The position numbers and the translations under genes were made by a program. Positions 1 to 64,000 of a stretch of DNA of 64,000 bases are shown piece after piece. Position 1 is the stretch's first letter, and each line of letters begins with the position of its first letter. The stretch comes from Bradyrhizobium sp. B124 (lineage in GTDB: Bacteria > Pseudomonadota > Alphaproteobacteria > Rhizobiales > Xanthobacteraceae). Location of the stretch: positions 2,852,001-2,916,000 of the forward strand of contig NZ_CP152413.1 in the NCBI RefSeq assembly GCF_038967635.1, given 5' to 3'. The notes beneath the pieces are model-generated. The model did no database searches and was not told where the DNA came from. It saw only the letters and a list, made by a program, of their open reading frames with translations.

Positions 1-467
1 TGCGGACCTCGTGGCTCTACCAGATGACGCACACCATCAACACGATGCCGTCACTCTATCTGGAAGCGGGCGCCATCCACGGCTGCGTGCTGTGCAAGGA
101 GAGCACGCCGGTCTGCTACACCGAGGATGTCGGCCGGCACAACGCCGTCGACAAGATCGCGGGCTGGATCTATCGCCACAATGTCGATCCGGCCGACAAG
201 ATCCTCTACACCACCGGACGGCTGACTTCCGAGATGGTGATCAAGACGGTGCGGATGGGCATCCCGATCCTGGTCTCCCGCTCCGGCTTCACCGCCTGGG
301 GCGTCGATTTGGCGCGGCAGGTCGGATTGACCTTGGTCGGGCGCGCGCGCGGCAAGCGCTTCATCGCGCTGTCGGGCCAGGAGCGGATCGTCTACGATCA
401 GAACCTCGACTATGTCGAAGAGGAATCGATGCGGCACAAGCGCAAGGGCGAGGCCGACAATGACTGA
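1..467 (+). CDS. fdhD: FdhD, formate dehydrogenase accessory sulfurtransferase (3' part)
   Basis: FdhD transfers sulfur from IscS to the molybdenum cofactor of formate dehydrogenase. Only the C-terminal ~155 residues are in the window; the frame is open from base 3 and the start lies upstream. The block [14 protein letters not shown] and the following [18 protein letters not shown]...SRSGFT are hallmark FdhD sequences. The stop overlaps the start of mobA by 8 bases, so the two are translationally coupled, which fits a shared Mo-cofactor role. The conserved CxxC sulfur-relay region of the family is off the left edge and cannot be checked. Confidence 0.95.
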
Positions 468-1092
468 TATCCCGGGGACCGACATCCCGGGCGTGCTGCT
501 GGCCGGCGGCCTCGCGCGGCGGATGGGCGGCGGCGACAAGCCGATGCGCAAGATCGCCGGCCGGACCATTCTGCAACGGGTGATCGACCGTCTCGCCCCG
601 CAATGCACCGGGCTGGTCATCAACGCCAATGGCGACCCCGCGCGCTTCGCCGCCTTCGGCCTTCCGATCGTCGCCGACGATGTCGCCGATTATCCAGGCC
701 CCCTCGCCGGCATCCTGGCCGCGCTCGACTGGACCGCGGCCAACCGGCCGAATGCGAAATGGGTGCTGAGCGCGGCGGGCGACTGTCCGTTTCTCCCGCG
801 TGATCTTGTCGCACGCCTCGAGCAGGCGCGCGCAGCAGAGAATGCCGAGCTCGCGGTCGCCTCATCCGGCGGGCAGGTGCATCCGGTCATCGGTCTCTGG
901 AGCGTGCGCTTGCGGAACGAGTTGCGCCATGCGCTCGTCGAGGAGGACGTGCGCAAGATCGATCGCTGGACCGCGCGCTATCCGCTGGCAACAGTCGAAT
1001 GGCCGACCGAGCCGCTGGATCCGTTCTTCAATGCCAACACCGTCGAAGACATCATGGAAGCCGATCGCCTCGCCGCACTCGACGGCGGCTGA
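460..1092 (+). CDS. mobA: Molybdenum cofactor guanylyltransferase MobA
   Basis: MobA adds GMP to molybdopterin to make the bis-MGD cofactor used by formate dehydrogenase and related enzymes. The 210-residue protein begins with the nucleotidyltransferase signature LAGGxxxRMGGxDK, followed by AGDCPFLP, which matches the metal-binding DxP region of the family, and ends with the FFNANTxED segment typical of MobA. I chose the ATG at 460 because it overlaps the fdhD stop and directly precedes the LAGG motif; a longer in-frame start at 412 would put an extra basic tail in front. The length is normal. The two genes form an fdhD-mobA unit. Confidence 0.95.
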
Positions 1093-1147
1093 GACGCGCG
1101 CCGCTTGCGTCCGGAACGGACATCCCCGGCTGCGAGCACGCACGCAG

Positions 1148-2140
1148 CTAGCCGAGCTGTCCGCCGGCCCACCCTCTCCGACCCGTTTCCACGGCGCGCA
1201 GATAGTCCAACATCAGGCGGCCGGTTCCGGACAAATGCGCGGCATCGCGGACCACGATCTTCAGCTCGCGCCGCCCCCAATCGTCCCGCAGGGGGATGGC
1301 ACGAAGACCCATGCCGGCGCCGACGACCGCGAAGGCGCGATCGGGGATCAGGCCGAGCCCCATATTGGCCTGCACCATGCGGCAGACCGCATCGAAGCCG
1401 GGCACGTTGATGCGCAGCCGCATCGTCTTGCCGGCTTGCGTCGCCGCATATTGCGAGCGCAGATAGATCGAGCTCGCAGTGTGCAGGCCGATGTGGTCGA
1501 AATCGAGCGTCTCGGTGAACAGCAATTTTTCGCGACCGGCCAGGGGATGGTCCGGCCGCATCACGACCACCAGATTGTCGTAGCGATAATGGAAGGCTTC
1601 GAGCGCGCGGCTGTCGGCCTCGGCCGAGCAGATGCCGATTTCGGCCGCGCCCTCCTCGATGCCACGCACCACCTGCCCGCTCGGCCGCTCCTGCAGATCG
1701 ACGCGGAGCAGCTCATGCGCCGCGAAGAATGCTGAGAGGTCCTCCGGCAAATACTGCACGATCGCCGAGAGGTTGGCGAGCATGCGGACATGGCCGCGCA
1801 CGCCTTGCGAGTATTCCGACAGTTCGACGGCGATCTTCTCGACATTGAGCAGCGTGACCCGGGCATGATGCAGCAGCGCCTCGCCGGCCGGCGTCAGCGC
1901 CATGCCCTTGGCGAGCCGCTTGAACAGCGTGACGCCGAACGCGAGCTCGAAATCGTTCATCCGTTTCGACACCGCCGACGCCGCGATCCCCTCGCGCTGC
2001 GCGGCGCGGGTGAGGTTCTGCTCGTCGCAGACGGCGACGAAGAGGCGGAGCGTGGTGAGGTCCACCCGGCGCGTCAGCGCGGTCTCCGCCGGCGTGGCGG
2101 CGCGCGAAATGTTGTCGACGTCGATGGAGGCAAGCGGCAT
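1148..2140 (-). CDS. LysR family transcriptional regulator
   Basis: A 330-residue LysR-type regulator. The N-terminal winged helix-turn-helix is clear (LTTLRLFVAVCDEQNLTRAAQREGI..SAVSKRMNDFE, about residues 28-67), followed by a substrate-binding-like effector domain (about 110-310). It has an extra ~25 residues before the HTH compared with usual members, so a later start (for example the GTG at codon 26) is possible; no strong ribosome site was seen for either. It converges with mobA and has no obvious operon partner; a 350-base gap separates it from the next gene. The target is unknown. Confidence 0.9.
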   Translation of the reverse strand: MPLASIDVDNISRAATPAETALTRRVDLTTLRLFVAVCDEQNLTRAAQREGIAASAVSKRMNDFELAFGVTLFKRLAKGMALTPAGEALLHHARVTLLNVEKIAVELSEYSQGVRGHVRMLANLSAIVQYLPEDLSAFFAAHELLRVDLQERPSGQVVRGIEEGAAEIGICSAEADSRALEAFHYRYDNLVVVMRPDHPLAGREKLLFTETLDFDHIGLHTASSIYLRSQYAATQAGKTMRLRINVPGFDAVCRMVQANMGLGLIPDRAFAVVGAGMGLRAIPLRDDWGRRELKIVVRDAAHLSGTGRLMLDYLRAVETGRRGWAGGQLG

Positions 2141-2267
2141 GGGCGGCGTCCCCGGGAAAGACCGCAGGGTAGCGCTGGAGATGGCGCGGAAGATTCCAAA
2201 GCAGTGCGAAATGAGACGGATCGTTGGGAAATGATTCCAACAATGAGCTTGGTGGGCAGATTCTATC

Positions 2268-2393
2268 CTAAGCTGATCCGTCAGGCGACGAAAGCGCTAT
2301 ATTCGGTTCATTCTTTTCGCGCGCGAAGAGGTGGACGCGCTCTTGCAGCGCATCGATGATGCGATCCAACTCCTCTGTTCCAAATATCTCCAT
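2268..2393 (-). other. Possible 41-codon ORF or gene remnant in the 2141-2490 gap
   Basis: The 350-base gap between two regulators has lower GC than its surroundings. On the minus strand it holds a short open frame from an ATG at 2393 to a TAG at 2268, with predicted helical content (EELDRIIDALQERV). The frame stays open 13 codons upstream of the ATG without another start, and the ribosome site is weak. It could be a small gene, the 3' end of a decayed gene, or chance. Nothing else was recognised in the gap. Confidence 0.15.
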
Positions 2394-2490
2394 TCTTTCG
2401 CAGCGAGACAGCCAGTCCCACTGCGTCTCTGATCACGCGGACAAGCACAAACCCCTGAATCTTTGTCGATAAATGCCGCGGCGGATTGAC

Positions 2491-3627
2491 TCAGAGCCGT
2501 CCGGAATAGCTCGCGAGCAGCTTCACGAGATCGGCCTGTCGCTTCGTGGCGGTCTTTTCATAGATGCGATGCAGATGAGTCTTGACGGTTTGCTCGGAAA
2601 TGCCGAGCACCGGGGCGACTTCGGGCACGCCGCCGATCTCGACGATCGCGAACATGACCCGAACCTCCGCTGGCGTCAGCCTGAACTCGTCGGCGATAGC
2701 CTCGGGCGGTGACGGCAAATCCAGCTCGGCCTTGCGGACGAACACAGCCGCCGCTGCCGAGTAGGAAACTCCGGCCTTGCGGCGCGCGCCCGAGGTCAAG
2801 GGCAGCACATGAGCGACGTAGCGCTCGCCGGTGCGCGCGGTCAGCGGCATCGCGATCCCCTTCTTTCCGACGGCCGCATCGCCCGCCTGGGCCGCCGCGA
2901 ATATCTCAAGCAGATGCCGGTTGCCCTCGGGATCAAGCGCTGCGATCCGGCCGCGGTTGGAACGCAGCACATTGGCCTCGGCGATCAGGCGATGGGCGCT
3001 GGCATTGGCATGGATGATGCGGCCGGTCGAATCGACAATGAACATGCTCGAGACGAGTTCGTCGAGACTGTCCGCCAGCGCCGCTGCCTCGACGCGATGG
3101 AGATCGATGACCTTGCCAATCAGCATGGCGCGCCGGACGTGCGGCGTGATCAGTTCGAACCGTTGGCGCATGCGGTCGTCGACCTGGCCCTGCCCGGCGT
3201 GACGCATGGCGGTGAACAGTGCGCAGCTCGTCACGCCCTTTTCCAGGTTCGAAAACAGGCCGTCGGTCAGGCCTTGCGGCAACAGCCATTCGCGAAAGAA
3301 GCGCGTCCGAACGAACTCCTCGCAGGAAATCACGTCGGGGACGGCGACCGGCTGCTCCACTTCGAAAAAGACGACGCCCGGAAAGATCGGATTGATCTTG
3401 CCGTACCCCTCCCGATAGAGCTTGAAATAGTGCGGCGCGTCGGACTCGCGGCCCCACCAGAACAGCGCGTCCGTTGCCCTGCTGACCGAGTCCTGCGAAT
3501 GCAGGCTGGCGGAGGCCGCGCCGATATAGCCGCAGATACTTTCAAACGCGCTCGGCCACAGTGCCGGGTCGAGCGAAGCATCGTAGATGTCGCCGATGAC
3601 CCGCGACAGTTCGTCAGCTTCACGCAT
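2491..3627 (-). CDS. LuxR-type transcriptional regulator with a PAS-like middle region
   Basis: About 378 residues. The C-terminal ~65 residues form a LuxR/GerE helix-turn-helix: LTPAEVRVMFAIVEIGG...VLGISEQTVKTHLHRIYEKT. The middle part (SSMFIVDSTGRIIHANASAHRLI) resembles a PAS fold, and the N-terminal half is an unassigned sensor. The start at 3627 was chosen over 3663 because a GGAG lies 8 bases before it and none precedes the upstream ATG. The gene is divergent from the flavoprotein gene at 3856, so the ~230-base spacer could carry shared control elements, though I saw no clear operator. The ligand is unknown. Confidence 0.85.
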   Translation of the reverse strand: MREADELSRVIGDIYDASLDPALWPSAFESICGYIGAASASLHSQDSVSRATDALFWWGRESDAPHYFKLYREGYGKINPIFPGVVFFEVEQPVAVPDVISCEEFVRTRFFREWLLPQGLTDGLFSNLEKGVTSCALFTAMRHAGQGQVDDRMRQRFELITPHVRRAMLIGKVIDLHRVEAAALADSLDELVSSMFIVDSTGRIIHANASAHRLIAEANVLRSNRGRIAALDPEGNRHLLEIFAAAQAGDAAVGKKGIAMPLTARTGERYVAHVLPLTSGARRKAGVSYSAAAAVFVRKAELDLPSPPEAIADEFRLTPAEVRVMFAIVEIGGVPEVAPVLGISEQTVKTHLHRIYEKTATKRQADLVKLLASYSGRL

Positions 3628-3855
3628 GTCGGTGGCTCCAGCCTGCTGAACCGACCCCTGCATCGTAGCACGTCCGGGGAGCCGGCAGCCAGCACCTCAA
3701 TCGATCGGGTGACGCGGCGACCGCACGGATCCGGCAAGTTACGACCGTCGGGTAACCCGCATAACGCCAGCGACTGGTAGGGCTGAGTTCCGACACGGAC
3801 GGGAGCACAGGCCCTGTAGGGCAACCCAACTGACCCGTGAGATCAGGAGAGGATC

Positions 3856-5238
3856 ATGCGTGACGAAGCCAAGATCAAGTTGCGTGAGAGCCTGCGCGGT
3901 ACCGTCATCGAACGTGGCGAGGCCGACTACGACGAAGCCCGTGCGCTCTATAATGGCATGATCGACAAGCGGCCATTGCTGATCGCCCGCTGTGCCGATG
4001 TCGCCGACGTGATCGCTGCGGTGACGTTCGGCCGCGACAATGACCTGCCAATCGCGATCCGCGGCGGTGGCCATAACGGGCCCGGCCTCGCCAGCGTCGA
4101 TGACGGGCTGGTCATCGACCTCTCCGCCATGAAGGGCGTTCGCGTCGACCCGGTTACTCGCCAAGCGCGGGTCGGTGCCGGATGCACCCAGGGCGACGTC
4201 GACCATGCCACGCACGCGTTCGGCCTTGCGGTGCCGGCCGGCATCATCTCGACGACCGGGATCGCCGGCCTGACCCTGAGCGGTGGCCACGGCTATCTCA
4301 CCCGCAAATACGGCCTCACCATCGACAATCTGGTCGAGGCCGACGTTGTGCTCGCCAATGGCAGCTTCGTCGTCGCCAGCAAGGACAACAACCCTGATCT
4401 GTTCTGGGCGCTGCGCGGCGGCGGCGGCAATTTCGGCGTCGTCACCTCCTTTGTGTTCCAGCTCCACCCCGTCAACATGGTGTTTGCCGGGCCGATCGCC
4501 TGGGACCAGAAGCAGGCGCGCACCATCATGCAGCGCTATCGCGACTTCCTGCCGGCAGCACCGGAGGAACTCGGCATTTTCCTCGGGCTCAAGACGGTTC
4601 CGTCCAGTCCGCCGTTTCCGGAAGAGCTTTGGGGAAAGCCCATCTGCCTCCTGATGTGCTGCTATGACGGCCCAGAGGATGCGGCCAAGAAGGCTCTGGC
4701 GCCGTTGCTCGATGCACTGCCGGCACCGTGGCTAAACTGGATGGGGACGATGCCGTATCCGGCGGTGCAGAGCATGTTCGACGGGCTCTACCCCAAGGGC
4801 ATGCAATGGTATTGGCGTGGCGATTTCGTCAAGACGCTGCCGGACGCCGCGATCGACATCCATCTCGAGCAGGCCGCGCAAGCGCCCAGCGAATTGTCGC
4901 TCATGCATCTCTACCCGATCGACGGCGCGGTGCATCGCGTCGGCAACGGCGAGACCGCATGGAATTGCCGCGATGCGACCTGGTCGATGGTGATCGCCGG
5001 CATCGATCCGAATCCGCAAAAGGCGGGGCCGCTCACCCGATGGACCAAGGCCTATTGGGAAGCGGTTCACCCGTTCGACCTCGGCGGCGCCTACCCGAAT
5101 TTCATGATGGATGATGAGGGCGACGGCCGCCTCAAGGCAACCTACGGGTCCAACTATGCGCGACTGGCGGCGGTGAAGCGCAAATATGACTCCGCCAATC
5201 TGTTCCGGGTCAACCAGAACATCAGGCCTGCTGCCTGA
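3856..5238 (+). CDS. FAD-linked oxidoreductase, berberine-bridge-enzyme-like
   Basis: A 460-residue flavoprotein with the PCMH/FAD_binding_4 fold: PIAIRGGGHNGPG carries the histidine to which BBE-like enzymes attach FAD covalently, and GIAGLTLSGGHGYLTRKYGL, then WALRGGGGNFGVVTSF, are conserved FAD-binding loops. The C-terminal BBE segment is present (YGSNYARLAAVKRKYDSANLF..NQNI). No signal peptide is seen, so it is probably cytoplasmic. The start follows a good AGGAGAGG site. Such enzymes oxidise alcohols, sugars or alkaloid-like compounds; the substrate cannot be read from sequence. It is divergent from the LuxR regulator, a plausible controller. Confidence 0.9.
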   Translation: MRDEAKIKLRESLRGTVIERGEADYDEARALYNGMIDKRPLLIARCADVADVIAAVTFGRDNDLPIAIRGGGHNGPGLASVDDGLVIDLSAMKGVRVDPVTRQARVGAGCTQGDVDHATHAFGLAVPAGIISTTGIAGLTLSGGHGYLTRKYGLTIDNLVEADVVLANGSFVVASKDNNPDLFWALRGGGGNFGVVTSFVFQLHPVNMVFAGPIAWDQKQARTIMQRYRDFLPAAPEELGIFLGLKTVPSSPPFPEELWGKPICLLMCCYDGPEDAAKKALAPLLDALPAPWLNWMGTMPYPAVQSMFDGLYPKGMQWYWRGDFVKTLPDAAIDIHLEQAAQAPSELSLMHLYPIDGAVHRVGNGETAWNCRDATWSMVIAGIDPNPQKAGPLTRWTKAYWEAVHPFDLGGAYPNFMMDDEGDGRLKATYGSNYARLAAVKRKYDSANLFRVNQNIRPAA

Positions 5239-5290
5239 TGCAGCGGCCGGCGATATTGCGAAGGTGAAGGCTTCGCGAAGGTGATCCAAC

Positions 5291-5319
5291 AAAAAACGCG
5301 GCGCCGAGGCGCCGCGTTT
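5291..5319 (-). terminator. Rho-independent terminator after leuA
   Basis: An 8-bp GC stem (CGCGGCGC at 5297-5304 paired with 5309-5316, loop CGAG) followed on the minus strand by six T residues (5291-5296). It lies 26 bases past the leuA stop. The plus-strand side has only three Ts, so it serves leuA better than the flavoprotein gene. Confidence 0.85.
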
Positions 5320-5344
5320 CCGAATGCTTTGATCGCGCGAACCG

Positions 5345-6907
5345 TCAGCCCGCGACCTTGGACGCCGGCACGTCGCGCTGGCGCTTCATCACGATCTTGT
5401 TCAGCGCGCCGAGATAGGCCTTGGCGGATGCGACCAGCGTGTCCGGATCGGCGGCGCGCGCGGTCATCGAACGGCCTTCATGGGCGAGACGCACCGAGAC
5501 TTCGGCCTGTGCGTCGGTGCCTTCGGTCACCGCGTGGACCTGGTAGAGCTCCAGCTTGGCCTCGTGCGGCACCAGACGCTTGATGCAGTTGAAGACGGCA
5601 TCGACCGGGCCGTTGCCCTCGGCTTCCTCGATCTTGATCTGGCCGTCGACGTCGAGCTTCATGGTCGCGCGCTGCGGGCCATGGGTGCCGGCGATCACGG
5701 TCAGCGAGGCCAGCTTGATGCGGTCGTGCGCGGCCGCCATCTCCTGGTCGACCAGCGCCTCGATGTCCTCGTCGTAGATGTCCTTCTTGCGGTCGGCCAG
5801 CGCCTTCATCCGCGTAAAGGCATCCTCCAGCTGGTTGGCGCCGAGCTTGTAGCCCATCTCCTCCAGCTTGTGGATGAAGGCGTGGCGGCCGGAATGCTTG
5901 CCGAGCACCAGCGAGGACTGCTTCAGGCCGACCATCTCGGGCCGCATGATCTCGTAGGTCGAGGCATCCTTCAGCACGCCGTCCTGATGGATGCCGCTCT
6001 CATGCGCGAACGCGTTGCGGCCGACGATCGCCTTGTTGTACTGCACCGGGAACGAGGTGGCAGCCGACACCACCTTCGAGGCGCGGGTCAGCTGCGTGGT
6101 GTCGATCTTGTTCCAGTACGGAAACTTGTCGTTCCGCACGTTGATCGCCATCACGATCTCTTCCAGCGCGGCATTGCCGGCGCGCTCGCCGATGCCGTTG
6201 ACGGTGCATTCGACCTGCCGCGCGCCGCCGAGGATGCCGGCCAGCGAGTTCGCCACCGCCATGCCGAGGTCGTTGTGGCAGTGGACCGAGAAGATCGCCT
6301 TGTCGGAGTTCGGCACCCGCTCGATCAGCGTCCGCATGAAGTGGGTGTATTCCTCGGGCACCGTGTAGCCAACGGTGTCGGGGATGTTCACCGTGGTGGC
6401 GCCGGCCTTGATCACGGCTTCGACGATCCGGCACAGATAGTCCATCTCGCTGCGGGTGCCGTCCTCGGCCGACCATTCGACGTCGTCGATCTGGTTGCGG
6501 GCGCGGGCGACCATCGCGACCGAAGTCTCGATGACCTCCTCGGGGGTCTTGTTCAGCTTCACGCGCATATGCAGCGGCGAGGTCGCGATCACGGTGTGGA
6601 CGCGGCCGCGGCGAGCGAACTTGACGGCTTCGGCGCAGCGGTCGATGTCGGCCGGATGGGCGCGGGACAGGCCCGCGATGACCGCGTTCTTGGAGCGGCG
6701 GGCGATCTCGCTGACCGCCTGGAAGTCGCCTTCCGAGGTGATCGGGAAGCCGGCCTCGATGACGTCGACGCCCATATCGTCCAGCAGCTCGGCGACCTCG
6801 AGCTTCTCCTCGAAGGTCATGGTGGCGCCGGGGCACTGCTCGCCGTCGCGCAGGGTGGTGTCGAAAATGATGACGCGGTCCTTCTCGGACTTGTTCACGG
6901 TGGCCAT
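5345..6907 (-). CDS. leuA: 2-isopropylmalate synthase LeuA
   Basis: Condenses acetyl-CoA with 2-ketoisovalerate, the first committed step of leucine synthesis. The 520-residue protein has the catalytic HMGL-like barrel with FDTTLRDGEQCPG at the N-terminus, the metal-binding histidines in SVHCHNDLGMAVANS, and the ESGIHQDGVLKD region, then the C-terminal LeuA dimer/allosteric domain (about 370-510) that senses leucine. I placed the start at 6907 (MATVNKSEKD) because AAAGGA lies just upstream; an ATG at 6940 is in frame but lacks this. Upstream is a candidate leucine leader ORF with a stem-loop, suggesting attenuation on top of enzyme feedback. Confidence 0.97.
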   Translation of the reverse strand: MATVNKSEKDRVIIFDTTLRDGEQCPGATMTFEEKLEVAELLDDMGVDVIEAGFPITSEGDFQAVSEIARRSKNAVIAGLSRAHPADIDRCAEAVKFARRGRVHTVIATSPLHMRVKLNKTPEEVIETSVAMVARARNQIDDVEWSAEDGTRSEMDYLCRIVEAVIKAGATTVNIPDTVGYTVPEEYTHFMRTLIERVPNSDKAIFSVHCHNDLGMAVANSLAGILGGARQVECTVNGIGERAGNAALEEIVMAINVRNDKFPYWNKIDTTQLTRASKVVSAATSFPVQYNKAIVGRNAFAHESGIHQDGVLKDASTYEIMRPEMVGLKQSSLVLGKHSGRHAFIHKLEEMGYKLGANQLEDAFTRMKALADRKKDIYDEDIEALVDQEMAAAHDRIKLASLTVIAGTHGPQRATMKLDVDGQIKIEEAEGNGPVDAVFNCIKRLVPHEAKLELYQVHAVTEGTDAQAEVSVRLAHEGRSMTARAADPDTLVASAKAYLGALNKIVMKRQRDVPASKVAG

Positions 6908-6980
6908 GTGAGAAATTCCTTTAAGCTTTGCGCCCGTCATGTTGCTTGGGCGATATCAGGGTCCGGTGATCTCGTACAAA

Positions 6981-7023
6981 CCCCTGAGTGCCCAGGCGCA
7001 AACGCCCAGCCGGCCCTCAGGGG
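6981..7023 (-). promoter_or_regulatory. Candidate attenuator stem-loop in the leuA leader
   Basis: On the minus strand CCCCTGAG (7023-7016) can pair perfectly with CTCAGGGG (6988-6981), enclosing a second small stem GGCG-TTTG-CGCC. Only three Ts follow. The leader ORF's stop codon TGA lies inside the 5' arm, so a ribosome finishing the leader would interfere with the stem. A further perfect hairpin (GGTAGCC/GGCTACC, 7080-7095) lies within the leader ORF. leuA starts 73 bases downstream of the stem. Confidence 0.6.
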
Positions 7024-7133
7024 CAGGTAAGAAGAAGGCCGCCAATAAGCAGGGTGGGCGCCGCGGCCGGGATCGCGGCGGTAGCCTGGGCTACCTCCCT
7101 CGAAATCCCATCGATTTGGCCGCGAATCAGCAT
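7017..7133 (-). CDS. Candidate leuA leader peptide, 38 residues, Leu-rich end
   Basis: A short ORF on the leuA strand, starting at 7133 with AGGG about eight bases before the ATG, and ending ...APTLLIGGLLLTCP. Five of the last 11 residues are leucine (codons at 7029-7052), close to the position expected of control codons in an amino-acid attenuator. The stop falls in the 5' arm of the stem-loop at 6981-7023. Leader-peptide attenuation of leuA has been predicted in other alphaproteobacteria, so the type is known; this particular leader is my reading of the sequence. Ala-rich middle residues could simply reflect high GC. Confidence 0.6.
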   Translation of the reverse strand: MLIRGQIDGISREVAQATAAIPAAAPTLLIGGLLLTCP

Positions 7134-7313
7134 TGCCAGACCCTGTTGAGCGCCGAAATCCTCGGTCAAAACCCTTGACGGTTGGTTGCCGGGACGCGCT
7201 ATGCGCCGTCGTTCTAGACGATTATGGCAAGCCGCCGCAATGGGTAAAGATGGTCAACGGGGTTGACCTATCGTGCCGCATGGCTCGGCGCGCCCGGCCC
7301 CGTCCCTGTCCCC

Positions 7314-7883
7314 TCACCTCCGCCCGCGCGAAGACGCGCGCAGGCTCGACGGCGAGCGGCCGTAGAGACCGGCGAAGGCGGCGTTGAAACGGCGGACGCT
7401 GCCGAAGCCGGCGCGGAAGGCGATCTCGGTCATCGCGTCGTCGGTGGTGTCGATCAGCCGCTTGGCGCGCTGCACGCGGCGGGTGGTCGCGACCTGCTGC
7501 GGGCTGGCGCCGACGTGGCGCTCGAACAGCCGCCCGAGGTGGCGCGAGGTGATGCCGAGCCGGTCGGCCAACGCAGCAACCGAGCCGCGCTCCAGCGCGC
7601 CGCCGTCGATCAGCTTCAGCGCACGCGCAACCGTGGAGCGCGTGCCGTTCCACGCAGGACAGAACGGCGCGGTTTCGGGACGGCAGCGCAGGCATGGCCG
7701 ATAGCCCGCCGCTTCGGCCGCGGCGGCCGTCGGGTAGTAGGTGACGTTGCGCGGCAACGGGTGCTTCACCGGACAGACCGGGCGGCAATAGATCCGCGTG
7801 GTCTTCACCGCGGTGAAGAAACGGCCGTCATAGCGCGCGTCGCGCCGCAGCCGCGCAGCGTTGCAGACCTCGAAGCTGAGCAT
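7314..7883 (-). CDS. Ada-type methyl-sensing regulator (AdaA-like, Ada_Zn plus AraC HTH)
   Basis: 189 residues. The N-terminal Ada zinc domain has the diagnostic RYDGRFFTAVKTTRIYCRPVC block and a YRPCLRC pair, giving four cysteines at 33, 37, 64 and 67; C33 is the expected methyl acceptor from methylphosphotriesters. Residues ~85-180 form an AraC-type double HTH (IAFRAGFGSVRRFNAAF). In many relatives this arrangement continues into an AlkA glycosylase or an O6-methylguanine methyltransferase; here the protein stops after the HTH. It may therefore act as the sensor/activator only. No alkylation repair partner lies next to it. Confidence 0.85.
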   Translation of the reverse strand: MLSFEVCNAARLRRDARYDGRFFTAVKTTRIYCRPVCPVKHPLPRNVTYYPTAAAAEAAGYRPCLRCRPETAPFCPAWNGTRSTVARALKLIDGGALERGSVAALADRLGITSRHLGRLFERHVGASPQQVATTRRVQRAKRLIDTTDDAMTEIAFRAGFGSVRRFNAAFAGLYGRSPSSLRASSRGRR

Positions 7884-8008
7884 GGCCGCACACTAGCGCA
7901 TCGCGCGATCGGCGAAAGTGGCCGGCGGTGATGAGGTCCGATTCCGGCCAGCGTGAACCGCAGCGCTGACCTAGATCAAGCCGATCGATCACCCCTGGAG
8001 ACATCGCA

Positions 8009-8434
8009 ATGACGAACCCGACCAACAAGCAAACCGTCCTCAACGCCTGGCAGACGTTCAGGACCCGCGACGCCAACCTGATCGCCGCATTGTTCGCGCC
8101 GGATGCCGAATGGATCGCGCCGGCCCGCAACGCCACCGCGGTCGCGCTCGATCACACCGATCACATGATCGGCGCGGAGGCGATCGCGCGCTTCATCTCG
8201 ACCGAGACGCATCGCCTGTTCTCCGAGATCGACATCGCGTTCCGCGCCGTTCATGCCGACGGCGACAGCGTGATCGTCGAGGAGCGCATGCGCGCGACGC
8301 TGCCGGACGGCCGGCGCTATGACAATGACTACTGCTTCGTCTTCGTGGTCGAGGCAGGCCGCATCAAGCAGGTTCGGGAATACATGGACACGCGCAAGGG
8401 CTGGCAGATGGTGTTCGGAGAGGCTGCGGCGTGA
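8009..8434 (+). CDS. SnoaL-like / nuclear transport factor 2 family protein
   Basis: 141 residues matching the cone-shaped NTF2/SnoaL fold: an N-terminal helix (VLNAWQTFRTRDANLIAALFAPDAEW), a central GAEAIARFI helix and C-terminal strands ending YCFVFVVEAGRIKQVREYMDT. Members include small isomerases, dehydratases and ligand-binding proteins, and function cannot be inferred. The start follows CTGGAGACATCGCA, a fair ribosome site. It is divergent from the Ada-like gene with a ~125-base spacer. No signal peptide. Confidence 0.85.
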   Translation: MTNPTNKQTVLNAWQTFRTRDANLIAALFAPDAEWIAPARNATAVALDHTDHMIGAEAIARFISTETHRLFSEIDIAFRAVHADGDSVIVEERMRATLPDGRRYDNDYCFVFVVEAGRIKQVREYMDTRKGWQMVFGEAAA

Positions 8435-8794
8435 CGACGGCGGCGTGCGGCGCGATTCGAGCGTGACTTCGCCCGCCTTCTCGCGAGGGGAAGGCTTCCT
8501 TTCCCTTGCGGGTCGCGCAGCCTGATTGGCACCGACTAACCTATCCGCACCGCCATGGCCGGGCTCAGCCGTCCGAAGCACGGCGTCGCTTCCGCTCGCC
8601 TATGTCCCGGCCAAAACACGAACGCAGCGAAACCTTTCCTACACCATGACAGCATCTGCGGCATCGACCGGCGACAGCTGTGGCGCTTACGCGGCCGGGT
8701 AAATCAATCTTTGCTCAACTGGTTGCATCTAGTGTGCCGGCGGCGACCGGGTGTTAGGGCGCGTCCTTTGGTTGGTTAAGGAGATATCAGGATC
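8435..8794. other. 360-base intergenic region, no gene recognised
   Basis: Between the SnoaL-like gene and the membrane protein gene. An imperfect stem near 8490-8520 (CGCGAGGGGAAGG against CCTTTCCCTTGCG) could be a weak terminator without a T run. A plus-strand frame at 8555-8779 is rich in Arg and Pro and shows no family features; I treat it as non-coding. A strong AAGGAG precedes the gene at 8795. Confidence 0.5.
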
Positions 8795-11014
8795 ATGCCC
8801 ACGACGAACCTGGCCGATGGACCCCATCAGCGCCAAGCCGGCTTCAATCTCTTCCTGGTCGGATTCCTGATCCTGTTCCTCGAACTGGCCTGCATCCGCT
8901 GGTTTTCGGCCAAGGTCGTGTTCCTGCAATTCTTCACCAATATCGTGCTGCTCGCGGCCTTCCTCGGCATGTCCTGCGGCTGCCTCGCCGCGCGGCGGAC
9001 CACCAACTGGCTTGCGCTGTTCCCGGGGCTCGCCCTCGTGACCTTCGCCGCCGTGGCCACGATCATGGCGCTGTATTCCAACTGGGGCCAGTTCGCGGTC
9101 GACGTCGGCCATCAGGCCTCGCCCCAGGAGGTGTTTTTCGGCACCGAGTATCGCAACCCGGATCTCGCCAAGTTTGTCGTGCCGATCGAGGCGATCGCCG
9201 GGCTGTTCTTCGTGCTGATCGCGCTGATGTTCGTGGGCCTCGGCCAGACGCTCGGCCGCGCCTTCGACGCCTACCCGAACCGCGTCGCCGGCTATTCGCT
9301 GAATATCGGCGGCAGCCTCGCGGGCATCGTCGGATTCTCGCTGCTGTCGTTCGCGCAGGCGCCGCCGGTGGTCTGGTTCGGCATCAGCTGCGCCGGCATC
9401 GTCTACCTGCTTTACCAGGACAAGGCGCTGTCGATCCTGCGCCTTGCAACGATCATCATCGTGGTGGGATTTACCGCCTACTACACCGATCGTTCCGGCA
9501 GCCACGACATCCGCTGGTCGCCCTACTACGCCGTCGACCTCAACAAATCGAACGGCGTGATCACCGTCAACAGCATCGGCCATCAGGAAATGATGCCGTT
9601 CAGCGAGCGCGGCTCGTCCTACTCGCTGATCCATCTGCTGCAGAAGCACAGCGGCGGCGCGCCGTTCAAGGACGTCATGATCATCGGCGCCGGCTCCGGC
9701 AACGACCTGTCGCACGCCTTGCGCTTCGGCGTCGAGCGCATCGATGCGGTCGAGATCGATCCGGTGATCCAGAACATCGGCATCCACAACCATCCCGACA
9801 AGCCCTATCAGGACCCGAGGGTGGTGCCGCATCTCGACGACGGCCGGCATTTCCTGCGCACCACCGAACGCAAATACGATCTGGTGGTATACGCGCTCGT
9901 CGACTCGCTGATCCTGCACAGCGGCTACGCCAACATCCGCCTCGAAAGCTATCTGTTCACCGAACAGGCGTTCCAGGACGTCCGCCGCGTGCTGAAGCAG
10001 GACGGCGTCTTCGTCATGTACAACTACTATCGCCAGGGCTGGATCGTGCAGCGCGTCGCCGAGATGGCCAAGCAGGTGTTCGGCTGCGATCCGCTAGTGC
10101 TGCCGCTGCCCTACAAGGAAACGCTGACCTCGTCCGAAGCGGTCGGCTTCACCACCATCATCGCGGGCTGCAATCCGCGCATCTCGACCGCGTTCCGCGA
10201 CCGCGGCCAATTCTGGTTGAACAGCATTCCGCCGGAGAACCTCGCGGTCAACGGCTTCGACAAGCCGCAAGAAAAGGGACAGGACAAGGGACAGGACAAG
10301 GCTGCCGCCCAGCACGGCGACTGGGTGCCGCTGGCGCCGGCGAAACTGGTGGTCGACAATGAAGGCGCCAGGCAATCGACCAGCGACGACTGGCCGTTCC
10401 TCTATGTCAGCGGCAGGCTGATCCCCGATCTGACCGTTCGCTCGATGATCCTGCTCGGCGTGCTCGGGCTTGGCCTGGTCTATCTGTTCAAGCCGAAGGG
10501 CGCCTGGCGGCCCAACAACCGGATGTTCTTCCTCGGCGCGGCATTCATGCTGCTCGAAACCAAGGCGGTGGTGCAGATGGCGCTGTTGTTCGGCAGCACC
10601 TGGCTGGTCAACTCGGCGGTGTTCTTCACCGCGCTGCTGCTGATCCTCGCCGCCAATTTGTACGTGATCAAGGTGCCGTCGACCCGGCTGGCGCGGCACT
10701 ATGCCGGGCTGCTGGCGCTGCTGGCGGTCTCGGTACTGGTGCCGCTGGACACGTTCCTGAGCGGCGGCATCGTCTGGCGCTACGTGATCCCGTGCGCGCT
10801 GGCGCTCGGCCCGATGTTCTTCGCCGGCGTGATCTTCGCCCGCTCGTTCCGCGACGAAGCCAATCCCGATCAGGCGTTCGGATCCAACATCGCGGGATCT
10901 GTCATCGGCGGCCTCGCCGAATCGTGCTCGACCCTGCTCGGCTTCCGCTATCTCCTGATCGTCGCGATCGGCTTCTATCTGCTGTCCGCCTGGATGCCGT
11001 CGCGCAAGGGATAG
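8795..11014 (+). CDS. Membrane protein with central spermidine-synthase-like methyltransferase fold
   Basis: 739 residues in three parts. Residues ~10-235 contain about seven hydrophobic helices beginning FLVGFLILFLELACIRWF, as in the transmembrane part of bacterial spermidine synthase-like proteins. Residues ~245-460 hold a Rossmann SAM-binding-type fold (VMIIGAGSGNDLSHAL...DAVEIDP, then YDLVVYALVDSL). Residues ~545-735 return to membrane helices. A Lys/Gln-rich linker with a duplicated GQDK precedes the last part. Whether it makes polyamines is unknown; the helix-enzyme-helix layout suggests an inner-membrane enzyme acting on a lipid or a transported substrate. It stands alone. Confidence 0.8.
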   Translation: MPTTNLADGPHQRQAGFNLFLVGFLILFLELACIRWFSAKVVFLQFFTNIVLLAAFLGMSCGCLAARRTTNWLALFPGLALVTFAAVATIMALYSNWGQFAVDVGHQASPQEVFFGTEYRNPDLAKFVVPIEAIAGLFFVLIALMFVGLGQTLGRAFDAYPNRVAGYSLNIGGSLAGIVGFSLLSFAQAPPVVWFGISCAGIVYLLYQDKALSILRLATIIIVVGFTAYYTDRSGSHDIRWSPYYAVDLNKSNGVITVNSIGHQEMMPFSERGSSYSLIHLLQKHSGGAPFKDVMIIGAGSGNDLSHALRFGVERIDAVEIDPVIQNIGIHNHPDKPYQDPRVVPHLDDGRHFLRTTERKYDLVVYALVDSLILHSGYANIRLESYLFTEQAFQDVRRVLKQDGVFVMYNYYRQGWIVQRVAEMAKQVFGCDPLVLPLPYKETLTSSEAVGFTTIIAGCNPRISTAFRDRGQFWLNSIPPENLAVNGFDKPQEKGQDKGQDKAAAQHGDWVPLAPAKLVVDNEGARQSTSDDWPFLYVSGRLIPDLTVRSMILLGVLGLGLVYLFKPKGAWRPNNRMFFLGAAFMLLETKAVVQMALLFGSTWLVNSAVFFTALLLILAANLYVIKVPSTRLARHYAGLLALLAVSVLVPLDTFLSGGIVWRYVIPCALALGPMFFAGVIFARSFRDEANPDQAFGSNIAGSVIGGLAESCSTLLGFRYLLIVAIGFYLLSAWMPSRKG

Positions 11015-11047
11015 CGATCGCGCGGCACGAACGGCAGACGGCGCGCG

Positions 11048-11992
11048 CTACTTCTTGGCGGGCGCCTTCTTCTCGGTCGCCGCGCCCTTGCCTTCCGCCT
11101 CCAGCGCCGCGCGGACGCGCTTGAATTCGCTGAGGTCCGCCTTGTCGACCTCGGGGAATTTCAGCTCGAGCCTGTCGAGCGCATTGACGATGGTCGAGCC
11201 GATCACGACGCGGGCAAACCATTTGTGATCGGCCGGCACGATGTGCCAGGGCGCGTCCCCGGTCGCGGTGTGGTGGATCATCTCTTGATAGGCGGCCTGA
11301 TATTTGGCCCACAGCGCACGCTCGGAGACGTCGGCCATCGAGAACTTCCAGTTCTTGGCCGGCTCCTCGAGCCGGTCGAGGAAGCGCCGGCGCTGCTCCT
11401 CCTTGGAGACATGCAGGAAGAATTTCAGGATCACGGTGCCGTTGCGCGACAGATAGCGCTCGATCGCGGAGATGTCCTCGAAGCGCTCGCGCCAGATGTT
11501 CTTGGTCACCAGCCGTTTCGGCAGCTTCTGCTTGGCGAGCACATCGGCATGAACGCGCACGACAAGGCATTCCTCGTAGTAGGAGCGGTTGAAGATGCCG
11601 ATGTGGCCGCGCTCCGGCAGCGCGATCATGGCGCGCCACATGAAATCGTGGTCGAGCTCCTTGGTCGAGGGCTGCTTGAACGAGAAGACCTCGCAGCCCT
11701 GCGGGTTGACGCCCTCGAACACGCTCTTGATCGCACTGTCCTTGCCGGCGGCATCCATGCCCTGGAAGATCAGGAGCAGCGACCAGCGGTCCTGGGCGTA
11801 GAGCTTCTCCTGGAAGTCGTTGAGCCGCGTGCGGTTGGCCTCGATGATCTTGCCGCCGACGTCCTTGTCGATGCCGCCCTTCTCGGCGGTCGGATACGAC
11901 TTCAGGTGAAATTCGCCCGAGCCGTCGAAGCGGAACGGCGCGACAAAGGGTTTCAATTCATCGGCGAGCGATGGGGACGGTTTGCTGCTCAT
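11048..11992 (-). CDS. Polyphosphate kinase 2 family protein
   Basis: 314 residues. PPK2 enzymes move phosphate between polyphosphate and nucleotides. The Walker A-like GMDAAGKDS (~77-85), the lid region and Walker B-like IFNRSYYEE (~132-140) are present, with VTKNIWRERFEDI between them and WHIVPADHKWFAR near the end. The length and single domain fit the 1-domain PPK2 group that usually makes ADP or ATP from polyphosphate. A Lys/Ala-rich tail closes the protein. Its start overlaps the livM end by 35 bases on the same strand, so it may be the last gene of the liv operon, an unexpected partner for a transporter. Confidence 0.93.
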   Translation of the reverse strand: MSSKPSPSLADELKPFVAPFRFDGSGEFHLKSYPTAEKGGIDKDVGGKIIEANRTRLNDFQEKLYAQDRWSLLLIFQGMDAAGKDSAIKSVFEGVNPQGCEVFSFKQPSTKELDHDFMWRAMIALPERGHIGIFNRSYYEECLVVRVHADVLAKQKLPKRLVTKNIWRERFEDISAIERYLSRNGTVILKFFLHVSKEEQRRRFLDRLEEPAKNWKFSMADVSERALWAKYQAAYQEMIHHTATGDAPWHIVPADHKWFARVVIGSTIVNALDRLELKFPEVDKADLSEFKRVRAALEAEGKGAATEKKAPAKK

Positions 11993-12968
11993 GGCCTCTC
12001 GACGGCTTGCGTGGCGATTTGATCCGGTCGATCACGCTACCAAGAATGCCCTTGGGCAGGAAGATAATGAACAGCACCAGCAGCACGCCATAGACCAGAT
12101 TGTCCCAGCCGACCGCCTTGGTGCCGAACGAAATGCGCAGTACCTCGGCCAGCACGATGGTGATGATGGCGCCGACCGTCGGCCCCAGCGCGACATAGAC
12201 GCCGCCGACGATCGCCGCGAACACCATCTGCAAGGACACCGCGATACCGCTCACCGTGTCCGGCGAGATGAACATCTGGTACTGGCAATAGAGCGCACCG
12301 GACAGCGCGGTCATCAACGCGCTGATCAGGGTGATCTTGAGCTTCTCGGCAGTGACGTTGACGCCGGCCGCGGCGGCGGCGTCCTCATCTTCGGAGATCG
12401 CCTCCATGGCATGGCGGATCATGCTGCGGTCGATCGCGCGCCAGATCACGAGGCCTGCGACCCAGACCGCGAGCGCGATCAGATACCAGGTGGTCTTGTC
12501 GTCGAATTGCAGCGCCAACAGCCCCTTGCCGCTCGGCGCGCGCTGCGGCGTGTAGCCGAGCGAGCCGCCGGTATAGTCGCGGGTCGCGGTGATGACTTGC
12601 AGCACGATGCCGGACAGCGCCAGGGTCACCAGCACGAAATAGTGCCCGGTGATGCGGAAGCGGAAGCAGGGATAGGCGACGACGAGCGCGAGCACGCCGG
12701 CGGTTGCCATGCTCAGGGGAATCCCGATCCAGGGCGAGACGCCGAGATGATTCCAGAGCAGCGCGGTGACATAGGCGCCGATGCCCATGAAGCCGCCATG
12801 GCCGAGCGAGACCAGGCCGAAGCGGCCCATGATCGACCACGACGTATAGGCGAACGACCAGATCAGGATCAGCACCAGCACGTGCAGGTGATAGGGATCG
12901 CGGTGCACGAAGGGCAGCGCGACGAGCGCGAGCAGCGCGATGATCCAGCCGGCGGCCTGCCTGTTCAC
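11958..12968 (-). CDS. livM: Branched-chain amino acid type ABC transporter permease LivM
   Basis: 336 residues, about nine to ten membrane helices, with the LivM/LivH family EDEDAAAAAGVNV loop (cytoplasmic coupling region) and GLVSLGHGGFMGIGAYVTALL near the N-terminus. The start is a GTG at 12968 that overlaps the livH stop by four bases; a longer open frame upstream is only the livH shadow. It pairs with LivH to form the membrane channel for amino acids or related compounds delivered by the binding protein at 15556-16866. Its 3' end overlaps ppk2. Confidence 0.92.
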   Translation of the reverse strand: MNRQAAGWIIALLALVALPFVHRDPYHLHVLVLILIWSFAYTSWSIMGRFGLVSLGHGGFMGIGAYVTALLWNHLGVSPWIGIPLSMATAGVLALVVAYPCFRFRITGHYFVLVTLALSGIVLQVITATRDYTGGSLGYTPQRAPSGKGLLALQFDDKTTWYLIALAVWVAGLVIWRAIDRSMIRHAMEAISEDEDAAAAAGVNVTAEKLKITLISALMTALSGALYCQYQMFISPDTVSGIAVSLQMVFAAIVGGVYVALGPTVGAIITIVLAEVLRISFGTKAVGWDNLVYGVLLVLFIIFLPKGILGSVIDRIKSPRKPSRGHEQQTVPIARR

Positions 12969-13846
12969 GAGCGCCTCGCCAGGAGGCCCGCGGGCCGGAT
13001 GAACATCATGACGATGAAGAAGGCGAATGCCAGCACGTAGCCCCATTCGAGATCGGAGAACAGGCCGCCGAGCGAGATGATCTCGGCAAACACGAAAGCG
13101 GCAATGAAGCCGCCGATGAAATTGCCGAGGCCGCCGAGCACGCAAATCAGGAAGGTGATCGGCCCGAACGACAGCCCGACGAACGGATGCACGTCATATT
13201 GCAGCACCAGCAGGCACGCCGCGAGCCCGGCGAGCCCGCCGCCGATCGCCGAGGTGACGAGATAGATGCGCTTGGGATCGACGCCCATCAGCGGCATGAT
13301 CTGGCGGTCCTGCGCGATGGCGCGGATCGCGGTGCCGGTGAAGGTGCGGGTCAGGAACAGATAGACGCCGACCATGCCGACCAGCGCCGCGCCGAACGAC
13401 AATAGTCGCGCGTAGCTGAAATTCATCTCGCCGAGCGCCAACACCGGCAGGCGGATGCCGAGATTGCGGAAGTCGATGCCGAAGGCGACGGTGGCAAAAC
13501 TCTGCAGGATGAACAGCACGCCGCCGGTGGCGAGCAGCTGGTTGATCGGCGGCGCCGTCAACAGCGGCGCGATGACGAAGAAATGCAACGCGGCGCCGAG
13601 CAGCGCCACCAGCAGGATGACGAGCGGCGCGGCCGCCCAGTACGGCAAATGAAAAACCTGCACGAGATAATACATGCCGTACATGCCGATCATCACGAGC
13701 TCGGCATAGCAGATCCAGGTGACGTCGATGACGCCGAAGATCAGGTTGAGCCCGAGCGCTAGGAGCGCCAGCACGCCGCCGAGCAGGATGCCGTTGATCA
13801 CGGCCTCCAGCAGGTAGATGTCGAAAATGTCGAGGAAGGATTGCAT
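12965..13846 (-). CDS. livH: Branched-chain amino acid type ABC transporter permease LivH
   Basis: 293 residues, about eight membrane helices. The N-terminus AVINGILLGGVLALLALGLNLIFGVIDV and the central GTAIRAIAQDRQIMPLMGVD coupling loop are typical of LivH. It is translationally coupled to livM by a GTGA overlap. A 204-base gap holding a palindromic repeat separates it from livF upstream, so the operon may be interrupted or read through. Substrates of such systems range from Leu/Ile/Val to aromatic acids and urea. Confidence 0.92.
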   Translation of the reverse strand: MQSFLDIFDIYLLEAVINGILLGGVLALLALGLNLIFGVIDVTWICYAELVMIGMYGMYYLVQVFHLPYWAAAPLVILLVALLGAALHFFVIAPLLTAPPINQLLATGGVLFILQSFATVAFGIDFRNLGIRLPVLALGEMNFSYARLLSFGAALVGMVGVYLFLTRTFTGTAIRAIAQDRQIMPLMGVDPKRIYLVTSAIGGGLAGLAACLLVLQYDVHPFVGLSFGPITFLICVLGGLGNFIGGFIAAFVFAEIISLGGLFSDLEWGYVLAFAFFIVMMFIRPAGLLARRS

Positions 13847-13884
13847 GGCTACACCGGAGACCGTGACGTCATTATCCAGTTAGC

Positions 13885-14008
13885 CGTCATCCTGAGGTGC
13901 GCGCTCTCGCGCGCCTCGAAGGATGCACGGCCCGTCTGTGGCCGATTCATCCTTCGAGGCTCGTCCAGCGGCGCAAGTGCGCCGCTGAGCTCGCACCTCA
14001 GGATGACG
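13885..14008. repeat. Nested palindromic intergenic repeat
   Basis: The outer arms are CGTCATCCTGAGGTGCG at the left and its complement ending near 14008. Inside, CCTCGAAGGATG and CATCCTTCGAGG form a second inverted pair. The element sits between livH and livF and could fold into a long cruciform RNA. Repeats with this CATCCTGAGGTGC core are common between bradyrhizobial genes. Confidence 0.8.
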
Positions 14009-14050
14009 GGGAAATATGTGAGCGCACTCGCACGGCCTGCTGTCATCATC

Positions 14051-14760
<710 letters not shown>

Positions 14761-14764
<4 letters not shown>

Positions 14765-15534
14765 GCCCCGATCCGGCGGCGCGCCTGCTCGGCGACGGCG
14801 GCAGCCAGGCTCGCATCCGCATCGGTGCCGAGATAGACCTCGATCACCCTGGCATCGCCGGCGACATCGGCCGGCAGACCTTCGGCGATCTTCTCGCCGT
14901 GATCGAGCACCATCACGCGGTCGACCACGCGCATCAGCACACCCATGATGTGCTCGACCCAGATGACGGTGATGCCGAGCTCGTCGCGGATTCGGCGCAG
15001 CATGTCGGCGGCCTGGTCCATCTCGGTCTCGTCGAGACCGCCGAGGCTTTCATCGGCGAGCAAGAGTTTCGGGCCGGTGGCGAGCGCCTTAGCGAGCTCG
15101 AGCTTCTTCAACCCGGCCGCGCCCAGCCCCTCGACACTGCTATGCCGATCGGTCGGCAGGCCGACCATCGCCAGCGCGCGCTCGGCCGCCTCCTCGGCGT
15201 TGCTCCGGCTGTGGCGACCCTGGCCGTAGAAGCCGGCGAGCACGACATTCTCGAAAATGCTCAGCCGATGGAACGGCCGCGGGATCTGGAAGGTGCGGCC
15301 GATGCCGCCAACGATGATCCGGTGCGGGGCGAGGCCCGCGATCTCCCGGCCGTCGAACAGGATCGAGCCCTCGGTCGGCGGCAGCGTACCCGAGAGCATG
15401 TTGAAGATCGTGCTCTTGCCCGAGCCGTTCGGGCCGATCAGGCCGAGGATCTCGCCCTGCTCGACGCGGAACGACACGTTGTTGACGGCGCAAAAGCCGC
15501 CAAACCGCTTGACCAGGCCTTCGACGGCGAGCAC
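14761..15534 (-). CDS. livG: Branched-chain amino acid type ABC transporter ATPase LivG
   Basis: 257 residues. Walker A GPNGSGKST, the Q-loop region GIGRTFQIPRPF and Walker B KLLLADESLGGLDETEMDQ are visible. The usual LSGGQ signature is altered: LGAAGLKKLELAKALA stands where LSYGQQRRLEIARAL is expected in LivG, as in a known subgroup of these ATPases. The start is GTG. It lies 21 bases after the binding protein gene and is coupled to livF. Confidence 0.92.
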
Positions 15535-15555
15535 GGCGTCCCTTTCGCGAGCGAG

Positions 15556-16866
15556 CTATTTGTAGCTGTAGGTGGTGCCGGCCGGCAGCGGCAGCACGGT
15601 CTCGCGCTGCATCTGGCTCTTCGGCCACACCACATAGGATTTGTCGTCGATGTATTGCAGCACCACGGGGAACGAGCGCGCGTTCTGCCCGGCGTACTGC
15701 TCGCCCTCGCCGTAGAACTTCACGCCGTAGCCGAGCATGGTGCCGCCCTCGGGAATGTCGGTGTCGAGTGCCGCCTTGCGCAACGCATCCGGATCGATGC
15801 CGCCATACTTCTTGATCGCGCGCGGCAGCACGTCGTCGAGGAACACGTAGGCGTTGGCTGCGCCGATGCCGACATGAGCGGAGCGGATCGGTACACCGGG
15901 CTTCAGTCGGTCAAACTCCTCACCGACCATCTTGATCACCGGCGGCAGCTTGGCATCCATGCCGTTCTGGTTGGCGAGCCAGATCGAGATCGGGTCGGTG
16001 TTGAAGAGATAGTTGGCGTCGGCGCCGAGGCCTTCCTTCAGCTTCTCATAGACGCCATAACCGGCGCCATGGCCGACGATGGCGCCGAACTTCAGCCCCT
16101 GCTCGCGCGCCTGGCGGAATAAGAGGGTAATGTCCGGATTGTAGCCGGTGTGGAAGATCACATCGGGCTTGGCGCGCTTCAGCTTGGTGACCAGCGCCGA
16201 CAAATCGGGCGCGGTTGCCGAATAGCCCTCCTTGAGCACGATGTTGAAGCCGGCCTTCTTTGCACCGGCTTCGTTGCCCTTGGCGACGTCGACGCCGTAG
16301 GCGCCGTCCTCATGGATGATGGCAACGCGGAGGTCTTTCGGCTCCTTGCCGAACTTGGACATGGAGTATTGCGCGATGAAGTCGGTCGTCATCATGCCGT
16401 ACTGGTTGCCGGCGGCCTGCGGGCGGAACACGTATTTGTAGTTCTTGCCGTCGAATACGCCCGAGGAGATGCAGGTCGTGATCCACATGAACCTCTTCAT
16501 CTGGTCGACCCGGGCCGCCACCGGCACGCATTGCGCCGAGGAGAAGAAGCCCATCACCATGTCGACCTTCTCCTGCTCGAGCAGGCGGACGGCCTCGTTG
16601 ATCGCGATGTCGGGCTTGCTCTGCGCGTCGGCGTAGACGGCCTCGACCTTGTAACCCTCGACGCCGATCTTGGCGTAATGGTCGAGCATGATCTTGACGC
16701 CGGTATATTGCAGCTCGGAGCCGCCACCGGCTAGCGGGCCGGTCAAATCGAAGATCACGCCGATCTTGATCTTCTTGTCCTGCGCATGCGCGGCACCGGC
16801 CACGCCCAGCGCCGCAAGCGCGACAGACAGACCCGCGAGCCAGCGGGCGGCCTTCCTGACCGGCAT
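15556..16866 (-). CDS. Periplasmic amino-acid/amide-type ABC substrate-binding protein (LivK-like)
   Basis: 436 residues with a signal peptide ending near AGAAHAQ and a mature start KKIKIGVIFDLTGPLAGGG, the usual opening of type I LivJ/LivK-like binding proteins. Residues ~25-420 are the two-lobed Peripla_BP_6 fold. The start at 16866 follows GGGAGGGATTC; an in-frame ATG 30 bases upstream has no such site. First gene of the liv operon (K-G-F-H-M-ppk2). Its 5' end and leader are duplicated near 24.2 kb in a truncated form. The ligand is not known; the mature length is longer than E. coli LivK. Confidence 0.9.
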   Translation of the reverse strand: MPVRKAARWLAGLSVALAALGVAGAAHAQDKKIKIGVIFDLTGPLAGGGSELQYTGVKIMLDHYAKIGVEGYKVEAVYADAQSKPDIAINEAVRLLEQEKVDMVMGFFSSAQCVPVAARVDQMKRFMWITTCISSGVFDGKNYKYVFRPQAAGNQYGMMTTDFIAQYSMSKFGKEPKDLRVAIIHEDGAYGVDVAKGNEAGAKKAGFNIVLKEGYSATAPDLSALVTKLKRAKPDVIFHTGYNPDITLLFRQAREQGLKFGAIVGHGAGYGVYEKLKEGLGADANYLFNTDPISIWLANQNGMDAKLPPVIKMVGEEFDRLKPGVPIRSAHVGIGAANAYVFLDDVLPRAIKKYGGIDPDALRKAALDTDIPEGGTMLGYGVKFYGEGEQYAGQNARSFPVVLQYIDDKSYVVWPKSQMQRETVLPLPAGTTYSYK

Positions 16867-16975
16867 GAATCCCTCCCCAGAGATTGTGCACTGCATTTTT
16901 TGTTTTCGTTCGGCCCTATCACATGGGGAGCGGCCGATGATGTCAAGCGCGATGGCTGCGTCCGCACGGCGCAGG
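16547..16975. repeat. Parent segment of the duplicated livK 5' region
   Basis: Two blocks of this stretch recur near 24.2 kb in the same orientation: 16547-16594 (inside the livK-like gene) and about 16851-16975 (first codons, ribosome site and leader). The ~256 bases between them are absent from the second copy. Short GC similarity (CGG-CGGCC) lies at both ends of the missing part, which suggests a deletion by recombination between short repeats. Confidence 0.85.
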
Positions 16976-17034
16976 CGTGATCAAAGCTTCAGCAAATGGT
17001 CGCGGACGCACGGGCGGGTCGATAGCCAACCATT

Positions 17035-20000
17035 TCATTCCGCCGCGATTGCCGGTTCGACCGGGCGGGGAACGACCTTACGGGCTCGGCTGCGGCTGAA
17101 GCGGTGCAGCGCAAGGTAGACCACCGGCGTCGTGTAGAGCGTCAGGAATTGCGACACCAGCAGGCCGCCGACGATCGCGTATCCGAGCGGCTGGCGGATC
17201 TCCGCGCCGGTCCCGTGCCCGAGCGCAAGTGGCAGGGCGCCGAGCAGCGCTGCGAACGTCGTCATCATGATCGGGCGGAAGCGCTTCAGCGCCGCCTGGA
17301 AGATCGCCTCCTCCCGGTCCATAGCCTCGATCAGCTCGGCATGGATTGCAAAATCGATCATCATGATCGCGTTCTTCTTGACGATGCCGATCAACAGGAT
17401 GATGCCGATCAGCGCGATGACGCTGAGCTCGAGGTTGAACGCCATCAGGATGAGAAGCGCACCGACGCCAGCCGAAGGGATCGTCGAAAGGATCGTGATC
17501 GGATGGATCAGGCTCTCATAGAGCGCACCGAGGATGATATAAACCGCGATCAGCGCCGCGAGGATCAGGAGTGGCTGGGTCTTGAGCGAGTCCTGAAAGG
17601 CCTGGGCATTGCCCTGGAAGGTGGTGATCAATGTGGCCGGGACGTTGAGCTCACGCTTTGCCTTCTCGATCGCCTCGACGGCCTGTCCGAGCGCGGCGCC
17701 TGCAGCCAGATTGAACGACAGCGTGATCGCCGGGAACTGGCCCTGATGGCTGACCGATAGGGACCGTACGGTGCGCTTTTGTTCGACCAGCGCGCTCAGC
17801 GGCACCTGCCGCCCGCTGCTGGACGGCACGTAGATCAAATCGAGCGCGCCCGGATCGAGCTGGAATTGCGGATCGACCTCCAGGATCACCCAATAACTGT
17901 TTTGCTGGGTGAAGAATTGCGCGACCTTGCGCTGTCCGAATGCATCGTAGAGCGTATCGTCGATCGCCTGGGTGGCAACGCCGAGCCGCGATGCCGTATC
18001 TCGATTGATCTCGAGCCGCAGGGTCGGACCGGCGATCTGCTGGTCGGTCGCGACGTCGCGCAACAACGGAATTCCCTGCAAGGTGCGAAGCAGGATCGGC
18101 GCCCAGTGATCGAGCTCGTCGAGATCGCTGTCCTGGAGCGTGAGTTGATACTGCGTGCGGCTCGCGCGTCCGCCGACATTGATGTCCTGCGACGCCTGCA
18201 TGAACAGCGCAATTCCCTGCACGGCGGCAAGTTTCGGCCGCAGCCGGTCGATGATCTGGCTCGCATTTGCATCGCGCTGGTCGCGGGGCTTGAGATTGAC
18301 GAACATGCGGCCGTTATTCATGGTCTGGTTGACGCCGCCGACGCCGACCGCCGACATCACGCCGTCGATGCCCGGGTCAGCCAACAGAATGCGCTCCAGC
18401 TGCGACTGCCGCTCCAGCATGGCTGGATAGGAAACGTCCTGCGAGGATTCCGAAACGGCGACGATGAATCCGGTGTCCTGCTGCGGAAAGAAGCCCTTCG
18501 GAGTCAGGACATAGAGATAGCCGGTCAGGATAATGGTCGCGATGGTCGCAGTCAGCGTGAGCCGCCGGTGACGCAGCACCCGGCGCAGGCCGGATTCGTA
18601 AACCGCGAGCATGCCATCGAAGAACCTCTCGCTCAGCGCATAGAGCCGGCCGTGCCGCTTGCCTTTTTCCTCCTGCAACAATTGCGCGCACATCATCGGC
18701 GTCAGCGTCAGCGAGATGACGGCCGACACCAGGATCGCCACGCTCACCGTGACAGCAAATTCGCGGAACAGCCGCCCGATAATGCCGCCCATCAGCAATA
18801 CCGGAATGAACACCGCGATCAGCGACAGGCTCATCGAGATGATGGTGAAGCCGATTTCGCGCGAACCCTTCAGCGCAGCCGCAAGCGGCGAGTGGCCCTG
18901 CTCCAGGTACCGCGCCACATTCTCGACCATCACGATGGCGTCGTCGACGACGAATCCCGTCGCGATCGTCAATGCCATCAGTGAGAGGTTGTCGAGGCTG
19001 TAGCCGAGGACATACATCACCGCGAATGTGCCGACCAGCGACAGCGGAACGGTGATGCCGGGGATCACGGTGGCCCAGGCGTTGCGCAGGAACAAGAAGA
19101 TCACCATCACCACCAGCGCGATGGTGAGCATCAGCGTGAACTGAACCTCCTCGACCGAGGCGCGGATGGTCTGGGTGCGGTCGGTAACGACATGGACGTC
19201 GACGGCCGACGGGATCGAGGCCTTCAGTCGCGGCAACGCCGCCTTGATGTGCTCGACGGTGTCGATGACGTTGGCGCCGGGTTGCCGCTGAATGATGAGG
19301 ATGGCCGACGGTTGTCCATTGAAGGTGCCGGACCCGCGAATGTTTTCGGCGCCATCCACCACGGTGCTGACGTCGCCGAGCCGGACCGGCGAGCCGTTGC
19401 GCCAGGCGACGATGACCGGCCGATAGCCCGCAGCATTGAACAATTGATCGTTGTTCTCAAGCGTGAAGCCCTGGTGCTGGCCGTTCAGCGTGCCCTTGGG
19501 GGCGTTGAGCGTGGCGGTCGCGATGGCCGACCGCAGATCTTCAAGGCTCAGGCCGCGGCCCGCGAGTTCGAGCGGATTGGCTTCGACGCGCACGGCGGGC
19601 TTCTGTGCGCCGGCGATCAGTACGGCACCGACCCCGTCGACCTGGGAAAGTTGCTGCGCGAAGATGTTGTCGGCAAGATCGCTGACCGTCGTCATCGGCA
19701 GGGTGTCCGAGGTCATCGCCAGCACCATCACCGGCGGGTCCGACGGATTGGTCTTCCGATAGGTCGGCGGTGACGGCAAATTCTTCGGCAATTGCCCACC
19801 GGCGGCGTTGATCGCGGCCTGCACATCCTGTCCGGCGGCGTCGATATTGCGGGCAAGGTCGAACTGGATCGAGATCACCGATATTCCAATGCCGCTCACG
19901 GAGGTGAGCTGGGCTACGCCCGACATCTGCGCCAGCTGCCGCTCCAGCGGGCTTGCCACCGAAGAGGCCATCGTCTCCGGGCTCGTGCCTGGCAACTGGG

Positions 20001-20148
20001 CCGTCACCTGAATGGTGGGAAAGTCGACCTGCGGCAGCGGCGCGACCGGCAACAGCAAATAGGCGACGAGGCCGACCATTGCGAGACCCGACATCGTCAG
20101 CGCAGTTGCGATCGGACGTCGGATAAAGGGCTCGGAAATATTCATCAC
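17035..20148 (-). CDS. RND multidrug efflux permease (MdtB/MdtC-like, AcrB superfamily)
   Basis: 1037 residues, the normal length for an HAE1-type RND pump that uses the proton gradient to expel compounds. The N-terminus (SEPFIRRPIATALTMSGL) with a first helix, large periplasmic loop, helices 2-6 including TGFVVDDAIVMVENVARYLE (the paired Asp of helix 4), a second loop, and helices 8-12 (GIVKKNAIMMIDFA, PIMMTTFAALLGALPLAL) are intact. It follows the adaptor gene by nine bases. No TolC-like outer-membrane gene is adjacent. The promoter upstream of the adaptor holds palindromes shared with the TetR gene at 23.6 kb. Confidence 0.95.
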   Translation of the reverse strand: MMNISEPFIRRPIATALTMSGLAMVGLVAYLLLPVAPLPQVDFPTIQVTAQLPGTSPETMASSVASPLERQLAQMSGVAQLTSVSGIGISVISIQFDLARNIDAAGQDVQAAINAAGGQLPKNLPSPPTYRKTNPSDPPVMVLAMTSDTLPMTTVSDLADNIFAQQLSQVDGVGAVLIAGAQKPAVRVEANPLELAGRGLSLEDLRSAIATATLNAPKGTLNGQHQGFTLENNDQLFNAAGYRPVIVAWRNGSPVRLGDVSTVVDGAENIRGSGTFNGQPSAILIIQRQPGANVIDTVEHIKAALPRLKASIPSAVDVHVVTDRTQTIRASVEEVQFTLMLTIALVVMVIFLFLRNAWATVIPGITVPLSLVGTFAVMYVLGYSLDNLSLMALTIATGFVVDDAIVMVENVARYLEQGHSPLAAALKGSREIGFTIISMSLSLIAVFIPVLLMGGIIGRLFREFAVTVSVAILVSAVISLTLTPMMCAQLLQEEKGKRHGRLYALSERFFDGMLAVYESGLRRVLRHRRLTLTATIATIILTGYLYVLTPKGFFPQQDTGFIVAVSESSQDVSYPAMLERQSQLERILLADPGIDGVMSAVGVGGVNQTMNNGRMFVNLKPRDQRDANASQIIDRLRPKLAAVQGIALFMQASQDINVGGRASRTQYQLTLQDSDLDELDHWAPILLRTLQGIPLLRDVATDQQIAGPTLRLEINRDTASRLGVATQAIDDTLYDAFGQRKVAQFFTQQNSYWVILEVDPQFQLDPGALDLIYVPSSSGRQVPLSALVEQKRTVRSLSVSHQGQFPAITLSFNLAAGAALGQAVEAIEKAKRELNVPATLITTFQGNAQAFQDSLKTQPLLILAALIAVYIILGALYESLIHPITILSTIPSAGVGALLILMAFNLELSVIALIGIILLIGIVKKNAIMMIDFAIHAELIEAMDREEAIFQAALKRFRPIMMTTFAALLGALPLALGHGTGAEIRQPLGYAIVGGLLVSQFLTLYTTPVVYLALHRFSRSRARKVVPRPVEPAIAAE

Positions 20149-20156
20149 GTGTCGCC

Positions 20157-21332
20157 TTATTCTCGGCCCTGGGCCGTGGACGCGGCGCGCTCCCGCGAGG
20201 GAGCCACCGGCGCGGTCACGACGCGGGCGCCGGGCCGGAGCTTGTAGTGGCCGTCGACGACGATGGTTTCATGGGCAGCGAGGCCGCTCTCGATCAGCGC
20301 CTCGCCGTTGCTGCTGGCGGCGATCCGCACGAGGTGCGGTTCGACCGTGGAATCCTGCCGGACGACGAACGCGTAGCTGCCGTTAGGTCCCGATTGCAGC
20401 GCGGATTCCGGCACGACCGGTCCGCGGCGGACGCCGAGCAGCAGGCGGGCGCTGACGAATTGGCCGGGCCAAAGCCGCCCGTCGAGATTTTGAAAGATCG
20501 CCTTGAGTCGGATCGAGCCGGTGCCTTGATCGATCTGGTTATCGATCAGTTCGAGACGGCCTTCGGCAAGCCTGATGCGGTCGTCCTGATCATACGCCGA
20601 TACGACAAGCGCCCCGCCCTGCATCGCATCGACGATCTCCGGGAGATATTTCTGCGGCAAGGTGAAGATCACGCCGATCGGCGCCACTTGCGTGATCACG
20701 ACAAGTCCGCCCGGATCGGAGGCATGAACAATGTTGCCCTGATCGATCAGGCGAATGCCGGTGCGGCCGGCGAGTGGCGAGACGATCGTTGTATAGCCCA
20801 GCTGCACGCGCGCATTGTCGATCACCGCCTGATCATGCGCGATCGCAGCCTGATATTGCGCGACCAGCGCTTCCTGGGTATCGACGCTCTGGCGGGTGGC
20901 GAACTCCTTGACCACGAGCTTGCTGTAACGCTCCAGGTCAAGCCTGGCATTGGCGAGCAGCGCTTCGTCACGCGCCTTGTCGGCCTCGGCCTGATGCAGT
21001 TGCGCCTGATAGGGGCGCGGATCGATCTGCGCTATCAGGTCGCCGACCTGTACATCCTGGCCTTCGCGAAAGGCGATCTTTTGCACCTCGCCATCGACGC
21101 GCACTTTCACGGTCACGGTGTTGTAGGCCTGGACCGTGCCGAGTCCTACGCGCGAAATCGCGAAGTCCTGATCCTTCACCACACCGGCCGTCACAGGCAC
21201 AGGCCGCGCAGGTGCGGTATTCGCGGCCGGTTTCATGACGCTGGACGGAATGCCTTCGCGCCACAGATAAGTGCCTGATACCGCAAGCACGGCTGCAGAC
21301 AGGCCCGCAATCCACAGTTTAGGAGCGTTCAT
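20157..21332 (-). CDS. RND periplasmic adaptor subunit (MdtA-like membrane fusion protein)
   Basis: 391 residues with one N-terminal membrane anchor (LWIAGLSAAVLAVSGTYLW). The biotinyl-lipoyl half-motifs (VTVKVRVDGEVQKIAFREGQDVQVGDLIAQIDPRP and GYTTIVSPLAGRTGIRLIDQGN) flank an alpha-helical hairpin (~100-165), followed by beta-barrel and membrane-proximal domains. It links the permease to an outer-membrane channel. It is the first gene of a two-gene efflux operon; the upstream gap carries two TetR-like palindromes (21403-21433). Confidence 0.95.
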   Translation of the reverse strand: MNAPKLWIAGLSAAVLAVSGTYLWREGIPSSVMKPAANTAPARPVPVTAGVVKDQDFAISRVGLGTVQAYNTVTVKVRVDGEVQKIAFREGQDVQVGDLIAQIDPRPYQAQLHQAEADKARDEALLANARLDLERYSKLVVKEFATRQSVDTQEALVAQYQAAIAHDQAVIDNARVQLGYTTIVSPLAGRTGIRLIDQGNIVHASDPGGLVVITQVAPIGVIFTLPQKYLPEIVDAMQGGALVVSAYDQDDRIRLAEGRLELIDNQIDQGTGSIRLKAIFQNLDGRLWPGQFVSARLLLGVRRGPVVPESALQSGPNGSYAFVVRQDSTVEPHLVRIAASSNGEALIESGLAAHETIVVDGHYKLRPGARVVTAPVAPSRERAASTAQGRE

Positions 21333-21402
21333 CGTGTTGTCCTGTCATGGAAGGGGCTGACTTGTCCTTCCGCTGGCGCGTCCCCCGGAACGGGATTATT
21401 AT

Positions 21403-21433
21403 TTATACGACGTATAACTTATACGGCGTAAAA
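21403..21433. promoter_or_regulatory. Twin TetR-like operators upstream of the RND operon
   Basis: TTATACG-A-CGTATAA at 21403-21417 is a perfect 7-1-7 palindrome; 16 bases on, TTATACG-G-CGTAAAA (21419-21433) is a near copy. The same pair, slightly changed, precedes the intact TetR gene at 23581. The sites lie ~70-100 bases before the adaptor start, where a repressor would block transcription. Confidence 0.75.
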
Positions 21434-21443
21434 GCAAGGGCTG

Positions 21444-21535
21444 ATGCCGTGGAACGCCGATCGGGGGGCTTGGCTCACAGGATCTTGAAGGCCGCCGACG
21501 CCCGGTGGCAGTCGGACGGCGAGAAGGCGGAGCGC
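21444..21535 (+). pseudogene. Truncated tetR 5' end, duplicate of the gene at 23581
   Basis: Bases from about 21391 to 21535 match the promoter, operators and first ~28 codons of the intact TetR gene at 23581 (shared CACAGGATCTTGAAGGCCGC and GGCAGTCGG-CGGCGAG). Two extra bases in the first codons shift the frame, and the match ends before the HTH is complete, so no regulator can be made. The copy is in the same orientation as the intact gene and divergent from the RND operon, the usual position for a dedicated repressor. This suggests the local regulator was lost while its operators remain. Confidence 0.75.
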
Positions 21536-21589
21536 GACTACGCTGTGCACCAGACCGAAGACCGAGCATGGCCGCTCGGGGTTTCAGAA

Positions 21590-22051
21590 CTAGTCTACCG
21601 AGAAAAGAAAAGGACTGACTGAAACGAGCGGCGTTCCGTCGCTCGTTTGCTTCACTCGAAATTCTATTTCCTTTTCCGCGCTCGTATCCAGAACGCTAAC
21701 GGACAGTATCGCAATGCACGTGACTTCTCGCGTTGCCTTGTCCCTTGACTTCACGAGTATCGTGCCGTCCAGGCTGTAGGCGGCGCTTTTCCTTGCACCG
21801 TCCAAGATCGCCGATTTTTCAGTATCCGATTTCGCAGCATTCATCATTGCTTCAAGCGAACTCGAGTATTTGAGAGTAAAAGTCACCAGCTTGTTATTTT
21901 GATCGTCCGAAAATGTCTTGAGTACCGAACTGCGGGCATTCAAGGAACGACACTCCTGCTCCGCAATTTGGTCCGCTTCGCCACAGCCGCTCAACAAGAG
22001 CAGCAGAACGAAGCGTGCCAGAAGCGCCTGCCCTTCCCTCATCGGTCTCAT
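21590..22051 (-). CDS. Small lipoprotein of unknown function
   Basis: About 150 residues. The N-terminus is a lipoprotein signal (FVLLLLLSGCGEAD) with a clear LSGC lipobox, predicting a lipid-anchored periplasmic protein. The rest has no family I recognise; it holds two further cysteines (EQECRSLNA and REVTCIAIL) that could form a disulfide. The start is 22051 or 22042, both upstream of the signal; a longer open frame to 22237 is probably not translated. GC is lower than its neighbours. It lies between the two TetR duplicates, so it may be part of acquired DNA. Confidence 0.65.
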   Translation of the reverse strand: MRPMREGQALLARFVLLLLLSGCGEADQIAEQECRSLNARSSVLKTFSDDQNNKLVTFTLKYSSSLEAMMNAAKSDTEKSAILDGARKSAAYSLDGTILVKSRDKATREVTCIAILSVSVLDTSAEKEIEFRVKQTSDGTPLVSVSPFLFSVD

Positions 22052-22251
22052 TGGACTGCCTGTGTCGGATTGCCCCGATACGCTTTGCGCCAGACCGGCG
22101 ACAGAGCGTGACCGCGGGCAGATAGTTGCGCCGGAGTTTCGGTCGGCCGAGCCATTGCACGGCCTCGATCCAAAGCGCGCCATCCTGGCGCCGCAACGGT
22201 CGGATTCCGCTTCGGTCGGTGCCGAGCACCTCATCAAAGCGCCGCTCTATA

Positions 22252-23169
22252 CTAATTGAATTCGGCGGCATGGAGCTTCACGAAATCGCGCGTGTTCACC
22301 GGTGCTTTGCCCGTGAGCTTGTATATGGTGTCCGTCATGCGGTCGTAACGCCCCTGCCGGTTCAACTCGGTCATGGCCGAGAGATGGCTGACGACGTGCT
22401 CGGGAAACCCCGCCCGCCGAAGGCCTTCGCTCCACGCCGCGAGCGGGACGTCGCGATATCGGATGGGCCTGCCGAGCGCCTCGGAGAAAGCACGCGCATA
22501 GTGGTTCAGATCGGCGGATTCCGGCCCCGTCAGATCGTAGATTCGTCCGATATGTGGTGCGGGATCGTCGAGGATCGCCGCGACCGCGCGCGCCACATCG
22601 ACCGCCGAGATCGGCGAGGTCTTGCCATCGCCCATCGGAAGCGCCAACTCGCCGGAGGCCCGCACGCCGGCGGCGGCGAGCATCAGAAAGAAGCCCTCAA
22701 GGAACACCGTCGGCCGCACCGTGACGACAGGCAGTCCCGACCAGGCCAGAGCCTGCTCCGCCAGCCAGTGCAGCCTGTGCTGCGGGCTGTCGGTGGTCTC
22801 GTTGATGCTCATCTGCGAGACCGTCATCTGCGACATGTTCACGAAAGCCTCAACGCCGTGGTGCCGCGCCACCGCGGCAGTGTTGATCGTAGCTTCCAGG
22901 TAAGCCGCCGAGACAGACATACCGAAATAGATACGCCGGCAACCTTCGATCGCGCGGTGCATCGAGGCGAGGTCCGTCAGGTCGCCCTTTACGACCTCTG
23001 CGCCGAGCCGCCGCAAGGCTTCGGCGCGCGCGTCCTCCCGCCGAACCAAGGCGCGCACCTTGTGGCCATTCTTGAGCAGGAATTCGGTGAGGCTGCGGCC
23101 GACGCCGCCCACAGCGCCGGCTGCTCCGGTCACGAGAATCGGCTTGTCGTGCTTGTGTTTCGTCGTCAT
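22252..23169 (-). CDS. NmrA-like / atypical SDR NAD(P)-binding protein
   Basis: 305 residues. The N-terminal dinucleotide site ILVTGAAGAVGGVG, then VRALVRREDARAEALRRLGAEVVKGDLTD, match NmrA/TMR-type proteins. There is no SDR Tyr-x-x-x-Lys pair in the usual place, so a reductase or a redox-sensing role is possible. It is 102 bases downstream of the DUF2798 gene on the same strand; both are divergent from the TetR gene at 23581 and likely form its controlled unit. Confidence 0.85.
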   Translation of the reverse strand: MTTKHKHDKPILVTGAAGAVGGVGRSLTEFLLKNGHKVRALVRREDARAEALRRLGAEVVKGDLTDLASMHRAIEGCRRIYFGMSVSAAYLEATINTAAVARHHGVEAFVNMSQMTVSQMSINETTDSPQHRLHWLAEQALAWSGLPVVTVRPTVFLEGFFLMLAAAGVRASGELALPMGDGKTSPISAVDVARAVAAILDDPAPHIGRIYDLTGPESADLNHYARAFSEALGRPIRYRDVPLAAWSEGLRRAGFPEHVVSHLSAMTELNRQGRYDRMTDTIYKLTGKAPVNTRDFVKLHAAEFN

Positions 23170-23271
23170 GTTGCTGACCCTTGGGTTGCGTTCAAAGGAC
23201 GAACTGCGTGATATCTGTGATGCCCGGGGGCTCGAACCCGGAGATGGTGCGCATTGTGCTGCGACCCGACC

Positions 23272-23508
23272 TCAGCGCGTCGGCAACCCGGCCTGCCGCA
23301 TGACGAAACGCTGGATCCGCGGGATGACGATGATCAACATCGGGACGATCACGACGTAGCTCGTTGCTGCGGCCTTCAGCCAGCGCAGGGCGAAATCGGG
23401 CTGGAACCCATAGTTCATGGCGAGACCGACGAACGACATGCTGGTCGACGTGATCAGGCCGGTGATCAAGGAGATCGAGGGTCCAATCAGTTTCGGGGAA
23501 AGGGCCAT
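23272..23508 (-). CDS. DUF2798 small membrane protein
   Basis: 78 residues with two hydrophobic helices (ISLITGLITSTSMSFVGLAMN and AAATSYVVIVPMLIIVIP) and a basic C-terminal tail (RIQRFVMRQ), the pattern of DUF2798 inner-membrane proteins. Function is unknown. The gene is divergent from tetR at 23581 with a ~70-base spacer holding two palindromes, so it is the most direct target of that regulator. A good AGGAGC site precedes the start. Confidence 0.85.
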   Translation of the reverse strand: MALSPKLIGPSISLITGLITSTSMSFVGLAMNYGFQPDFALRWLKAAATSYVVIVPMLIIVIPRIQRFVMRQAGLPTR

Positions 23509-23537
23509 TTGCTTGCTCCTGGGTACGGGGTTATTAT

Positions 23538-23568
23538 TTAGACGACGTATAACTTATACAATGTAAAA
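23538..23568. promoter_or_regulatory. Twin TetR-like operators between DUF2798 gene and tetR
   Basis: TTAGACG-A-CGTATAA (23538-23552) and TTATACA-A-TGTAAAA (23554-23568) are near-palindromes with the same 16-base spacing as the pair at 21403-21433. Each differs from symmetry by about one base per half. They fill the divergent spacer and end 12 bases before the tetR ATG. Confidence 0.7.
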
Positions 23569-23580
23569 GCAAGAGGGCCG

Positions 23581-24132
23581 ATGCCGAGAACTGCCGATCC
23601 GGAGCTGCCTCACAGGATCTTGAAGGCCGCCGACACGCTGTGGCAGTCGGGCGGCGAGGAGGCTGTGACGATCCGCGGCGTCGCCGCGGAAGCAGCCACC
23701 ACGACGCCGACGGTCTATAGCTACTACGCCGACCGGGAGGCGTTGCTGACGGCGTTACGCGCGCTGGCTTTTCAGCGCTTCTCGGCCTACCTCGCAAAAT
23801 CCCGCGACTTTCAGGACACCTGCGTACGGCATCTCGAGTTCGGCAGCACCCACCCCCGCGATTATGAATTGCTCTACGGGCGTGGCTGGATGGAGCGCGT
23901 CACCACGGGTGCGCAGGCCGGCGAGATCGAACGATACACCACCCATATCGTGCGTGCCGGTGTCGATGAAAGCAGGGCCGCGCACATCGCCTATCCGATC
24001 ATGATGATGCTGCACGGCGTGGTGATGCATCGGCTGTTGAACAAGAAGCCGGGTCCCCTCGGCCGGACGATTGCAGCAGCCTGTCTCGACGCCTGCATGA
24101 CCCTGCTTGAAAGTGCGCGGCAGGGGAAATAG
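23581..24132 (+). CDS. TetR/AcrR family regulator with WHG-type C-terminal domain
   Basis: 183 residues. Residues ~10-55 are the TetR HTH (HRILKAADTLWQSGGEEAVTIRGVAAEAATTTPTVYSYYADREALL). The C-terminal ligand domain (~75-180) resembles the TetR_C_13/WHG type. It is divergent from DUF2798 and the NmrA-like gene, and its operators recur in front of the RND efflux operon 2.1 kb away. It therefore probably represses itself, the DUF2798-NmrA unit and, by inference, the pump. A truncated duplicate of its 5' end lies at 21444-21535. Confidence 0.92.
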   Translation: MPRTADPELPHRILKAADTLWQSGGEEAVTIRGVAAEAATTTPTVYSYYADREALLTALRALAFQRFSAYLAKSRDFQDTCVRHLEFGSTHPRDYELLYGRGWMERVTTGAQAGEIERYTTHIVRAGVDESRAAHIAYPIMMMLHGVVMHRLLNKKPGPLGRTIAAACLDACMTLLESARQGK

Positions 24133-24143
24133 CAGATTGCGAT

Positions 24144-24337
24144 TTAGAACCCGCGGAGACGATTGAAGAAACCCATCACCATGTCGACCTTCTCCTGCTC
24201 GAGCAGGCGGACGGCCCTCCTGACCGGCATGAATCCCTCCCCAGAGATTGTGCACTGCATTTTTGCTTTCGTCCGTCCTATCACAGGGGGAGCGGCCGAT
24301 GATGTCAAACGCGATGGCTGCGTCGCCACGGCGCAGG
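24144..24337 (-). pseudogene. Internally deleted copy of the livK-like gene 5' end
   Basis: The leader, ribosome site and first codons of the livK-like gene (parent at 15556-16866) recur here at 24217-24337, joined directly to a 48-base piece from deeper in the gene (24169-24216). About 256 bases of the parent, including the signal peptide, are missing. A 28-codon frame remains (start 24230, ends 24144: MPVRRAVRLLEQEKVDMVMG...). It can have no transport role. The unit has the same orientation as the parent, so 7.3 kb lies between direct repeats. The preserved leader could still carry a promoter. Confidence 0.85.
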
Positions 24338-24459
24338 CCTGCGCAAAGTCTCGGCGAAGCGCTGCCGACGACCTTTCAGACCGGAGAACTACGGAAGGAA
24401 CCTTCGCTATTTCTGACTTATCCTGAGGCCTGCGAAGTAGCTGTCATTGGAGGCGACAC

Positions 24460-25026
24460 ATGACTCATATGCTTTGCAGAACGAGACTCATCTCGTGGTT
24501 CGGTGCGTGCGTGCTTGGATTGGGAGCGTGGCTTGCCGCTTCGTCGGCTGCGGTGGCGCAGAATTCACCTTCTGCCGAGGCCAGGCTGAAGGAGTTGAAT
24601 ATTACGCTGCCGCCCGTGCCTGTTCCCGTCGCCAACTACGTCGATGCGGTCCGGGTTGGCAATCTGCTCTTTCTCGCGGGAAACACCCCGGCAGCTGACT
24701 GGAAGTACAAGGGCAAGGTGGGGAAGGACCTCACCGTGCAGGAAGGCTATGACACGGCCCGTCAGGTCGGCCTGATCATGTTGGCGAAGGTGCGCGTCGC
24801 ACTTGGGAGCCTCGATCGCGTCAAGCGCGTGGTCAAGGTCTTCGGAATGGTCAATTCGGCCGAAGGCTTTGGTGATCAGCCGAAAGTCGTGAACGGCTTC
24901 TCCGATTTGATGGTGGAGATCTTCGGCGAGGCGGCCGGCAAACACGCGCGATCTGCTGTTGGAATGGCGGGCCTTCCATTCAACAACGCTGTGGAGGTCG
25001 AGATGATCGTTGAAGTGGCCGAATGA
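24460..25026 (+). CDS. Exported RidA/YjgF-like protein
   Basis: 188 residues with a signal peptide (WFGACVLGLGAWLAASSAAVAQ) followed by a RidA/YjgF/UK114 domain (~35-188: VANYVDAVRVGNLLFLAGNTP ... HARSAVGMAGLPFNNAVEVEMIVEV). Cytoplasmic RidA removes reactive enamines; the conserved Arg before SAV and the VEVE strand are present. The signal peptide is less usual and suggests a periplasmic task. The start has a strong GGAGGCGACAC site. It stands alone downstream of the livK remnant. Confidence 0.88.
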   Translation: MTHMLCRTRLISWFGACVLGLGAWLAASSAAVAQNSPSAEARLKELNITLPPVPVPVANYVDAVRVGNLLFLAGNTPAADWKYKGKVGKDLTVQEGYDTARQVGLIMLAKVRVALGSLDRVKRVVKVFGMVNSAEGFGDQPKVVNGFSDLMVEIFGEAAGKHARSAVGMAGLPFNNAVEVEMIVEVAE

Positions 25027-25091
25027 TCGGCCGTTGCATCGAGTCAAGGTCCGTCGATTACCGACGATCCCCCGTCAGAAGCGCTCACGCC

Positions 25092-25802
25092 CTACGCAGG
25101 CAGCTGCGTTTCGATGAACGCGGTGACGAAGCGCGGCATTGCGGCCGAGAGATCGGCACGGCTCCGCACCAGATGGATGCCGGCGAGTTCGGGATTTTTT
25201 TGAAGCGCGAGATTGGATTCGATGCGCGCACGCAGCGTGTCAGCGGGCATGTCGACGCGCAGGATCTGCATCATTGCGAGCGCAACGCCGGTGTAGATGC
25301 AGTGCCAATCGGCATCCGCGCGGCAATCCGCGGCGGTAAGACCGGTCTCCTCCTCGAGCTCCCGCATCACGCTGCCGGCGATATCGACCGTCTCGCCGCT
25401 GATGTCGTCGAGATCGGGCGTGCCGGAGGGAAAGTAGATCCGTCCGGCATTCGCGGTCCGCTCGCCCATCACGCCGCACACGAAGGCGCCGTCGCTCGAG
25501 AGCAGCGCTCCCATGCCGAAGCCGTTGAAGACCTCATTGTCCGGAAAGCCCCAGTCGCGCCAGGCGAGGAAGCTTGCGAAATCGGTCTCGAAATAGCGCG
25601 CGCTAAGCCGCTCGCCGGCAAACACCGGATCGCGCCCGAGCAGGACGCGGCCGTTCCACAGGTTCGGGTTCAGCCGCTGCTGCTCGGCGAAATGCGCGTC
25701 GATCTCGTCGCGCCGCTCGTCCGCGAACGGCCAGGGACGCTGCTGCAATGCCAGATCGAGCGTGGTGACGCGGCAAATCAGCGGAGACTGCATGTCGGGC
25801 AC
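25092..25802 (-). CDS. NUDIX hydrolase family protein
   Basis: 236 residues. The region GETVDIAGSVMRELEEETGL is a Nudix box: the REx2EExG core is kept, and the preceding part deviates from the standard GX5E spacing. The N-terminal ~85 residues are an extra domain. Such enzymes cleave nucleoside diphosphate-linked compounds; the substrate cannot be read. The gene is eight bases downstream of the binding protein gene at 25810-26835 on the same strand, so the two may be co-transcribed. Confidence 0.82.
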   Translation of the reverse strand: MPDMQSPLICRVTTLDLALQQRPWPFADERRDEIDAHFAEQQRLNPNLWNGRVLLGRDPVFAGERLSARYFETDFASFLAWRDWGFPDNEVFNGFGMGALLSSDGAFVCGVMGERTANAGRIYFPSGTPDLDDISGETVDIAGSVMRELEEETGLTAADCRADADWHCIYTGVALAMMQILRVDMPADTLRARIESNLALQKNPELAGIHLVRSRADLSAAMPRFVTAFIETQLPA

Positions 25803-25809
25803 AGCGCGC

Positions 25810-26835
25810 TTACTTCGCGCTTCCGGTCGTCTTCTTGACCTGATCCACGAACTTGTTGGTGTAGGTCTTGGTGACGTCGATGCCGGCCTTTGCGACCTCC
25901 GGCGAGCCTTCGCTGAACACGGCGAGCACCGCTTCGGCGCCCTTGGGATCCATCTTGCCGGTCTCGGAATACATCGGGATCGTGTTCTTCAGCGCGGCCA
26001 GATATTGCTCCTTGTTCTTGCCGACAAGCTCCTCCGGCATCTTGGCCATGATGTCCTCGGCCGAATGCGAATGGATCCAGGCCAGCGTCGCCATGATGGC
26101 ATTGGTCAGCGCCTGCACTTCCTTCTCGTGGCCGTTGACCCAGGCCGTGGTCGAATAGAGCGCGCCGCCGGGATATTCGCCGCCGAACACCGCGAGCGTG
26201 TCGTGCTGGGTGCGGGTGTCGCTGAGAATCTTGAGGTCGGCGTGGCTGCCTTGCAGCACGGTGACAGAGGGATCGAGCATCACGGCGGCATCGATCTGGC
26301 CCTGCTCCATTGCGGCCACCGCGGTGGCGCCGAGGCCGACGCCGATCACGGCGGTGCCTTGGGGATCGAGGCCGTTCTTCTTCAACATGTATTTCAGGAA
26401 GAAGTCGGTCGAAGAGCCCGGCGCGCTGACGCCGACCTTCTTGCCGGCAAGATCCTTGATCGAGTTGATCTCGCCGGTATGCTTCGGCGAGACCACCAGC
26501 ACCAGGCCGGGATAGCGGTCATAGACTACAAAGGCCTGCATCTCCTGCTTCTTGGCGGCGATATTGACGCAGTGGTCGAAATAGCCGGAGACGACGTCGG
26601 CGCTGCCGCCGAGTACGGCCTTCAGCGCATCCGAGCCGCCCTTGAGATCGACCAGCTCGACCGCTAGCCCGGCCTTGTCGTATTCGCCAAGCTGCTTGGC
26701 CAGCACGGTGGGCAGATAGCACAGGCAGGCGCCGCCCCCGACCGCGATGGTGATCTTGCTTTGCGCCGCGGCAAGGCCCGTGGACAGGGTCAGCGCCAGC
26801 AGCGTTCCGGCAAGCTTGCCCAGCAGTTTGTTCAT
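25810..26835 (-). CDS. NitT/TauT-type ABC substrate-binding protein
   Basis: 341 residues, with a signal peptide (LAGTLLALTLSTGLAAAQ) and the NMT1/SsuA-like type II binding fold (LPTVLAKQLGEYDKAGLAVELVDLKGGSDALKAVLGGSADVVSGYFDHCVN). This group includes nitrate, sulfonate, taurine and thiamine-precursor binders. The start at 26835 was chosen because GGAGG lies just before it; upstream in-frame ATGs lack one. No permease or ATPase is adjacent, but a matching pair lies at 32261-33861, also on the minus strand, and could be its partner. A CLCY motif in the first strand is notable. Confidence 0.88.
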   Translation of the reverse strand: MNKLLGKLAGTLLALTLSTGLAAAQSKITIAVGGGACLCYLPTVLAKQLGEYDKAGLAVELVDLKGGSDALKAVLGGSADVVSGYFDHCVNIAAKKQEMQAFVVYDRYPGLVLVVSPKHTGEINSIKDLAGKKVGVSAPGSSTDFFLKYMLKKNGLDPQGTAVIGVGLGATAVAAMEQGQIDAAVMLDPSVTVLQGSHADLKILSDTRTQHDTLAVFGGEYPGGALYSTTAWVNGHEKEVQALTNAIMATLAWIHSHSAEDIMAKMPEELVGKNKEQYLAALKNTIPMYSETGKMDPKGAEAVLAVFSEGSPEVAKAGIDVTKTYTNKFVDQVKKTTGSAK

Positions 26836-27002
26836 GACGTCCTCCGTTCGACTGGCCGGCACGATAGAGGAGCAAGCCTGCCTTGAGAAGGCGACTTTCC
26901 GGTTACTGGTCAAGCCTGCGGCCACGGCATAGCATCGCGGATGCAGGAAAACGCCGAACAGGCACCAAGAATATTTCAAGGGAAACATCAAGGGAGGCCT
27001 TC

Positions 27003-27452
27003 ATGAATCGTCTTGCAACCGCGCTGTCGATTGCCACTGCCTTTGCGGCCGGCTGTGGCGTTACCCATTTGCTGCGGCCGGCGCTCGCCGCCGAGAGCAT
27101 CACCGCGCAGGTCATCCATACCGGCGAGATGGAGGGCGACAAGCTCGGCGACGCCAACAAGGTCGGCTTCCGCTCCAAGACGTTCGTCTCGGCCGATGGC
27201 GCCACCGTCTCGATCCAGGACGGCAATGTGCCGAAGCACATGCACCCCAACACCAACGAGATGCAATTCGTGCTCGAGGGCACCGGCACGGTCTGGCTCG
27301 GCGACAAGGAAGTGACGGTCAAGCCGGGCGATTTGATCGTGATCCCGAAGGGCACGCCGCATGGCGGCAACAAGCCGAACGGCCGCGCCATCAAGTCGAT
27401 CGCGATCAAGACGCCGCCGCAGGCGCCTGACGATACCAAGCTGCTGGATTAA
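27003..27452 (+). CDS. Exported cupin-domain protein
   Basis: 149 residues with a hydrophobic N-terminus (LATALSIATAFAAGCGVTHLL...ALAAE) that acts as a signal peptide. The cupin_2 barrel follows: motif 1 PKHMHPNTNEMQFVLEGTGTVWLG gives two histidines and a glutamate for a metal, and motif 2 is PGDLIVIPKGTPHGG. Probably a periplasmic metal-binding protein. The start has a GGGAGG site. It is divergent from the ABC binding protein gene. Confidence 0.85.
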   Translation: MNRLATALSIATAFAAGCGVTHLLRPALAAESITAQVIHTGEMEGDKLGDANKVGFRSKTFVSADGATVSIQDGNVPKHMHPNTNEMQFVLEGTGTVWLGDKEVTVKPGDLIVIPKGTPHGGNKPNGRAIKSIAIKTPPQAPDDTKLLD

Positions 27453-27492
27453 CGACGGTCCGTCAGCCGTCATCGCGAGGCGCGTCCGACCG

Positions 27493-27554
27493 TGCAAGCA
27501 CCGTCACCCCAGCGACAAAGGCGAAGCCTTTGCGCGGGGATGACGGTGCTTGCA
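27493..27554. repeat. Intergenic palindrome, possible terminator
   Basis: TGCAAGCACCGTCA at 27493 pairs perfectly with TGACGGTGCTTGCA ending 27554, with inner CCCC/GGGG and AAAGGC/GCCTTT stems. It follows the cupin gene by 41 bases and could stop transcription, though no T run follows. Probably a member of a dispersed repeat family. Confidence 0.7.
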
Positions 27555-27619
27555 AGGGCTCATAGCTGTCAGGCGCGCAACTGACGGTTCCATGACACCA
27601 CGATCAACGGATTAATCAC

Positions 27620-27664
27620 TTGCCTCACCTCCGCTCGCTCCATAATATGATGATCGTCATTTTA
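27620..27664 (+). promoter_or_regulatory. Promoter and operator-like palindrome before the Fe-S protein gene
   Basis: TTGCCT (27620-27625) and TAATAT (27643-27648) have an ideal 17-base spacer. Just downstream ATGATGATCGTCAT (27648-27661) is a 12-of-14 palindrome, placed where a repressor would block transcription. The gene starts at 27678 after AGAGAGCGAACC. Confidence 0.5.
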
Positions 27665-27677
27665 TAGAGAGCGAACC

Positions 27678-29003
27678 ATGAGCCTGGACGATCACCCCAC
27701 GGTCAGGGCGGTGCGCGCGCGCAGCAGCCAGCACGTTCACGACGTCCCGGTCTCTTCGGAACTGCTCAAGCGGATCGCGCGCGAGTGCGGAGCCGATGAC
27801 GTCGGCATCATCGAGTTTGACCGGGCGGCCATCGCATCGCAACGCGACTTCATCCGCAAGGTCTACGGCCGGACGCGTTCCCTGCTTGCGATCGTGTGCC
27901 ACATGAACCGCGAGCCGGTGCGCTCGCCTTCGCGCTCCGTCGCCAACGAGGAATTCCACGGCACCTACGATCACGTCAACGAAACCGCACGTGCCATCGT
28001 TCGCGCGCTCGACGAGCACGGCATCCCGGCCTGCAATTCCGTCGCCGCGTTCCCGATGGAGATGGACCTGCCCCGGATCATGATGGTCCAGCACAAGCCG
28101 ATCGCGGTGGAAGCAGGCCTCGGGCGGATGGGAATCCATCGCAGCATCATCCACCCGAAATTCGGCAGCTTCGTCCTGCTCGGCACCGTCCTGCTCGGAT
28201 GCGAGGTGGACGCTTATGACCAGCCGATCGACTACAATCCCTGCCTGGAGTGCAAGCTGTGCGTGGCCGCCTGCCCGGTCGGCGCCATCAAGCCGGACGG
28301 CGGCTTCGATTTCCTGTCCTGCCACACCCACAATTATCACGACTTCCTCGGCAACTTCACGCAGTGGGTGGAGAAGGTCGCGGATTCCAAGGACGCCAAG
28401 GATTATCGCGCCCGCGTCCCCCGCACCGAGACGTTGAACATCTGGCAATCGCTGTCGTTCAAGCCGGGCTACAAGGCGGCCTATTGCATCTCGGCCTGTC
28501 CTGCCGGCGAAGACGTGATCGGCCCATTCCTGCATGATCGGGACGCGCATTTCGCCGACGTCGTGCAGCCGCTGATCGACAAGGACGAGTTCGTCTACGT
28601 GATCCCGGATACCGACGCCGAGGACACGGTGACGCGGCGCTTTCCGCACAAGAAGGTCCAGCATGTCACGTCCGGCCGCCATACCGGCAGCATCCAGGCC
28701 TACACCTTCTCGCTCTCGCTCGGATTTCAGCGCGGCAGGGCGCGCGGTCTCGATTTCGTGACGCATCTGCGCTTCACCGGGGCAAGCGCGCTGGACATGA
28801 CGGTCGTGATCAAGGGCAAGGAGTTGCAGGTGGTGCCGGGGCGTCATGTCGGCGATGCGGCGCTGAACATCACCGCCGACACCCAGGCATGGCTGCGCAT
28901 CCAGAACCGCGACCTCGACCTGGCCGACGCGATTGCCTCAGAGCTGGTGAGCTACAGCGATGAGAGGCTGTTCGCGGCCTACATGCGATGCTTCCCGCTG
29001 TAA
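27678..29003 (+). CDS. QueG-like ferredoxin-domain protein with C-terminal unassigned domain
   Basis: 441 residues. Residues ~35-180 resemble the N-terminal cobalamin-type domain of epoxyqueuosine reductase and reductive dehalogenases (GADDVGIIEFDRAAI ... AVEAGLGRMGIHRSIIHPKFGSFVLLGTVLL). A ferredoxin part follows: CLECKLCVAACPVGAIK (four Cys), and a second Cys group with YCISACPAGED, giving up to two [4Fe-4S] clusters. Residues ~330-440 (ALDMTVVIKGKELQV...ADTQAWLRIQNRD) look like an SCP2-type lipid-binding fold. QueG itself lacks the last part, so this is a different redox enzyme. It has its own promoter and stands alone. Confidence 0.78.
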   Translation: MSLDDHPTVRAVRARSSQHVHDVPVSSELLKRIARECGADDVGIIEFDRAAIASQRDFIRKVYGRTRSLLAIVCHMNREPVRSPSRSVANEEFHGTYDHVNETARAIVRALDEHGIPACNSVAAFPMEMDLPRIMMVQHKPIAVEAGLGRMGIHRSIIHPKFGSFVLLGTVLLGCEVDAYDQPIDYNPCLECKLCVAACPVGAIKPDGGFDFLSCHTHNYHDFLGNFTQWVEKVADSKDAKDYRARVPRTETLNIWQSLSFKPGYKAAYCISACPAGEDVIGPFLHDRDAHFADVVQPLIDKDEFVYVIPDTDAEDTVTRRFPHKKVQHVTSGRHTGSIQAYTFSLSLGFQRGRARGLDFVTHLRFTGASALDMTVVIKGKELQVVPGRHVGDAALNITADTQAWLRIQNRDLDLADAIASELVSYSDERLFAAYMRCFPL

Positions 29004-29010
29004 GTGGCCG

Positions 29011-29097
29011 CGTAGGGTGGGTTAGCCGAAGGCGTAACCCGCCATCTTTCATTGCCGCACAAAGTTGGCGGGTTACGCGGCGCCAACCCGCCCTACG
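29011..29097. repeat. Intergenic inverted repeat, GTAGGGTGGGTTAGC family
   Basis: Starts CGTAGGGTGGGTTAGC and ends GCCAACCCGCCCTACG, with an inner GGCGTAACCCGCCA / TGGCGGGTTACGC pair. The same family occurs at 57855-57936 beside ilvC. It lies downstream of the Fe-S gene. Confidence 0.85.
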
Positions 29098-29122
29098 ATC
29101 TTTGACCCGCCTTACCTCTCCA

Positions 29123-29208
29123 CGTCATTGCGAGCGAAGCGAAGCAATCCATCTGTCCGTGTACGCGGATGGATGGATTGCTTCGTCGCTTCGCTCCTCG
29201 CAATGACG
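29123..29208. repeat. Intergenic inverted repeat, CGTCATTGCGAGCGAAGC family
   Basis: CGTCATTGCGAGCGAAGCGA at the left and its complement ending CGCAATGACG at the right, with GCAATCCATC/GATGGATTGC inside. Widespread repeat type in rhizobial genomes. It fills the space between convergent genes and may act as a bidirectional terminator. Confidence 0.85.
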
Positions 29209-29218
29209 GCGTCGTGCG

Positions 29219-29944
29219 TCACACCAACAGACCACCGCCATCCACGGCAAGAATCTGCCCGGTCACGTAGCTGTTCAGCATCAGATAGACATAAGCCGCG
29301 GCCGCCTCGCTCGGCGATGCGGCGCGCGGTAACGGCAAGCCTGCCACGTAGCCGCGCACCCTCTCCTCCGGCATCTGCTTGACGCGCTCGGTGAGAATGA
29401 GCCCCGGGCAGACGGCATTGACGCGGACCGGCGCGAGATCGACGGCAAGGCCGCGCGCCAGGCTCTCCATGGCACCCGCGGCCGCGGTAACAAACGGCAT
29501 CCCCTTTTGCGGGCGGTGTGCCAGCAGGCCGCCGGTCAGCGTGATCGAACCGCTCGCAGCGATCACACGGCTGGCGTGCTTGACCGCCGCGAGCGAGCCC
29601 CAGAAACGAAGAGTGAGGGCCTCGCGCGCGGCGACGAGATCGAGATCCCGCGTGGCACCGAACGCCGGAAGGCCCTGATCGCCGGCCGTGATCGCGAGGT
29701 GATCGAAGGCGCCGACCTGCTCGAAGAAGCGCGACACGCCGGCTTCGTCGCGCAGATCGACGGTGCTGCCCAAAGATCCCGGCAGCCGCGCGACCGCCGC
29801 ATCGACATTGGCCGGCTTGCTGGAAGCAATTACCACCTCCGCGCCCTGCTCCCGCGCCAGCGCAGCGACCGCGAAGCCGATCCCCGACGATCCTCCGATT
29901 GCGATCACGCGCTTGCCGTCGAGCGACATCTTGGCGTCTGTCAT
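29219..29944 (-). CDS. SDR family protein lacking the catalytic Tyr-Lys pair
   Basis: 241 residues, a Rossmann short-chain dehydrogenase/reductase fold: cofactor site VIAIGGSSGIGFAVA (TGxxxGIG type), then VRVNAVCPGLILTE. At the catalytic site, where YxxxK is expected, the sequence reads GMPFVTAAAGAMESLA: Phe replaces Tyr and Ala replaces Lys, although the Ser (SITLTGG) is kept. A related SDR subgroup with a degenerate active site exists. It could bind NAD(P) without reducing, or use other residues. It is 19 bases downstream of the epimerase-like gene, in an operon divergent from the XRE regulator. Confidence 0.85.
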   Translation of the reverse strand: MTDAKMSLDGKRVIAIGGSSGIGFAVAALAREQGAEVVIASSKPANVDAAVARLPGSLGSTVDLRDEAGVSRFFEQVGAFDHLAITAGDQGLPAFGATRDLDLVAAREALTLRFWGSLAAVKHASRVIAASGSITLTGGLLAHRPQKGMPFVTAAAGAMESLARGLAVDLAPVRVNAVCPGLILTERVKQMPEERVRGYVAGLPLPRAASPSEAAAAYVYLMLNSYVTGQILAVDGGGLLV

Positions 29945-29963
29945 GGTCCGTCCTCCGCCGCAG

Positions 29964-30854
29964 CTACGCGAAATAGGCAGGGTGATCGATGTCAGCGATC
30001 AGCCCGGGCTGCTGCGGCTGCCAGTCGAGCCGCGCGCGCGTCCGCGCACTCGAGGTCGGCACATCGAAGGCGACGAACCTGCCGAACATGCCGAAATGCT
30101 CGGCCGCCTCCTCTGAAGATTTCGACACCAGCGGAACGTTGAGCCGGCGGGCGATGACCTCGGCGATCGCCTTGAACGGCACGCCCTCGTCGGCGACCGC
30201 ATGGAATGGGCCGCCTTCGACGCCGCGCTCGAGCGCGAGCCGGTAGACACGCGCCGCATCCAGCCGATGCACACCGGGCCAGCGATTCTGCCCCTCACCG
30301 ATATAGGCCGAGACGCCCTTCTCGCGCGCAAAGGCGACGAGGCGCGGCACGAAGCCGTGGTCGCCATGACCATGCACCGAGGGCGGCAGCCGCACGACGG
30401 CCGCAGGTACGCCGCGCGATGCCACGGCCATCGTCGTCGCCTCGGACGCACGCGGATAGGCCTCGGAGACTGGAATCGGCGGATCGTCTTCGGTTGCGAC
30501 GCGGCCCTGCGCCACCCGCGCGACGCCCGATGTCGTGATCAGCGGACGTTTCGAGCCTTCGAGTACGGCACCGAGCGTCTCGATCGCGCGCCGGTCATCC
30601 GCGCAGTTCTGCGCAAACTTCGAGAAGTCGTGGTTGAAGGCGCAATGGATCACAGCGTCGGCCCGCGCGGCGCCGCTCTTCACGCTGTCGAGATCCTCCA
30701 GCGTTCCGTAGTGAACCTCGGCGCCGGCGGCGGCGAGCGTTTGCGCGCCCTTGTCGGAACGGGTCATGCCGAGCACCCGATGGCCGGCGGCAATCAGATC
30801 GTCAGTGACGGCCGAGCCGACCCAACCGGTGGCTCCAGTGACAAACACGCGCAT
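29964..30854 (-). CDS. Epimerase-like extended SDR
   Basis: 296 residues. [23 protein letters not shown] is the GxxGxxG NAD(P) site of extended SDRs, followed by [10 protein letters not shown] and a Ser-Thr region (ITTSGVARV) at the active site, and [13 protein letters not shown] where YxxxK would sit; Y is present but the Lys position is Glu or Thr, so catalysis is uncertain. The start at 30854 follows CTGGAGACTTG. First gene of a two-gene unit facing the XRE-type regulator; the operator at 30906-30927 lies in between. Confidence 0.85.
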
Positions 30855-30905
30855 CAGCAAGTCTCCAGGTTTTGCAGGCGACAAATCTGGGTCGTTGCGC
30901 TATCG

Positions 30906-30927
30906 TGGTAAAGTAGTGACTTTATCA
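30906..30927. promoter_or_regulatory. Inverted-repeat operator between the SDR unit and the XRE regulator
   Basis: TGGTAAAGT-AGTG-ACTTTATCA: 8 of 9 positions pair across a four-base centre. It is in the 92-base divergent spacer, next to a TATAAT (30931-30936). A likely binding site for the neighbouring XRE-type protein. Confidence 0.6.
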
Positions 30928-30946
30928 TGGTATAATGGCTAACAGG

Positions 30947-31795
30947 ATGAGCGAGCCGCTCGCGCAAGAGAATCTGCTCGGCGCCTATCTGAAGGACCGC
31001 CGCAGCAAGCTCGATCCGGCGACGTTTGGATTTCCGCCGGAGCGGCGACGCACGCCGGGCCTGCGCCGCGAGGAAGTGGCGCAGCGCGCCAACATCTCGG
31101 CGACCTGGTACACCTGGCTCGAACAGGGCCGCGGCGGCGCGCCGTCGGCCGATGTGCTCGACCGCATCGCGCGTGCGCTGATGCTGACCGATGTCGAGCG
31201 CGAGCATCTGTTCCTGCTCGGCCTCGGCCGCACGCCCGAGGTGCGCTATCAGAAGAGTGAGGGCGTCTCGCCGCGGCTGCAGCGCGTGCTCGACGCGCTG
31301 GAGCCACGCCCGGCCATCATCAGGACCGCGACATGGGATGTCGTCGCCTGGAATCGGGCGGCGACCGTGATGCTGACGGACTACGGATCGCTGCCACCGC
31401 GCGAGCGCAACGTGCTGCGCTTCATGTTCCTCGATCGGCGCGTCCGCGCCGCGCAACATGACTGGGCCAGCGTGGCGCGCTTCGTCGTTGGCGCCTTCAG
31501 GGTGGACGCGATGCGCGCCGGTGCGGCCGCCGAGGTGCAACCTTTTGTCGATGAGCTCTGCCGGCTCAGCCCGGAATTCGCGGCGCTCTGGCGCGACAAC
31601 GACGTGCGAACCCATGGCGAGGGCGTCAAGCAGCTCCGCCATCCGGTCCTCGGCCCGGTCAAGTTCGAATACTCAGCGTTCGCGGTCGATGGCCGGTCCG
31701 ACCTCAGCATGATCGTCTACAATCCTGTTGACCCGGAGGTGATGGAGAAGATCCGCGGGCTGATGGAGGCCGCGCCGGCAGACGAACGGAGATGA
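30947..31795 (+). CDS. XRE-type regulator with MmyB-like ligand domain
   Basis: 282 residues. An N-terminal HTH (~10-80: LGAYLKDRRSKLDP..RRRTPGLRREEVAQRANISATWYTWLEQGR) followed by an MmyB-like domain (~105-270). Members often sit divergent from SDR genes and repress them, as here. An ATG at 30935 is in frame but overlaps a TATAAT that would be the -10 element, so I prefer the ATG at 30947. The divergent palindrome supports autoregulation and control of the SDR pair. Confidence 0.88.
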   Translation: MSEPLAQENLLGAYLKDRRSKLDPATFGFPPERRRTPGLRREEVAQRANISATWYTWLEQGRGGAPSADVLDRIARALMLTDVEREHLFLLGLGRTPEVRYQKSEGVSPRLQRVLDALEPRPAIIRTATWDVVAWNRAATVMLTDYGSLPPRERNVLRFMFLDRRVRAAQHDWASVARFVVGAFRVDAMRAGAAAEVQPFVDELCRLSPEFAALWRDNDVRTHGEGVKQLRHPVLGPVKFEYSAFAVDGRSDLSMIVYNPVDPEVMEKIRGLMEAAPADERR

Positions 31796-31907
31796 CCGGT
31801 GCGCGCTTCTCACAAAACGAAACGCAAATTGCGTCGCTTCTCTGACACGACGTCAGGTACAGTCGCCCCACCACCGAGCTAACGGTGGGATTTGGGAGAA
31901 GATAGCC

Positions 31908-32184
31908 ATGAAAGCCTCGTTACTCCTCGCGGGCCTAGCTGTCGCGATCGTGTCGATTGCCCCCCGCAAATGCTGAGAACAAACCCAAACTCGCTAAGCA
32001 AGCGGCCTCGGGACCGGCCTGCTCAGTCTCCGGTACCTGGCCCAATCCTACGCCGGTGGTTTGCTGGCCAGAGGGCGTCAAGCGCTTCCACAACTTCAAC
32101 GAATGCAGGGAATCCTTTCTGAAGCTTGGCTTCGATACCAATGGCATCTCGTGGTTCTGCACCAGCCAGGGATACAAGAGCTGA
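31908..32184 (+). pseudogene. Small secreted cysteine-containing protein, frameshifted at a C6 run
   Basis: A good GGGAGAAGATAGCC site and an ATG at 31908 start a signal peptide (KASLLLAGLAVAIVSIA), but the frame ends after 22 codons (TGA at 31974). The other frame continues cleanly to 32184: PPANAENKPKLAKQ..., then four Cys in a WPEGVKRFHNF..WFCTSQGY segment. Five rather than six Cs at 31960-31965 would join both into a ~91-residue secreted protein with an ANA cleavage site. So there is a one-base insertion: true mutation, phase switch, or sequencing error. I do not recognise the family. Confidence 0.75.
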
Positions 32185-32260
32185 CGGTTTCGCACCCGGA
32201 ATGCATAGAAGCCGCCTTCGTTCGCGGCCTCCTTCGTTCCGGACGTGCCAAGCTTGTGTG

Positions 32261-33046
32261 TTAATCCCGCGTCACCGCTGTCGGCCGCCACACCAGCAGC
32301 CGCTTCTCCACGACAGTCACCGCCATGTCGATCAGGATGACGAAGGCCGACAGCACGAACATGCCGGCGAACACGCCGGCGACGTCGAACACGCCCTCGG
32401 CCTGCTGGATCAGATAGCCGAGGCCGGCCGCGGAGCCGAGATATTCGCCGACCACCGCGCCGACCACCGCAAAGCCGACCGAGGTGTGCAGCGAGGAGAA
32501 CATCCACGATAGCGCCGAGGGCCAGTAGACGTGGCGCATCAGCTGCCGCTCGTTCATGCCGAGCATGCGGCCGTTGTCGAGCACCGTGGTCGGCACTTCC
32601 TTGACGCCCTGATAGACGTTGAAGAACACAATGAAGAACACCAGCGTGACGCCGAGCGCGACCTTGGACCAGACGCCGAGCCCGAACCACAGCGCGAAGA
32701 TCGGCGCCAGCACCACGCGCGGCAGCGCGTTGACCATCTTCACATAAGGATCGAACACCGCGGCGACACGCGGCTGTCGCGCGAACCAGAAGCCGACCAG
32801 GATGCCACCGCCCGAACCGATCACGAAGGCGAGGATGGACTCCCACAGGGTGATCGCAAGATGCTTCCAGATCACCCCGGTCGAGAACCATTTTACAATC
32901 TGGCTGAAGACGTCGACCGGATTGGAGAAGAAGAACGGCGGCAGCAGCACCTTGCCGAACACCGGAACGGTTGAGAAGAACTGCCACAAGGCCAGCGTGA
33001 CGACGGCGACCAGGACCTGCAGGGACAGCAACGTCAAGCGTGACAT
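32261..33046 (-). CDS. NitT/TauT-type ABC transporter permease
   Basis: 261 residues, about six membrane helices, with the BPD_transp_1 coupling region around LDNGRMLGMNERQLMRHVYWPSALSWMFSSLHTSVGFAVVGAVVGE. Resembles SsuC/TauC/ThiX-type permeases. Its start overlaps the ATPase stop by one base. There is no binding protein gene alongside; the nearest of the right type is 25810-26835. Downstream lies the frameshifted small gene on the opposite strand. Confidence 0.92.
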   Translation of the reverse strand: MSRLTLLSLQVLVAVVTLALWQFFSTVPVFGKVLLPPFFFSNPVDVFSQIVKWFSTGVIWKHLAITLWESILAFVIGSGGGILVGFWFARQPRVAAVFDPYVKMVNALPRVVLAPIFALWFGLGVWSKVALGVTLVFFIVFFNVYQGVKEVPTTVLDNGRMLGMNERQLMRHVYWPSALSWMFSSLHTSVGFAVVGAVVGEYLGSAAGLGYLIQQAEGVFDVAGVFAGMFVLSAFVILIDMAVTVVEKRLLVWRPTAVTRD

Positions 33047-33861
33047 CAGGCGGCTCCCGCCTGCGTCGACTGGACATAGCCCTTCATCACCTCGTCTTTC
33101 AGCACGCCCCAGATTTCGCGGTGCAGGGCATGGAAATCCTTCTCCATCCGGATTTCAGCGATATCGCGCGGCCGCGGCAGCGTGATGCGCCAGTCGCCGA
33201 TGATGCGCGCGGAAGGACCGGCCGACATGATCACGACACGGTCGGCAAGCGCGATCGCCTCCTCGAGATCGTGGGTGACGAACAGCACCGCCTTGCGGTC
33301 GGCGGTCCACAATTCCAAGAGCAGATTGCCCATGATCTGCCGCGTCTGGGCGTCGAGCGGGCCGAACGGCTCGTCCATCAGCAGGATCTTCGGATCGCGG
33401 ATCAGGACCTGCGCGAGCGCGACGCGCTTGCGCTGGCCGCCCGACAGCATGTGCGGATAGCGGCCGGCGAAGGCGCCGAGCCCGACCGAGGTCAGCCACT
33501 GCTGCGCGCGTGCGAGCGCATCCGTGCGCGGCGTACCCCGGATCTCGAGCCCGATCGCGACATTGTCGATCGCGGTCTTCCACGGGAACAGCGCATCGGC
33601 CTGAAACAGATAGCCGGCGTCGCGGTTGAGGCCACTGAGCGGCCTGTCGAAAATCCGCGCCGACCCGGCGGCCGGTTTCAACAGCCCCGCGGTGACGTTG
33701 AGCAGCGTGGATTTTCCGCATCCGGTCGGGCCGACAATGGCGACGAACTCGCCATGCGCGACCGAGAGATTGGCCTGCTCGACCGCGGTATAGACGCGTC
33801 CATCCGCCAACCGAAACGCCACTGTCGCACCGTCAAGCGCGACCGCCGTCGGCTCCGTCAT
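33046..33861 (-). CDS. NitT/TauT-type ABC transporter ATPase
   Basis: About 271 residues (start 33861; an upstream in-frame ATG at 33891 is possible). Walker A GPTGCGKST, the signature LSGGQRKRVALAQVLI and Walker B ILLMDEPFGPLDAQTR, then VTHDLEEAIALADRV, are intact: a SsuB/TauB-type energiser of a periplasmic-binding-protein-dependent importer. Coupled to the permease gene. Divergent from the ketopantoate-reductase-like gene. Confidence 0.93.
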   Translation of the reverse strand: MTEPTAVALDGATVAFRLADGRVYTAVEQANLSVAHGEFVAIVGPTGCGKSTLLNVTAGLLKPAAGSARIFDRPLSGLNRDAGYLFQADALFPWKTAIDNVAIGLEIRGTPRTDALARAQQWLTSVGLGAFAGRYPHMLSGGQRKRVALAQVLIRDPKILLMDEPFGPLDAQTRQIMGNLLLELWTADRKAVLFVTHDLEEAIALADRVVIMSAGPSARIIGDWRITLPRPRDIAEIRMEKDFHALHREIWGVLKDEVMKGYVQSTQAGAA

Positions 33862-34068
33862 CGCCACGCATTCCTCCCGAATATCAGGCAAATGGCTTAG
33901 CGGTTCGCTCGGGCAAGTTCAACGCAGGAAGATGGCGCAGGACGCGTGCTGAGGGACCGCGGTCACGCGATTTTCAGACACGCCCGGTGGCGCACTGCGC
34001 AACCGGGGTTGCGCATCGCACCGACTTCGTCGAGGCTGCGGGCCAAGACGGTGGACAAGGAGACAATC

Positions 34069-34992
34069 ATGCGGATCGCAGTGGTCGGCGCCGGAGGTGT
34101 CGGCGGCGGCTTTGGAGCGGCGCTGGCGCATGCCGGCGCCGACGTCACCTTTATCGCGCGCGGCGCGCACCTCGCCGCCATGCGCAGCGAAGGCCTGAAG
34201 GTTCAGGGCGGCCGCGGCGAAACCCACCTGGTCCCGACCCAGGCGACCGACGACCCCGCAAGCGTCGGCCCGGTCGATATCGTGCTGTTCTGCGTCAAGC
34301 TGTGGGACGTCGAGAGCGCCGGCGCGCACATCAAGCCGATGGTCGGTCCCGACACCGCGGTGATCCCGCTGCAGAACGGCATCGACGCGCCGGACAGGCT
34401 GATCCCGATCCTCGGGCGCAACGCCGTGATGGGCGGCGTGGCGCAGATCTCTGCCTCGATCATCAAGCCCGGCGTGATCAACCAGGTCGGCACCTTCATG
34501 CGGATGATCTTCGGCGAACTTGATGGCCGCATCACGCCGCGCGGCAAGGCGCTGCTCGCGCTCTGCCTGAAGGCCGGCTTCGACGCCACGCTGAGCGAGC
34601 AGATCAACACCGAGCTGTGGATGAAGTTCGTTGGCCTCGCCACCAATGCCGGGATGACTGCGGTCACGCGTCAGCCGATCGGCAGGCTGCGCGACGATCC
34701 CGACCTGCGCCCGTTCTTCGTATCGGCCTGCGAGGAGATCATCGCCATCGCCCACGCCAGCGGCGTCAAGCTGCCACCGGACCCGCTTGCGAAAGTGCTC
34801 GACTTCATCGGCCACGCGCCGCCGGCGATGAAGGCGTCGATGGCGCTCGATCTCGAGCGCGGCAACCGGCTCGAACTGCCCTGGCTAAGCGGCAAGGTGG
34901 TCGAGCTCGGCCGCAAGCTCGGCGTGCCGACCCCGACGCACGACTTCCTCTATGCCGTGCTGAAGCCCTATGCGATGGGTGCGCCGTCGTAG
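34069..34992 (+). CDS. Ketopantoate reductase family protein (PanE-like)
   Basis: 307 residues. NADP site IAVVGAGGVGGGFGAALAHAGADVTFIARG, then the PLQNGID segment, and TELWMKFVGLATNAGMTAVTRQPIG holding the Lys and Asn expected at the active site; the C-terminal ApbA_C helices end MKASMALDLERGNRLELPWLSG. PanE reduces 2-dehydropantoate for pantothenate/CoA synthesis, but rhizobial genomes carry several paralogs of the family, so the true substrate is uncertain. The start at 34069 follows AAGGAGACAATC. Confidence 0.88.
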   Translation: MRIAVVGAGGVGGGFGAALAHAGADVTFIARGAHLAAMRSEGLKVQGGRGETHLVPTQATDDPASVGPVDIVLFCVKLWDVESAGAHIKPMVGPDTAVIPLQNGIDAPDRLIPILGRNAVMGGVAQISASIIKPGVINQVGTFMRMIFGELDGRITPRGKALLALCLKAGFDATLSEQINTELWMKFVGLATNAGMTAVTRQPIGRLRDDPDLRPFFVSACEEIIAIAHASGVKLPPDPLAKVLDFIGHAPPAMKASMALDLERGNRLELPWLSGKVVELGRKLGVPTPTHDFLYAVLKPYAMGAPS

Positions 34993-35025
34993 GCAGGCGG
35001 CCGCGCGTTGCAGCAGCGGCGCCGC

Positions 35026-38000
35026 TCAGGCATGTTGCGGCGGGGCAAGGGTGGCGACCTGATCAGCATGCACCGTGATGGCCGTGCCGCCATGTCCATC
35101 GCTCGCGGCGACGAAGGTGGATGCCATGTAGTTTCCGAGCAAGGCGATGCTGGCGGCGTGGACGCCGTCCGAAACCGAGAGCGATCCGCCTGCGGTGTTG
35201 CCGGCAAAGCCCACGGTTTGCCCAGCCGCAAAACTGATATTGGCGAAATCGATCGCGTCGGCTCCCGTCATGCCGGCGACGGTGCCGGAGAAGTCGGCGG
35301 GATCGTCGAGCTTCAGTGTCCCGGAGCCTGATGCGAAGGAGATTTGCGCCGAGCTCGGGGACGCAAGCTCGAGGGTCTGTCCGGCTGGAATGATCGGGGG
35401 ATCACTGATCTTGAAGGCGCTGGACCAGGCGCCCCAGACGGTCCCGTCATTGGCCTTGATCCAGAGCGTGTCCGTGTCAGACCCGACGTGATACGCAAGC
35501 TGGGAGAGCTGCGAGGCCGCGACGACGTTGTCCTGATTTGCTCCGAGCGCAACACCGTTCAGCGTGAAGTAGCCGTTGCCGCCTCCGCTATTCCAGACAT
35601 CATATGATGTCGCGGAACTGCCGAACGGATCCGAATAGGTGAAGAGCGAGGACACCGAGAACGTCTGGCCTTGAACGGACAGCGTGCTCGAATTGGTCGG
35701 GGTCACCACCGGACCCGTGTCCACCGGCGCAGTCACGGTGAAAGCACTTGACCATGATCCCCAGACGGTGCCGTCGTTCGCGCGGACCCACAGCGTGTCC
35801 GCGCCCGAGCCGGATTGATAGCTCAGCGACGCCAGCTGGGCCGCGGTGAGGTAATTGTCCTGGTTGGGCGCAAGTGCCACCCCGCTCAAAGCAAAATGCC
35901 CGCCACCTGTGCCGGTGTCCCAGACGTCATATTGGGTCGCGGCGCTGTTGAACGGATCGCTGTAGGTGAACAGCGACGAGACCGCATAGCTCTGACCGTG
36001 AGCCGCAACGATGCTCGACACCGCTTCAACGGGCCCGCTGTCAAGGGGAGCATTGACGGTGAAGGCGCTCGACCACGCCCCCCACAGCGTGCCGTCATTG
36101 GCCCGGATCCAGAGCGTGTCGGTCCCCGAGCCGGATTGATAGGTCAATGACGACAGCTGCGCGGCCGTGACGTAATTGTCCTGATTGGCCGACAGCGCCG
36201 ACCCGTTCAGAAGGAAGCGTCCGCCGCCTGTGCCCGTATCCCAGACGTCGTATTGGGTCGCAGCGCTGTTGAACGGATCGCTGTAGGTGAACAGCGACGA
36301 GGCAGCATAGCTCTGGCCGTGGGTCGCAATGATGTTCGACACCGTCTCAACGGGTCCGCTGTCGAGGGGAGCATTGACGGCGAACGCGTTCGACCACGCG
36401 CCCCACACAGTGCCGTCATTGGCGCGGATCCAAAGCGTGTCGATGCCGGACCCGGATTGATAGGTCAATGACGACAGCTGCGCGGCCGTGATGTAATTGT
36501 CCTGGTTGGCGGGCAGCGCCACGCCGTTCAGGAGGAAGTGGCCGCCGACGGTGCCGCTATCCCAGACATCGTACACGGTCGCAGCGCTGTTGAACGGATC
36601 GCTGTAGGTGAACAGCGACGAAGCCGCATAGCTCTGGCCATGCGCCGCGACGATGTTCGACACCGTCTCAACGGGCCCGGTGTCAACCGGCGCATTGACG
36701 GTGAAGGGGCTCGACCACGCTCCCCACACGGTGCCGTCATTGGCGCGGATCCAGAGGGTGTCGATGCCGGAGCCCGATTGATAGCTCAACGAGGCCAGTT
36801 GCGCGGGCGTGATGTAGTTGTCCTGGTTGGCGGGAAGCGCCACCCCGTTCAGAACGAAGTGTCCGCCACCGGTTCCCTTGTCCCAGACGTCATATTGCGT
36901 TGCAGGATTGTTGAACGGATCGCTGTAGGTGAACAAGGACGAGGCCGCATAGCTCTGGCCATGCGCCGCGACAATGTTCGACACCGCCTCGACGGGACCG
37001 GTGTCGACCGGCGCCGTGACAGTGAAGGCGTTCGACCACTGTCCCCACACCGTGCTGTCGTTGGCCCGGATCCAGAGCGTGTCCGCGCCGGAGCCGGATT
37101 GATAGGTCAATGACGACAGCTGCGCGGCCGTGATGTAGTTGTCCTGATTGGCGGCAAGCGCCACCCCGTTCAGAACGAAGTGGCCGCCACCGGTGCCGCT
37201 GTCCCAGACATCGTATTGGGAGGCCGCGAGGCCGAACGGATCGTAATAGGTGAACAGCGAGGACACGGCAAAGCTCTGGCCGTGCGCTGCCGTCATGTTT
37301 ACGCCCGTCACCACGGGCCCTTCAGGGGTTGCCGTAAATTCGGTCCAGGCGCTCCAGAATACGCCGTTGAACGCCTCCACCCACAGCTGGTCGCTCCCGG
37401 GACCGAACTGATAGGCAATGCTGGACCACTGTGAGGCAGCGACGTCGATCTCGACCCCGTTCGCCTGCGCCACCCCGCCCACAGTGAAGTGGCCGTTACC
37501 GGTGGAGTCCCAAAGCGCATATTCGATGATGGGCAGAGTACCGCCCGTCGTATAGAACATGGACGACGCTGCAATCGAGGTTTGCACGCGGCCGGTTATG
37601 TTTGACGCGACCACCGTGGGCGCGACGTCGACGGCGCCGGAATTGTCGATGACGAAGTCGCCGCCCTCACTGGCGATCTGTGTCAGCGAAACCTCAAATT
37701 GCACATCCCAGTTCTGGCCGGGATAGCTGTTTCCCCATGGATTACGAACGATGAAATTGCCCGTCGCGCTGTCATAGCCGACGATCCCGAACGCGTGATC
37801 CGGGACCAACTGGATGTTTCCGGCACTGTCATACGTGTACGGCGACGTTGAAGGAATCTCGAGGGTGACGTCGTCGTGGCTGGAGAGTGCCGCGATATAG
37901 ACGGACTTGTTGCTGTACCAATTGGACGCGCTGCTCAGATAATAGTTGACGCTCGTCGCGTCGGTCAGATTCTCGAAGACATTCGTCGGGGGATCAGCGG

Positions 38001-38799
38001 AGATATTGTTGTAGCTGTTGACGGCCGGGTGCCCGATCTGCCCCGTTGCGCTGAGCTGCGCGTAGGCCTTTTCCACCACGGCAACCCACATCGCAGTGGG
38101 TTGCTCATTGTAGTTGTGGCCATAGTCAAGTTCGGTGCCACTGACGACCGGAAACTCGTCATTGACGGTTTCCCATGTCTCCTGACCATTGACATAGAAG
38201 CGCACGCCATAGGTGCCGTTTCCATTGTCCACGATCATGGAACTCATGACCTGAGGATGAAAGACGACGACGTCGATCAATCCCGACATCAACTCGCAAT
38301 CGCCGTCTGCGCCCTGACAAATGTCGTTGACGGTGGCCGCGCCCGCCGAAGAATACAACGGCCCGACAACCGCGCTGTAGCCCTGCAATGTCCAGCCGCT
38401 CCCGCCTGCATCGGGCGGCAAAGTCGGATCCGGAAGATCGGTCCCCTGAAACCACTTTCCGATCAGTTCAGACATCTGCGTCGACGTCGTGCCAACCTGC
38501 AGATTGCCGAGCGTGATGTGAGCAGTGCCGCCCCCTGTCCAGGTGGCGTTCGCCGGATTCCCATCTACGAGCTGGACGAAGAGATGGGAGACATAGTCCG
38601 ATGTGTAGAGGCCGCTGTTCAGATTGGCCGCAATCAGCTGCAGCGAGTTCAGCTCATTCGCGGTGACACTCCCGCGATTGGCGACATCCGCCAGCAACTG
38701 GATGGCTTCCGCGTCGGTGAAAACGCCGTCCGCAGCAAAGTTGAGCATGTCGGACTTGATGCCGCTGTCGACCAGGGAATTGACCCAGCTTGCCGTCAT
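35026..38799 (-). CDS. Calpain-like cysteine protease with seven ~107-residue repeats, probably secreted
   Basis: 1257 residues. Residues ~125-385 form a calpain (C2)-like domain: catalytic Cys168 in DICQGADGDCELMSGL, His335 in PDHAFGIVGYD and Asn353 in RNPWGNSYPGQNWD, the order and spacing of the Cys-His-Asn triad. Residues ~392-1140 are seven repeats of ~107 residues (SSLFTYSDPF, YDVWD, HFxLNGVAL, DTLWIRANDGTVWG blocks), the first and last divergent. The end (LLGNY...ASDGHGGT) resembles C-terminal modules of large rhizobial proteins that may be type I secreted. No Sec signal is seen. The start at 38799 follows GAAGGAATTCC. No secretion genes or inhibitor lie nearby. The target is unknown. 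Confidence 0.85.
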   Translation of the reverse strand: MTASWVNSLVDSGIKSDMLNFAADGVFTDAEAIQLLADVANRGSVTANELNSLQLIAANLNSGLYTSDYVSHLFVQLVDGNPANATWTGGGTAHITLGNLQVGTTSTQMSELIGKWFQGTDLPDPTLPPDAGGSGWTLQGYSAVVGPLYSSAGAATVNDICQGADGDCELMSGLIDVVVFHPQVMSSMIVDNGNGTYGVRFYVNGQETWETVNDEFPVVSGTELDYGHNYNEQPTAMWVAVVEKAYAQLSATGQIGHPAVNSYNNISADPPTNVFENLTDATSVNYYLSSASNWYSNKSVYIAALSSHDDVTLEIPSTSPYTYDSAGNIQLVPDHAFGIVGYDSATGNFIVRNPWGNSYPGQNWDVQFEVSLTQIASEGGDFVIDNSGAVDVAPTVVASNITGRVQTSIAASSMFYTTGGTLPIIEYALWDSTGNGHFTVGGVAQANGVEIDVAASQWSSIAYQFGPGSDQLWVEAFNGVFWSAWTEFTATPEGPVVTGVNMTAAHGQSFAVSSLFTYYDPFGLAASQYDVWDSGTGGGHFVLNGVALAANQDNYITAAQLSSLTYQSGSGADTLWIRANDSTVWGQWSNAFTVTAPVDTGPVEAVSNIVAAHGQSYAASSLFTYSDPFNNPATQYDVWDKGTGGGHFVLNGVALPANQDNYITPAQLASLSYQSGSGIDTLWIRANDGTVWGAWSSPFTVNAPVDTGPVETVSNIVAAHGQSYAASSLFTYSDPFNSAATVYDVWDSGTVGGHFLLNGVALPANQDNYITAAQLSSLTYQSGSGIDTLWIRANDGTVWGAWSNAFAVNAPLDSGPVETVSNIIATHGQSYAASSLFTYSDPFNSAATQYDVWDTGTGGGRFLLNGSALSANQDNYVTAAQLSSLTYQSGSGTDTLWIRANDGTLWGAWSSAFTVNAPLDSGPVEAVSSIVAAHGQSYAVSSLFTYSDPFNSAATQYDVWDTGTGGGHFALSGVALAPNQDNYLTAAQLASLSYQSGSGADTLWVRANDGTVWGSWSSAFTVTAPVDTGPVVTPTNSSTLSVQGQTFSVSSLFTYSDPFGSSATSYDVWNSGGGNGYFTLNGVALGANQDNVVAASQLSQLAYHVGSDTDTLWIKANDGTVWGAWSSAFKISDPPIIPAGQTLELASPSSAQISFASGSGTLKLDDPADFSGTVAGMTGADAIDFANISFAAGQTVGFAGNTAGGSLSVSDGVHAASIALLGNYMASTFVAASDGHGGTAITVHADQVATLAPPQHA
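35396..37626 (-). repeat. Seven-unit tandem coding repeat, 321-base period
   Basis: Units of 321 bases (107 codons). Units 2 to 6 are close to identical in protein and DNA; unit 1 (nearest the protease) and unit 7 (nearest the C-terminus) have diverged. The gradient suggests recent unequal recombination in the middle of the array. Assemblies may miscount units. Confidence 0.88.
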
Positions 38800-39189
38800 G
38801 GAATTCCTTCGCAAATCTTGACGCGATGCGATTGCTGTCGGCCAGGCCTGTCCTGCCGAGGTTGCGCGCGTTCCGTCGCGACGAATCCAGCAATAGATTG
38901 CGTAACTATCGCCATAGTTGTGAACGAATTCGGGACCCGTGTCGATCTTGCCGACCGCGGCCAAAAGCCAAAGCAGCCCGCATGATCGTGAAGATTCGTT
39001 AACGTCTGCCTGATGCGCGGCCCGCCACCCGGGATCGAGGCGGGGTTTGGCCCCGACCGCAGCGCCGGGTCCCCAGGGAAGCCGAACCTGGTCCGGGTTC
39101 CCTGCAGCGCATCAGCCGCGCCGCCGTCCCTTCGATGCCCCGGCTCGCGCGGCATAAAGGCAGGGCTGAGCGCCGCCGGCCCGCTCGCA
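38800..39189. other. 390-base gap between protease and IclR genes
   Basis: No gene recognised. A perfect AACTAT-CGCC-ATAGTT palindrome (38904-38919) lies ~105 bases before the protease start and may be a regulator site. The part from 39000 to 39189 is GC-rich and featureless. Confidence 0.4.
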
Positions 39190-39999
39190 TCACGCGCGTT
39201 CGAGAGCAGCCGGCTCGGCACCCTGAAATCCCAGCAGAACTGAAATCTGCCGGCCGGCCTCGCGCACGAGCCTTGAAAATTCCAGCAGCTTCTGCTCGTC
39301 GATACGCGCGCCCGGTCCGTAGAGGCCGACCGAACCGACGACGTCGCCGCGGTGATCGAAGCAGGGCGCGGAGACCGCGACCGTGCCGGCGAAGATCTCG
39401 CTGTGGCTGGTCGCGTAGCCGTTGCGCCGCGCAAATGCCAGGGCTTCCTCCAGCCGCGCACGGTCGGCGCTGTTCGGTATGGTGGCGAGGAGTTCGGCCT
39501 GCCGCGCCGGGTCCATGAAGGCCAGCATCGCCTTGCCGGTCGAGCCCCGGGTCAGGCTCAAACTGTCGCCGACGCCGCGGCTGATCGAGAGCACGTGACG
39601 GCTCTGGCATTCGAGGATGCAGATGCCGCGATCCTCCTGCACGCGGAACAGCGCCGCGGTCTCACCGGTCGCCTCGCGCAGGCCTTCGACGACGGGGCGT
39701 GCGATCGCGACGACCTCGAGCCCCGTCAGCCAGACATGGGACAACTTCATCACGCCGTGGGACAGCCGAAAGCGCTGCGGGTCGCCTTCGGCCTGAATCA
39801 GGTCGCGCTGCGCCAGCGTCTGCAACAGACGATAGAGCGTCGGCCGGCTCAGCCCGACGCGCTTCTGGATCTCGATCACGCTCATCGCCGGCTGATCGGG
39901 CGTGAAACATTGCAGGATCGCGATCGCACGGTCGACCGCGCGCACGCCTGACACCCCCTGCTCCGCGTCGTGAGCTTCCGCCTTCGGTTTCTTCGCCAT
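39190..39999 (-). CDS. IclR family transcriptional regulator
   Basis: 269 residues. Winged HTH at ~20-80 (VRAVDRAIAILQCFTPDQPAMSVIEIQKRVGLSRPTLYRLLQTL) and an IclR effector domain (~95-255: GETAALFRVQEDRGICILECQSRH, then TVAVSAPCFDHRGDVVGSVGL). It is divergent from the catabolic cluster at 40135-46038, and two palindromes lie in the spacer, so it very likely controls that cluster in response to an aromatic compound. The start at 39999 (MAKKPKAEAH) removes a short Cys-rich stretch that an upstream ATG at 40053 would add. Confidence 0.93.
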   Translation of the reverse strand: MAKKPKAEAHDAEQGVSGVRAVDRAIAILQCFTPDQPAMSVIEIQKRVGLSRPTLYRLLQTLAQRDLIQAEGDPQRFRLSHGVMKLSHVWLTGLEVVAIARPVVEGLREATGETAALFRVQEDRGICILECQSRHVLSISRGVGDSLSLTRGSTGKAMLAFMDPARQAELLATIPNSADRARLEEALAFARRNGYATSHSEIFAGTVAVSAPCFDHRGDVVGSVGLYGPGARIDEQKLLEFSRLVREAGRQISVLLGFQGAEPAALERA

Positions 40000-40072
40000 C
40001 CGTTCACATCCGCAAATTCGGCAGGGCGCGCTGCAACCAGCGCGCTTGACCAATCGGGCCGCATGGATACTA

Positions 40073-40109
40073 TCTCATATTATGAGAATAATGTCCACTA
40101 AATGGACAT
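40073..40109. promoter_or_regulatory. Two perfect palindromes, candidate IclR operators
   Basis: TCTCAT-ATT-ATGAGA (40073-40087) and ATGTCCA-CTAAA-TGGACAT (40091-40109) sit side by side in the divergent spacer. The second covers an in-frame ATG at 40102, which argues that translation starts later, at the TTG at 40135 preceded by GGGAGGATTGGAA. Confidence 0.7.
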
Positions 40110-40134
40110 ATCAAAAATGACGGGAGGATTGGAA

Positions 40135-41358
40135 TTGCTTCAGACAGACGCCACGCGCAGCTGGTCCGCGATCGCCGTGCTGATGCTCTCGACGTCGCTG
40201 GCGTATGCCGCGCCCGATGGTTCGGGCATCTCCGACGGCGTGGTGCGGATTGCGGTCCTGGGCGATTACGGCAGCGGCCGCGATCTCGGCGGGCCGGGCT
40301 CGGTGACCGCCGCCAGGCTTGCCGCCGCGGATTTTCACAACAAGGTGCTGGGCAAGCCGATCGAGATCATCTCGGCCGATCACCAGAACAAGCCCGACGT
40401 CGCGGTCGGGATCGCCCGGCAATGGTTCGACGTCGAGCATGTCGACGCGGTGACCGATCTTGCGGTGAGCTCGGTCGGCCTCGCCGTCGCCGGGCTCGCA
40501 ACGCAGAGCAACCGGACCGCGCTGGTCTCGGGCGCCGCGACCTCCGATTTGACCGGCGACAAATGCTCGCCGGTTATCACGCATTGGGCCGACGACACCT
40601 ACGCGCTGTCGGCCGGACTGGTCGGCGAGCTGAGCCGCCGCGTCGGCAAGGAATGGTTCTTCGTCGCGGTCGACTATTCGTTCGGCACCGCCATGGTGAA
40701 GGATGCTTCGCGCGCGGTGACCGATGCCGGTGGGAAGGTCGTCGGCGCGGTGCGCTATCCCTTCAACACCACCGACTTCTCGTCCTTCCTGCTGGCGGCG
40801 CAGAATTCCGGCGCCAAGGTGGTGGCACTGGCCGGCACTGGCGCCGACACCGTCAACGCGGTCAAGCAGACCCACGAATTCGGCCTGCAACAGGGCGGGC
40901 AGACCATCGTCGGCATGCTGACCTTCATCTCCGACGTCCATTCGATCGGCCTGCGCGATGCGCAGGGCATGTACATCGCGTCTCAATATTATTGGGATGA
41001 CGACGACGGCACCCGCGCCTTTGCCAAGCGCTTCATCGAGATCGAGAAACGCGAGCCGACCAAGCTGCAGGCCGCGACGTACGCAGCCGTGCGGCACTAT
41101 CTGAAGGCGATCGAGGCCGGCGGCAGCGACGAGGCCAAGGCGGTGAATGCCGAGATGCGCAAGCTGCCGGTCGATTTCTTCGGCCGCCCCGCGCACGTCC
41201 GCAAGGACGGCCGTGTCGTCTACGACCTGTCGCTCTATCGCGTGAAGAAGCCGGACGAGAGCAAATATCCCTGGGACTACTACCAGAAGATCGCGGTCAT
41301 TCCCGGCGATAAGGCATTCCGCCCCGAAGGAACGGGCGGCTGCAAGCTCGACAAATAG
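40135..41358 (+). CDS. Periplasmic LivK-like binding protein of the catabolic cluster
   Basis: About 407 residues. A signal peptide (SAIAVLMLSTSLAYAAPD) precedes a type I Peripla_BP_6 fold (GVVRIAVLGDYGSGRDLGG...AARLAAADFHNKVLGKPIEIISADHQNKPDV). Binding proteins of this group in aromatic clusters take up benzoate-like compounds. No permease or ATPase lies with it, so it must share them with another locus. I chose the TTG at 40135 because the ATG at 40102 lies in an operator and lacks a ribosome site; TTG has GGGAGGA six bases before it. First gene of the IclR cluster. Confidence 0.88.
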   Translation: MLQTDATRSWSAIAVLMLSTSLAYAAPDGSGISDGVVRIAVLGDYGSGRDLGGPGSVTAARLAAADFHNKVLGKPIEIISADHQNKPDVAVGIARQWFDVEHVDAVTDLAVSSVGLAVAGLATQSNRTALVSGAATSDLTGDKCSPVITHWADDTYALSAGLVGELSRRVGKEWFFVAVDYSFGTAMVKDASRAVTDAGGKVVGAVRYPFNTTDFSSFLLAAQNSGAKVVALAGTGADTVNAVKQTHEFGLQQGGQTIVGMLTFISDVHSIGLRDAQGMYIASQYYWDDDDGTRAFAKRFIEIEKREPTKLQAATYAAVRHYLKAIEAGGSDEAKAVNAEMRKLPVDFFGRPAHVRKDGRVVYDLSLYRVKKPDESKYPWDYYQKIAVIPGDKAFRPEGTGGCKLDK

Positions 41359-41416
41359 GACGCACCACCATTCGCCGCGACGCACGGTCGCGCATGCGAG
41401 AAACAAGGAGGAGCCG

Positions 41417-42766
41417 ATGCCGCTTCGCAACGATTTCGATCAGCTTGTTGACGTCAAGGGTGGCTTCATCAGCCGCGAGATCTTCGTGGACGCCGATATC
41501 TACCGGCAGGAACTCGACAAGGTCTTCACCCGCGCCTGGCTGCTGGTCGGCCACGAAAGCCTCGTGCCCAATCCGGGCGACTTCTACACCTCGCGGATGG
41601 GCGAGGAATCCGTCATCCTCTGCCGCGACAAGAAGGGCGAGATCCACGTCTTCCTGAATTCGTGCCGGCACCGCGGCATGAAGGTGTGCCGCTACGAGCA
41701 GGGCAACACCTCGCTGTTCACCTGCCCGTATCACAGCTGGACCTACACCACCGACGGCAAGCTGCAGGGTGTTCCGCTGCACCGGACGCTTTATGACGGC
41801 GTGCTCGACCGCGAGGCCAACTCGCTGGTCTCGGTGGCGAAGCTCTGCAACTACAAAGGCTCGATCTGGGCGACCTGGGACAAGGATGCGCCCGACTTCA
41901 TCGCCTATCTCGGCGATGCCAGGATCCATCTCGACCAGGCGCTCGACTGCCGCGACGGCCGCGAGGGCGGCTCCGAGGTGATCGGCGTCCACAAATGGGT
42001 ATTCCCCGCCAACTGGAAATTCGCCGCCGAGAACTTCCTCGGCGACACCTATCACAATCCGAGCCACCGCTCGGTCGATCTGATCGGCATCGGACCGAGC
42101 GCAGCCGCCGGCAAGAAAGGCCGCCGCGACGACGAACTGGAGAAGGCACAGCACGTCTGGATCAGCTTTCCTGGAGGCCACGGCGTGCACAGCGCGATCC
42201 AGCCGGAAGCCAACGAATACACCGAGTCCTTCCTCGACAATCCGATCCTCGAACAATACTTCCGGCACTGTTTCGAGGAGCGCAAGCGGCGGCTCGGCGA
42301 AGGCGCGCGGCTGCTGCCCTTCGTCGGCACGATCTTCCCGAACACCTCCTATCACGGTCGTCAGCCGCGCGGACTTTGCGCCTGGCATCCGCACAGCCCG
42401 ACCTCGACCGAAGGCTGGCGCTTCTTCCTGGTGGACAAGGACGCGCCACAGGAAGCCAAGGACTATCTGCGCCACTACTACATGCGCTACTCCGGCCCGG
42501 CCGGCATGACCGAGCAGGACGACATGGAGAACTGGCTCTATGCGACCGCCGCGAGCACCGGCACGGTCGCGCGGCGCTATCCCTTCAACTATCAGCAGTC
42601 GATGGGCGCCTACGTCACCGATCATCCGCTCGGCGGCGATGTCTCCACGCAAGTCACCGAGCAGATCGCGCGCGGCTTCTACCGCCGCTGGTCCACCTAC
42701 ATGCAGGGCGGCGGCTGGCACGAGCTGCTTGGATCCCCTGCCGGCAACCGGGAGGCCGCAGAATGA
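41417..42766 (+). CDS. Rieske aromatic-ring-hydroxylating dioxygenase alpha subunit
   Basis: 449 residues. The Rieske [2Fe-2S] site is C83-R-H85 and C103-P-Y-H106 (NSCRHRGMKV...FTCPYHSW). The catalytic domain includes NWKFAAENFLGDTYHNPSHRS, giving the two His of the mononuclear iron facial triad; the acidic ligand lies further on. Such enzymes add O2 to aromatic rings to form cis-diols. It is the first enzyme gene after the binding protein, with an AAGGAGGAG site. The start of the next gene overlaps its stop (ATGA). No ferredoxin or reductase gene lies in the cluster. Substrate unknown. Confidence 0.95.
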   Translation: MPLRNDFDQLVDVKGGFISREIFVDADIYRQELDKVFTRAWLLVGHESLVPNPGDFYTSRMGEESVILCRDKKGEIHVFLNSCRHRGMKVCRYEQGNTSLFTCPYHSWTYTTDGKLQGVPLHRTLYDGVLDREANSLVSVAKLCNYKGSIWATWDKDAPDFIAYLGDARIHLDQALDCRDGREGGSEVIGVHKWVFPANWKFAAENFLGDTYHNPSHRSVDLIGIGPSAAAGKKGRRDDELEKAQHVWISFPGGHGVHSAIQPEANEYTESFLDNPILEQYFRHCFEERKRRLGEGARLLPFVGTIFPNTSYHGRQPRGLCAWHPHSPTSTEGWRFFLVDKDAPQEAKDYLRHYYMRYSGPAGMTEQDDMENWLYATAASTGTVARRYPFNYQQSMGAYVTDHPLGGDVSTQVTEQIARGFYRRWSTYMQGGGWHELLGSPAGNREAAE

Positions 42767-43569
42767 CCGCGCCCCGAAAAACCATCCTCGTCAGCGGCGG
42801 CACCTTCGGCATCGGCCGCGCGATCACACTCGGCCTCGCCCGCCGCGGCCATGCGGTGGTGGCGTTCGGCCTCGAGGCGCCTCAGGTCTCGAGCACCGCG
42901 CAGAACGCCATCCCAGCTCTACGCGAAGAGCTCGATCGCGAAGGCCTGTCCGCCGAATTGATGGAAGCCGATGTGTCGCAATCGGGTGATGTCGGCAAAG
43001 TGGTCGCGCAGGCCATGGCGCGGTTCGGCCGCATCGACGGCGTCGTCAACAATGCCGCGATCGGTCCGCTCGGCACCGTGCTCGACACCGACGAGGCGCT
43101 GTTCGATCGCATTATCGCCGTCAATCTGAAGGGACCATACCTCACCAGTCGCGCGGCAATTCCCCATATGATCGCACAGGGCGGCGGCTCGATCGTCAAC
43201 ATCGGATCCGGCGCCGGCTGGGGCAAGCCGAACATGGCGGTCTACAGCGCGAGCAAGGGCGGCGTTGTCGCGTTGAGCGCCGCGATGGCCTACGACTTTT
43301 TCCACCAGCACATCCGCGTCAACACCGTGATCCCCGGTGGTGGCGGCATCGTCAGCGGCATGAGCCTCGGCCGGGTCGGCGGCGACGCCGCGCGCTTCGG
43401 CAAGGGCGCGCCGGGCACCGCCGCGGGCCGGGTGGCCGCCGGCGACGACATCGCCAATGTCGTGGCCTTCCTGCTGTCGCCGGAAGCCGAAACGCTGTCC
43501 GGCACCGTGATCGACGTCGGCTGCTTCGCGCAACAGGGCGGACCGATTCCGCCCGCTCCGGCGGCCTGA
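42763..43569 (+). CDS. SDR, probable cis-dihydrodiol dehydrogenase
   Basis: 268 residues, classical SDR: cofactor site VSGGTFGIGRA, NNAAIG, Ser in VNIGSGAG and catalytic Tyr-x-x-x-Lys in VYSASKGG are intact. Coupled to the oxygenase alpha gene by a four-base overlap, an arrangement in which the SDR oxidises the cis-diol back to a catechol-type product. A GxGG run in the PG loop (VIPGGGGIV) is unusual. The function is inferred from context. Confidence 0.9.
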   Translation: MTAPRKTILVSGGTFGIGRAITLGLARRGHAVVAFGLEAPQVSSTAQNAIPALREELDREGLSAELMEADVSQSGDVGKVVAQAMARFGRIDGVVNNAAIGPLGTVLDTDEALFDRIIAVNLKGPYLTSRAAIPHMIAQGGGSIVNIGSGAGWGKPNMAVYSASKGGVVALSAAMAYDFFHQHIRVNTVIPGGGGIVSGMSLGRVGGDAARFGKGAPGTAAGRVAAGDDIANVVAFLLSPEAETLSGTVIDVGCFAQQGGPIPPAPAA

Positions 43570-43600
43570 CAACCCCGCGATCCCCGATGAGGAGATACCG

Positions 43601-44194
43601 ATGACGACGACGGTTCAGGATCATGACAAGCAAGCGCAGGCTGCCGGCGCCACGATCGAACGATCGGCGGCCTATTACCGCCTGAAGGCCGATGTCGAGG
43701 ATTTCTACTACCGCGAGGCCGACCTGCTCGATGACCGGCGCTTCCGCGACTGGCTCGAGCTGCTCGCCGAGGACGTCAGCTACTTCATGCCGATCCGGCG
43801 CAACGTGAAGTTCGGCCAGCAGGCCGCACGCGAGAACACCAAACGGGGTGAAGGCATCAGCTGGTTCGACGAGGACAAATGGACGTTGACCAAACGGGTC
43901 GAACAGATCCTGACCGGCGTGCATTACGCCGAGGAGCCGCTGTCGCGGATCACACACATGGTCAGCAACGTGCAGATCAAAGGCGCGCGGCCGGATATCG
44001 CCGCGGCGCGCGAGCTCGATGTCACGAGCCGCTTTCTCGTCTACCAGAACCGCGTCGAGTACGAGACCTACATCTTCGTCGGCCGCCGCAACGACACGCT
44101 GCGCCTGACCGACGACGGCTGGAAGATCGCGAGGCGCGAGATATTGCTTGAACAGAATATCCTGCTGGCCAAAAATCTCACCACGTTCTTCTGA
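43601..44194 (+). CDS. Aromatic-ring-hydroxylating dioxygenase beta subunit
   Basis: 197 residues of the ring_hydroxyl_B fold: YRLKADVEDFYYREADLLDDRRFRDWLELLAEDVSYFMPIR at the N-terminus and YETYIFVGRRNDTLRLTDDGWKIARREILLEQNILLAKNLTTFF at the end are typical. It supports the alpha subunit in an alpha3-beta3 oxygenase. Follows the SDR by 31 bases with a GAGGAGATACC site. The order alpha, SDR, beta is less usual. Confidence 0.95.
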   Translation: MTTTVQDHDKQAQAAGATIERSAAYYRLKADVEDFYYREADLLDDRRFRDWLELLAEDVSYFMPIRRNVKFGQQAARENTKRGEGISWFDEDKWTLTKRVEQILTGVHYAEEPLSRITHMVSNVQIKGARPDIAAARELDVTSRFLVYQNRVEYETYIFVGRRNDTLRLTDDGWKIARREILLEQNILLAKNLTTFF

Positions 44195-44209
44195 GCAAGG
44201 TGTGGTGCG

Positions 44210-44404
44210 ATGATTGACGTGACGGCGATCAAGGTCGGGACGCGGCTGAAACTGGAGGCGGGCGTCGTCGCCGAGGTGGTGGAGAACATGGACGATGGCC
44301 AGTGGCTGCAGGTGCGTTATCTGGAGTCCCCTGCCCGTCCGGGCGATGTGGGCACGGTGGAGCTTTGCCATGCCCAGGACGTCGTCGATGTGCTCAGCGA
44401 CTAG
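44210..44404 (+). CDS. Small protein of unknown function in the catabolic cluster
   Basis: 64 residues (VGTRLKLEAGVVAEVVENMDDGQWLQVRYLESPARPG...). A compact beta-rich sequence with no signal peptide or Cys cluster; I do not recognise a family. It is 15 bases past the beta subunit gene, with an AAGGTGTGG site, and reads as part of the operon. It may assist the oxygenase or be a regulator of its assembly; neither is shown. Confidence 0.8.
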   Translation: MIDVTAIKVGTRLKLEAGVVAEVVENMDDGQWLQVRYLESPARPGDVGTVELCHAQDVVDVLSD

Positions 44405-44427
44405 TTCCAGCCAACGGACGATCGATC

Positions 44428-44823
44428 ATGCTGCGATTTGAATACATGCCGAGCGATTTCCATCCGCTGTTCCTGTTCCTCGGCGAGGCTGTCGATCTTG
44501 CCGCGCTGGCAAGTCTGTTGCGGCGCTTTGCCGAGAATCCGCAAGCCGTTGGCGTGGCGGAGCGCATTCCCGGCGCGGTCTCGCGCAACGAGCTGGTGCT
44601 CGTGCCCGCCGACGAGGAATTCGGCATGCGTGATCTCGGCGGCCGGTTTGCCTGGAAGCTGACGGATTGGCAGGCCGAACGGATCGCCGAGCGCATCGAA
44701 CTCCTGACGCCTGAGGATAACAAGTCCGGCTCGGAGCTCGTCGAGATCGGTAGCGAGGGCGAGATCCCGGTCAAGGTCTCGCGCGGCGAGTTCACCGATG
44801 ACTTCCTTGTCACGCGCAGATAG
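44428..44823 (+). CDS. Unknown protein of the catabolic cluster, 131 residues
   Basis: 131 residues, acidic, no signal peptide or membrane segment (FEYMPSDFHPLFLFLGEAVDLAALASLLRRFAENPQ...DNKSGSELVEIGSEGEIPVKVSRGEF). No family recognised. It lies 23 bases after the 64-residue gene and six bases before the FAD monooxygenase gene, so it belongs to the operon. Together with its neighbour it is a good candidate for an unrecognised accessory protein of this pathway. Confidence 0.85.
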   Translation: MLRFEYMPSDFHPLFLFLGEAVDLAALASLLRRFAENPQAVGVAERIPGAVSRNELVLVPADEEFGMRDLGGRFAWKLTDWQAERIAERIELLTPEDNKSGSELVEIGSEGEIPVKVSRGEFTDDFLVTRR

Positions 44824-44829
44824 CGGCGG

Positions 44830-46038
44830 ATGGATCGCGTGAGCGCAAACCGCAGGCCAAAAGTCCTGATTGCCGGCGCCGGGATCGGCGGCCTCGTCGC
44901 GGGGCTGGCGCTGCTGCAGCGTGGGATCGAGGTCGAGATCTTCGAGCAGGCATCGGAGCTGCGCGAGCTCGGCGCCGGCGTCCAGCTCAGCGCCAACGGC
45001 ACAAGGGTCCTGATTGCGCTCGGCTTCGAGCAACACGTGCAGGCGATCGCCTGCGAGCCCTCGGGCAAGGAGATCCGGCTGTTCAGCACCGGGCGGACCT
45101 GGAAGCTGTTCGACCTCGGCGCCTCCTCGCGGGCAATCTATGGCGCGCCCTACTGGATGGTGCATCGTGGCGACTTTCACCGCGTGTTGGTCGACGCATT
45201 CAGTGCACGGGCACCGGGACGCCTGCATCTCAACAGCCGTTGCGCAGGCTTTGACAAGGATGGTGACGGCATCTGGCTGCATCTCGCCAATGGCGAGCGG
45301 CGTCGCGGCGACGTCGTGATCGGCGCCGACGGCGTGCACTCCGAGATCCGCCGGCAGATCGGTGGCGACACAAAACCGTTCTTCTCGGGTGTGGCCGCCT
45401 GGCGCGGCCTGGTCCCGATGCAGCGGCTACCGGCGAGCCTCAGGCGCGACGTCGGCACCAACTGGGTCGGTCCCGGCGGCCATGTCATCACCTATCCGGT
45501 TCGCCGCGGCGAGTTGTTGAACTTCGTCGGCATCTTCGAGGGCGGGAGCTGGTCGGTCGAGTCATGGACCGAACGCGGCACGCGCGAGGCCTGCGGCGAT
45601 TCCTTTGCCGGATGGCATCCGGACATCCACACCATCATCGACAACCTCGATATTCCCTACAAATGGGCATTGCTTGGCCGCGATCCGCTCGGTCGCTTCG
45701 CCGCGGGGCGGGCCTGCGTGCTCGGCGACGCCGCGCATTCGACGCTGCCGTTCCTGGCCCAAGGGGCCAACATGGCGATCGAGGACGGCATGGTGCTGGC
45801 ACGCTGCCTCGAATGCTTCCCGCCCGAGGAAGCGCTGCAGCGCTATCAGGCCGCGCGGCTGACGCGGACGAATATGATCGTGATGAAGTCCGCCGAGAAT
45901 GCCAGGCGCTTCCACAATCTGGCGCTCGCCGACGCCGAAGGCGCCGACGCCTATGTCTCGCGCGAATGGCAACCGGACCGGGTGCGCGAGCGCTATGATT
46001 GGCTGTTCACCTATGACGCCTTGAGCGTGCCGGTCTGA
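44830..46038 (+). CDS. FAD-dependent aromatic monooxygenase (salicylate hydroxylase-like)
   Basis: 402 residues. Class A flavin monooxygenase motifs are intact: [21 protein letters not shown] (GxGxxG), [14 protein letters not shown] (DG motif) and [27 protein letters not shown] (GD motif). The closest functional types are salicylate and 3-hydroxybenzoate hydroxylases. It is the last gene of the cluster and would act on the hydroxylated product of the dioxygenase/SDR steps or on a related acid. No ring-cleavage enzyme is in the window. Confidence 0.93.
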
Positions 46039-46071
46039 CGGCAGGCATTCGAGCTGCCTGGTGTTCCTACA

Positions 46072-46341
46072 TCAGTGGGCACGATGCCGTCCGCGGTGCG
46101 CCCGGCGCGTCGGAGGTGGCGGCAGCGCAAAGAAGGGATTCTCCGAGCACATCGCACCCCGGCCCGACGCCGACGCCTGGCACTGCGGGATCGAGGTAAA
46201 GCTGCAATCGATGTAGCTGCCGCCGAATTTGCCCTGAAAGACGTGCATGCACACCGGATAGTTCGGGTCATAGGCCTGCCCGGCGGCAGGTCCGGCCAGG
46301 GCGACCGCAGCTGCGGCGATCGCGAACAGTTTCAGGCGCAT
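46072..46341 (-). CDS. DUF3551 small secreted protein (copy 1)
   Basis: 89 residues. A signal peptide (LKLFAIAAAAVALAGPAAGQ) precedes a DUF3551 domain: YDPNYPVCMHVFQG..GSYIDCSFTSIPQCQASASGR, with four conserved Cys for disulfides. The C-terminus is basic and Pro-rich. The start at 46341 follows AAGGAGAGACCG. A paralog lies 75 bases upstream on the same strand. Function unknown; the family is common in Bradyrhizobium. Confidence 0.88.
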   Translation of the reverse strand: MRLKLFAIAAAAVALAGPAAGQAYDPNYPVCMHVFQGKFGGSYIDCSFTSIPQCQASASGRGAMCSENPFFALPPPPTRRAHRGRHRAH

Positions 46342-46416
46342 CGGTCTCTCCTTCGCTCGGAAGGTTTCCCCACAACAACAGGAGTTAGTCAACAGCGCCA
46401 GCGACGCGACGGCGCG

Positions 46417-46689
46417 CTAGTTGACAGTCTGACGCTGTCGTTGACCCCGCTCCCTGGTCGGCTTTTTTGGACCTTTGTAGAAGGGATTGACCGAGCATGT
46501 CGCCGATCGTCCCGAGGCCGTTGCCTGGCATTGCGGAAGCGACGTGAAGCTGCAATCGATGTACTCGGGCGTCAGCCGTCCGCCATAGACTTCCATGCAG
46601 ACCGGATAATTCGGATCGTACATTTGCGCAGCGGCGGGCCCGGCGATGCCAACGCCGATGGCGGCGATGATGGTGAATTTCAAGCGCAT
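46417..46689 (-). CDS. DUF3551 small secreted protein (copy 2)
   Basis: 90 residues, paralog of the next gene downstream: same signal peptide style (LKFTIIAAIGVGIAGPAAAQ) and the PNYPVCMEVYGGR...YIDCSFTSLPQCQATASGR core with conserved cysteines. The basic tail differs. The start follows GAGGAGAATTCG. The pair looks like a tandem duplication. Confidence 0.88.
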   Translation of the reverse strand: MRLKFTIIAAIGVGIAGPAAAQMYDPNYPVCMEVYGGRLTPEYIDCSFTSLPQCQATASGRSATCSVNPFYKGPKKPTRERGQRQRQTVN

Positions 46690-46730
46690 CGAATTCTCCT
46701 CAAGCTTGCTCCGGGACGCCGGGCGCGCGG

Positions 46731-47402
46731 CTATCGCTGCTCGCCGGCCGGCTTGCCGTCGTCCTCACCAAGACAACGGATCATGAAGGCCGTGGTGTCC
46801 CGCGGCAGGACCTGCGCGGCCCGCGCCTTGAGGCGGCATTCGAGCTGTGCGATCTGGCGCGCCCGTTGCCGTTCCGACGGCAGCGTCGATTGCCGCAGCC
46901 GGCGCAAGGTCATCGGCGAGCCATCCGACTCGAAGCTCAGCTCGTACCGCTTGCCGCTCTGGTCGGTGGCGGCGCAGGTGATGGTCGACACCTGCCGCGT
47001 GATGAAGCTTCCGACCTGGCGGCAGGAGCCCGTCGACATCTCGACCAGCGGCACCGGCAGGCCATCGACGCGCGGACGGTCGCTCGACTTCAGCAACATG
47101 CGGTCGACCGCGAGCTCGAACAGATTGTCCTGGGTACGCTCGGTGCTCTCGCCCGAGAACGAGACGATGTGGCTCTTGTCGGCGGGATCGTCGAGCACGA
47201 CGGTGAATTCGGAACGGCCGCGCAGGGTGTGGAAGTAGGCCACCGCCTTGCAGGTATAGCTGCGGCCGGCGACCGTGACATTGCGGCAGGTGCCGGACAT
47301 CAACGCATACAGGTCGACGTCGTAAACCGGCCCGGCGGCAACGGCGAGCGCAGGCCAGCACACGATAGCAACCGCAATCAATTGAGCGAAACGGGAGATC
47401 AT
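46731..47402 (-). CDS. Hypothetical exported protein
   Basis: About 223 residues with a signal peptide (LIAVAIVCWPALAVAAGP). Six or more Cys are spread over the mature part (GTCRNV, YTCKAV, GSCRQV, ITCAAT, LECRLK, IRCLGE), suggesting three disulfides. I recognise no family. The start is 47402 or 47441; the shorter begins just before the signal core. It lies 41 bases upstream of the DUF3551 pair on the same strand. Confidence 0.75.
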   Translation of the reverse strand: MISRFAQLIAVAIVCWPALAVAAGPVYDVDLYALMSGTCRNVTVAGRSYTCKAVAYFHTLRGRSEFTVVLDDPADKSHIVSFSGESTERTQDNLFELAVDRMLLKSSDRPRVDGLPVPLVEMSTGSCRQVGSFITRQVSTITCAATDQSGKRYELSFESDGSPMTLRRLRQSTLPSERQRARQIAQLECRLKARAAQVLPRDTTAFMIRCLGEDDGKPAGEQR

Positions 47403-47565
47403 GCTGAAACGATCGAGAACACGGTCGATGGAGAGGTCCATGGCGCAAGGTCGCCGATTTCCATGGACTGTGCAACGATGAAGCAGGCCGAAATGTGGAC
47501 GTCCCGCAAACGACCGGGGAACGCAGGCGAGCCGTGCTGAAAGGCCGCGCCGCTGGTGCCGTGCG

Positions 47566-48402
47566 TCAGATTTGCGGGCCGGACAGGGTGACCTCGCGCT
47601 CGGCGCGGAAGACGTTGCTATAGAGGTTCGCGATCCACTGACGGCCGCTTGCCGTCATGTTCAGGCAGTTGATGGCGCCCTGGATGTGCGGCGCGACCAT
47701 ATTCCAGTAGAATTGCGGATAGCGGTCGACGATATCGGCCGGCGATTCATAGCCGAGCTGGCGGTTGATGCCGACTTCCTCGAACTCGTGATAGAGCGCG
47801 TTGGCTTTCCTGATGTAGTTGGGATCGCCGAGCTGTCCGATGAAATCGGCGGCCCGGACGATCGCCGCCTCGTCGTCATATTGCTGGCCTTCGGGTGCCG
47901 GAAACCGCGTGCCTTCGATGTTGCGTGCAACGCGCTCGCGATCGAGCGGAAGGACGGCCTCGAGCCTGTCGAGCACATAGAGCTTCGAGCGGTCGACGTG
48001 ATACGGCATCAGGCCGGCATCCGACGAGCCGCGCGGCAGCACGACCTTCTTGCCGGAGGAATCGATGACATAACCATCCGGTCCGTCGCCCTTCAGCAGG
48101 CCGCGCACATAGCCGATGTCGTGCGTCAGGCAGGCGATCATCGTGTGGGTGTAATCCTCCGCGGTGACATGGGTGTGCAGCGCGCGACCGCGGATGATGT
48201 CATGCCCGGCCAGCGTGACCAACATGGTGTGCTCGACATTGTGGTAGAGCGCATCGCTGTTGCCGATGCATTCCAGCGCGATGCGCGCAGCGGCGGGCAG
48301 CAGTTCGCCAAATCGCGCCTGCGAAGCCCCAAAGGTGCGGCTGACCCATGTGGCGAGAAACTTCTCCAAAGCACCTGCCGCCAACTCAGGTAACGTCATC
48401 AT
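47566..48402 (-). CDS. HD-domain metal-dependent phosphohydrolase-like protein
   Basis: 278 residues. The HD signature is present as YHNVEHTMLV followed by TMIACLTHDIGYVRG, giving the His-His-Asp metal ligands, in the position seen in cyclic-nucleotide phosphodiesterase-like proteins. The N-terminus is a helical extension. It is a monocistronic minus-strand gene. HD proteins cleave phosphate from nucleotides or cyclic nucleotides; the adenylate/guanylate cyclase at 55480 is in the same neighbourhood but not linked. The start at 48402 begins MMTLPELAAG. Confidence 0.82.
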   Translation of the reverse strand: MMTLPELAAGALEKFLATWVSRTFGASQARFGELLPAAARIALECIGNSDALYHNVEHTMLVTLAGHDIIRGRALHTHVTAEDYTHTMIACLTHDIGYVRGLLKGDGPDGYVIDSSGKKVVLPRGSSDAGLMPYHVDRSKLYVLDRLEAVLPLDRERVARNIEGTRFPAPEGQQYDDEAAIVRAADFIGQLGDPNYIRKANALYHEFEEVGINRQLGYESPADIVDRYPQFYWNMVAPHIQGAINCLNMTASGRQWIANLYSNVFRAEREVTLSGPQI

Positions 48403-48629
48403 CGATGCAGCCCCCGACCGCGCAACGTTCCTCGCTCGCCCCGATCTCACGTCGTAGTTGGGGAGAACTATAGCGCATCTGCGGGCGTGCGGCTACGCGT
48501 CGGCGCGCGCGTGATTCGTTCCGCCGTACTTTCCCGGTCTTGCCGGCTGTGACACCAAAGCCGCTGATAATGGCATGAACCGTGCATGATTCGGTTCAGA
48601 CCGGGTTAATCTTACGGATAAAGACCATC

Positions 48630-48845
48630 ATGCTTGTTACGCTCGTCGCCATCCTTTGCAATGCTCAGCTCTGCATGGAAAAGGTCGTCACCAACAGCGA
48701 CCAATCCGGCATCACCATGGGCGCCTGCGCTGTGAGTGCCCAGATCGGCATCGCCGACTGGCTCGCCAAGGGGCCGTATCACGATTGGCGCTTGCAGAGC
48801 TATAAGTGCATCATGGGCAAATACGTACCCAAGAACGAAGTGTGA
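48630..48845 (+). CDS. Small exported protein of unknown function
   Basis: 71 residues starting with a hydrophobic segment (VTLVAILCNAQLC) that could be a short signal. Four Cys (10, 15, 33, 60) may form disulfides in the periplasm. An aromatic stretch (DWLAKGPYHDWRLQSYKC) is reminiscent of small bradyrhizobial secreted proteins. The ribosome site is weak. Confidence 0.6.
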   Translation: MLVTLVAILCNAQLCMEKVVTNSDQSGITMGACAVSAQIGIADWLAKGPYHDWRLQSYKCIMGKYVPKNEV

Positions 48846-48986
48846 TGTGTGCTCACAGCCCCCGAAGGGGCTGACCCGCTTCGCGAGCCCAGCTGGAACA
48901 GCCTGCGAAACCGCGTGATGCAGGCGCGTGCACCTCGAGTCAAAGTCCATTTTATGGGCTATCACTGTCGTTCACGATGGTGAGAC

Positions 48987-49798
<812 letters not shown>

Positions 49799-49802
<4 letters not shown>

Positions 49803-51352
49803 GCGATCCACGCTGGAGCGAGGCGCTTGCGCATCTGCCCGACTATCTCGGCAACCATGTCCGGGTCAGCGTCGCCGCGCTGGCGCTCGGGCTTCTGATC
49901 AGCCTGCCGCTTGCGCTCATCGCGCGCAACCGGCCGGTGCTGCGTGGCACGCTGCTCGGGCTTGCCAGCATCGTGCAGACGGTGCCCGGTCTCGCTTTGC
50001 TCGCGCTATTCTATCCGTTGTTGCTGGCGCTCACGGCGCTGACCGCGACGTGGCTCGGCTTCAGCTTCTCCGCCTTCGGCTTTCTGCCGGCGGTGCTGGC
50101 GCTCGCGCTCTATTCGATGCTGCCGGTGCTGCGCAACACCATCACCGGCCTCTCCGGCGTCGATCCGGCGGTGCTGGAGGCCGCCCAGGGCGTCGGCATG
50201 ACGCCGCGGCAATCGCTCACCATGGTCGAGCTGCCGCTGGCGCTGCCGGTGATGATGGCGGGGATCCGCACCGCCGCGGTGTGGGTGATCGGCACCGCGA
50301 CGCTGTCGACGCCGATCGGCCAGACCAGCCTCGGCAACTACATCTTCGCGGGCTTGCAGACCCAGAACTGGGTGTTCGTGCTGTTCGGCTGCTTCGCCGC
50401 CGCCGTACTCGCCCTTATCGTCGACCAATTGCTGGCGCTGATCGAGAATGGCCTGCGCAATCGCAGCCGCGTCCGGACCGCACTCGGCGGGCTCGGCATT
50501 GCCGCCCTGATCGCGGCGACGCTGGTGCCCGCGATCGCGCGGCCACAGGCGCGCTATGTCGTCGGCGCCAAGACGTTCACCGAGCAATATGTGCTGTCGG
50601 CGCTGATGGCGCAGCGGCTGCAAGCGGCCGGACTGCCGACGGCGACCCGCGCCGGCCTCGGCTCCAACGTGATCTTCGATGCGCTCGCGGCCGGCGACAT
50701 CGACGTCTATGTCGACTATTCCGGCACGCTGTGGGCCAACCAGTTCCACCACACCGACATCAGGCCCCGTGCCGAGCTGCTGAGCGAACTGAAGACGACA
50801 CTGGCCAGGCAGGACATCACGCTGTTCGGCGAGCTCGGCTTCGAGAACGCCTATGCGCTGGTGATGCCGAAGAAACGCGCCGATCAGCTCGGCATCCATT
50901 CGATTGCCAACCTCGCATCTCACGCCGCGACGATGTCGATCGCCGGCGACTATGAAATCTTCTCACGGCCGGAATGGGCCGGCATCCAGAAGGCCTATGG
51001 GCTGACGTTCCGCGCCCAGCGCCAGATGCAGCCGGATTTCATGTATGCCGCGGTCGCCTCCGGCGAGGTCGATGTCATCGCGGGTTACACCAGCGACGGG
51101 CTGATCGCGAAATACGACCTGGTTGCGCTCGCGGACGACAGGCACGCGATCCCGCCCTATGACGCGATCGTGCTGCTGTCGCCAAAGCGGCGTGATGACG
51201 AGACGCTGAAGGCCGCGTTGCGCCCGTTGCTCGGCAAGATCGGCATCGCCGAGATGCGCGAGGCCAACCTGCGCGCGTCGGGCAACGACGCATCATCATC
51301 GCCCGACGCCGTGGCGCGCTGGCTGTGGGAGAAGATTGGCGGAAAATCGTAG
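49799..51352 (+). CDS. Fused permease and substrate-binding protein, osmoprotectant ABC transporter
   Basis: 517 residues. Residues 1-220 are a six-helix BPD_transp permease (coupling region AAQGVGMTPRQSLTMVELPLALPVMM); after a helix (~220-240) residues ~255-515 are an OpuAC/ProX-like binding domain (VVGAKTFTEQYVLSALMAQRLQAAGL...SNVIFDALAAGDIDVYVDYSGTLW). This OpuF-like or choline/betaine-type fusion is known. Coupled to the ATPase, so the importer is complete in two genes. Confidence 0.92.
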
Positions 51353-51363
51353 GATGATCGCCG

Positions 51364-53076
51364 CTAAAGTCCCTTGATGATCCCCGCGTCGATCAGCAGT
51401 CGGTTGAAGCGGCGCGCTTCCGCGCCGTCCTTGCAGGCGTAGAACGCGCCGTTGCAGCGAAGCATGATCGCTTTCTGCTCCTCGAACGACGGATCGAGCG
51501 GAATGCCCGCGGCTTCCTGGATCACCAGCGGCAGATAGGCGGCGTCGATCGTATCCATCACCGTCGGACTCTTCACCGGTTCGAAGTTGATGGCGTCGAT
51601 TGCGTAATATGTCGCGTAGTAGCGTGGATCGTAATCCATCAGCTTCTTGCCGATGCCGGCCTCGTCGAGCCCGGGATCGAGCAGCTGCGGCGAGAACTCC
51701 GGCTGATGATCGCCGTAGCGCACGATCAGGAACGGCTGCGCCGGAAACTTCTTCTTCAGCGCCGCGACGAAGCCGGCATAGTCGTTGGCGCTCATCGCCT
51801 GCCGGCGCAGATATTCGTCGACCGACGGCGTGTTGCCGGGCCGCTTCCATGCCGGCAGCAGCTCGGGGCGGAATTTCGTCTCCCACGGGAAATGATTGGC
51901 GGCGAGATAGACGAAGGTGAACAGCGGCGTGCTGAGCGTCTTCTGCTCGGCCATCAGCTTCAGCGCCTTGTCGTAGAAGAAGCTGTCGGGCTCGACGTCC
52001 TTCGCATGCAAATCATGCGCGTCGTAGAATTGCAGGATGCCGGTCGTGGTCTGGAAGCTGCGCGCGCTCATGAAGGCGCCGAACGCCGGATAGAGCGACA
52101 GCGTGTCGTAGCCGCAGCGGCGCAGCGCCTGCGGCAGGCCGCGCTCGACCCGGCCCGATGCGATGCGGGTGACGAAATAGGCGAACCGGCCGAACGAGCG
52201 CGAGGACAGTCCCGCCAGCACGTTGTACTCGGTGAACCAGCTCGGCCCGCCATTGCTCTCGGCGAGGAATTTTCGTTCGACACCGTCGTAGGATTTGAAC
52301 TGGCTGCCATAGCCCGGCGGAACCTTGACGCCGGACGCGGCGCGAATGTCGAAGCTCGACTCATCATGGATCATGATGATGTTCGGCCGCCGCCCGGCGG
52401 GATGGCAGGCGTCGACCAGCGGCATCTTGAGCTGGTCGCTCGCACTCGGGTCCGACTCCATGAAGCCATAGGCGACGAAGTCTGACACCGCGGTCACGCC
52501 GGAGCGGGCGAATTTCGACAGATAGCCGTCGTCGTAATAGCCGCGCCAGGCCTCGTCCGGCCAGGCGAAGGCATAGCCCGAGAGCGCCGCGGTGCAGGCG
52601 AGGCAGGCCGCCGCGGCCGGCAGGCGGCGGATGCGGAACGGATCGAGCCACCACAGCGCGTACATCAGCGGCAGCGTGACTAGGCCGGCGCCGATGATCG
52701 ACCAGCGCAGGTTCGGAAAGATCGTGAGCAGGAACGCCGCGGTGTCGCGATCGATCACCATCAGGTCGACGAAGTTCGCGGTCATTTGCACCACGTCGTG
52801 CTTGAACCGCGACAGCAGCACCAGCACCACGACCAGCGTCAGCGACAGCGCGCCCGACAGCGCCGGCCGGCGCAGCAGCGCGACGAACAGGAAGTTGAGG
52901 ATTCCCCAGCTGAGCAGGAAGCAGAGCCGCGAACCGAAATCGGTCTCGGTCCGCAGCATCAGGATCAGCGCGCCGAGATGGGGGGCGGCGACCGCCAGCA
53001 ACCGCCAGATGCCGATCGCGGCGAGACCGCCGGCCAGCGCAGAAACGGACGAGTTTTGCTGAGGCGCGGTCGCCAT
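51364..53076 (-). CDS. Inner-membrane sulfatase-fold hydrolase/transferase
   Basis: 570 residues. About five membrane helices fill the first ~190 residues, and a periplasmic sulfatase/alkaline phosphatase-superfamily domain follows (~240-560): PNIIMIHDESSFD holds a metal-binding Asp, and FLIVRYGDHQPEFSP holds the conserved DH metal ligands. The layout matches LTA-synthase-like and phosphoethanolamine or phosphoglycerol transferases that modify lipid headgroups or glucans. The nucleophile (Thr or Ser) is not assignable by eye. The start at 53076 (MATAPQQNSS) is just before the first helix. Monocistronic. Confidence 0.85.
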   Translation of the reverse strand: MATAPQQNSSVSALAGGLAAIGIWRLLAVAAPHLGALILMLRTETDFGSRLCFLLSWGILNFLFVALLRRPALSGALSLTLVVVLVLLSRFKHDVVQMTANFVDLMVIDRDTAAFLLTIFPNLRWSIIGAGLVTLPLMYALWWLDPFRIRRLPAAAACLACTAALSGYAFAWPDEAWRGYYDDGYLSKFARSGVTAVSDFVAYGFMESDPSASDQLKMPLVDACHPAGRRPNIIMIHDESSFDIRAASGVKVPPGYGSQFKSYDGVERKFLAESNGGPSWFTEYNVLAGLSSRSFGRFAYFVTRIASGRVERGLPQALRRCGYDTLSLYPAFGAFMSARSFQTTTGILQFYDAHDLHAKDVEPDSFFYDKALKLMAEQKTLSTPLFTFVYLAANHFPWETKFRPELLPAWKRPGNTPSVDEYLRRQAMSANDYAGFVAALKKKFPAQPFLIVRYGDHQPEFSPQLLDPGLDEAGIGKKLMDYDPRYYATYYAIDAINFEPVKSPTVMDTIDAAYLPLVIQEAAGIPLDPSFEEQKAIMLRCNGAFYACKDGAEARRFNRLLIDAGIIKGL

Positions 53077-53243
53077 GGGCGGGACGCAATACAACCCGGC
53101 GCAATGCCACCGCCTTGACTGGCAAAGGCCAGGAGGCACACCGCACAGCCGGAGTCTGCGCCGTGTCATAAAAACGTAATTGAATCGTCATGAACGCGCA
53201 ATGAATTTGCCCGCCTGAGCACGCCCGGCCGGCGCGGCGCGCC

Positions 53244-53945
53244 TCAGACCTTCGCAGCAGGCCTCGCGAGGCCGGCGATGAAGAGGTCGACGATGTCAGC
53301 GGCCATCTGCTCAATCTCGGCTTCGGCGACGCCCCAGCGCGGCAAATGGCCGTCGATATGCATCCGCGCAAAACCATAGACCAGCGCGCGGCCGGCGATC
53401 TGGACCTGCTTCAGGTCGCGCGCCTCGAGCTGACCGGCTGAAAAGGCCTCCGCCAGCGTGCGCTCGGTCAGGCCGATCAACTCCGCATTGTCGCCGGAAA
53501 CGCCGGCCGAGCGGTCGTGGTCGAAGAAGCGGCGGCTGGAGATGATCTCGAAATGGGTCGGGTTCTTCATCGCCCAGCGCAGATAGGCGATCCCGAGGCA
53601 GCGGAAGCGGCCGAGCGGATCGCCTGACGGCGCATCGGCCAGCGCCGTCTCGATCTCGGCGCGGAAGCGGCGCTGCGCCTCCTCGGCCACCGCATTCATC
53701 AGGGCGTCCCGGCTCGGGAAATGTCGGAACGGCGCGCCCGGCGAAACCCCGGCACGGCGGGCGGCCTCGCGGACGCTGACCGCCTCCGGCCCGCCCTCGC
53801 CGACCAGCTGCATGGCGGCATCGATCAGGACCCGGCGGAGGTCGCCGTGGTGATACGGCTTGGCCGCCGGCGCCCGCGTCGCGACGGCCGGACGCGGCTT
53901 GGCGGGCCGGCGTCCGATCGGCGATTTTTTAGCGGGGCGGCGCAT
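53244..53945 (-). CDS. TetR family regulator
   Basis: 233 residues. A basic Pro/Ala tail (~1-32) precedes the HTH (~35-80: DLRRVLIDAAMQLVGEGGPEAVSVREAARRAGVSPGAPFRHFPSRDALM) and a C-terminal WHG-like ligand domain. It is divergent from the membrane protein gene at 54056; two identical-type palindromes TGTAA-N7-TTACA in between are the obvious operators. Confidence 0.93.
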   Translation of the reverse strand: MRRPAKKSPIGRRPAKPRPAVATRAPAAKPYHHGDLRRVLIDAAMQLVGEGGPEAVSVREAARRAGVSPGAPFRHFPSRDALMNAVAEEAQRRFRAEIETALADAPSGDPLGRFRCLGIAYLRWAMKNPTHFEIISSRRFFDHDRSAGVSGDNAELIGLTERTLAEAFSAGQLEARDLKQVQIAGRALVYGFARMHIDGHLPRWGVAEAEIEQMAADIVDLFIAGLARPAAKV

Positions 53946-53975
53946 GGCGCCTCTCTAGCATCACCTGCTTGTGAA

Positions 53976-54035
53976 TGTAAGCGGTGATTACACAGATTGA
54001 CCGCACTCCATCGCGAAATGTAACTGGCGATTACA
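53976..54035. promoter_or_regulatory. Twin TGTAA-N7-TTACA operators
   Basis: TGTAA-GCGGTGA-TTACA (53976-53992) and TGTAA-CTGGCGA-TTACA (54019-54035) are 43 bases apart, about four helical turns, in the divergent spacer. Both half-sites are perfect. A plus-strand frame starting at 53984 would run through the operator, which supports the later ATG at 54056. Confidence 0.85.
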
Positions 54036-54055
54036 TCAACGATGGAAGGCAGGAT

Positions 54056-54676
54056 ATGGCGACGCGTCGGAACTGGTTCGAGGGCTGGCGGCTGTTCGGC
54101 CTGCTCACACTGACCCTGATCGGGCTTTCGATCTGGATCGCCGCAATGCGGCAGTTCGAAGTCGAGGGCATGCGGATGGTGATCCGCTTCACGGCGCGGA
54201 CCTCGCTGCTGTTCTTCTGCCTCGCCTTCTCCGCGGCGGCGCTGGCGCGGCTCCGGCCGAATGCCTGGACGCACTGGCAGCGCCGCAACCGCCGCTATCT
54301 CGGCGTCACCTTCACCGCCTCGCACACCATCCACGCGGTCGCGATATCAGCGTTCGCAATGCTCGATCCGGCCGGCTTCGCCGCCGCAACCTCTATCGTT
54401 TCCTATATCTTCGGCGGTATCGGCTATCTCGTCATCATCGCGCTGACCGCGACCTCGTTCGATCGCACCGCTGCGTTGCTGGGCGCGCGCGCCTGGCGCA
54501 GGCTGCATCTGATCGGCGGCTACTATCTGCTGCTGCAGTTCACGGTCTCGTTCGGCAAGCGGATTCCCGAGATGCCGCTCTACGCGCTGTTCCTCGTGCC
54601 GCTCGCCACGGTGTTTGCGCTCAGGATGATCAGCATGGCCGCGCGGCCTGCGCCACGTCAGGCACAGGCGAGCTGA
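54056..54676 (+). CDS. Six-helix membrane protein, ferric-reductase-like
   Basis: 206 residues with about six hydrophobic helices. The His in FTASHTIHAVAIS and in RRLHLIGGYYLLLQFTVSFG are spaced like the heme-binding histidines of ferric-reductase-like/MsrQ-type transmembrane domains, but I see no FAD or NADPH domain. GGAAGGCAGG precedes the ATG. It is the presumed target of the divergent TetR regulator. The exact role is unknown. Confidence 0.8.
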   Translation: MATRRNWFEGWRLFGLLTLTLIGLSIWIAAMRQFEVEGMRMVIRFTARTSLLFFCLAFSAAALARLRPNAWTHWQRRNRRYLGVTFTASHTIHAVAISAFAMLDPAGFAAATSIVSYIFGGIGYLVIIALTATSFDRTAALLGARAWRRLHLIGGYYLLLQFTVSFGKRIPEMPLYALFLVPLATVFALRMISMAARPAPRQAQAS

Positions 54677-54688
54677 AATCAGGCCGCC

Positions 54689-54922
54689 TCACACCAGGTG
54701 AAACTGGCGGCCGAGCCGGCGATGCACCGACAGCACCGCGCGGTCGACGTCGCTGATCAGGCTGTCGCCGAGCACGACGTTCGGAATCTCCCAGTTGCGC
54801 CCGACCTGCCCATCGGGCAGCGCAGCGACCGCCGGCACGCGGGCGGTCTCGCAGCCGGGCTGGGCACGCAGCGCCTCCTCCGCAAGCTGGGTCAGTTCGT
54901 TCTGGCTCTTTCCGTCAGTCAT
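54689..54922 (-). CDS. Small hypothetical protein
   Basis: 77 residues (TDGKSQNELTQLAEEALRAQPGC...) with one Cys; no signal peptide or membrane segment. I do not recognise a family. The ATG at 54922 follows CAGGACTTGGTC. It lies 27 bases downstream of the LprI-like gene on the same strand and converges with the membrane protein gene. Confidence 0.7.
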   Translation of the reverse strand: MTDGKSQNELTQLAEEALRAQPGCETARVPAVAALPDGQVGRNWEIPNVVLGDSLISDVDRAVLSVHRRLGRQFHLV

Positions 54923-54949
54923 GACCAAGTCCTGGCACCGGAAGATGGC

Positions 54950-55348
54950 TCACTGATGGCCGAGACTCTCCAGTTCCTTGGCACGGATTTCGGTCATGCT
55001 GCGCATGCATTCGCCGGCATCGAGGCGGGCGATGGTGCCCTCGCCGAGGTCGTAATACAGGCAATTCGCGTCACGGTACTGGATCCACAACCGTTGCGCG
55101 GTGCGCAGCTGTTCGCGCTGCTTGTCGCCCGCGGCATCCTTCAGCGCCTGCTGATAGGCGACGTTCATCCGCTTGTCCCATTGCGCGGTCTTGGTCTTGA
55201 GGCACTCGACCATCTGGTAGGTATTGCCATCGCAGGACTGTTCGGGATCGCCCTGATCGCCGGCCCAGGCCGACGAGGTGGCGATGATGAAAATGGCCGC
55301 AACCAAGCGCCCGAGCCTGCACACACCTGTCGTGAGAGCCGATTTCAT
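54950..55348 (-). CDS. LprI-like (DUF1311) exported protein
   Basis: 132 residues with a signal peptide (LGRLVAAIFIIATSSAWAGD) and an LprI/DUF1311 domain: SCDGNTYQMVECLKTKTAQWDKRMNVAYQQALKDAAGD, then RLWIQYRDANCLYYDLGEGTI and AGECMRSMTEIRAKEL, with four Cys. In other bacteria this domain inhibits lysozyme. The start at 55348 lies before the signal core; the frame extends nine codons more. Two-gene unit with the 77-residue gene. Confidence 0.85.
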   Translation of the reverse strand: MKSALTTGVCRLGRLVAAIFIIATSSAWAGDQGDPEQSCDGNTYQMVECLKTKTAQWDKRMNVAYQQALKDAAGDKQREQLRTAQRLWIQYRDANCLYYDLGEGTIARLDAGECMRSMTEIRAKELESLGHQ

Positions 55349-55479
55349 GCCGCCTTCCGCTTCGATGGATCCCATAGCGCCATACGTTAGTGCCGCCGTA
55401 GCCCATCCCGTTCATATCAGTCGCACCGCGGCTGGCCTTGCCGAACCGCGCAGGATATTTCAGGGGTATGGAGGGATTC

Positions 55480-56499
55480 ATGCGGCGGACCGTGACGCCT
55501 GCAATCGTTTTGGCCGTGTTCGGCCTGCTCGTCGGTGGGCTGTTTCGGTACGCCTTCGACCAATCCGACGAGGCCTCCGTTGCGAACTATGCGCGGAGCG
55601 CGCTCGAAGGCGCCGTCATCACCCTGATCGTCTGGGCCACGCATCTCTATCTGACCACGCGCAGCGGCTGGCTGCGGCGTCTGCCGCTCGTTGTCGAGCT
55701 GGTCGTTCGCTCCGTCAGTATCGCCGTCATCGTCGCAGTTGCCGCGATGGCGCTGGAGATCATTCTGTATGGGCATGGGCTCGAGGCGAAGTGGGTTCGC
55801 GAGACCTTCCTGAAGATCGTCGGCCTGTCCCTGCTGCTCTCGATCCCGATCACGACGATCTACGAACTGGTCCGGATGATCGGTGGGCATACGCTGCTCA
55901 ACATCGTGCTCGGACGCTACCGCCAGCCGGTCCGCGAGGAACGCGTGCTGCTGTTCCTCGACCTGGTCGGCTCGACGACGCTGGCGGAAGCGATGGGCGA
56001 GCTGCGCGTGCAGGAGCTCTTGACGCGCTTCTTCTTCGACATCGACGAGCCGATCGTGGCGCATGGCGGCGAGGTTCATGCCTATGTCGGCGACGAGGTC
56101 ATCGTGACCTGGCCGGCCGGCACGGGCCAGCCGTCGCGGCGCTACCTCGACTGCGTGTTCGCGATCGAGGACCGCCTCGCCAAGCGGGCCGACCACTATC
56201 GCAAGGAGTTCGGCGTGGTGCCGGCGTTCCGCGCCGGGATGCATGCCGGCCCTGTCGTCATCGGTGAATGCGGCGACTCGCGGCGGCAGATCGCCTATTT
56301 CGGCGATACCGTGAACGTCACGGCGCGGCTGCAGGCGCATTGCAAGGAGGCCGGCCGGCCGCTGCTGATCTCGGGCGAGCTGCTTCGCCTGCTGCCCTCG
56401 GACCTGGATTTTTTCATCGAGCCGCTCGGCTCGACGCAGTTGCGCGGGCGCGCCGCTTCGATCGACATCTTCGCCGTCACACGGCGCGCGTCGTCCTAA
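55480..56499 (+). CDS. Membrane-anchored class III adenylate/guanylate cyclase
   Basis: 339 residues. About four membrane helices (residues ~5-150) precede a cyclase catalytic domain (~165-335): LLFLDLVGSTTLAEAMGE holds the first metal Asp, VHAYVGDEVIVTW the second, and AGMHAGPVVIGECGDSRRQIAYFGDTVNVTARLQ the transition-state Asn and Arg. These residues fit an active enzyme. The base-specifying positions were not resolved, so cAMP versus cGMP is open. The start at 55480 follows GGAGGGATTC; upstream frames lack a site. Confidence 0.92.
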   Translation: MRRTVTPAIVLAVFGLLVGGLFRYAFDQSDEASVANYARSALEGAVITLIVWATHLYLTTRSGWLRRLPLVVELVVRSVSIAVIVAVAAMALEIILYGHGLEAKWVRETFLKIVGLSLLLSIPITTIYELVRMIGGHTLLNIVLGRYRQPVREERVLLFLDLVGSTTLAEAMGELRVQELLTRFFFDIDEPIVAHGGEVHAYVGDEVIVTWPAGTGQPSRRYLDCVFAIEDRLAKRADHYRKEFGVVPAFRAGMHAGPVVIGECGDSRRQIAYFGDTVNVTARLQAHCKEAGRPLLISGELLRLLPSDLDFFIEPLGSTQLRGRAASIDIFAVTRRASS

Positions 56500-56564
56500 A
56501 TAATCCCTTAAGACGCACTGCCATTGTCGCGAAAGCACCAATTGAGTCCTGTCCGGTCGCGGCC

Positions 56565-56612
56565 CGTTAAGGATGCGATGCACCCGTATTTGCACCGGGT
56601 TCCTCCTTAACG
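56565..56612. promoter_or_regulatory. Strong stem-loop between the cyclase and DUF2336 genes
   Basis: CGTTAAGGA (56565-56573) pairs with TCCTTAACG (56604-56612); an inner ACCCG/CGGGT pair encloses a nine-base loop. There is no T run, so it is either a weak terminator of the cyclase gene or a regulator/RNA structure in the DUF2336 leader, 70 bases before its start. Confidence 0.5.
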
Positions 56613-56681
56613 CAGGTGTAAGACGACGCCCTGCATGGTGCACGGACAGGTGTCATTCAACAAAAACAAGGTCGCCCATCG

Positions 56682-57788
56682 ATGGCGCAACAGGCGTCAC
56701 AATCGATTATTGCCGAACTCGAGGATGCGGTCCGGGACGGGACATCCGCCAAACGCGTGCAGACGCTGCGGCAGGTCACCGATCTGTTCCTGAACGACGG
56801 CGACCGCCTCAACGATGAACAGGTCAAGGTGTTCGACGACGTGCTCTGCCTGCTCGTCGCGCGTGTCGAGACGCGTGCGCGGGCCGAGCTCAGCAAGCGG
56901 CTCGCGCCGCTCGACTACGCGCCGTTTGAGGTGATTCAGCACCTCGCCTGGGACGACGACATCAGCGTCGCCGGCGACGTGCTGACCCACTCCAGCCGCC
57001 TTTCAAACGACGCACTGCGCGAGATCGCCGCCAGCAAGGGCCAGGACCATCTGTTCGCAATCTCGGCGCGGGAGAACCTGCCGGCTTCCGTCACCGACGT
57101 GATCATCGACCGCGGCGAGGACAAGGTGATCCGGCGGCTTGCCAAGAACGCCGGCGCGCAGTTCTCCGAGAACGGCTATTCCTCGATCGTCGCCCGCGCC
57201 GAAGGCGACGACGAGCTGGTCGAGATTCTCGGGCTGCGGATCGATATTCCGGCCAAGCTGCTGCGCGACCTGCTGCAGCGCGCCAAGGATACGGTGCGCG
57301 CCCGCCTGCTCGCGATCGCATCGCCCAGGGCCCGCGAGGAGATCAGCCAGGTGCTGAACGACATCGCGCAGGAAGAGGCCGCGGCTCCCCGCCGCAACTA
57401 CGGCATCGCCGAAGAGCTGGTCAAGCTGATGAAGCAGCTGAACGAGCTCGATGACGCGGCGGTCTACAAATTCGCCGAGGACGGCAAGTTCGACGAGGTC
57501 ACGGTCGCGCTCGCCGTGCTCAACGACATGCCGATCGCGATGATCGAGCGCCTGATGCTCGGGCTGCGCTCCGACCTGCTCCTGATCCCGTGCCGCTCGG
57601 CGCGGCTCAACTGGCCGACGGTCGAAACCATCCTGCGCAAGCGGCCGCTGCCGCATCCGCTCGATCATGCGACGCTCGAGGTCGCGCACCGCGATTACCG
57701 GCGGCTGTCGCTGGAAACCGCACAGCGCACCGTGCGGTTCTGGCAGCTGCACAACAGGATCGAGAAGCAGCCGATGGCGGCCGGTTAG
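56682..57788 (+). CDS. DUF2336 protein
   Basis: 368 residues, largely helical HEAT-like repeats (LSKRLAPLDYAPFEVIQHLAWDDDISVAGDVLTHSSRLSNDALREIAASKGQDHLFAISARENLPASVTDVIIDRG), the DUF2336 pattern of alphaproteobacteria. No signal peptide. No function is established for the family as far as I know. A strong terminator follows at 57813-57844. The stem-loop upstream separates it from the cyclase gene. Confidence 0.88.
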   Translation: MAQQASQSIIAELEDAVRDGTSAKRVQTLRQVTDLFLNDGDRLNDEQVKVFDDVLCLLVARVETRARAELSKRLAPLDYAPFEVIQHLAWDDDISVAGDVLTHSSRLSNDALREIAASKGQDHLFAISARENLPASVTDVIIDRGEDKVIRRLAKNAGAQFSENGYSSIVARAEGDDELVEILGLRIDIPAKLLRDLLQRAKDTVRARLLAIASPRAREEISQVLNDIAQEEAAAPRRNYGIAEELVKLMKQLNELDDAAVYKFAEDGKFDEVTVALAVLNDMPIAMIERLMLGLRSDLLLIPCRSARLNWPTVETILRKRPLPHPLDHATLEVAHRDYRRLSLETAQRTVRFWQLHNRIEKQPMAAG

Positions 57789-57812
57789 CCCGGCGACGTC
57801 TTCGTGACAAAG

Positions 57813-57844
57813 AAAAAGGGTGGGCAACGCGCCCACCCTTTTTT
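57813..57844 (+). terminator. Rho-independent terminator after the DUF2336 gene
   Basis: AAAAGGGTGGGC (57814-57825) pairs with GCCCACCCTTTT (57831-57842), loop AACGC, followed by Ts. It is symmetric enough to also stop minus-strand transcripts coming from ilvC. Confidence 0.93.
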
Positions 57845-57854
57845 GATTCGATGC

Positions 57855-57936
57855 CTAGGGTGGGTTAGCGAAGCGTAACCCACCGCGTCTCCGCGGAACG
57901 AATTGGTGGGTTACGCCTTCGGCTAACCCACCCTAC
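57855..57936. repeat. Intergenic inverted repeat, GTAGGGTGGGTTAGC family (second copy)
   Basis: Same family as 29011-29097: TAGGGTGGGTTAGCGAAGCGTAACCCACC opposite GGTGGGTTACGCC...GGCTAACCCACCCTA. It separates the DUF2336 terminator from ilvC and may add to termination. Confidence 0.85.
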
Positions 57937-57946
57937 ACGCCCGAGC

Positions 57947-59008
<1,062 letters not shown>

Positions 59009-59071
59009 TCAGGCTTTCGGAAGGTCAGAACCGCCGGGCGCCCGCGAATTTCCGGCGTTGTCTAGAGCATT

Positions 59072-59088
59072 TTTCCCCTCAGGGGAAA
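59072..59088. promoter_or_regulatory. Perfect palindrome upstream of ilvC
   Basis: TTTCCCC-TCA-GGGGAAA, 7-3-7, about 105 bases before the ilvC start, between it and the LysE gene end. It is either a terminator-like hairpin for LysE (A-rich flank) or a regulatory site for ilvC. Confidence 0.45.
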
Positions 59089-59116
59089 CCCCCATCTCGC
59101 ATGGCGCGGTGCGGCA

Positions 59117-59725
59117 TCATGCGTCCATGAAGACCGGGTAGAGCGAGGCCAGCAGCAGGACGGCCATCACCACATTGAAGACGCGGATCGCCCGAGGCGA
59201 GGTCAGGACCGGCCGCAGGGCGGTGCCGAACAGCGCCCAGACGATGCAGGACACCGTCCCCAGGGCCAGGCTCAGGCCGACCTGGATCGCGATGTTCCAG
59301 GGGAAGGCGGCGATCGCCGCGTAGGCCGTGATGGTGCCGATCACCATCACCCAGCCCTTGGCATTGATCCACTGGAACATGGCCGCACCCCAGAAGGTCA
59401 TCGGGCCGCGGCCGGGCCCGTCGTCCTTGTCCGCCGAGGGCGGCTCGGCCATGGCGATGACCGCGGCGAGATAGACCAGATAGGCGACGCCGCCATATTT
59501 GAGGATCGTCTGCAGCACCGGATAGGCGATGAAGACCGCCCCGAGCCCGACGCCGACCGCGCCGACCATGAAGGCGAAGCCGACCGTGATGCCGGCGATG
59601 TGGGGCACCGTGCGGCGGAAGCCGTAGGTCAGCCCCGAGGACAGCAGCATGATGTTGTTGGGGCCCGGCGTGAAGAACATCACGACGGCAAACACGACAA
59701 AGGCAAACAGCAGCGAATTCGACAT
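59117..59725 (-). CDS. LysE family amino acid exporter
   Basis: 202 residues, about six helices. FTPGPNNIMLLSSGLTYGFRR near the N-terminus is the LysE/RhtB signature; the second half has MFQWINAKGWVMVIGTITAYAAI. It exports an amino acid, unidentified. It is seven bases from the EamA gene on the same strand and lies in front of ilvC, suggesting export of branched-chain or related amino acids. Confidence 0.93.
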   Translation of the reverse strand: MSNSLLFAFVVFAVVMFFTPGPNNIMLLSSGLTYGFRRTVPHIAGITVGFAFMVGAVGVGLGAVFIAYPVLQTILKYGGVAYLVYLAAVIAMAEPPSADKDDGPGRGPMTFWGAAMFQWINAKGWVMVIGTITAYAAIAAFPWNIAIQVGLSLALGTVSCIVWALFGTALRPVLTSPRAIRVFNVVMAVLLLASLYPVFMDA

Positions 59726-59732
59726 AGTGCCC

Positions 59733-60611
59733 TCACGCGACTTTCGGCAGAGCTTTTGGCCGCTTCGACAGCAGCATCACGGCGATGCCGGCGATGACCG
59801 TAAGCATGCCGGCGAGCCGCAGCGGCCCGAACCTCTCGCCGAACACGATGCTGGAGGCGGCGGAGCCGACGAACGGCACCAGCAGCGCGAACGGCACCAC
59901 CTGCGCCGCCGGATAATCCCGGAGCAGCCGGCCCCACAGCCAATAGGCGATGCTGGTGGAAACGGTGCCGACAAACAGCATCGAGACAATGCCGGCCGGC
60001 GACAGATGCAACAGCGCCTGCCACATCGGCTTCCCGCCCAGCGTCAGCAGCGACAGGCCGAACAACGGGATCGCGGCACACAGGCACAGCCATGCGAACA
60101 GGTCGAACATGCGCGCGCCCTGCGCCGGCCGCAGCAGCAGGTTTCCAATTGCGAACGAGATCGGCGAGATCATCAGAATGGCAAAGGCGGCGACGCTGAA
60201 ATCGTATCCGACGGTGCCGCAGATCATCAGCAGGCCGATCGCGGCGATGGCGATGCCGACGGTCTGCAAGCGCGACGGCAATTCGCCGAACAACACCGCG
60301 GCAAAGCCGATGGTGAACAGCGCCTGGCTCTGCACGATCACGCTGGTGAGCCCGACCGGCATGCCGTGGGCGATGGCGATGGATTGCGCAAGGAACTGAC
60401 CGAGGAACAAGGTGAGGCTGATTCCGACCAGAAGCGGCCACGACACCTGCGGCGGCCTGGGCAGGAACAGGCACGGCACCGCCGCGATGCCGAAGCGCAG
60501 CGCCGTCATCAATTCGGGCGGCAGCTCATCGAGCGCGATCCGGCTGGCGACGAACGCAAGTCCCCAGATCACCGCGACCATGACGGCGATGCCAACATCG
60601 GCCGGCTTCAT
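59733..60611 (-). CDS. EamA/DMT family transporter
   Basis: 292 residues, ten helices in two EamA repeats (VMVAVIWGLAFVASRIALDELPPELMTALRFGIA; SPISFAIGNLLLRPAQG; IAYWLWGRLLRDYPAAQVVPFALLVPFVG). Members export amino acids and metabolites. It is adjacent to lysE, and the two may form one unit. Substrate unknown. Confidence 0.92.
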   Translation of the reverse strand: MKPADVGIAVMVAVIWGLAFVASRIALDELPPELMTALRFGIAAVPCLFLPRPPQVSWPLLVGISLTLFLGQFLAQSIAIAHGMPVGLTSVIVQSQALFTIGFAAVLFGELPSRLQTVGIAIAAIGLLMICGTVGYDFSVAAFAILMISPISFAIGNLLLRPAQGARMFDLFAWLCLCAAIPLFGLSLLTLGGKPMWQALLHLSPAGIVSMLFVGTVSTSIAYWLWGRLLRDYPAAQVVPFALLVPFVGSAASSIVFGERFGPLRLAGMLTVIAGIAVMLLSKRPKALPKVA

Positions 60612-60655
60612 TGTTCTTCTTCTTTGGTTCGGTTTGGCTCTGTCGATGCGAGGAT

Positions 60656-61351
60656 CTAGATCTGTTCGTCCGGCTTCGGCTTGCGCAGCAGATAGGTGCC
60701 GTGCAGCGGCGCGTGGTAGTCGGCAGCGACCAGGGTGAACCCGGTCTCGGTTAGCATGCGCTCCATCACCCAGCCGAAGGTCGAATATTCGTCGCGCATA
60801 TGGGTCATCACGCTTTCGCGCTCGAAATCGTGATTCTTGATCGAGAAATCGGCCCAGCCCTCGACATCGCGATCGACCCCGTCGGGCATGCTAACGAACA
60901 CCATGTCGCGCAGGTAGAAGTTCGCGCCGGGCTTCAGCGCGTTGAAGATCCGCGACAGCGCCACCGCCTTCCAGAAGTCGGGCAGGTGGTGCAGCGTGAA
61001 CTCGCTGACGATGACGTCGTAGGAGTTCGGCTGATAGGCAAAGGACAACAGCCCGGCCGGCTGGGTCCGGATCTTCGCCTTGCGGTCGCGCGCATAAATC
61101 TCGGCAAGCCCGATCATCGCCGGCGAGATGTCGATGGCGTCGACCTCGGCGCCCATCAGCGCCGCCTCGGTCGCCAGCACGCCGTTGCCGCAGCCGATAT
61201 CGGCGATACGCCAGCCCGGCTTGACGCCGAGCATGGTCAGCGCCTGTCGGGCACGGACATCGCTGTCCTCGCTGACGTCATAGATCGAGGCAACCGCGGT
61301 ATCGAGACCGACCTGCCGCCGTTGCGTATAGTACCAGTCGCGCGCCAACAT
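60656..61351 (-). CDS. SAM-dependent class I methyltransferase
   Basis: 231 residues. SAM site IADIGCGNGVLATEAALMG, acidic tip DAIDISPAMIGLA, and FTLHHLPDFWKAVALSRIFNALKPGANFYLRDMVF are classical Methyltransf_11/25 features. It lies three bases after ilvN, so it is co-transcribed with acetolactate synthase genes, an unexpected partner. The target is unknown. Confidence 0.9.
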   Translation of the reverse strand: MLARDWYYTQRRQVGLDTAVASIYDVSEDSDVRARQALTMLGVKPGWRIADIGCGNGVLATEAALMGAEVDAIDISPAMIGLAEIYARDRKAKIRTQPAGLLSFAYQPNSYDVIVSEFTLHHLPDFWKAVALSRIFNALKPGANFYLRDMVFVSMPDGVDRDVEGWADFSIKNHDFERESVMTHMRDEYSTFGWVMERMLTETGFTLVAADYHAPLHGTYLLRKPKPDEQI

Positions 61352-61354
61352 GAT

Positions 61355-61897
61355 TCACATCCCTTCCGGCCCACGCGTGATCGCGGCCACCCCGGTTCGT
61401 GACACCTCGACCAGGCCCAGCGGGCGCATCAGGTCGATGAACTGACTGATCTTGGACGAGTTGCCCGTGATCTCGAACACGAAGCTCTCGGTCGTGGCAT
61501 CGATCACCCGGGCGCGAAACGCATCCGCCAGCCGCAGCGCCTCGACGCGGTGATCGCCACCGCCCCTCACCTTGACCATCGCAAGCTCGCGCTCGATCGA
61601 GCTGCCGGTCAGCGTCATGTCGACGACGCGGTACACCGGGATCATGCGGTCGAGCTGATGCTTGATCTGCTGGATCACCATCGGCGTGCCCGTGGTGACG
61701 ATGGTGATCCGCGAGAGGTGTTTCTGGCTCTCGGTTTCCGAAACCGTGAGACTCTCGATGTTGTAGCCGCGGCCGGAGAACAGCCCGATCACGCGCGCGA
61801 GCACGCCGGGCTCGTTCTGCACGAGGACGGACAGCGTGTGCGTCTCGTTCGGGTCGTGACGTTCCTCGAGGAAGTAGGCGGATGCGGGCTGGTTCAT
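61355..61897 (-). CDS. ilvN: Acetolactate synthase small subunit
   Basis: 180 residues of ACT-domain type: THTLSVLVQNEPGVLARVIGLFSGRGYNIESLTVSETE and the C-terminal ALS_ss_C domain. It binds valine and controls the large subunit. The gene lies 21 bases after the threonine dehydratase-like gene and downstream of the large subunit gene. The ALS small subunit is also called IlvH in other bacteria. Confidence 0.95.
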   Translation of the reverse strand: MNQPASAYFLEERHDPNETHTLSVLVQNEPGVLARVIGLFSGRGYNIESLTVSETESQKHLSRITIVTTGTPMVIQQIKHQLDRMIPVYRVVDMTLTGSSIERELAMVKVRGGGDHRVEALRLADAFRARVIDATTESFVFEITGNSSKISQFIDLMRPLGLVEVSRTGVAAITRGPEGM

Positions 61898-61918
61898 GGT
61901 CGTCCCCTTACATTCTTT

Positions 61919-62905
61919 TCACGCCACCGCCCGCTGGGCGGCCGGCGCAGCATCCGTCCCGATCCAGGTCCGGAACAGATCGAAATCGATATTGCCGCCG
62001 CTCAGGATCAGGCCGACCCGCTTGCCGGCGAGCTTGCTCTTTTCCTGCAGCGCGGCCGCGAGCGCCGCGGCGCCTGCGCCCTCGGCGAGATTGTGGGTGT
62101 CGGTCCAGTAGGCACGGATCGCCTGCCCGACCTCGTCGTCGGTGACCTGCACGATGCGCGCGGCGCCCTTGCGGATCAGGGCGAATGCATCCGCGTCCGG
62201 AATCCGCGTCGCCATGCCGTCGGCAAGGGTGTTGCTGGTCTCGGTGGTCACGATCTTGCCGGCAGCAAACGACAGCGCATAGGACGGCGCCTCGGTCGAC
62301 TGCACGCCGACGATCTCGGTCTTCAGGCCGAGCAGGTCGCGCGCCATGATGCAGCCGGAGATGCCGGAGCCCTGCCCGATCGGCACATAGAGAATGTCGA
62401 GGTCGGGCGCCGATCGAAACAGTTCCAGCGCATAGGTCGCAACGCCCAGCACCAGGTCCGGGTGAAACGACGGCACCATGTGCAGGCCGGCGAACTGGGC
62501 ACGGCGCTCGGCCTCTTCCCGCGCGGCCTGGAAGTCCTCGCCGTGCTCGACGAGCTCGGCGCCGAACGCATGCATGGCACGGTTCTTCTCGACCGAGTTG
62601 CCGCGCGGCACGTAGATCACCGCGGGCACGCCGTGGCGGCTCGCGGCAAACGCCAGACTCTGGCCGTGATTGCCGCGCGTCGCCGAGATGATGCCGGGTA
62701 CATCGGGCCGCTCGCGCTTCAGCCGCTCGAGATAGACCAGGCCGCCGCGCACCTTGAAGGCGCCGATCGGTGTGTGGTTCTCATGCTTGACCACGACCTC
62801 GGTGCCAAGCCGCTCGGCCAGCAACGGCCAGGCATACGCCGGCGTCGCCGGCACCGCGGTGCCGACGATCCTGTGCGCGCGCTCGAGCTCGCTGAGATCA
62901 AACAT
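61919..62905 (-). CDS. Threonine/serine dehydratase-like PLP enzyme
   Basis: 328 residues of the Trp-synthase-beta/fold II PLP family: lysine of the PLP Schiff base in IGAFKVRGGL, the Ser/Asn loop SATRGNHGQSLAFAA, a Gly-rich phosphate-binding loop GQGSGISG and C-terminal SGGNIDFDLF. It lacks the C-terminal ACT-like regulatory domain of biosynthetic IlvA. It could make 2-ketobutyrate for isoleucine synthesis, or degrade threonine/serine. It sits between ilvB and ilvN, an unusual place for it, which favours the isoleucine role. Confidence 0.88.
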   Translation of the reverse strand: MFDLSELERAHRIVGTAVPATPAYAWPLLAERLGTEVVVKHENHTPIGAFKVRGGLVYLERLKRERPDVPGIISATRGNHGQSLAFAASRHGVPAVIYVPRGNSVEKNRAMHAFGAELVEHGEDFQAAREEAERRAQFAGLHMVPSFHPDLVLGVATYALELFRSAPDLDILYVPIGQGSGISGCIMARDLLGLKTEIVGVQSTEAPSYALSFAAGKIVTTETSNTLADGMATRIPDADAFALIRKGAARIVQVTDDEVGQAIRAYWTDTHNLAEGAGAAALAAALQEKSKLAGKRVGLILSGGNIDFDLFRTWIGTDAAPAAQRAVA

Positions 62906-62919
62906 GATCCACCCTCACC

Positions 62920-64000
62920 TCACACCAGCGCCTTGCCGCCGGCGAAGGCCTTCGCGGTGGCCTCATCGGTTGCTTCTTCCGGCAGCAGCATCTCGTTGTG
63001 CGCCTTGCCCGACGGGATCATCGGGAAGCAGTTCTCCAGCGCGGCGACGCGGCAGTCGAACAGCACCGGGCGTTTGATCGAGATCATCTCCTTGATCGCG
63101 CCGTCGAGATCGGACGGCTTGGTCGCCTGCAGGCCGACGCAGCCATAGGCTTCGGCGAGCTTGACGAAGTCCGGCAGCGCTTCGGAGTACGAATGCGACA
63201 GGCGGTTGCCGTGCAGCAGCTGCTGCCACTGCCGCACCATGCCCATGTACTGGTTGTTCAGGATGAAGATCTTGATCGGCAGCTCGAACTGAACCGCGGT
63301 CGACATCTCCTGGATCGTCATCTGCACCGAGGCGTCGCCGGCGATGTCGATCACCAGGCTGTCCGGATGCGCCACCTGCACGCCGACCGCGGCCGGCAGG
63401 CCGTAGCCCATGGTGCCGAGACCGCCTGATGTCATCCAGCGGTGCGGCTCCTCGAAGCCGAAGAACTGCGCGGCCCACATCTGGTGCTGACCGACTTCGG
63501 TCGTGATGTAGGTGTCCTTGCCGCGGGTCAGCTCGAACAGCCGCTGGATCGCGTATTGCGGCAGGATGATATCGTTGTTCTTGCGGTAGGACAGCGAGTT
63601 GCGCGCGCGCCATTGCGCGATCTGCTGCCACCACGCCTTGATGTCGGGCTTCTTGGCCTCCGCCTTGAACACCTGCAGCAGGTCGCCGAGCACATTGCCG
63701 GCGTCGCCGATGATCGGCACGTCGACGCGGATGTTCTTGTTGATCGAGGACGGGTCGATATCGATGTGAATCTTCTTCGAGCCCGGCGAGAACGCATCGA
63801 CGCGGCCGGTGATGCGGTCGTCGAAGCGCGCGCCGACGCACAGCATGACGTCGCAATCATGCATGGTCATGTTGGCTTCGTAGGTGCCGTGCATGCCGAG
63901 CATGCCGAGCCAGTTCGGCCCCGACGCCGGATAGGCGCCCAGTCCCATCAGGGTCGAAGTGATCGGAAAGCCGGTCGCCTCCACCAGCTGACGCAGCAGT
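62920..64000 (-). CDS. ilvB: Acetolactate synthase large subunit (3' part; 5' end outside the window)
   Basis: The C-terminal ~360 residues of the ThDP enzyme that makes acetolactate or acetohydroxybutyrate for Val/Leu/Ile. MLGMHGTYEANMTMHDCDVMLCVGARFDDRITG and GQHQMWAAQFFGFEEPHRWMTSGGLGTMGYGLPAA are ALS blocks; IDIAGDASVQMTIQEMSTAVQFELP with ILNNQYMGMVRQWQ is the ThDP/Mg motif. The N-terminal domain is off the right edge. It is transcribed ahead of the dehydratase-like gene and ilvN. E. coli has ilvB and ilvI forms; I use ilvB loosely. Confidence 0.95.
   Translation of the reverse strand, partial: LLRQLVEATGFPITSTLMGLGAYPASGPNWLGMLGMHGTYEANMTMHDCDVMLCVGARFDDRITGRVDAFSPGSKKIHIDIDPSSINKNIRVDVPIIGDAGNVLGDLLQVFKAEAKKPDIKAWWQQIAQWRARNSLSYRKNNDIILPQYAIQRLFELTRGKDTYITTEVGQHQMWAAQFFGFEEPHRWMTSGGLGTMGYGLPAAVGVQVAHPDSLVIDIAGDASVQMTIQEMSTAVQFELPIKIFILNNQYMGMVRQWQQLLHGNRLSHSYSEALPDFVKLAEAYGCVGLQATKPSDLDGAIKEMISIKRPVLFDCRVAALENCFPMIPSGKAHNEMLLPEEATDEATAKAFAGGKALV

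What the first reader, a model, noticed from the sequence alone, without database searches (positions are those of the whole stretch)
35026..38799. Calpain-like protease fused to seven near-identical repeats
Cys168, His335 and Asn353 stand in the calpain C2 order (GADGDC, DHAF, RNPWG). They precede five near-identical and two divergent ~107-residue repeats, then a C-terminus like those of large rhizobial proteins. Bacterial calpain-like domains are known but little studied, and the repeat fusion suggests an extracellular or surface-bound protease. No Sec signal, secretion genes or inhibitor are nearby. A role in secretion or host contact is inference.
Basis: partly seen in the sequence, partly recalled or inferred. 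Interest (0 to 1): 0.75.

Follow-up and report, generated by a model that had tools for sequence, protein, structure and literature searches.

The report
Secreted calpain-like protease of Bradyrhizobium
This soil-bacterium gene encodes a relative of calpain, a protease best known from inside animal cells, built into a long repeat protein that looks exported by the type I secretion route, so it probably works outside the cell.

Summary

New here is the export route. The C-terminal module occurs on six other large proteins of the same genome, two of them beside type I secretion (T1SS) exporter and adaptor genes. In 31 genomes of the genus, 17 of 46 module copies lie within 20 kb of a listed HlyD gene, about 1 expected. 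In 7 of 17 family loci outside Bradyrhizobium, and 2 of 2 fetched loci of a second Bradyrhizobium lineage, the calpain gene itself lies near HlyB/PrtD and HlyD genes. The window has no secretion genes, but the family reads as T1SS-exported extracellular calpains.

The calpain calcium site 1 is degraded. Proteolysis, export and host role are untested. It is a new variant of the known bacterial C2 peptidases. Plant contact is not shown: nodA co-occurrence is weak and uncorrected for kinship.

The parts
35026..38799 (-). Whole coding sequence, 1257 aa calpain-like exoprotein
38805..38810 (-). GAAGGA, ribosome-binding-like sequence 5 nt before the ATG
   Evidence: read
38446..38799 (-). N-terminal helical domain (residues 1-118), conserved in the family; model pLDDT 93.9; no clear match among solved structures
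37630..38424 (-). Calpain-like catalytic domain (about residues 126-390)
38314..38316 (-). Codon of Gln162, oxyanion-hole position of calpains (role recalled)
38296..38298 (-). Codon of catalytic Cys168
37795..37797 (-). Codon of His335
37741..37743 (-). Codon of Asn353
37336..37641 (-). Repeat unit 1 (divergent, residues 387-488), predicted beta-sandwich
37015..37335 (-). Repeat unit 2 (residues 489-595)
36694..37014 (-). Repeat unit 3 (residues 596-702)
36373..36693 (-). Repeat unit 4 (residues 703-809)
36052..36372 (-). Repeat unit 5 (residues 810-916)
35731..36051 (-). Repeat unit 6 (residues 917-1023)
35404..35724 (-). Repeat unit 7 (divergent, residues 1026-1132)
35029..35403 (-). C-terminal module (residues 1133-1257), shared with T1SS-linked giant proteins; proposed type I export signal

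Best explanation
This is an extracellular cysteine peptidase of the calpain (C2) fold, exported unfolded and C-terminus first by a type I secretion system encoded elsewhere in the chromosome. The last 125 residues carry the uncleaved export signal. The seven beta-sandwich repeats form a stalk between export signal and enzyme, and may bind the cell surface or exopolysaccharide. The N-terminal helical domain precedes the catalytic domain and may act as folding aid or pro-domain. Outside the cell the domain folds and Cys168-His335-Asn353, with Gln162, cleaves protein substrates, probably without the two-site calcium switch of animal calpains. Shown by computation: domain order, fold match, residue conservation, module sharing, T1SS linkage. 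Inferred: export, activity, roles of the N-terminal domain and repeats, substrates.
For: Pfam and fold. Active-site residues kept in 82-85 of 85 aligned homologues. C-terminal module on six other proteins of this genome at E below 1e-17, at the C-terminus in five and about 83 residues before it in the sixth; one beside PrtD+HlyD, one in a cluster with HlyB+HlyD, all four over NCBIfam cutoffs. The 2291-aa protein of that cluster ends QPQHA, the calpain PPQHA. In 31 genomes 17 of 46 module copies lie within 20 kb of a listed HlyD gene, 1.14 expected. Calpain genes within 4 kb of T1SS genes in 7 of 17 non-Bradyrhizobium family loci; the ABC and HlyD genes of the four loci tested with NCBIfam (L089, L095, L097, L100) all pass the cutoffs. 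HlyB and HlyD downstream in 2 of 2 fetched second-lineage Bradyrhizobium loci. Only 2 Cys in 1257 aa, one catalytic; 105 Asp+Glu against 18 Lys+Arg. 44 of 98 homologues carry DUF4214 and 6 carry RTX repeats (counted by eye; that DUF4214 goes with T1SS substrates is recalled).
Against: No T1SS gene in the window or near the 13 Bradyrhizobium loci of this lineage, so the exporter is not identified. 29 of 46 module copies are not within 20 kb of a listed HlyD gene (12 of those 29 lie on contigs with no listed HlyD gene). 10 of 17 non-Bradyrhizobium family loci show no T1SS pair (at least L088, L090 and L099 have short flanks). No RTX nonapeptides in the protein. The module's signal function is by association only. 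The T1SS-adjacent calpain genes fall in few lineages (four of seven loci are Aquitalea; in one, L103, the HlyD match is split over two frames).
Confidence: 0.75

Rival explanations
1. An exported but catalytically idle calpain fold: the domain serves binding or structure, and the triad is kept for fold reasons.
For: Three homologues (P0073, P0075, P0077) have Gly in place of the catalytic Cys and one (P0044) Thr for Asn. A calcium-site residue that activates animal calpains is lost.
Against: Cys 82, His 85, Asn 84, Gln 84 of 85, and the catalytic Cys is one of only two Cys in 1257 residues.
Confidence: 0.12
2. A symbiosis or plant-contact factor whose targets are plant apoplast or nodule proteins.
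For: 13 of the 16 genomes with the close orthologue have a strong nodA match (E below 1e-60) against 108 of all 195 (counted), two-sided Fisher p 0.036.
Against: No correction for kinship, and the fetched orthologues form one syntenic group. Three orthologue carriers lack a strong nodA; nodA lies at 8.07 Mb, the calpain at 2.89 Mb. Family members also occur in Rugamonas and Aquitalea.
Confidence: 0.2
3. A cytosolic peptidase, or one exported by another route, carrying adhesin-like repeats by recombination.
For: No T1SS gene next to the gene in this lineage.
Against: Shared C-terminal module and tail with T1SS-linked proteins; calpain genes near T1SS genes in relatives; no Sec-like N-terminus or membrane-like segment by hydropathy.
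Confidence: 0.07
4. An interbacterial polymorphic toxin, as proposed for the WXG-fused calpains (reviewer comment in PMC4631099, passage).
For: Large repeat protein with an enzyme domain.
Against: The enzyme is N-terminal, not at the tip after the repeats; the neighbouring genes on both sides that were scanned are metabolism, transport and regulation. Immunity genes were not searched for.
Confidence: 0.04

Closest known systems
Bacterial calpain homologues, peptidase family C2 (Rawlings 2015, PMC4631099; abstract, sections 9 and 14 and passages read)
   Same: Pfam Peptidase_C2, Cys-His-Asn order, patchy distribution, varied domain partners, calcium sites mostly lost; extracellular action suggested there for the Gloeobacter protein through its HemolysinCaBind domains; one N-terminal peptidase domain (Granulibacter) is noted there.
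   Different: That paper reports HemolysinCaBind domains in one homologue only, N-terminal to the enzyme. Here the enzyme comes first, repeats and a non-RTX module follow, and T1SS genes lie near the calpain gene in relatives.
PrsDE type I substrates of Rhizobium leguminosarum (PMC2275737; section 9 and passages read)
   Same: Large repeat or enzyme proteins without signal peptides; two of them share only their last 150 residues.
   Different: Those named are glycanases, adhesins, cadherin-like proteins and a predicted metalloprotease; 'calpain' has 0 hits in that text, and our module was not compared with their shared C-terminus.
Animal calpains (CAPN1, CAPN2, CAPN3, CAPN9)
   Different: No EF-hand or calpain beta-sandwich domain found by Pfam; calcium-site-1 glutamate replaced by Ala236; 18-25% identity in the best structural alignments.

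Membership tests
Peptidase family C2 (calpain) | Match to the family profile above its curated cutoff | tested here: met
   58.9 bits against 23.8, residues 154-361
Peptidase family C2 (calpain) | Gln-Cys-His-Asn active site in that order | tested here: met
   Q162, C168, H335, N353, aligned to CAPN2 and CAPN8
Peptidase family C2 (calpain) | Calpain core fold | tested here: met
Peptidase family C2 (calpain) | Peptidase activity | not testable with these tools
   Needs an assay with a C168A control
Classical calcium-activated calpain | Calcium site 1 (Asp96 and Glu175 of rat CAPN2, residues from PMC4631099) | tested here: not met
   Asp159 kept in 84 of 85; the Glu position, two before the Trp of W-x-x-x-x-EKAYA, read by eye off the alignments (chain numbers there are one lower), is Ala236 here, Glu in 7 and Asp in 6 of 85 homologues
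Classical calcium-activated calpain | Calcium site 2 | tested here: inconclusive
   The alignments to CAPN2 end just after the RNPWG motif, so the site's positions were not reached; columns 357-367 vary in the family
Classical calcium-activated calpain | C-terminal EF-hand domain | tested here: not met
   Only PF00648 found by Pfam at E up to 1
Type I secretion substrate | No Sec signal, uncleaved C-terminal export region | tested here: inconclusive
   No hydrophobic N-terminus; C-terminal module shared with T1SS-linked proteins; signal function not assayed
Type I secretion substrate | Gene linkage to ABC exporter and HlyD adaptor (common, not obligatory) | tested here: inconclusive
   Absent in the window; present in 7 of 17 non-Bradyrhizobium family loci and 2 of 2 fetched second-lineage loci
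RTX proteins | Glycine-aspartate nonapeptide repeats | tested here: not met
   No PF00353 match in the protein at E up to 1

The most novel reading that the evidence does not exclude
A whole family of calpains, marked by one N-terminal helical domain without a recognised structural relative, is exported by type I secretion in Alpha-, Beta- and possibly other proteobacteria. It swaps its C-terminal stalk and signal (DUF4214, He_PIG, FG-GAP, RTX, the module seen here) while keeping the enzyme, has given up the calcium switch, and includes natural Cys-to-Gly pseudo-enzymes. The N-terminal domain would be the export-compatible pro-domain or folding aid that replaces calcium control.
Probability: 0.4. 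Interest if true: 0.75.

Novelty: new variant of a known kind. Interest (0 to 1): 0.56.

Why it matters
Calpains are mostly treated as intracellular, calcium-switched proteases. A bacterial family with the same core, exported by type I secretion and with a degraded calcium site, would show an extracellular way of using this fold and give compact, testable systems (enzyme gene plus exporter genes) for asking how a calpain is kept quiet until export. For rhizobia it adds a candidate secreted protease to an exoproteome known mostly for adhesins and glycanases.

Tried and rejected

Intact calcium site 1: at first I took Glu243 (in VVEKAYA) for the calcium ligand, as my notebook entry still says. 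Counting against the numbering in PMC4631099 put the ligand at Ala236, so that claim was dropped.

Recent expansion of the repeats: rejected, since dS between units 2-6 is 0.42-1.16 with dN 0.06-0.19. Copy number does vary: 11 of 14 orthologues have 7 units, two have 6, one has 8.

Symbiosis link through nodA: weak. L091, which first looked like a T1SS neighbour, scores below every T1SS cutoff and best with glucan and lipid exporters, so it is not counted.

Literature: searches for bacterial calpain, calpain with Bradyrhizobium, with type I secretion or DUF4214, with Tpr of P. gingivalis and calcium, with rhizobia, secreted protease and nodule, 'calpain-like' with T1SS (0 papers) and calpain with HlyD and secretion signal listed no title or abstract start on T1SS-exported calpains. 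Only listings were seen except for four papers opened: PMC4631099 (outline, passages, sections 9 and 14), PMC2275737 (passages, section 9), PMC3034196 and PMC9380684 (passages). The library lacks most subscription papers.

Full report
The gene. The frame runs on the minus strand from ATG 38799 to a stop ending at 35026, 1257 residues, in a single-contig genome of 9,169,800 bases. GAAGGA stands five bases before the ATG. Six neighbouring genes were scanned: a transporter permease and an ABC ATPase, a ketopantoate reductase, an IclR regulator, a periplasmic binding protein and a Rieske oxygenase. No T1SS-size exporter or adaptor is in the window.

Calcium. Rawlings (PMC4631099; passages and sections read) lists the rat CAPN2 ligands of site 1 as Ile89, Gly91, Asp96, Glu175 and says that only some bacterial homologues keep site 1. 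Asp96 corresponds to Asp159, kept in 84 of 85. Glu175 is the residue two before the Trp of the W-x-x-x-x-EKAYA motif; here it is Ala236, Glu in 7 and Asp in 6 of 85 homologues (mapping read by eye). Site 2 was not reached by the alignments. The classical two-site switch is therefore unlikely, though calcium could still act elsewhere.

The C-terminal module and export. The last 124 residues match six other proteins of the genome at E below 1e-17, and three more places weakly within three of those same proteins' frames. Five of the six carry it at their C-terminus; the sixth, an EglC-like glycanase relative, about 83 residues before its end. A frame of at least 4084 residues with an RTX match is followed by PrtD (701.6 bits, cutoff 510) and HlyD (364 bits, cutoff 209). 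A 2291-residue protein lies in a cluster with HlyD (407 bits), HlyB (1024.5 bits, cutoff 726) and a TIGR04414 heptosyltransferase. Across 31 genomes of the genus, 24 have the module (46 copies at E 1e-10 or better). Of these 46, 6, 11 and 17 lie within 5, 10 and 20 kb of a listed TIGR01843 match, against 0.31, 0.59 and 1.14 expected from the number of such genes per genome. The list of HlyD matches was cut at 150 of 156, and the genomes are related, so the tail probabilities printed there are not to be taken literally. The calpain's own module copy is far from any listed HlyD match (1.58 Mb).

Calpain genes near exporters. A genome scan with the family alignment gave 34 loci. The 13 Bradyrhizobium loci of this lineage (L074-L086) have no T1SS pair within the stored flanks. 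Of the 17 other loci with the family's calpain domain (L087-L103), seven have both a full-length T1SS ABC gene and an HlyD match: Siculibacillus (L089), a Rhizobiales MAG (L095), a Xanthobacteraceae MAG (L097) and four Aquitalea (L100-L103; in L103 HlyD is split over two frames). L089, L095, L097 and L100 were checked with NCBIfam; all pass the TIGR01846 or TIGR01842 and the TIGR01843 cutoffs. In L095 and L097 the exporter frame begins about 140 bases after the calpain frame on the same strand; in L089 it is 3.6 kb downstream; in Aquitalea the two are convergent, about 1.5 kb apart. The other ten show no such pair, some with flanks cut by contig ends. L104-L107 are distant and gave no hit. A second calpain lineage, about 41% identical, found in 3 of 195 genomes, has HlyB and HlyD downstream in the two regions I fetched (L072, L073); the third was not fetched.

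Composition. Two Cys in 1257 residues (161 and 168), 105 Asp+Glu, 18 Lys+Arg, no 12-residue window in the first 51 residues above hydropathy 1.11. Five of the six module-bearing proteins of the genome have no Cys at all. This fits what is recalled of T1SS substrates.

Distribution. 19 of 195 sampled genomes of the genus have a match; 16 have the close orthologue (90% or more, one in two frames) and 3 the second lineage. Of the 15 orthologues besides this one, 14 regions were fetched; all 14 keep the ketopantoate reductase and transporter ATPase beside it, and 5 also keep the IclR and binding-protein genes on the other side. The gene is thus a stable chromosomal resident of a subgroup.

Function. 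In Rhizobium leguminosarum, PrsDE exports several proteins without signal peptides, and two of them share only their last 150 residues (PMC2275737, section 9 and passages). By analogy the calpain is exported by one of the genome's own T1SS. What it cleaves is unknown. nodA co-occurs (13 of 16 against 108 of 195, Fisher p 0.036) but the carriers are related, so this is weak.

Verdict. A known enzyme family in an unusual place: a new variant of the bacterial calpains, with the first-reader reading supported and its missing secretion link supplied from the rest of the genome and from relatives.

Noticed in passing
P0073, P0075, P0077 (proteins): Three DUF4214-type homologues have Gly in place of the catalytic Cys (GDGEL for GDCEL), natural pseudo-enzyme candidates.
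   Followed up: partly
L072, L073: A second, shorter Bradyrhizobium calpain lineage (about 590-residue frame, no repeats of this type) lies upstream of HlyB and HlyD genes.
   Followed up: partly
L025 3967-16708 (genome 4.456-4.469 Mb): A T1SS gene cluster with a 2291-residue protein (weak AIDA strand-loop-strand match) and an autotransporter-type heptosyltransferase (TIGR04414), suggesting a glycosylated T1SS substrate.
   Followed up: no
L024 2-15667 (genome start): A frame of over 4000 residues with an RTX match, Cys-free over the 4084 residues counted, followed by PrtD and HlyD; it is still open at the first bases of the contig.
   Followed up: no
L071, L086 (L086 is Bradyrhizobium viridifuturi): The calpain gene is split over several frames near the start of the catalytic domain and near the C-terminus; assembly error or decay not decided.
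   Followed up: no
P0048: One homologue carries an RsaA N-terminal domain (PF19198), a part of the Caulobacter S-layer protein family.
   Followed up: no
window 38446-38799: The conserved N-terminal helical domain has a confident model but no clear match among solved structures.
   Followed up: yes
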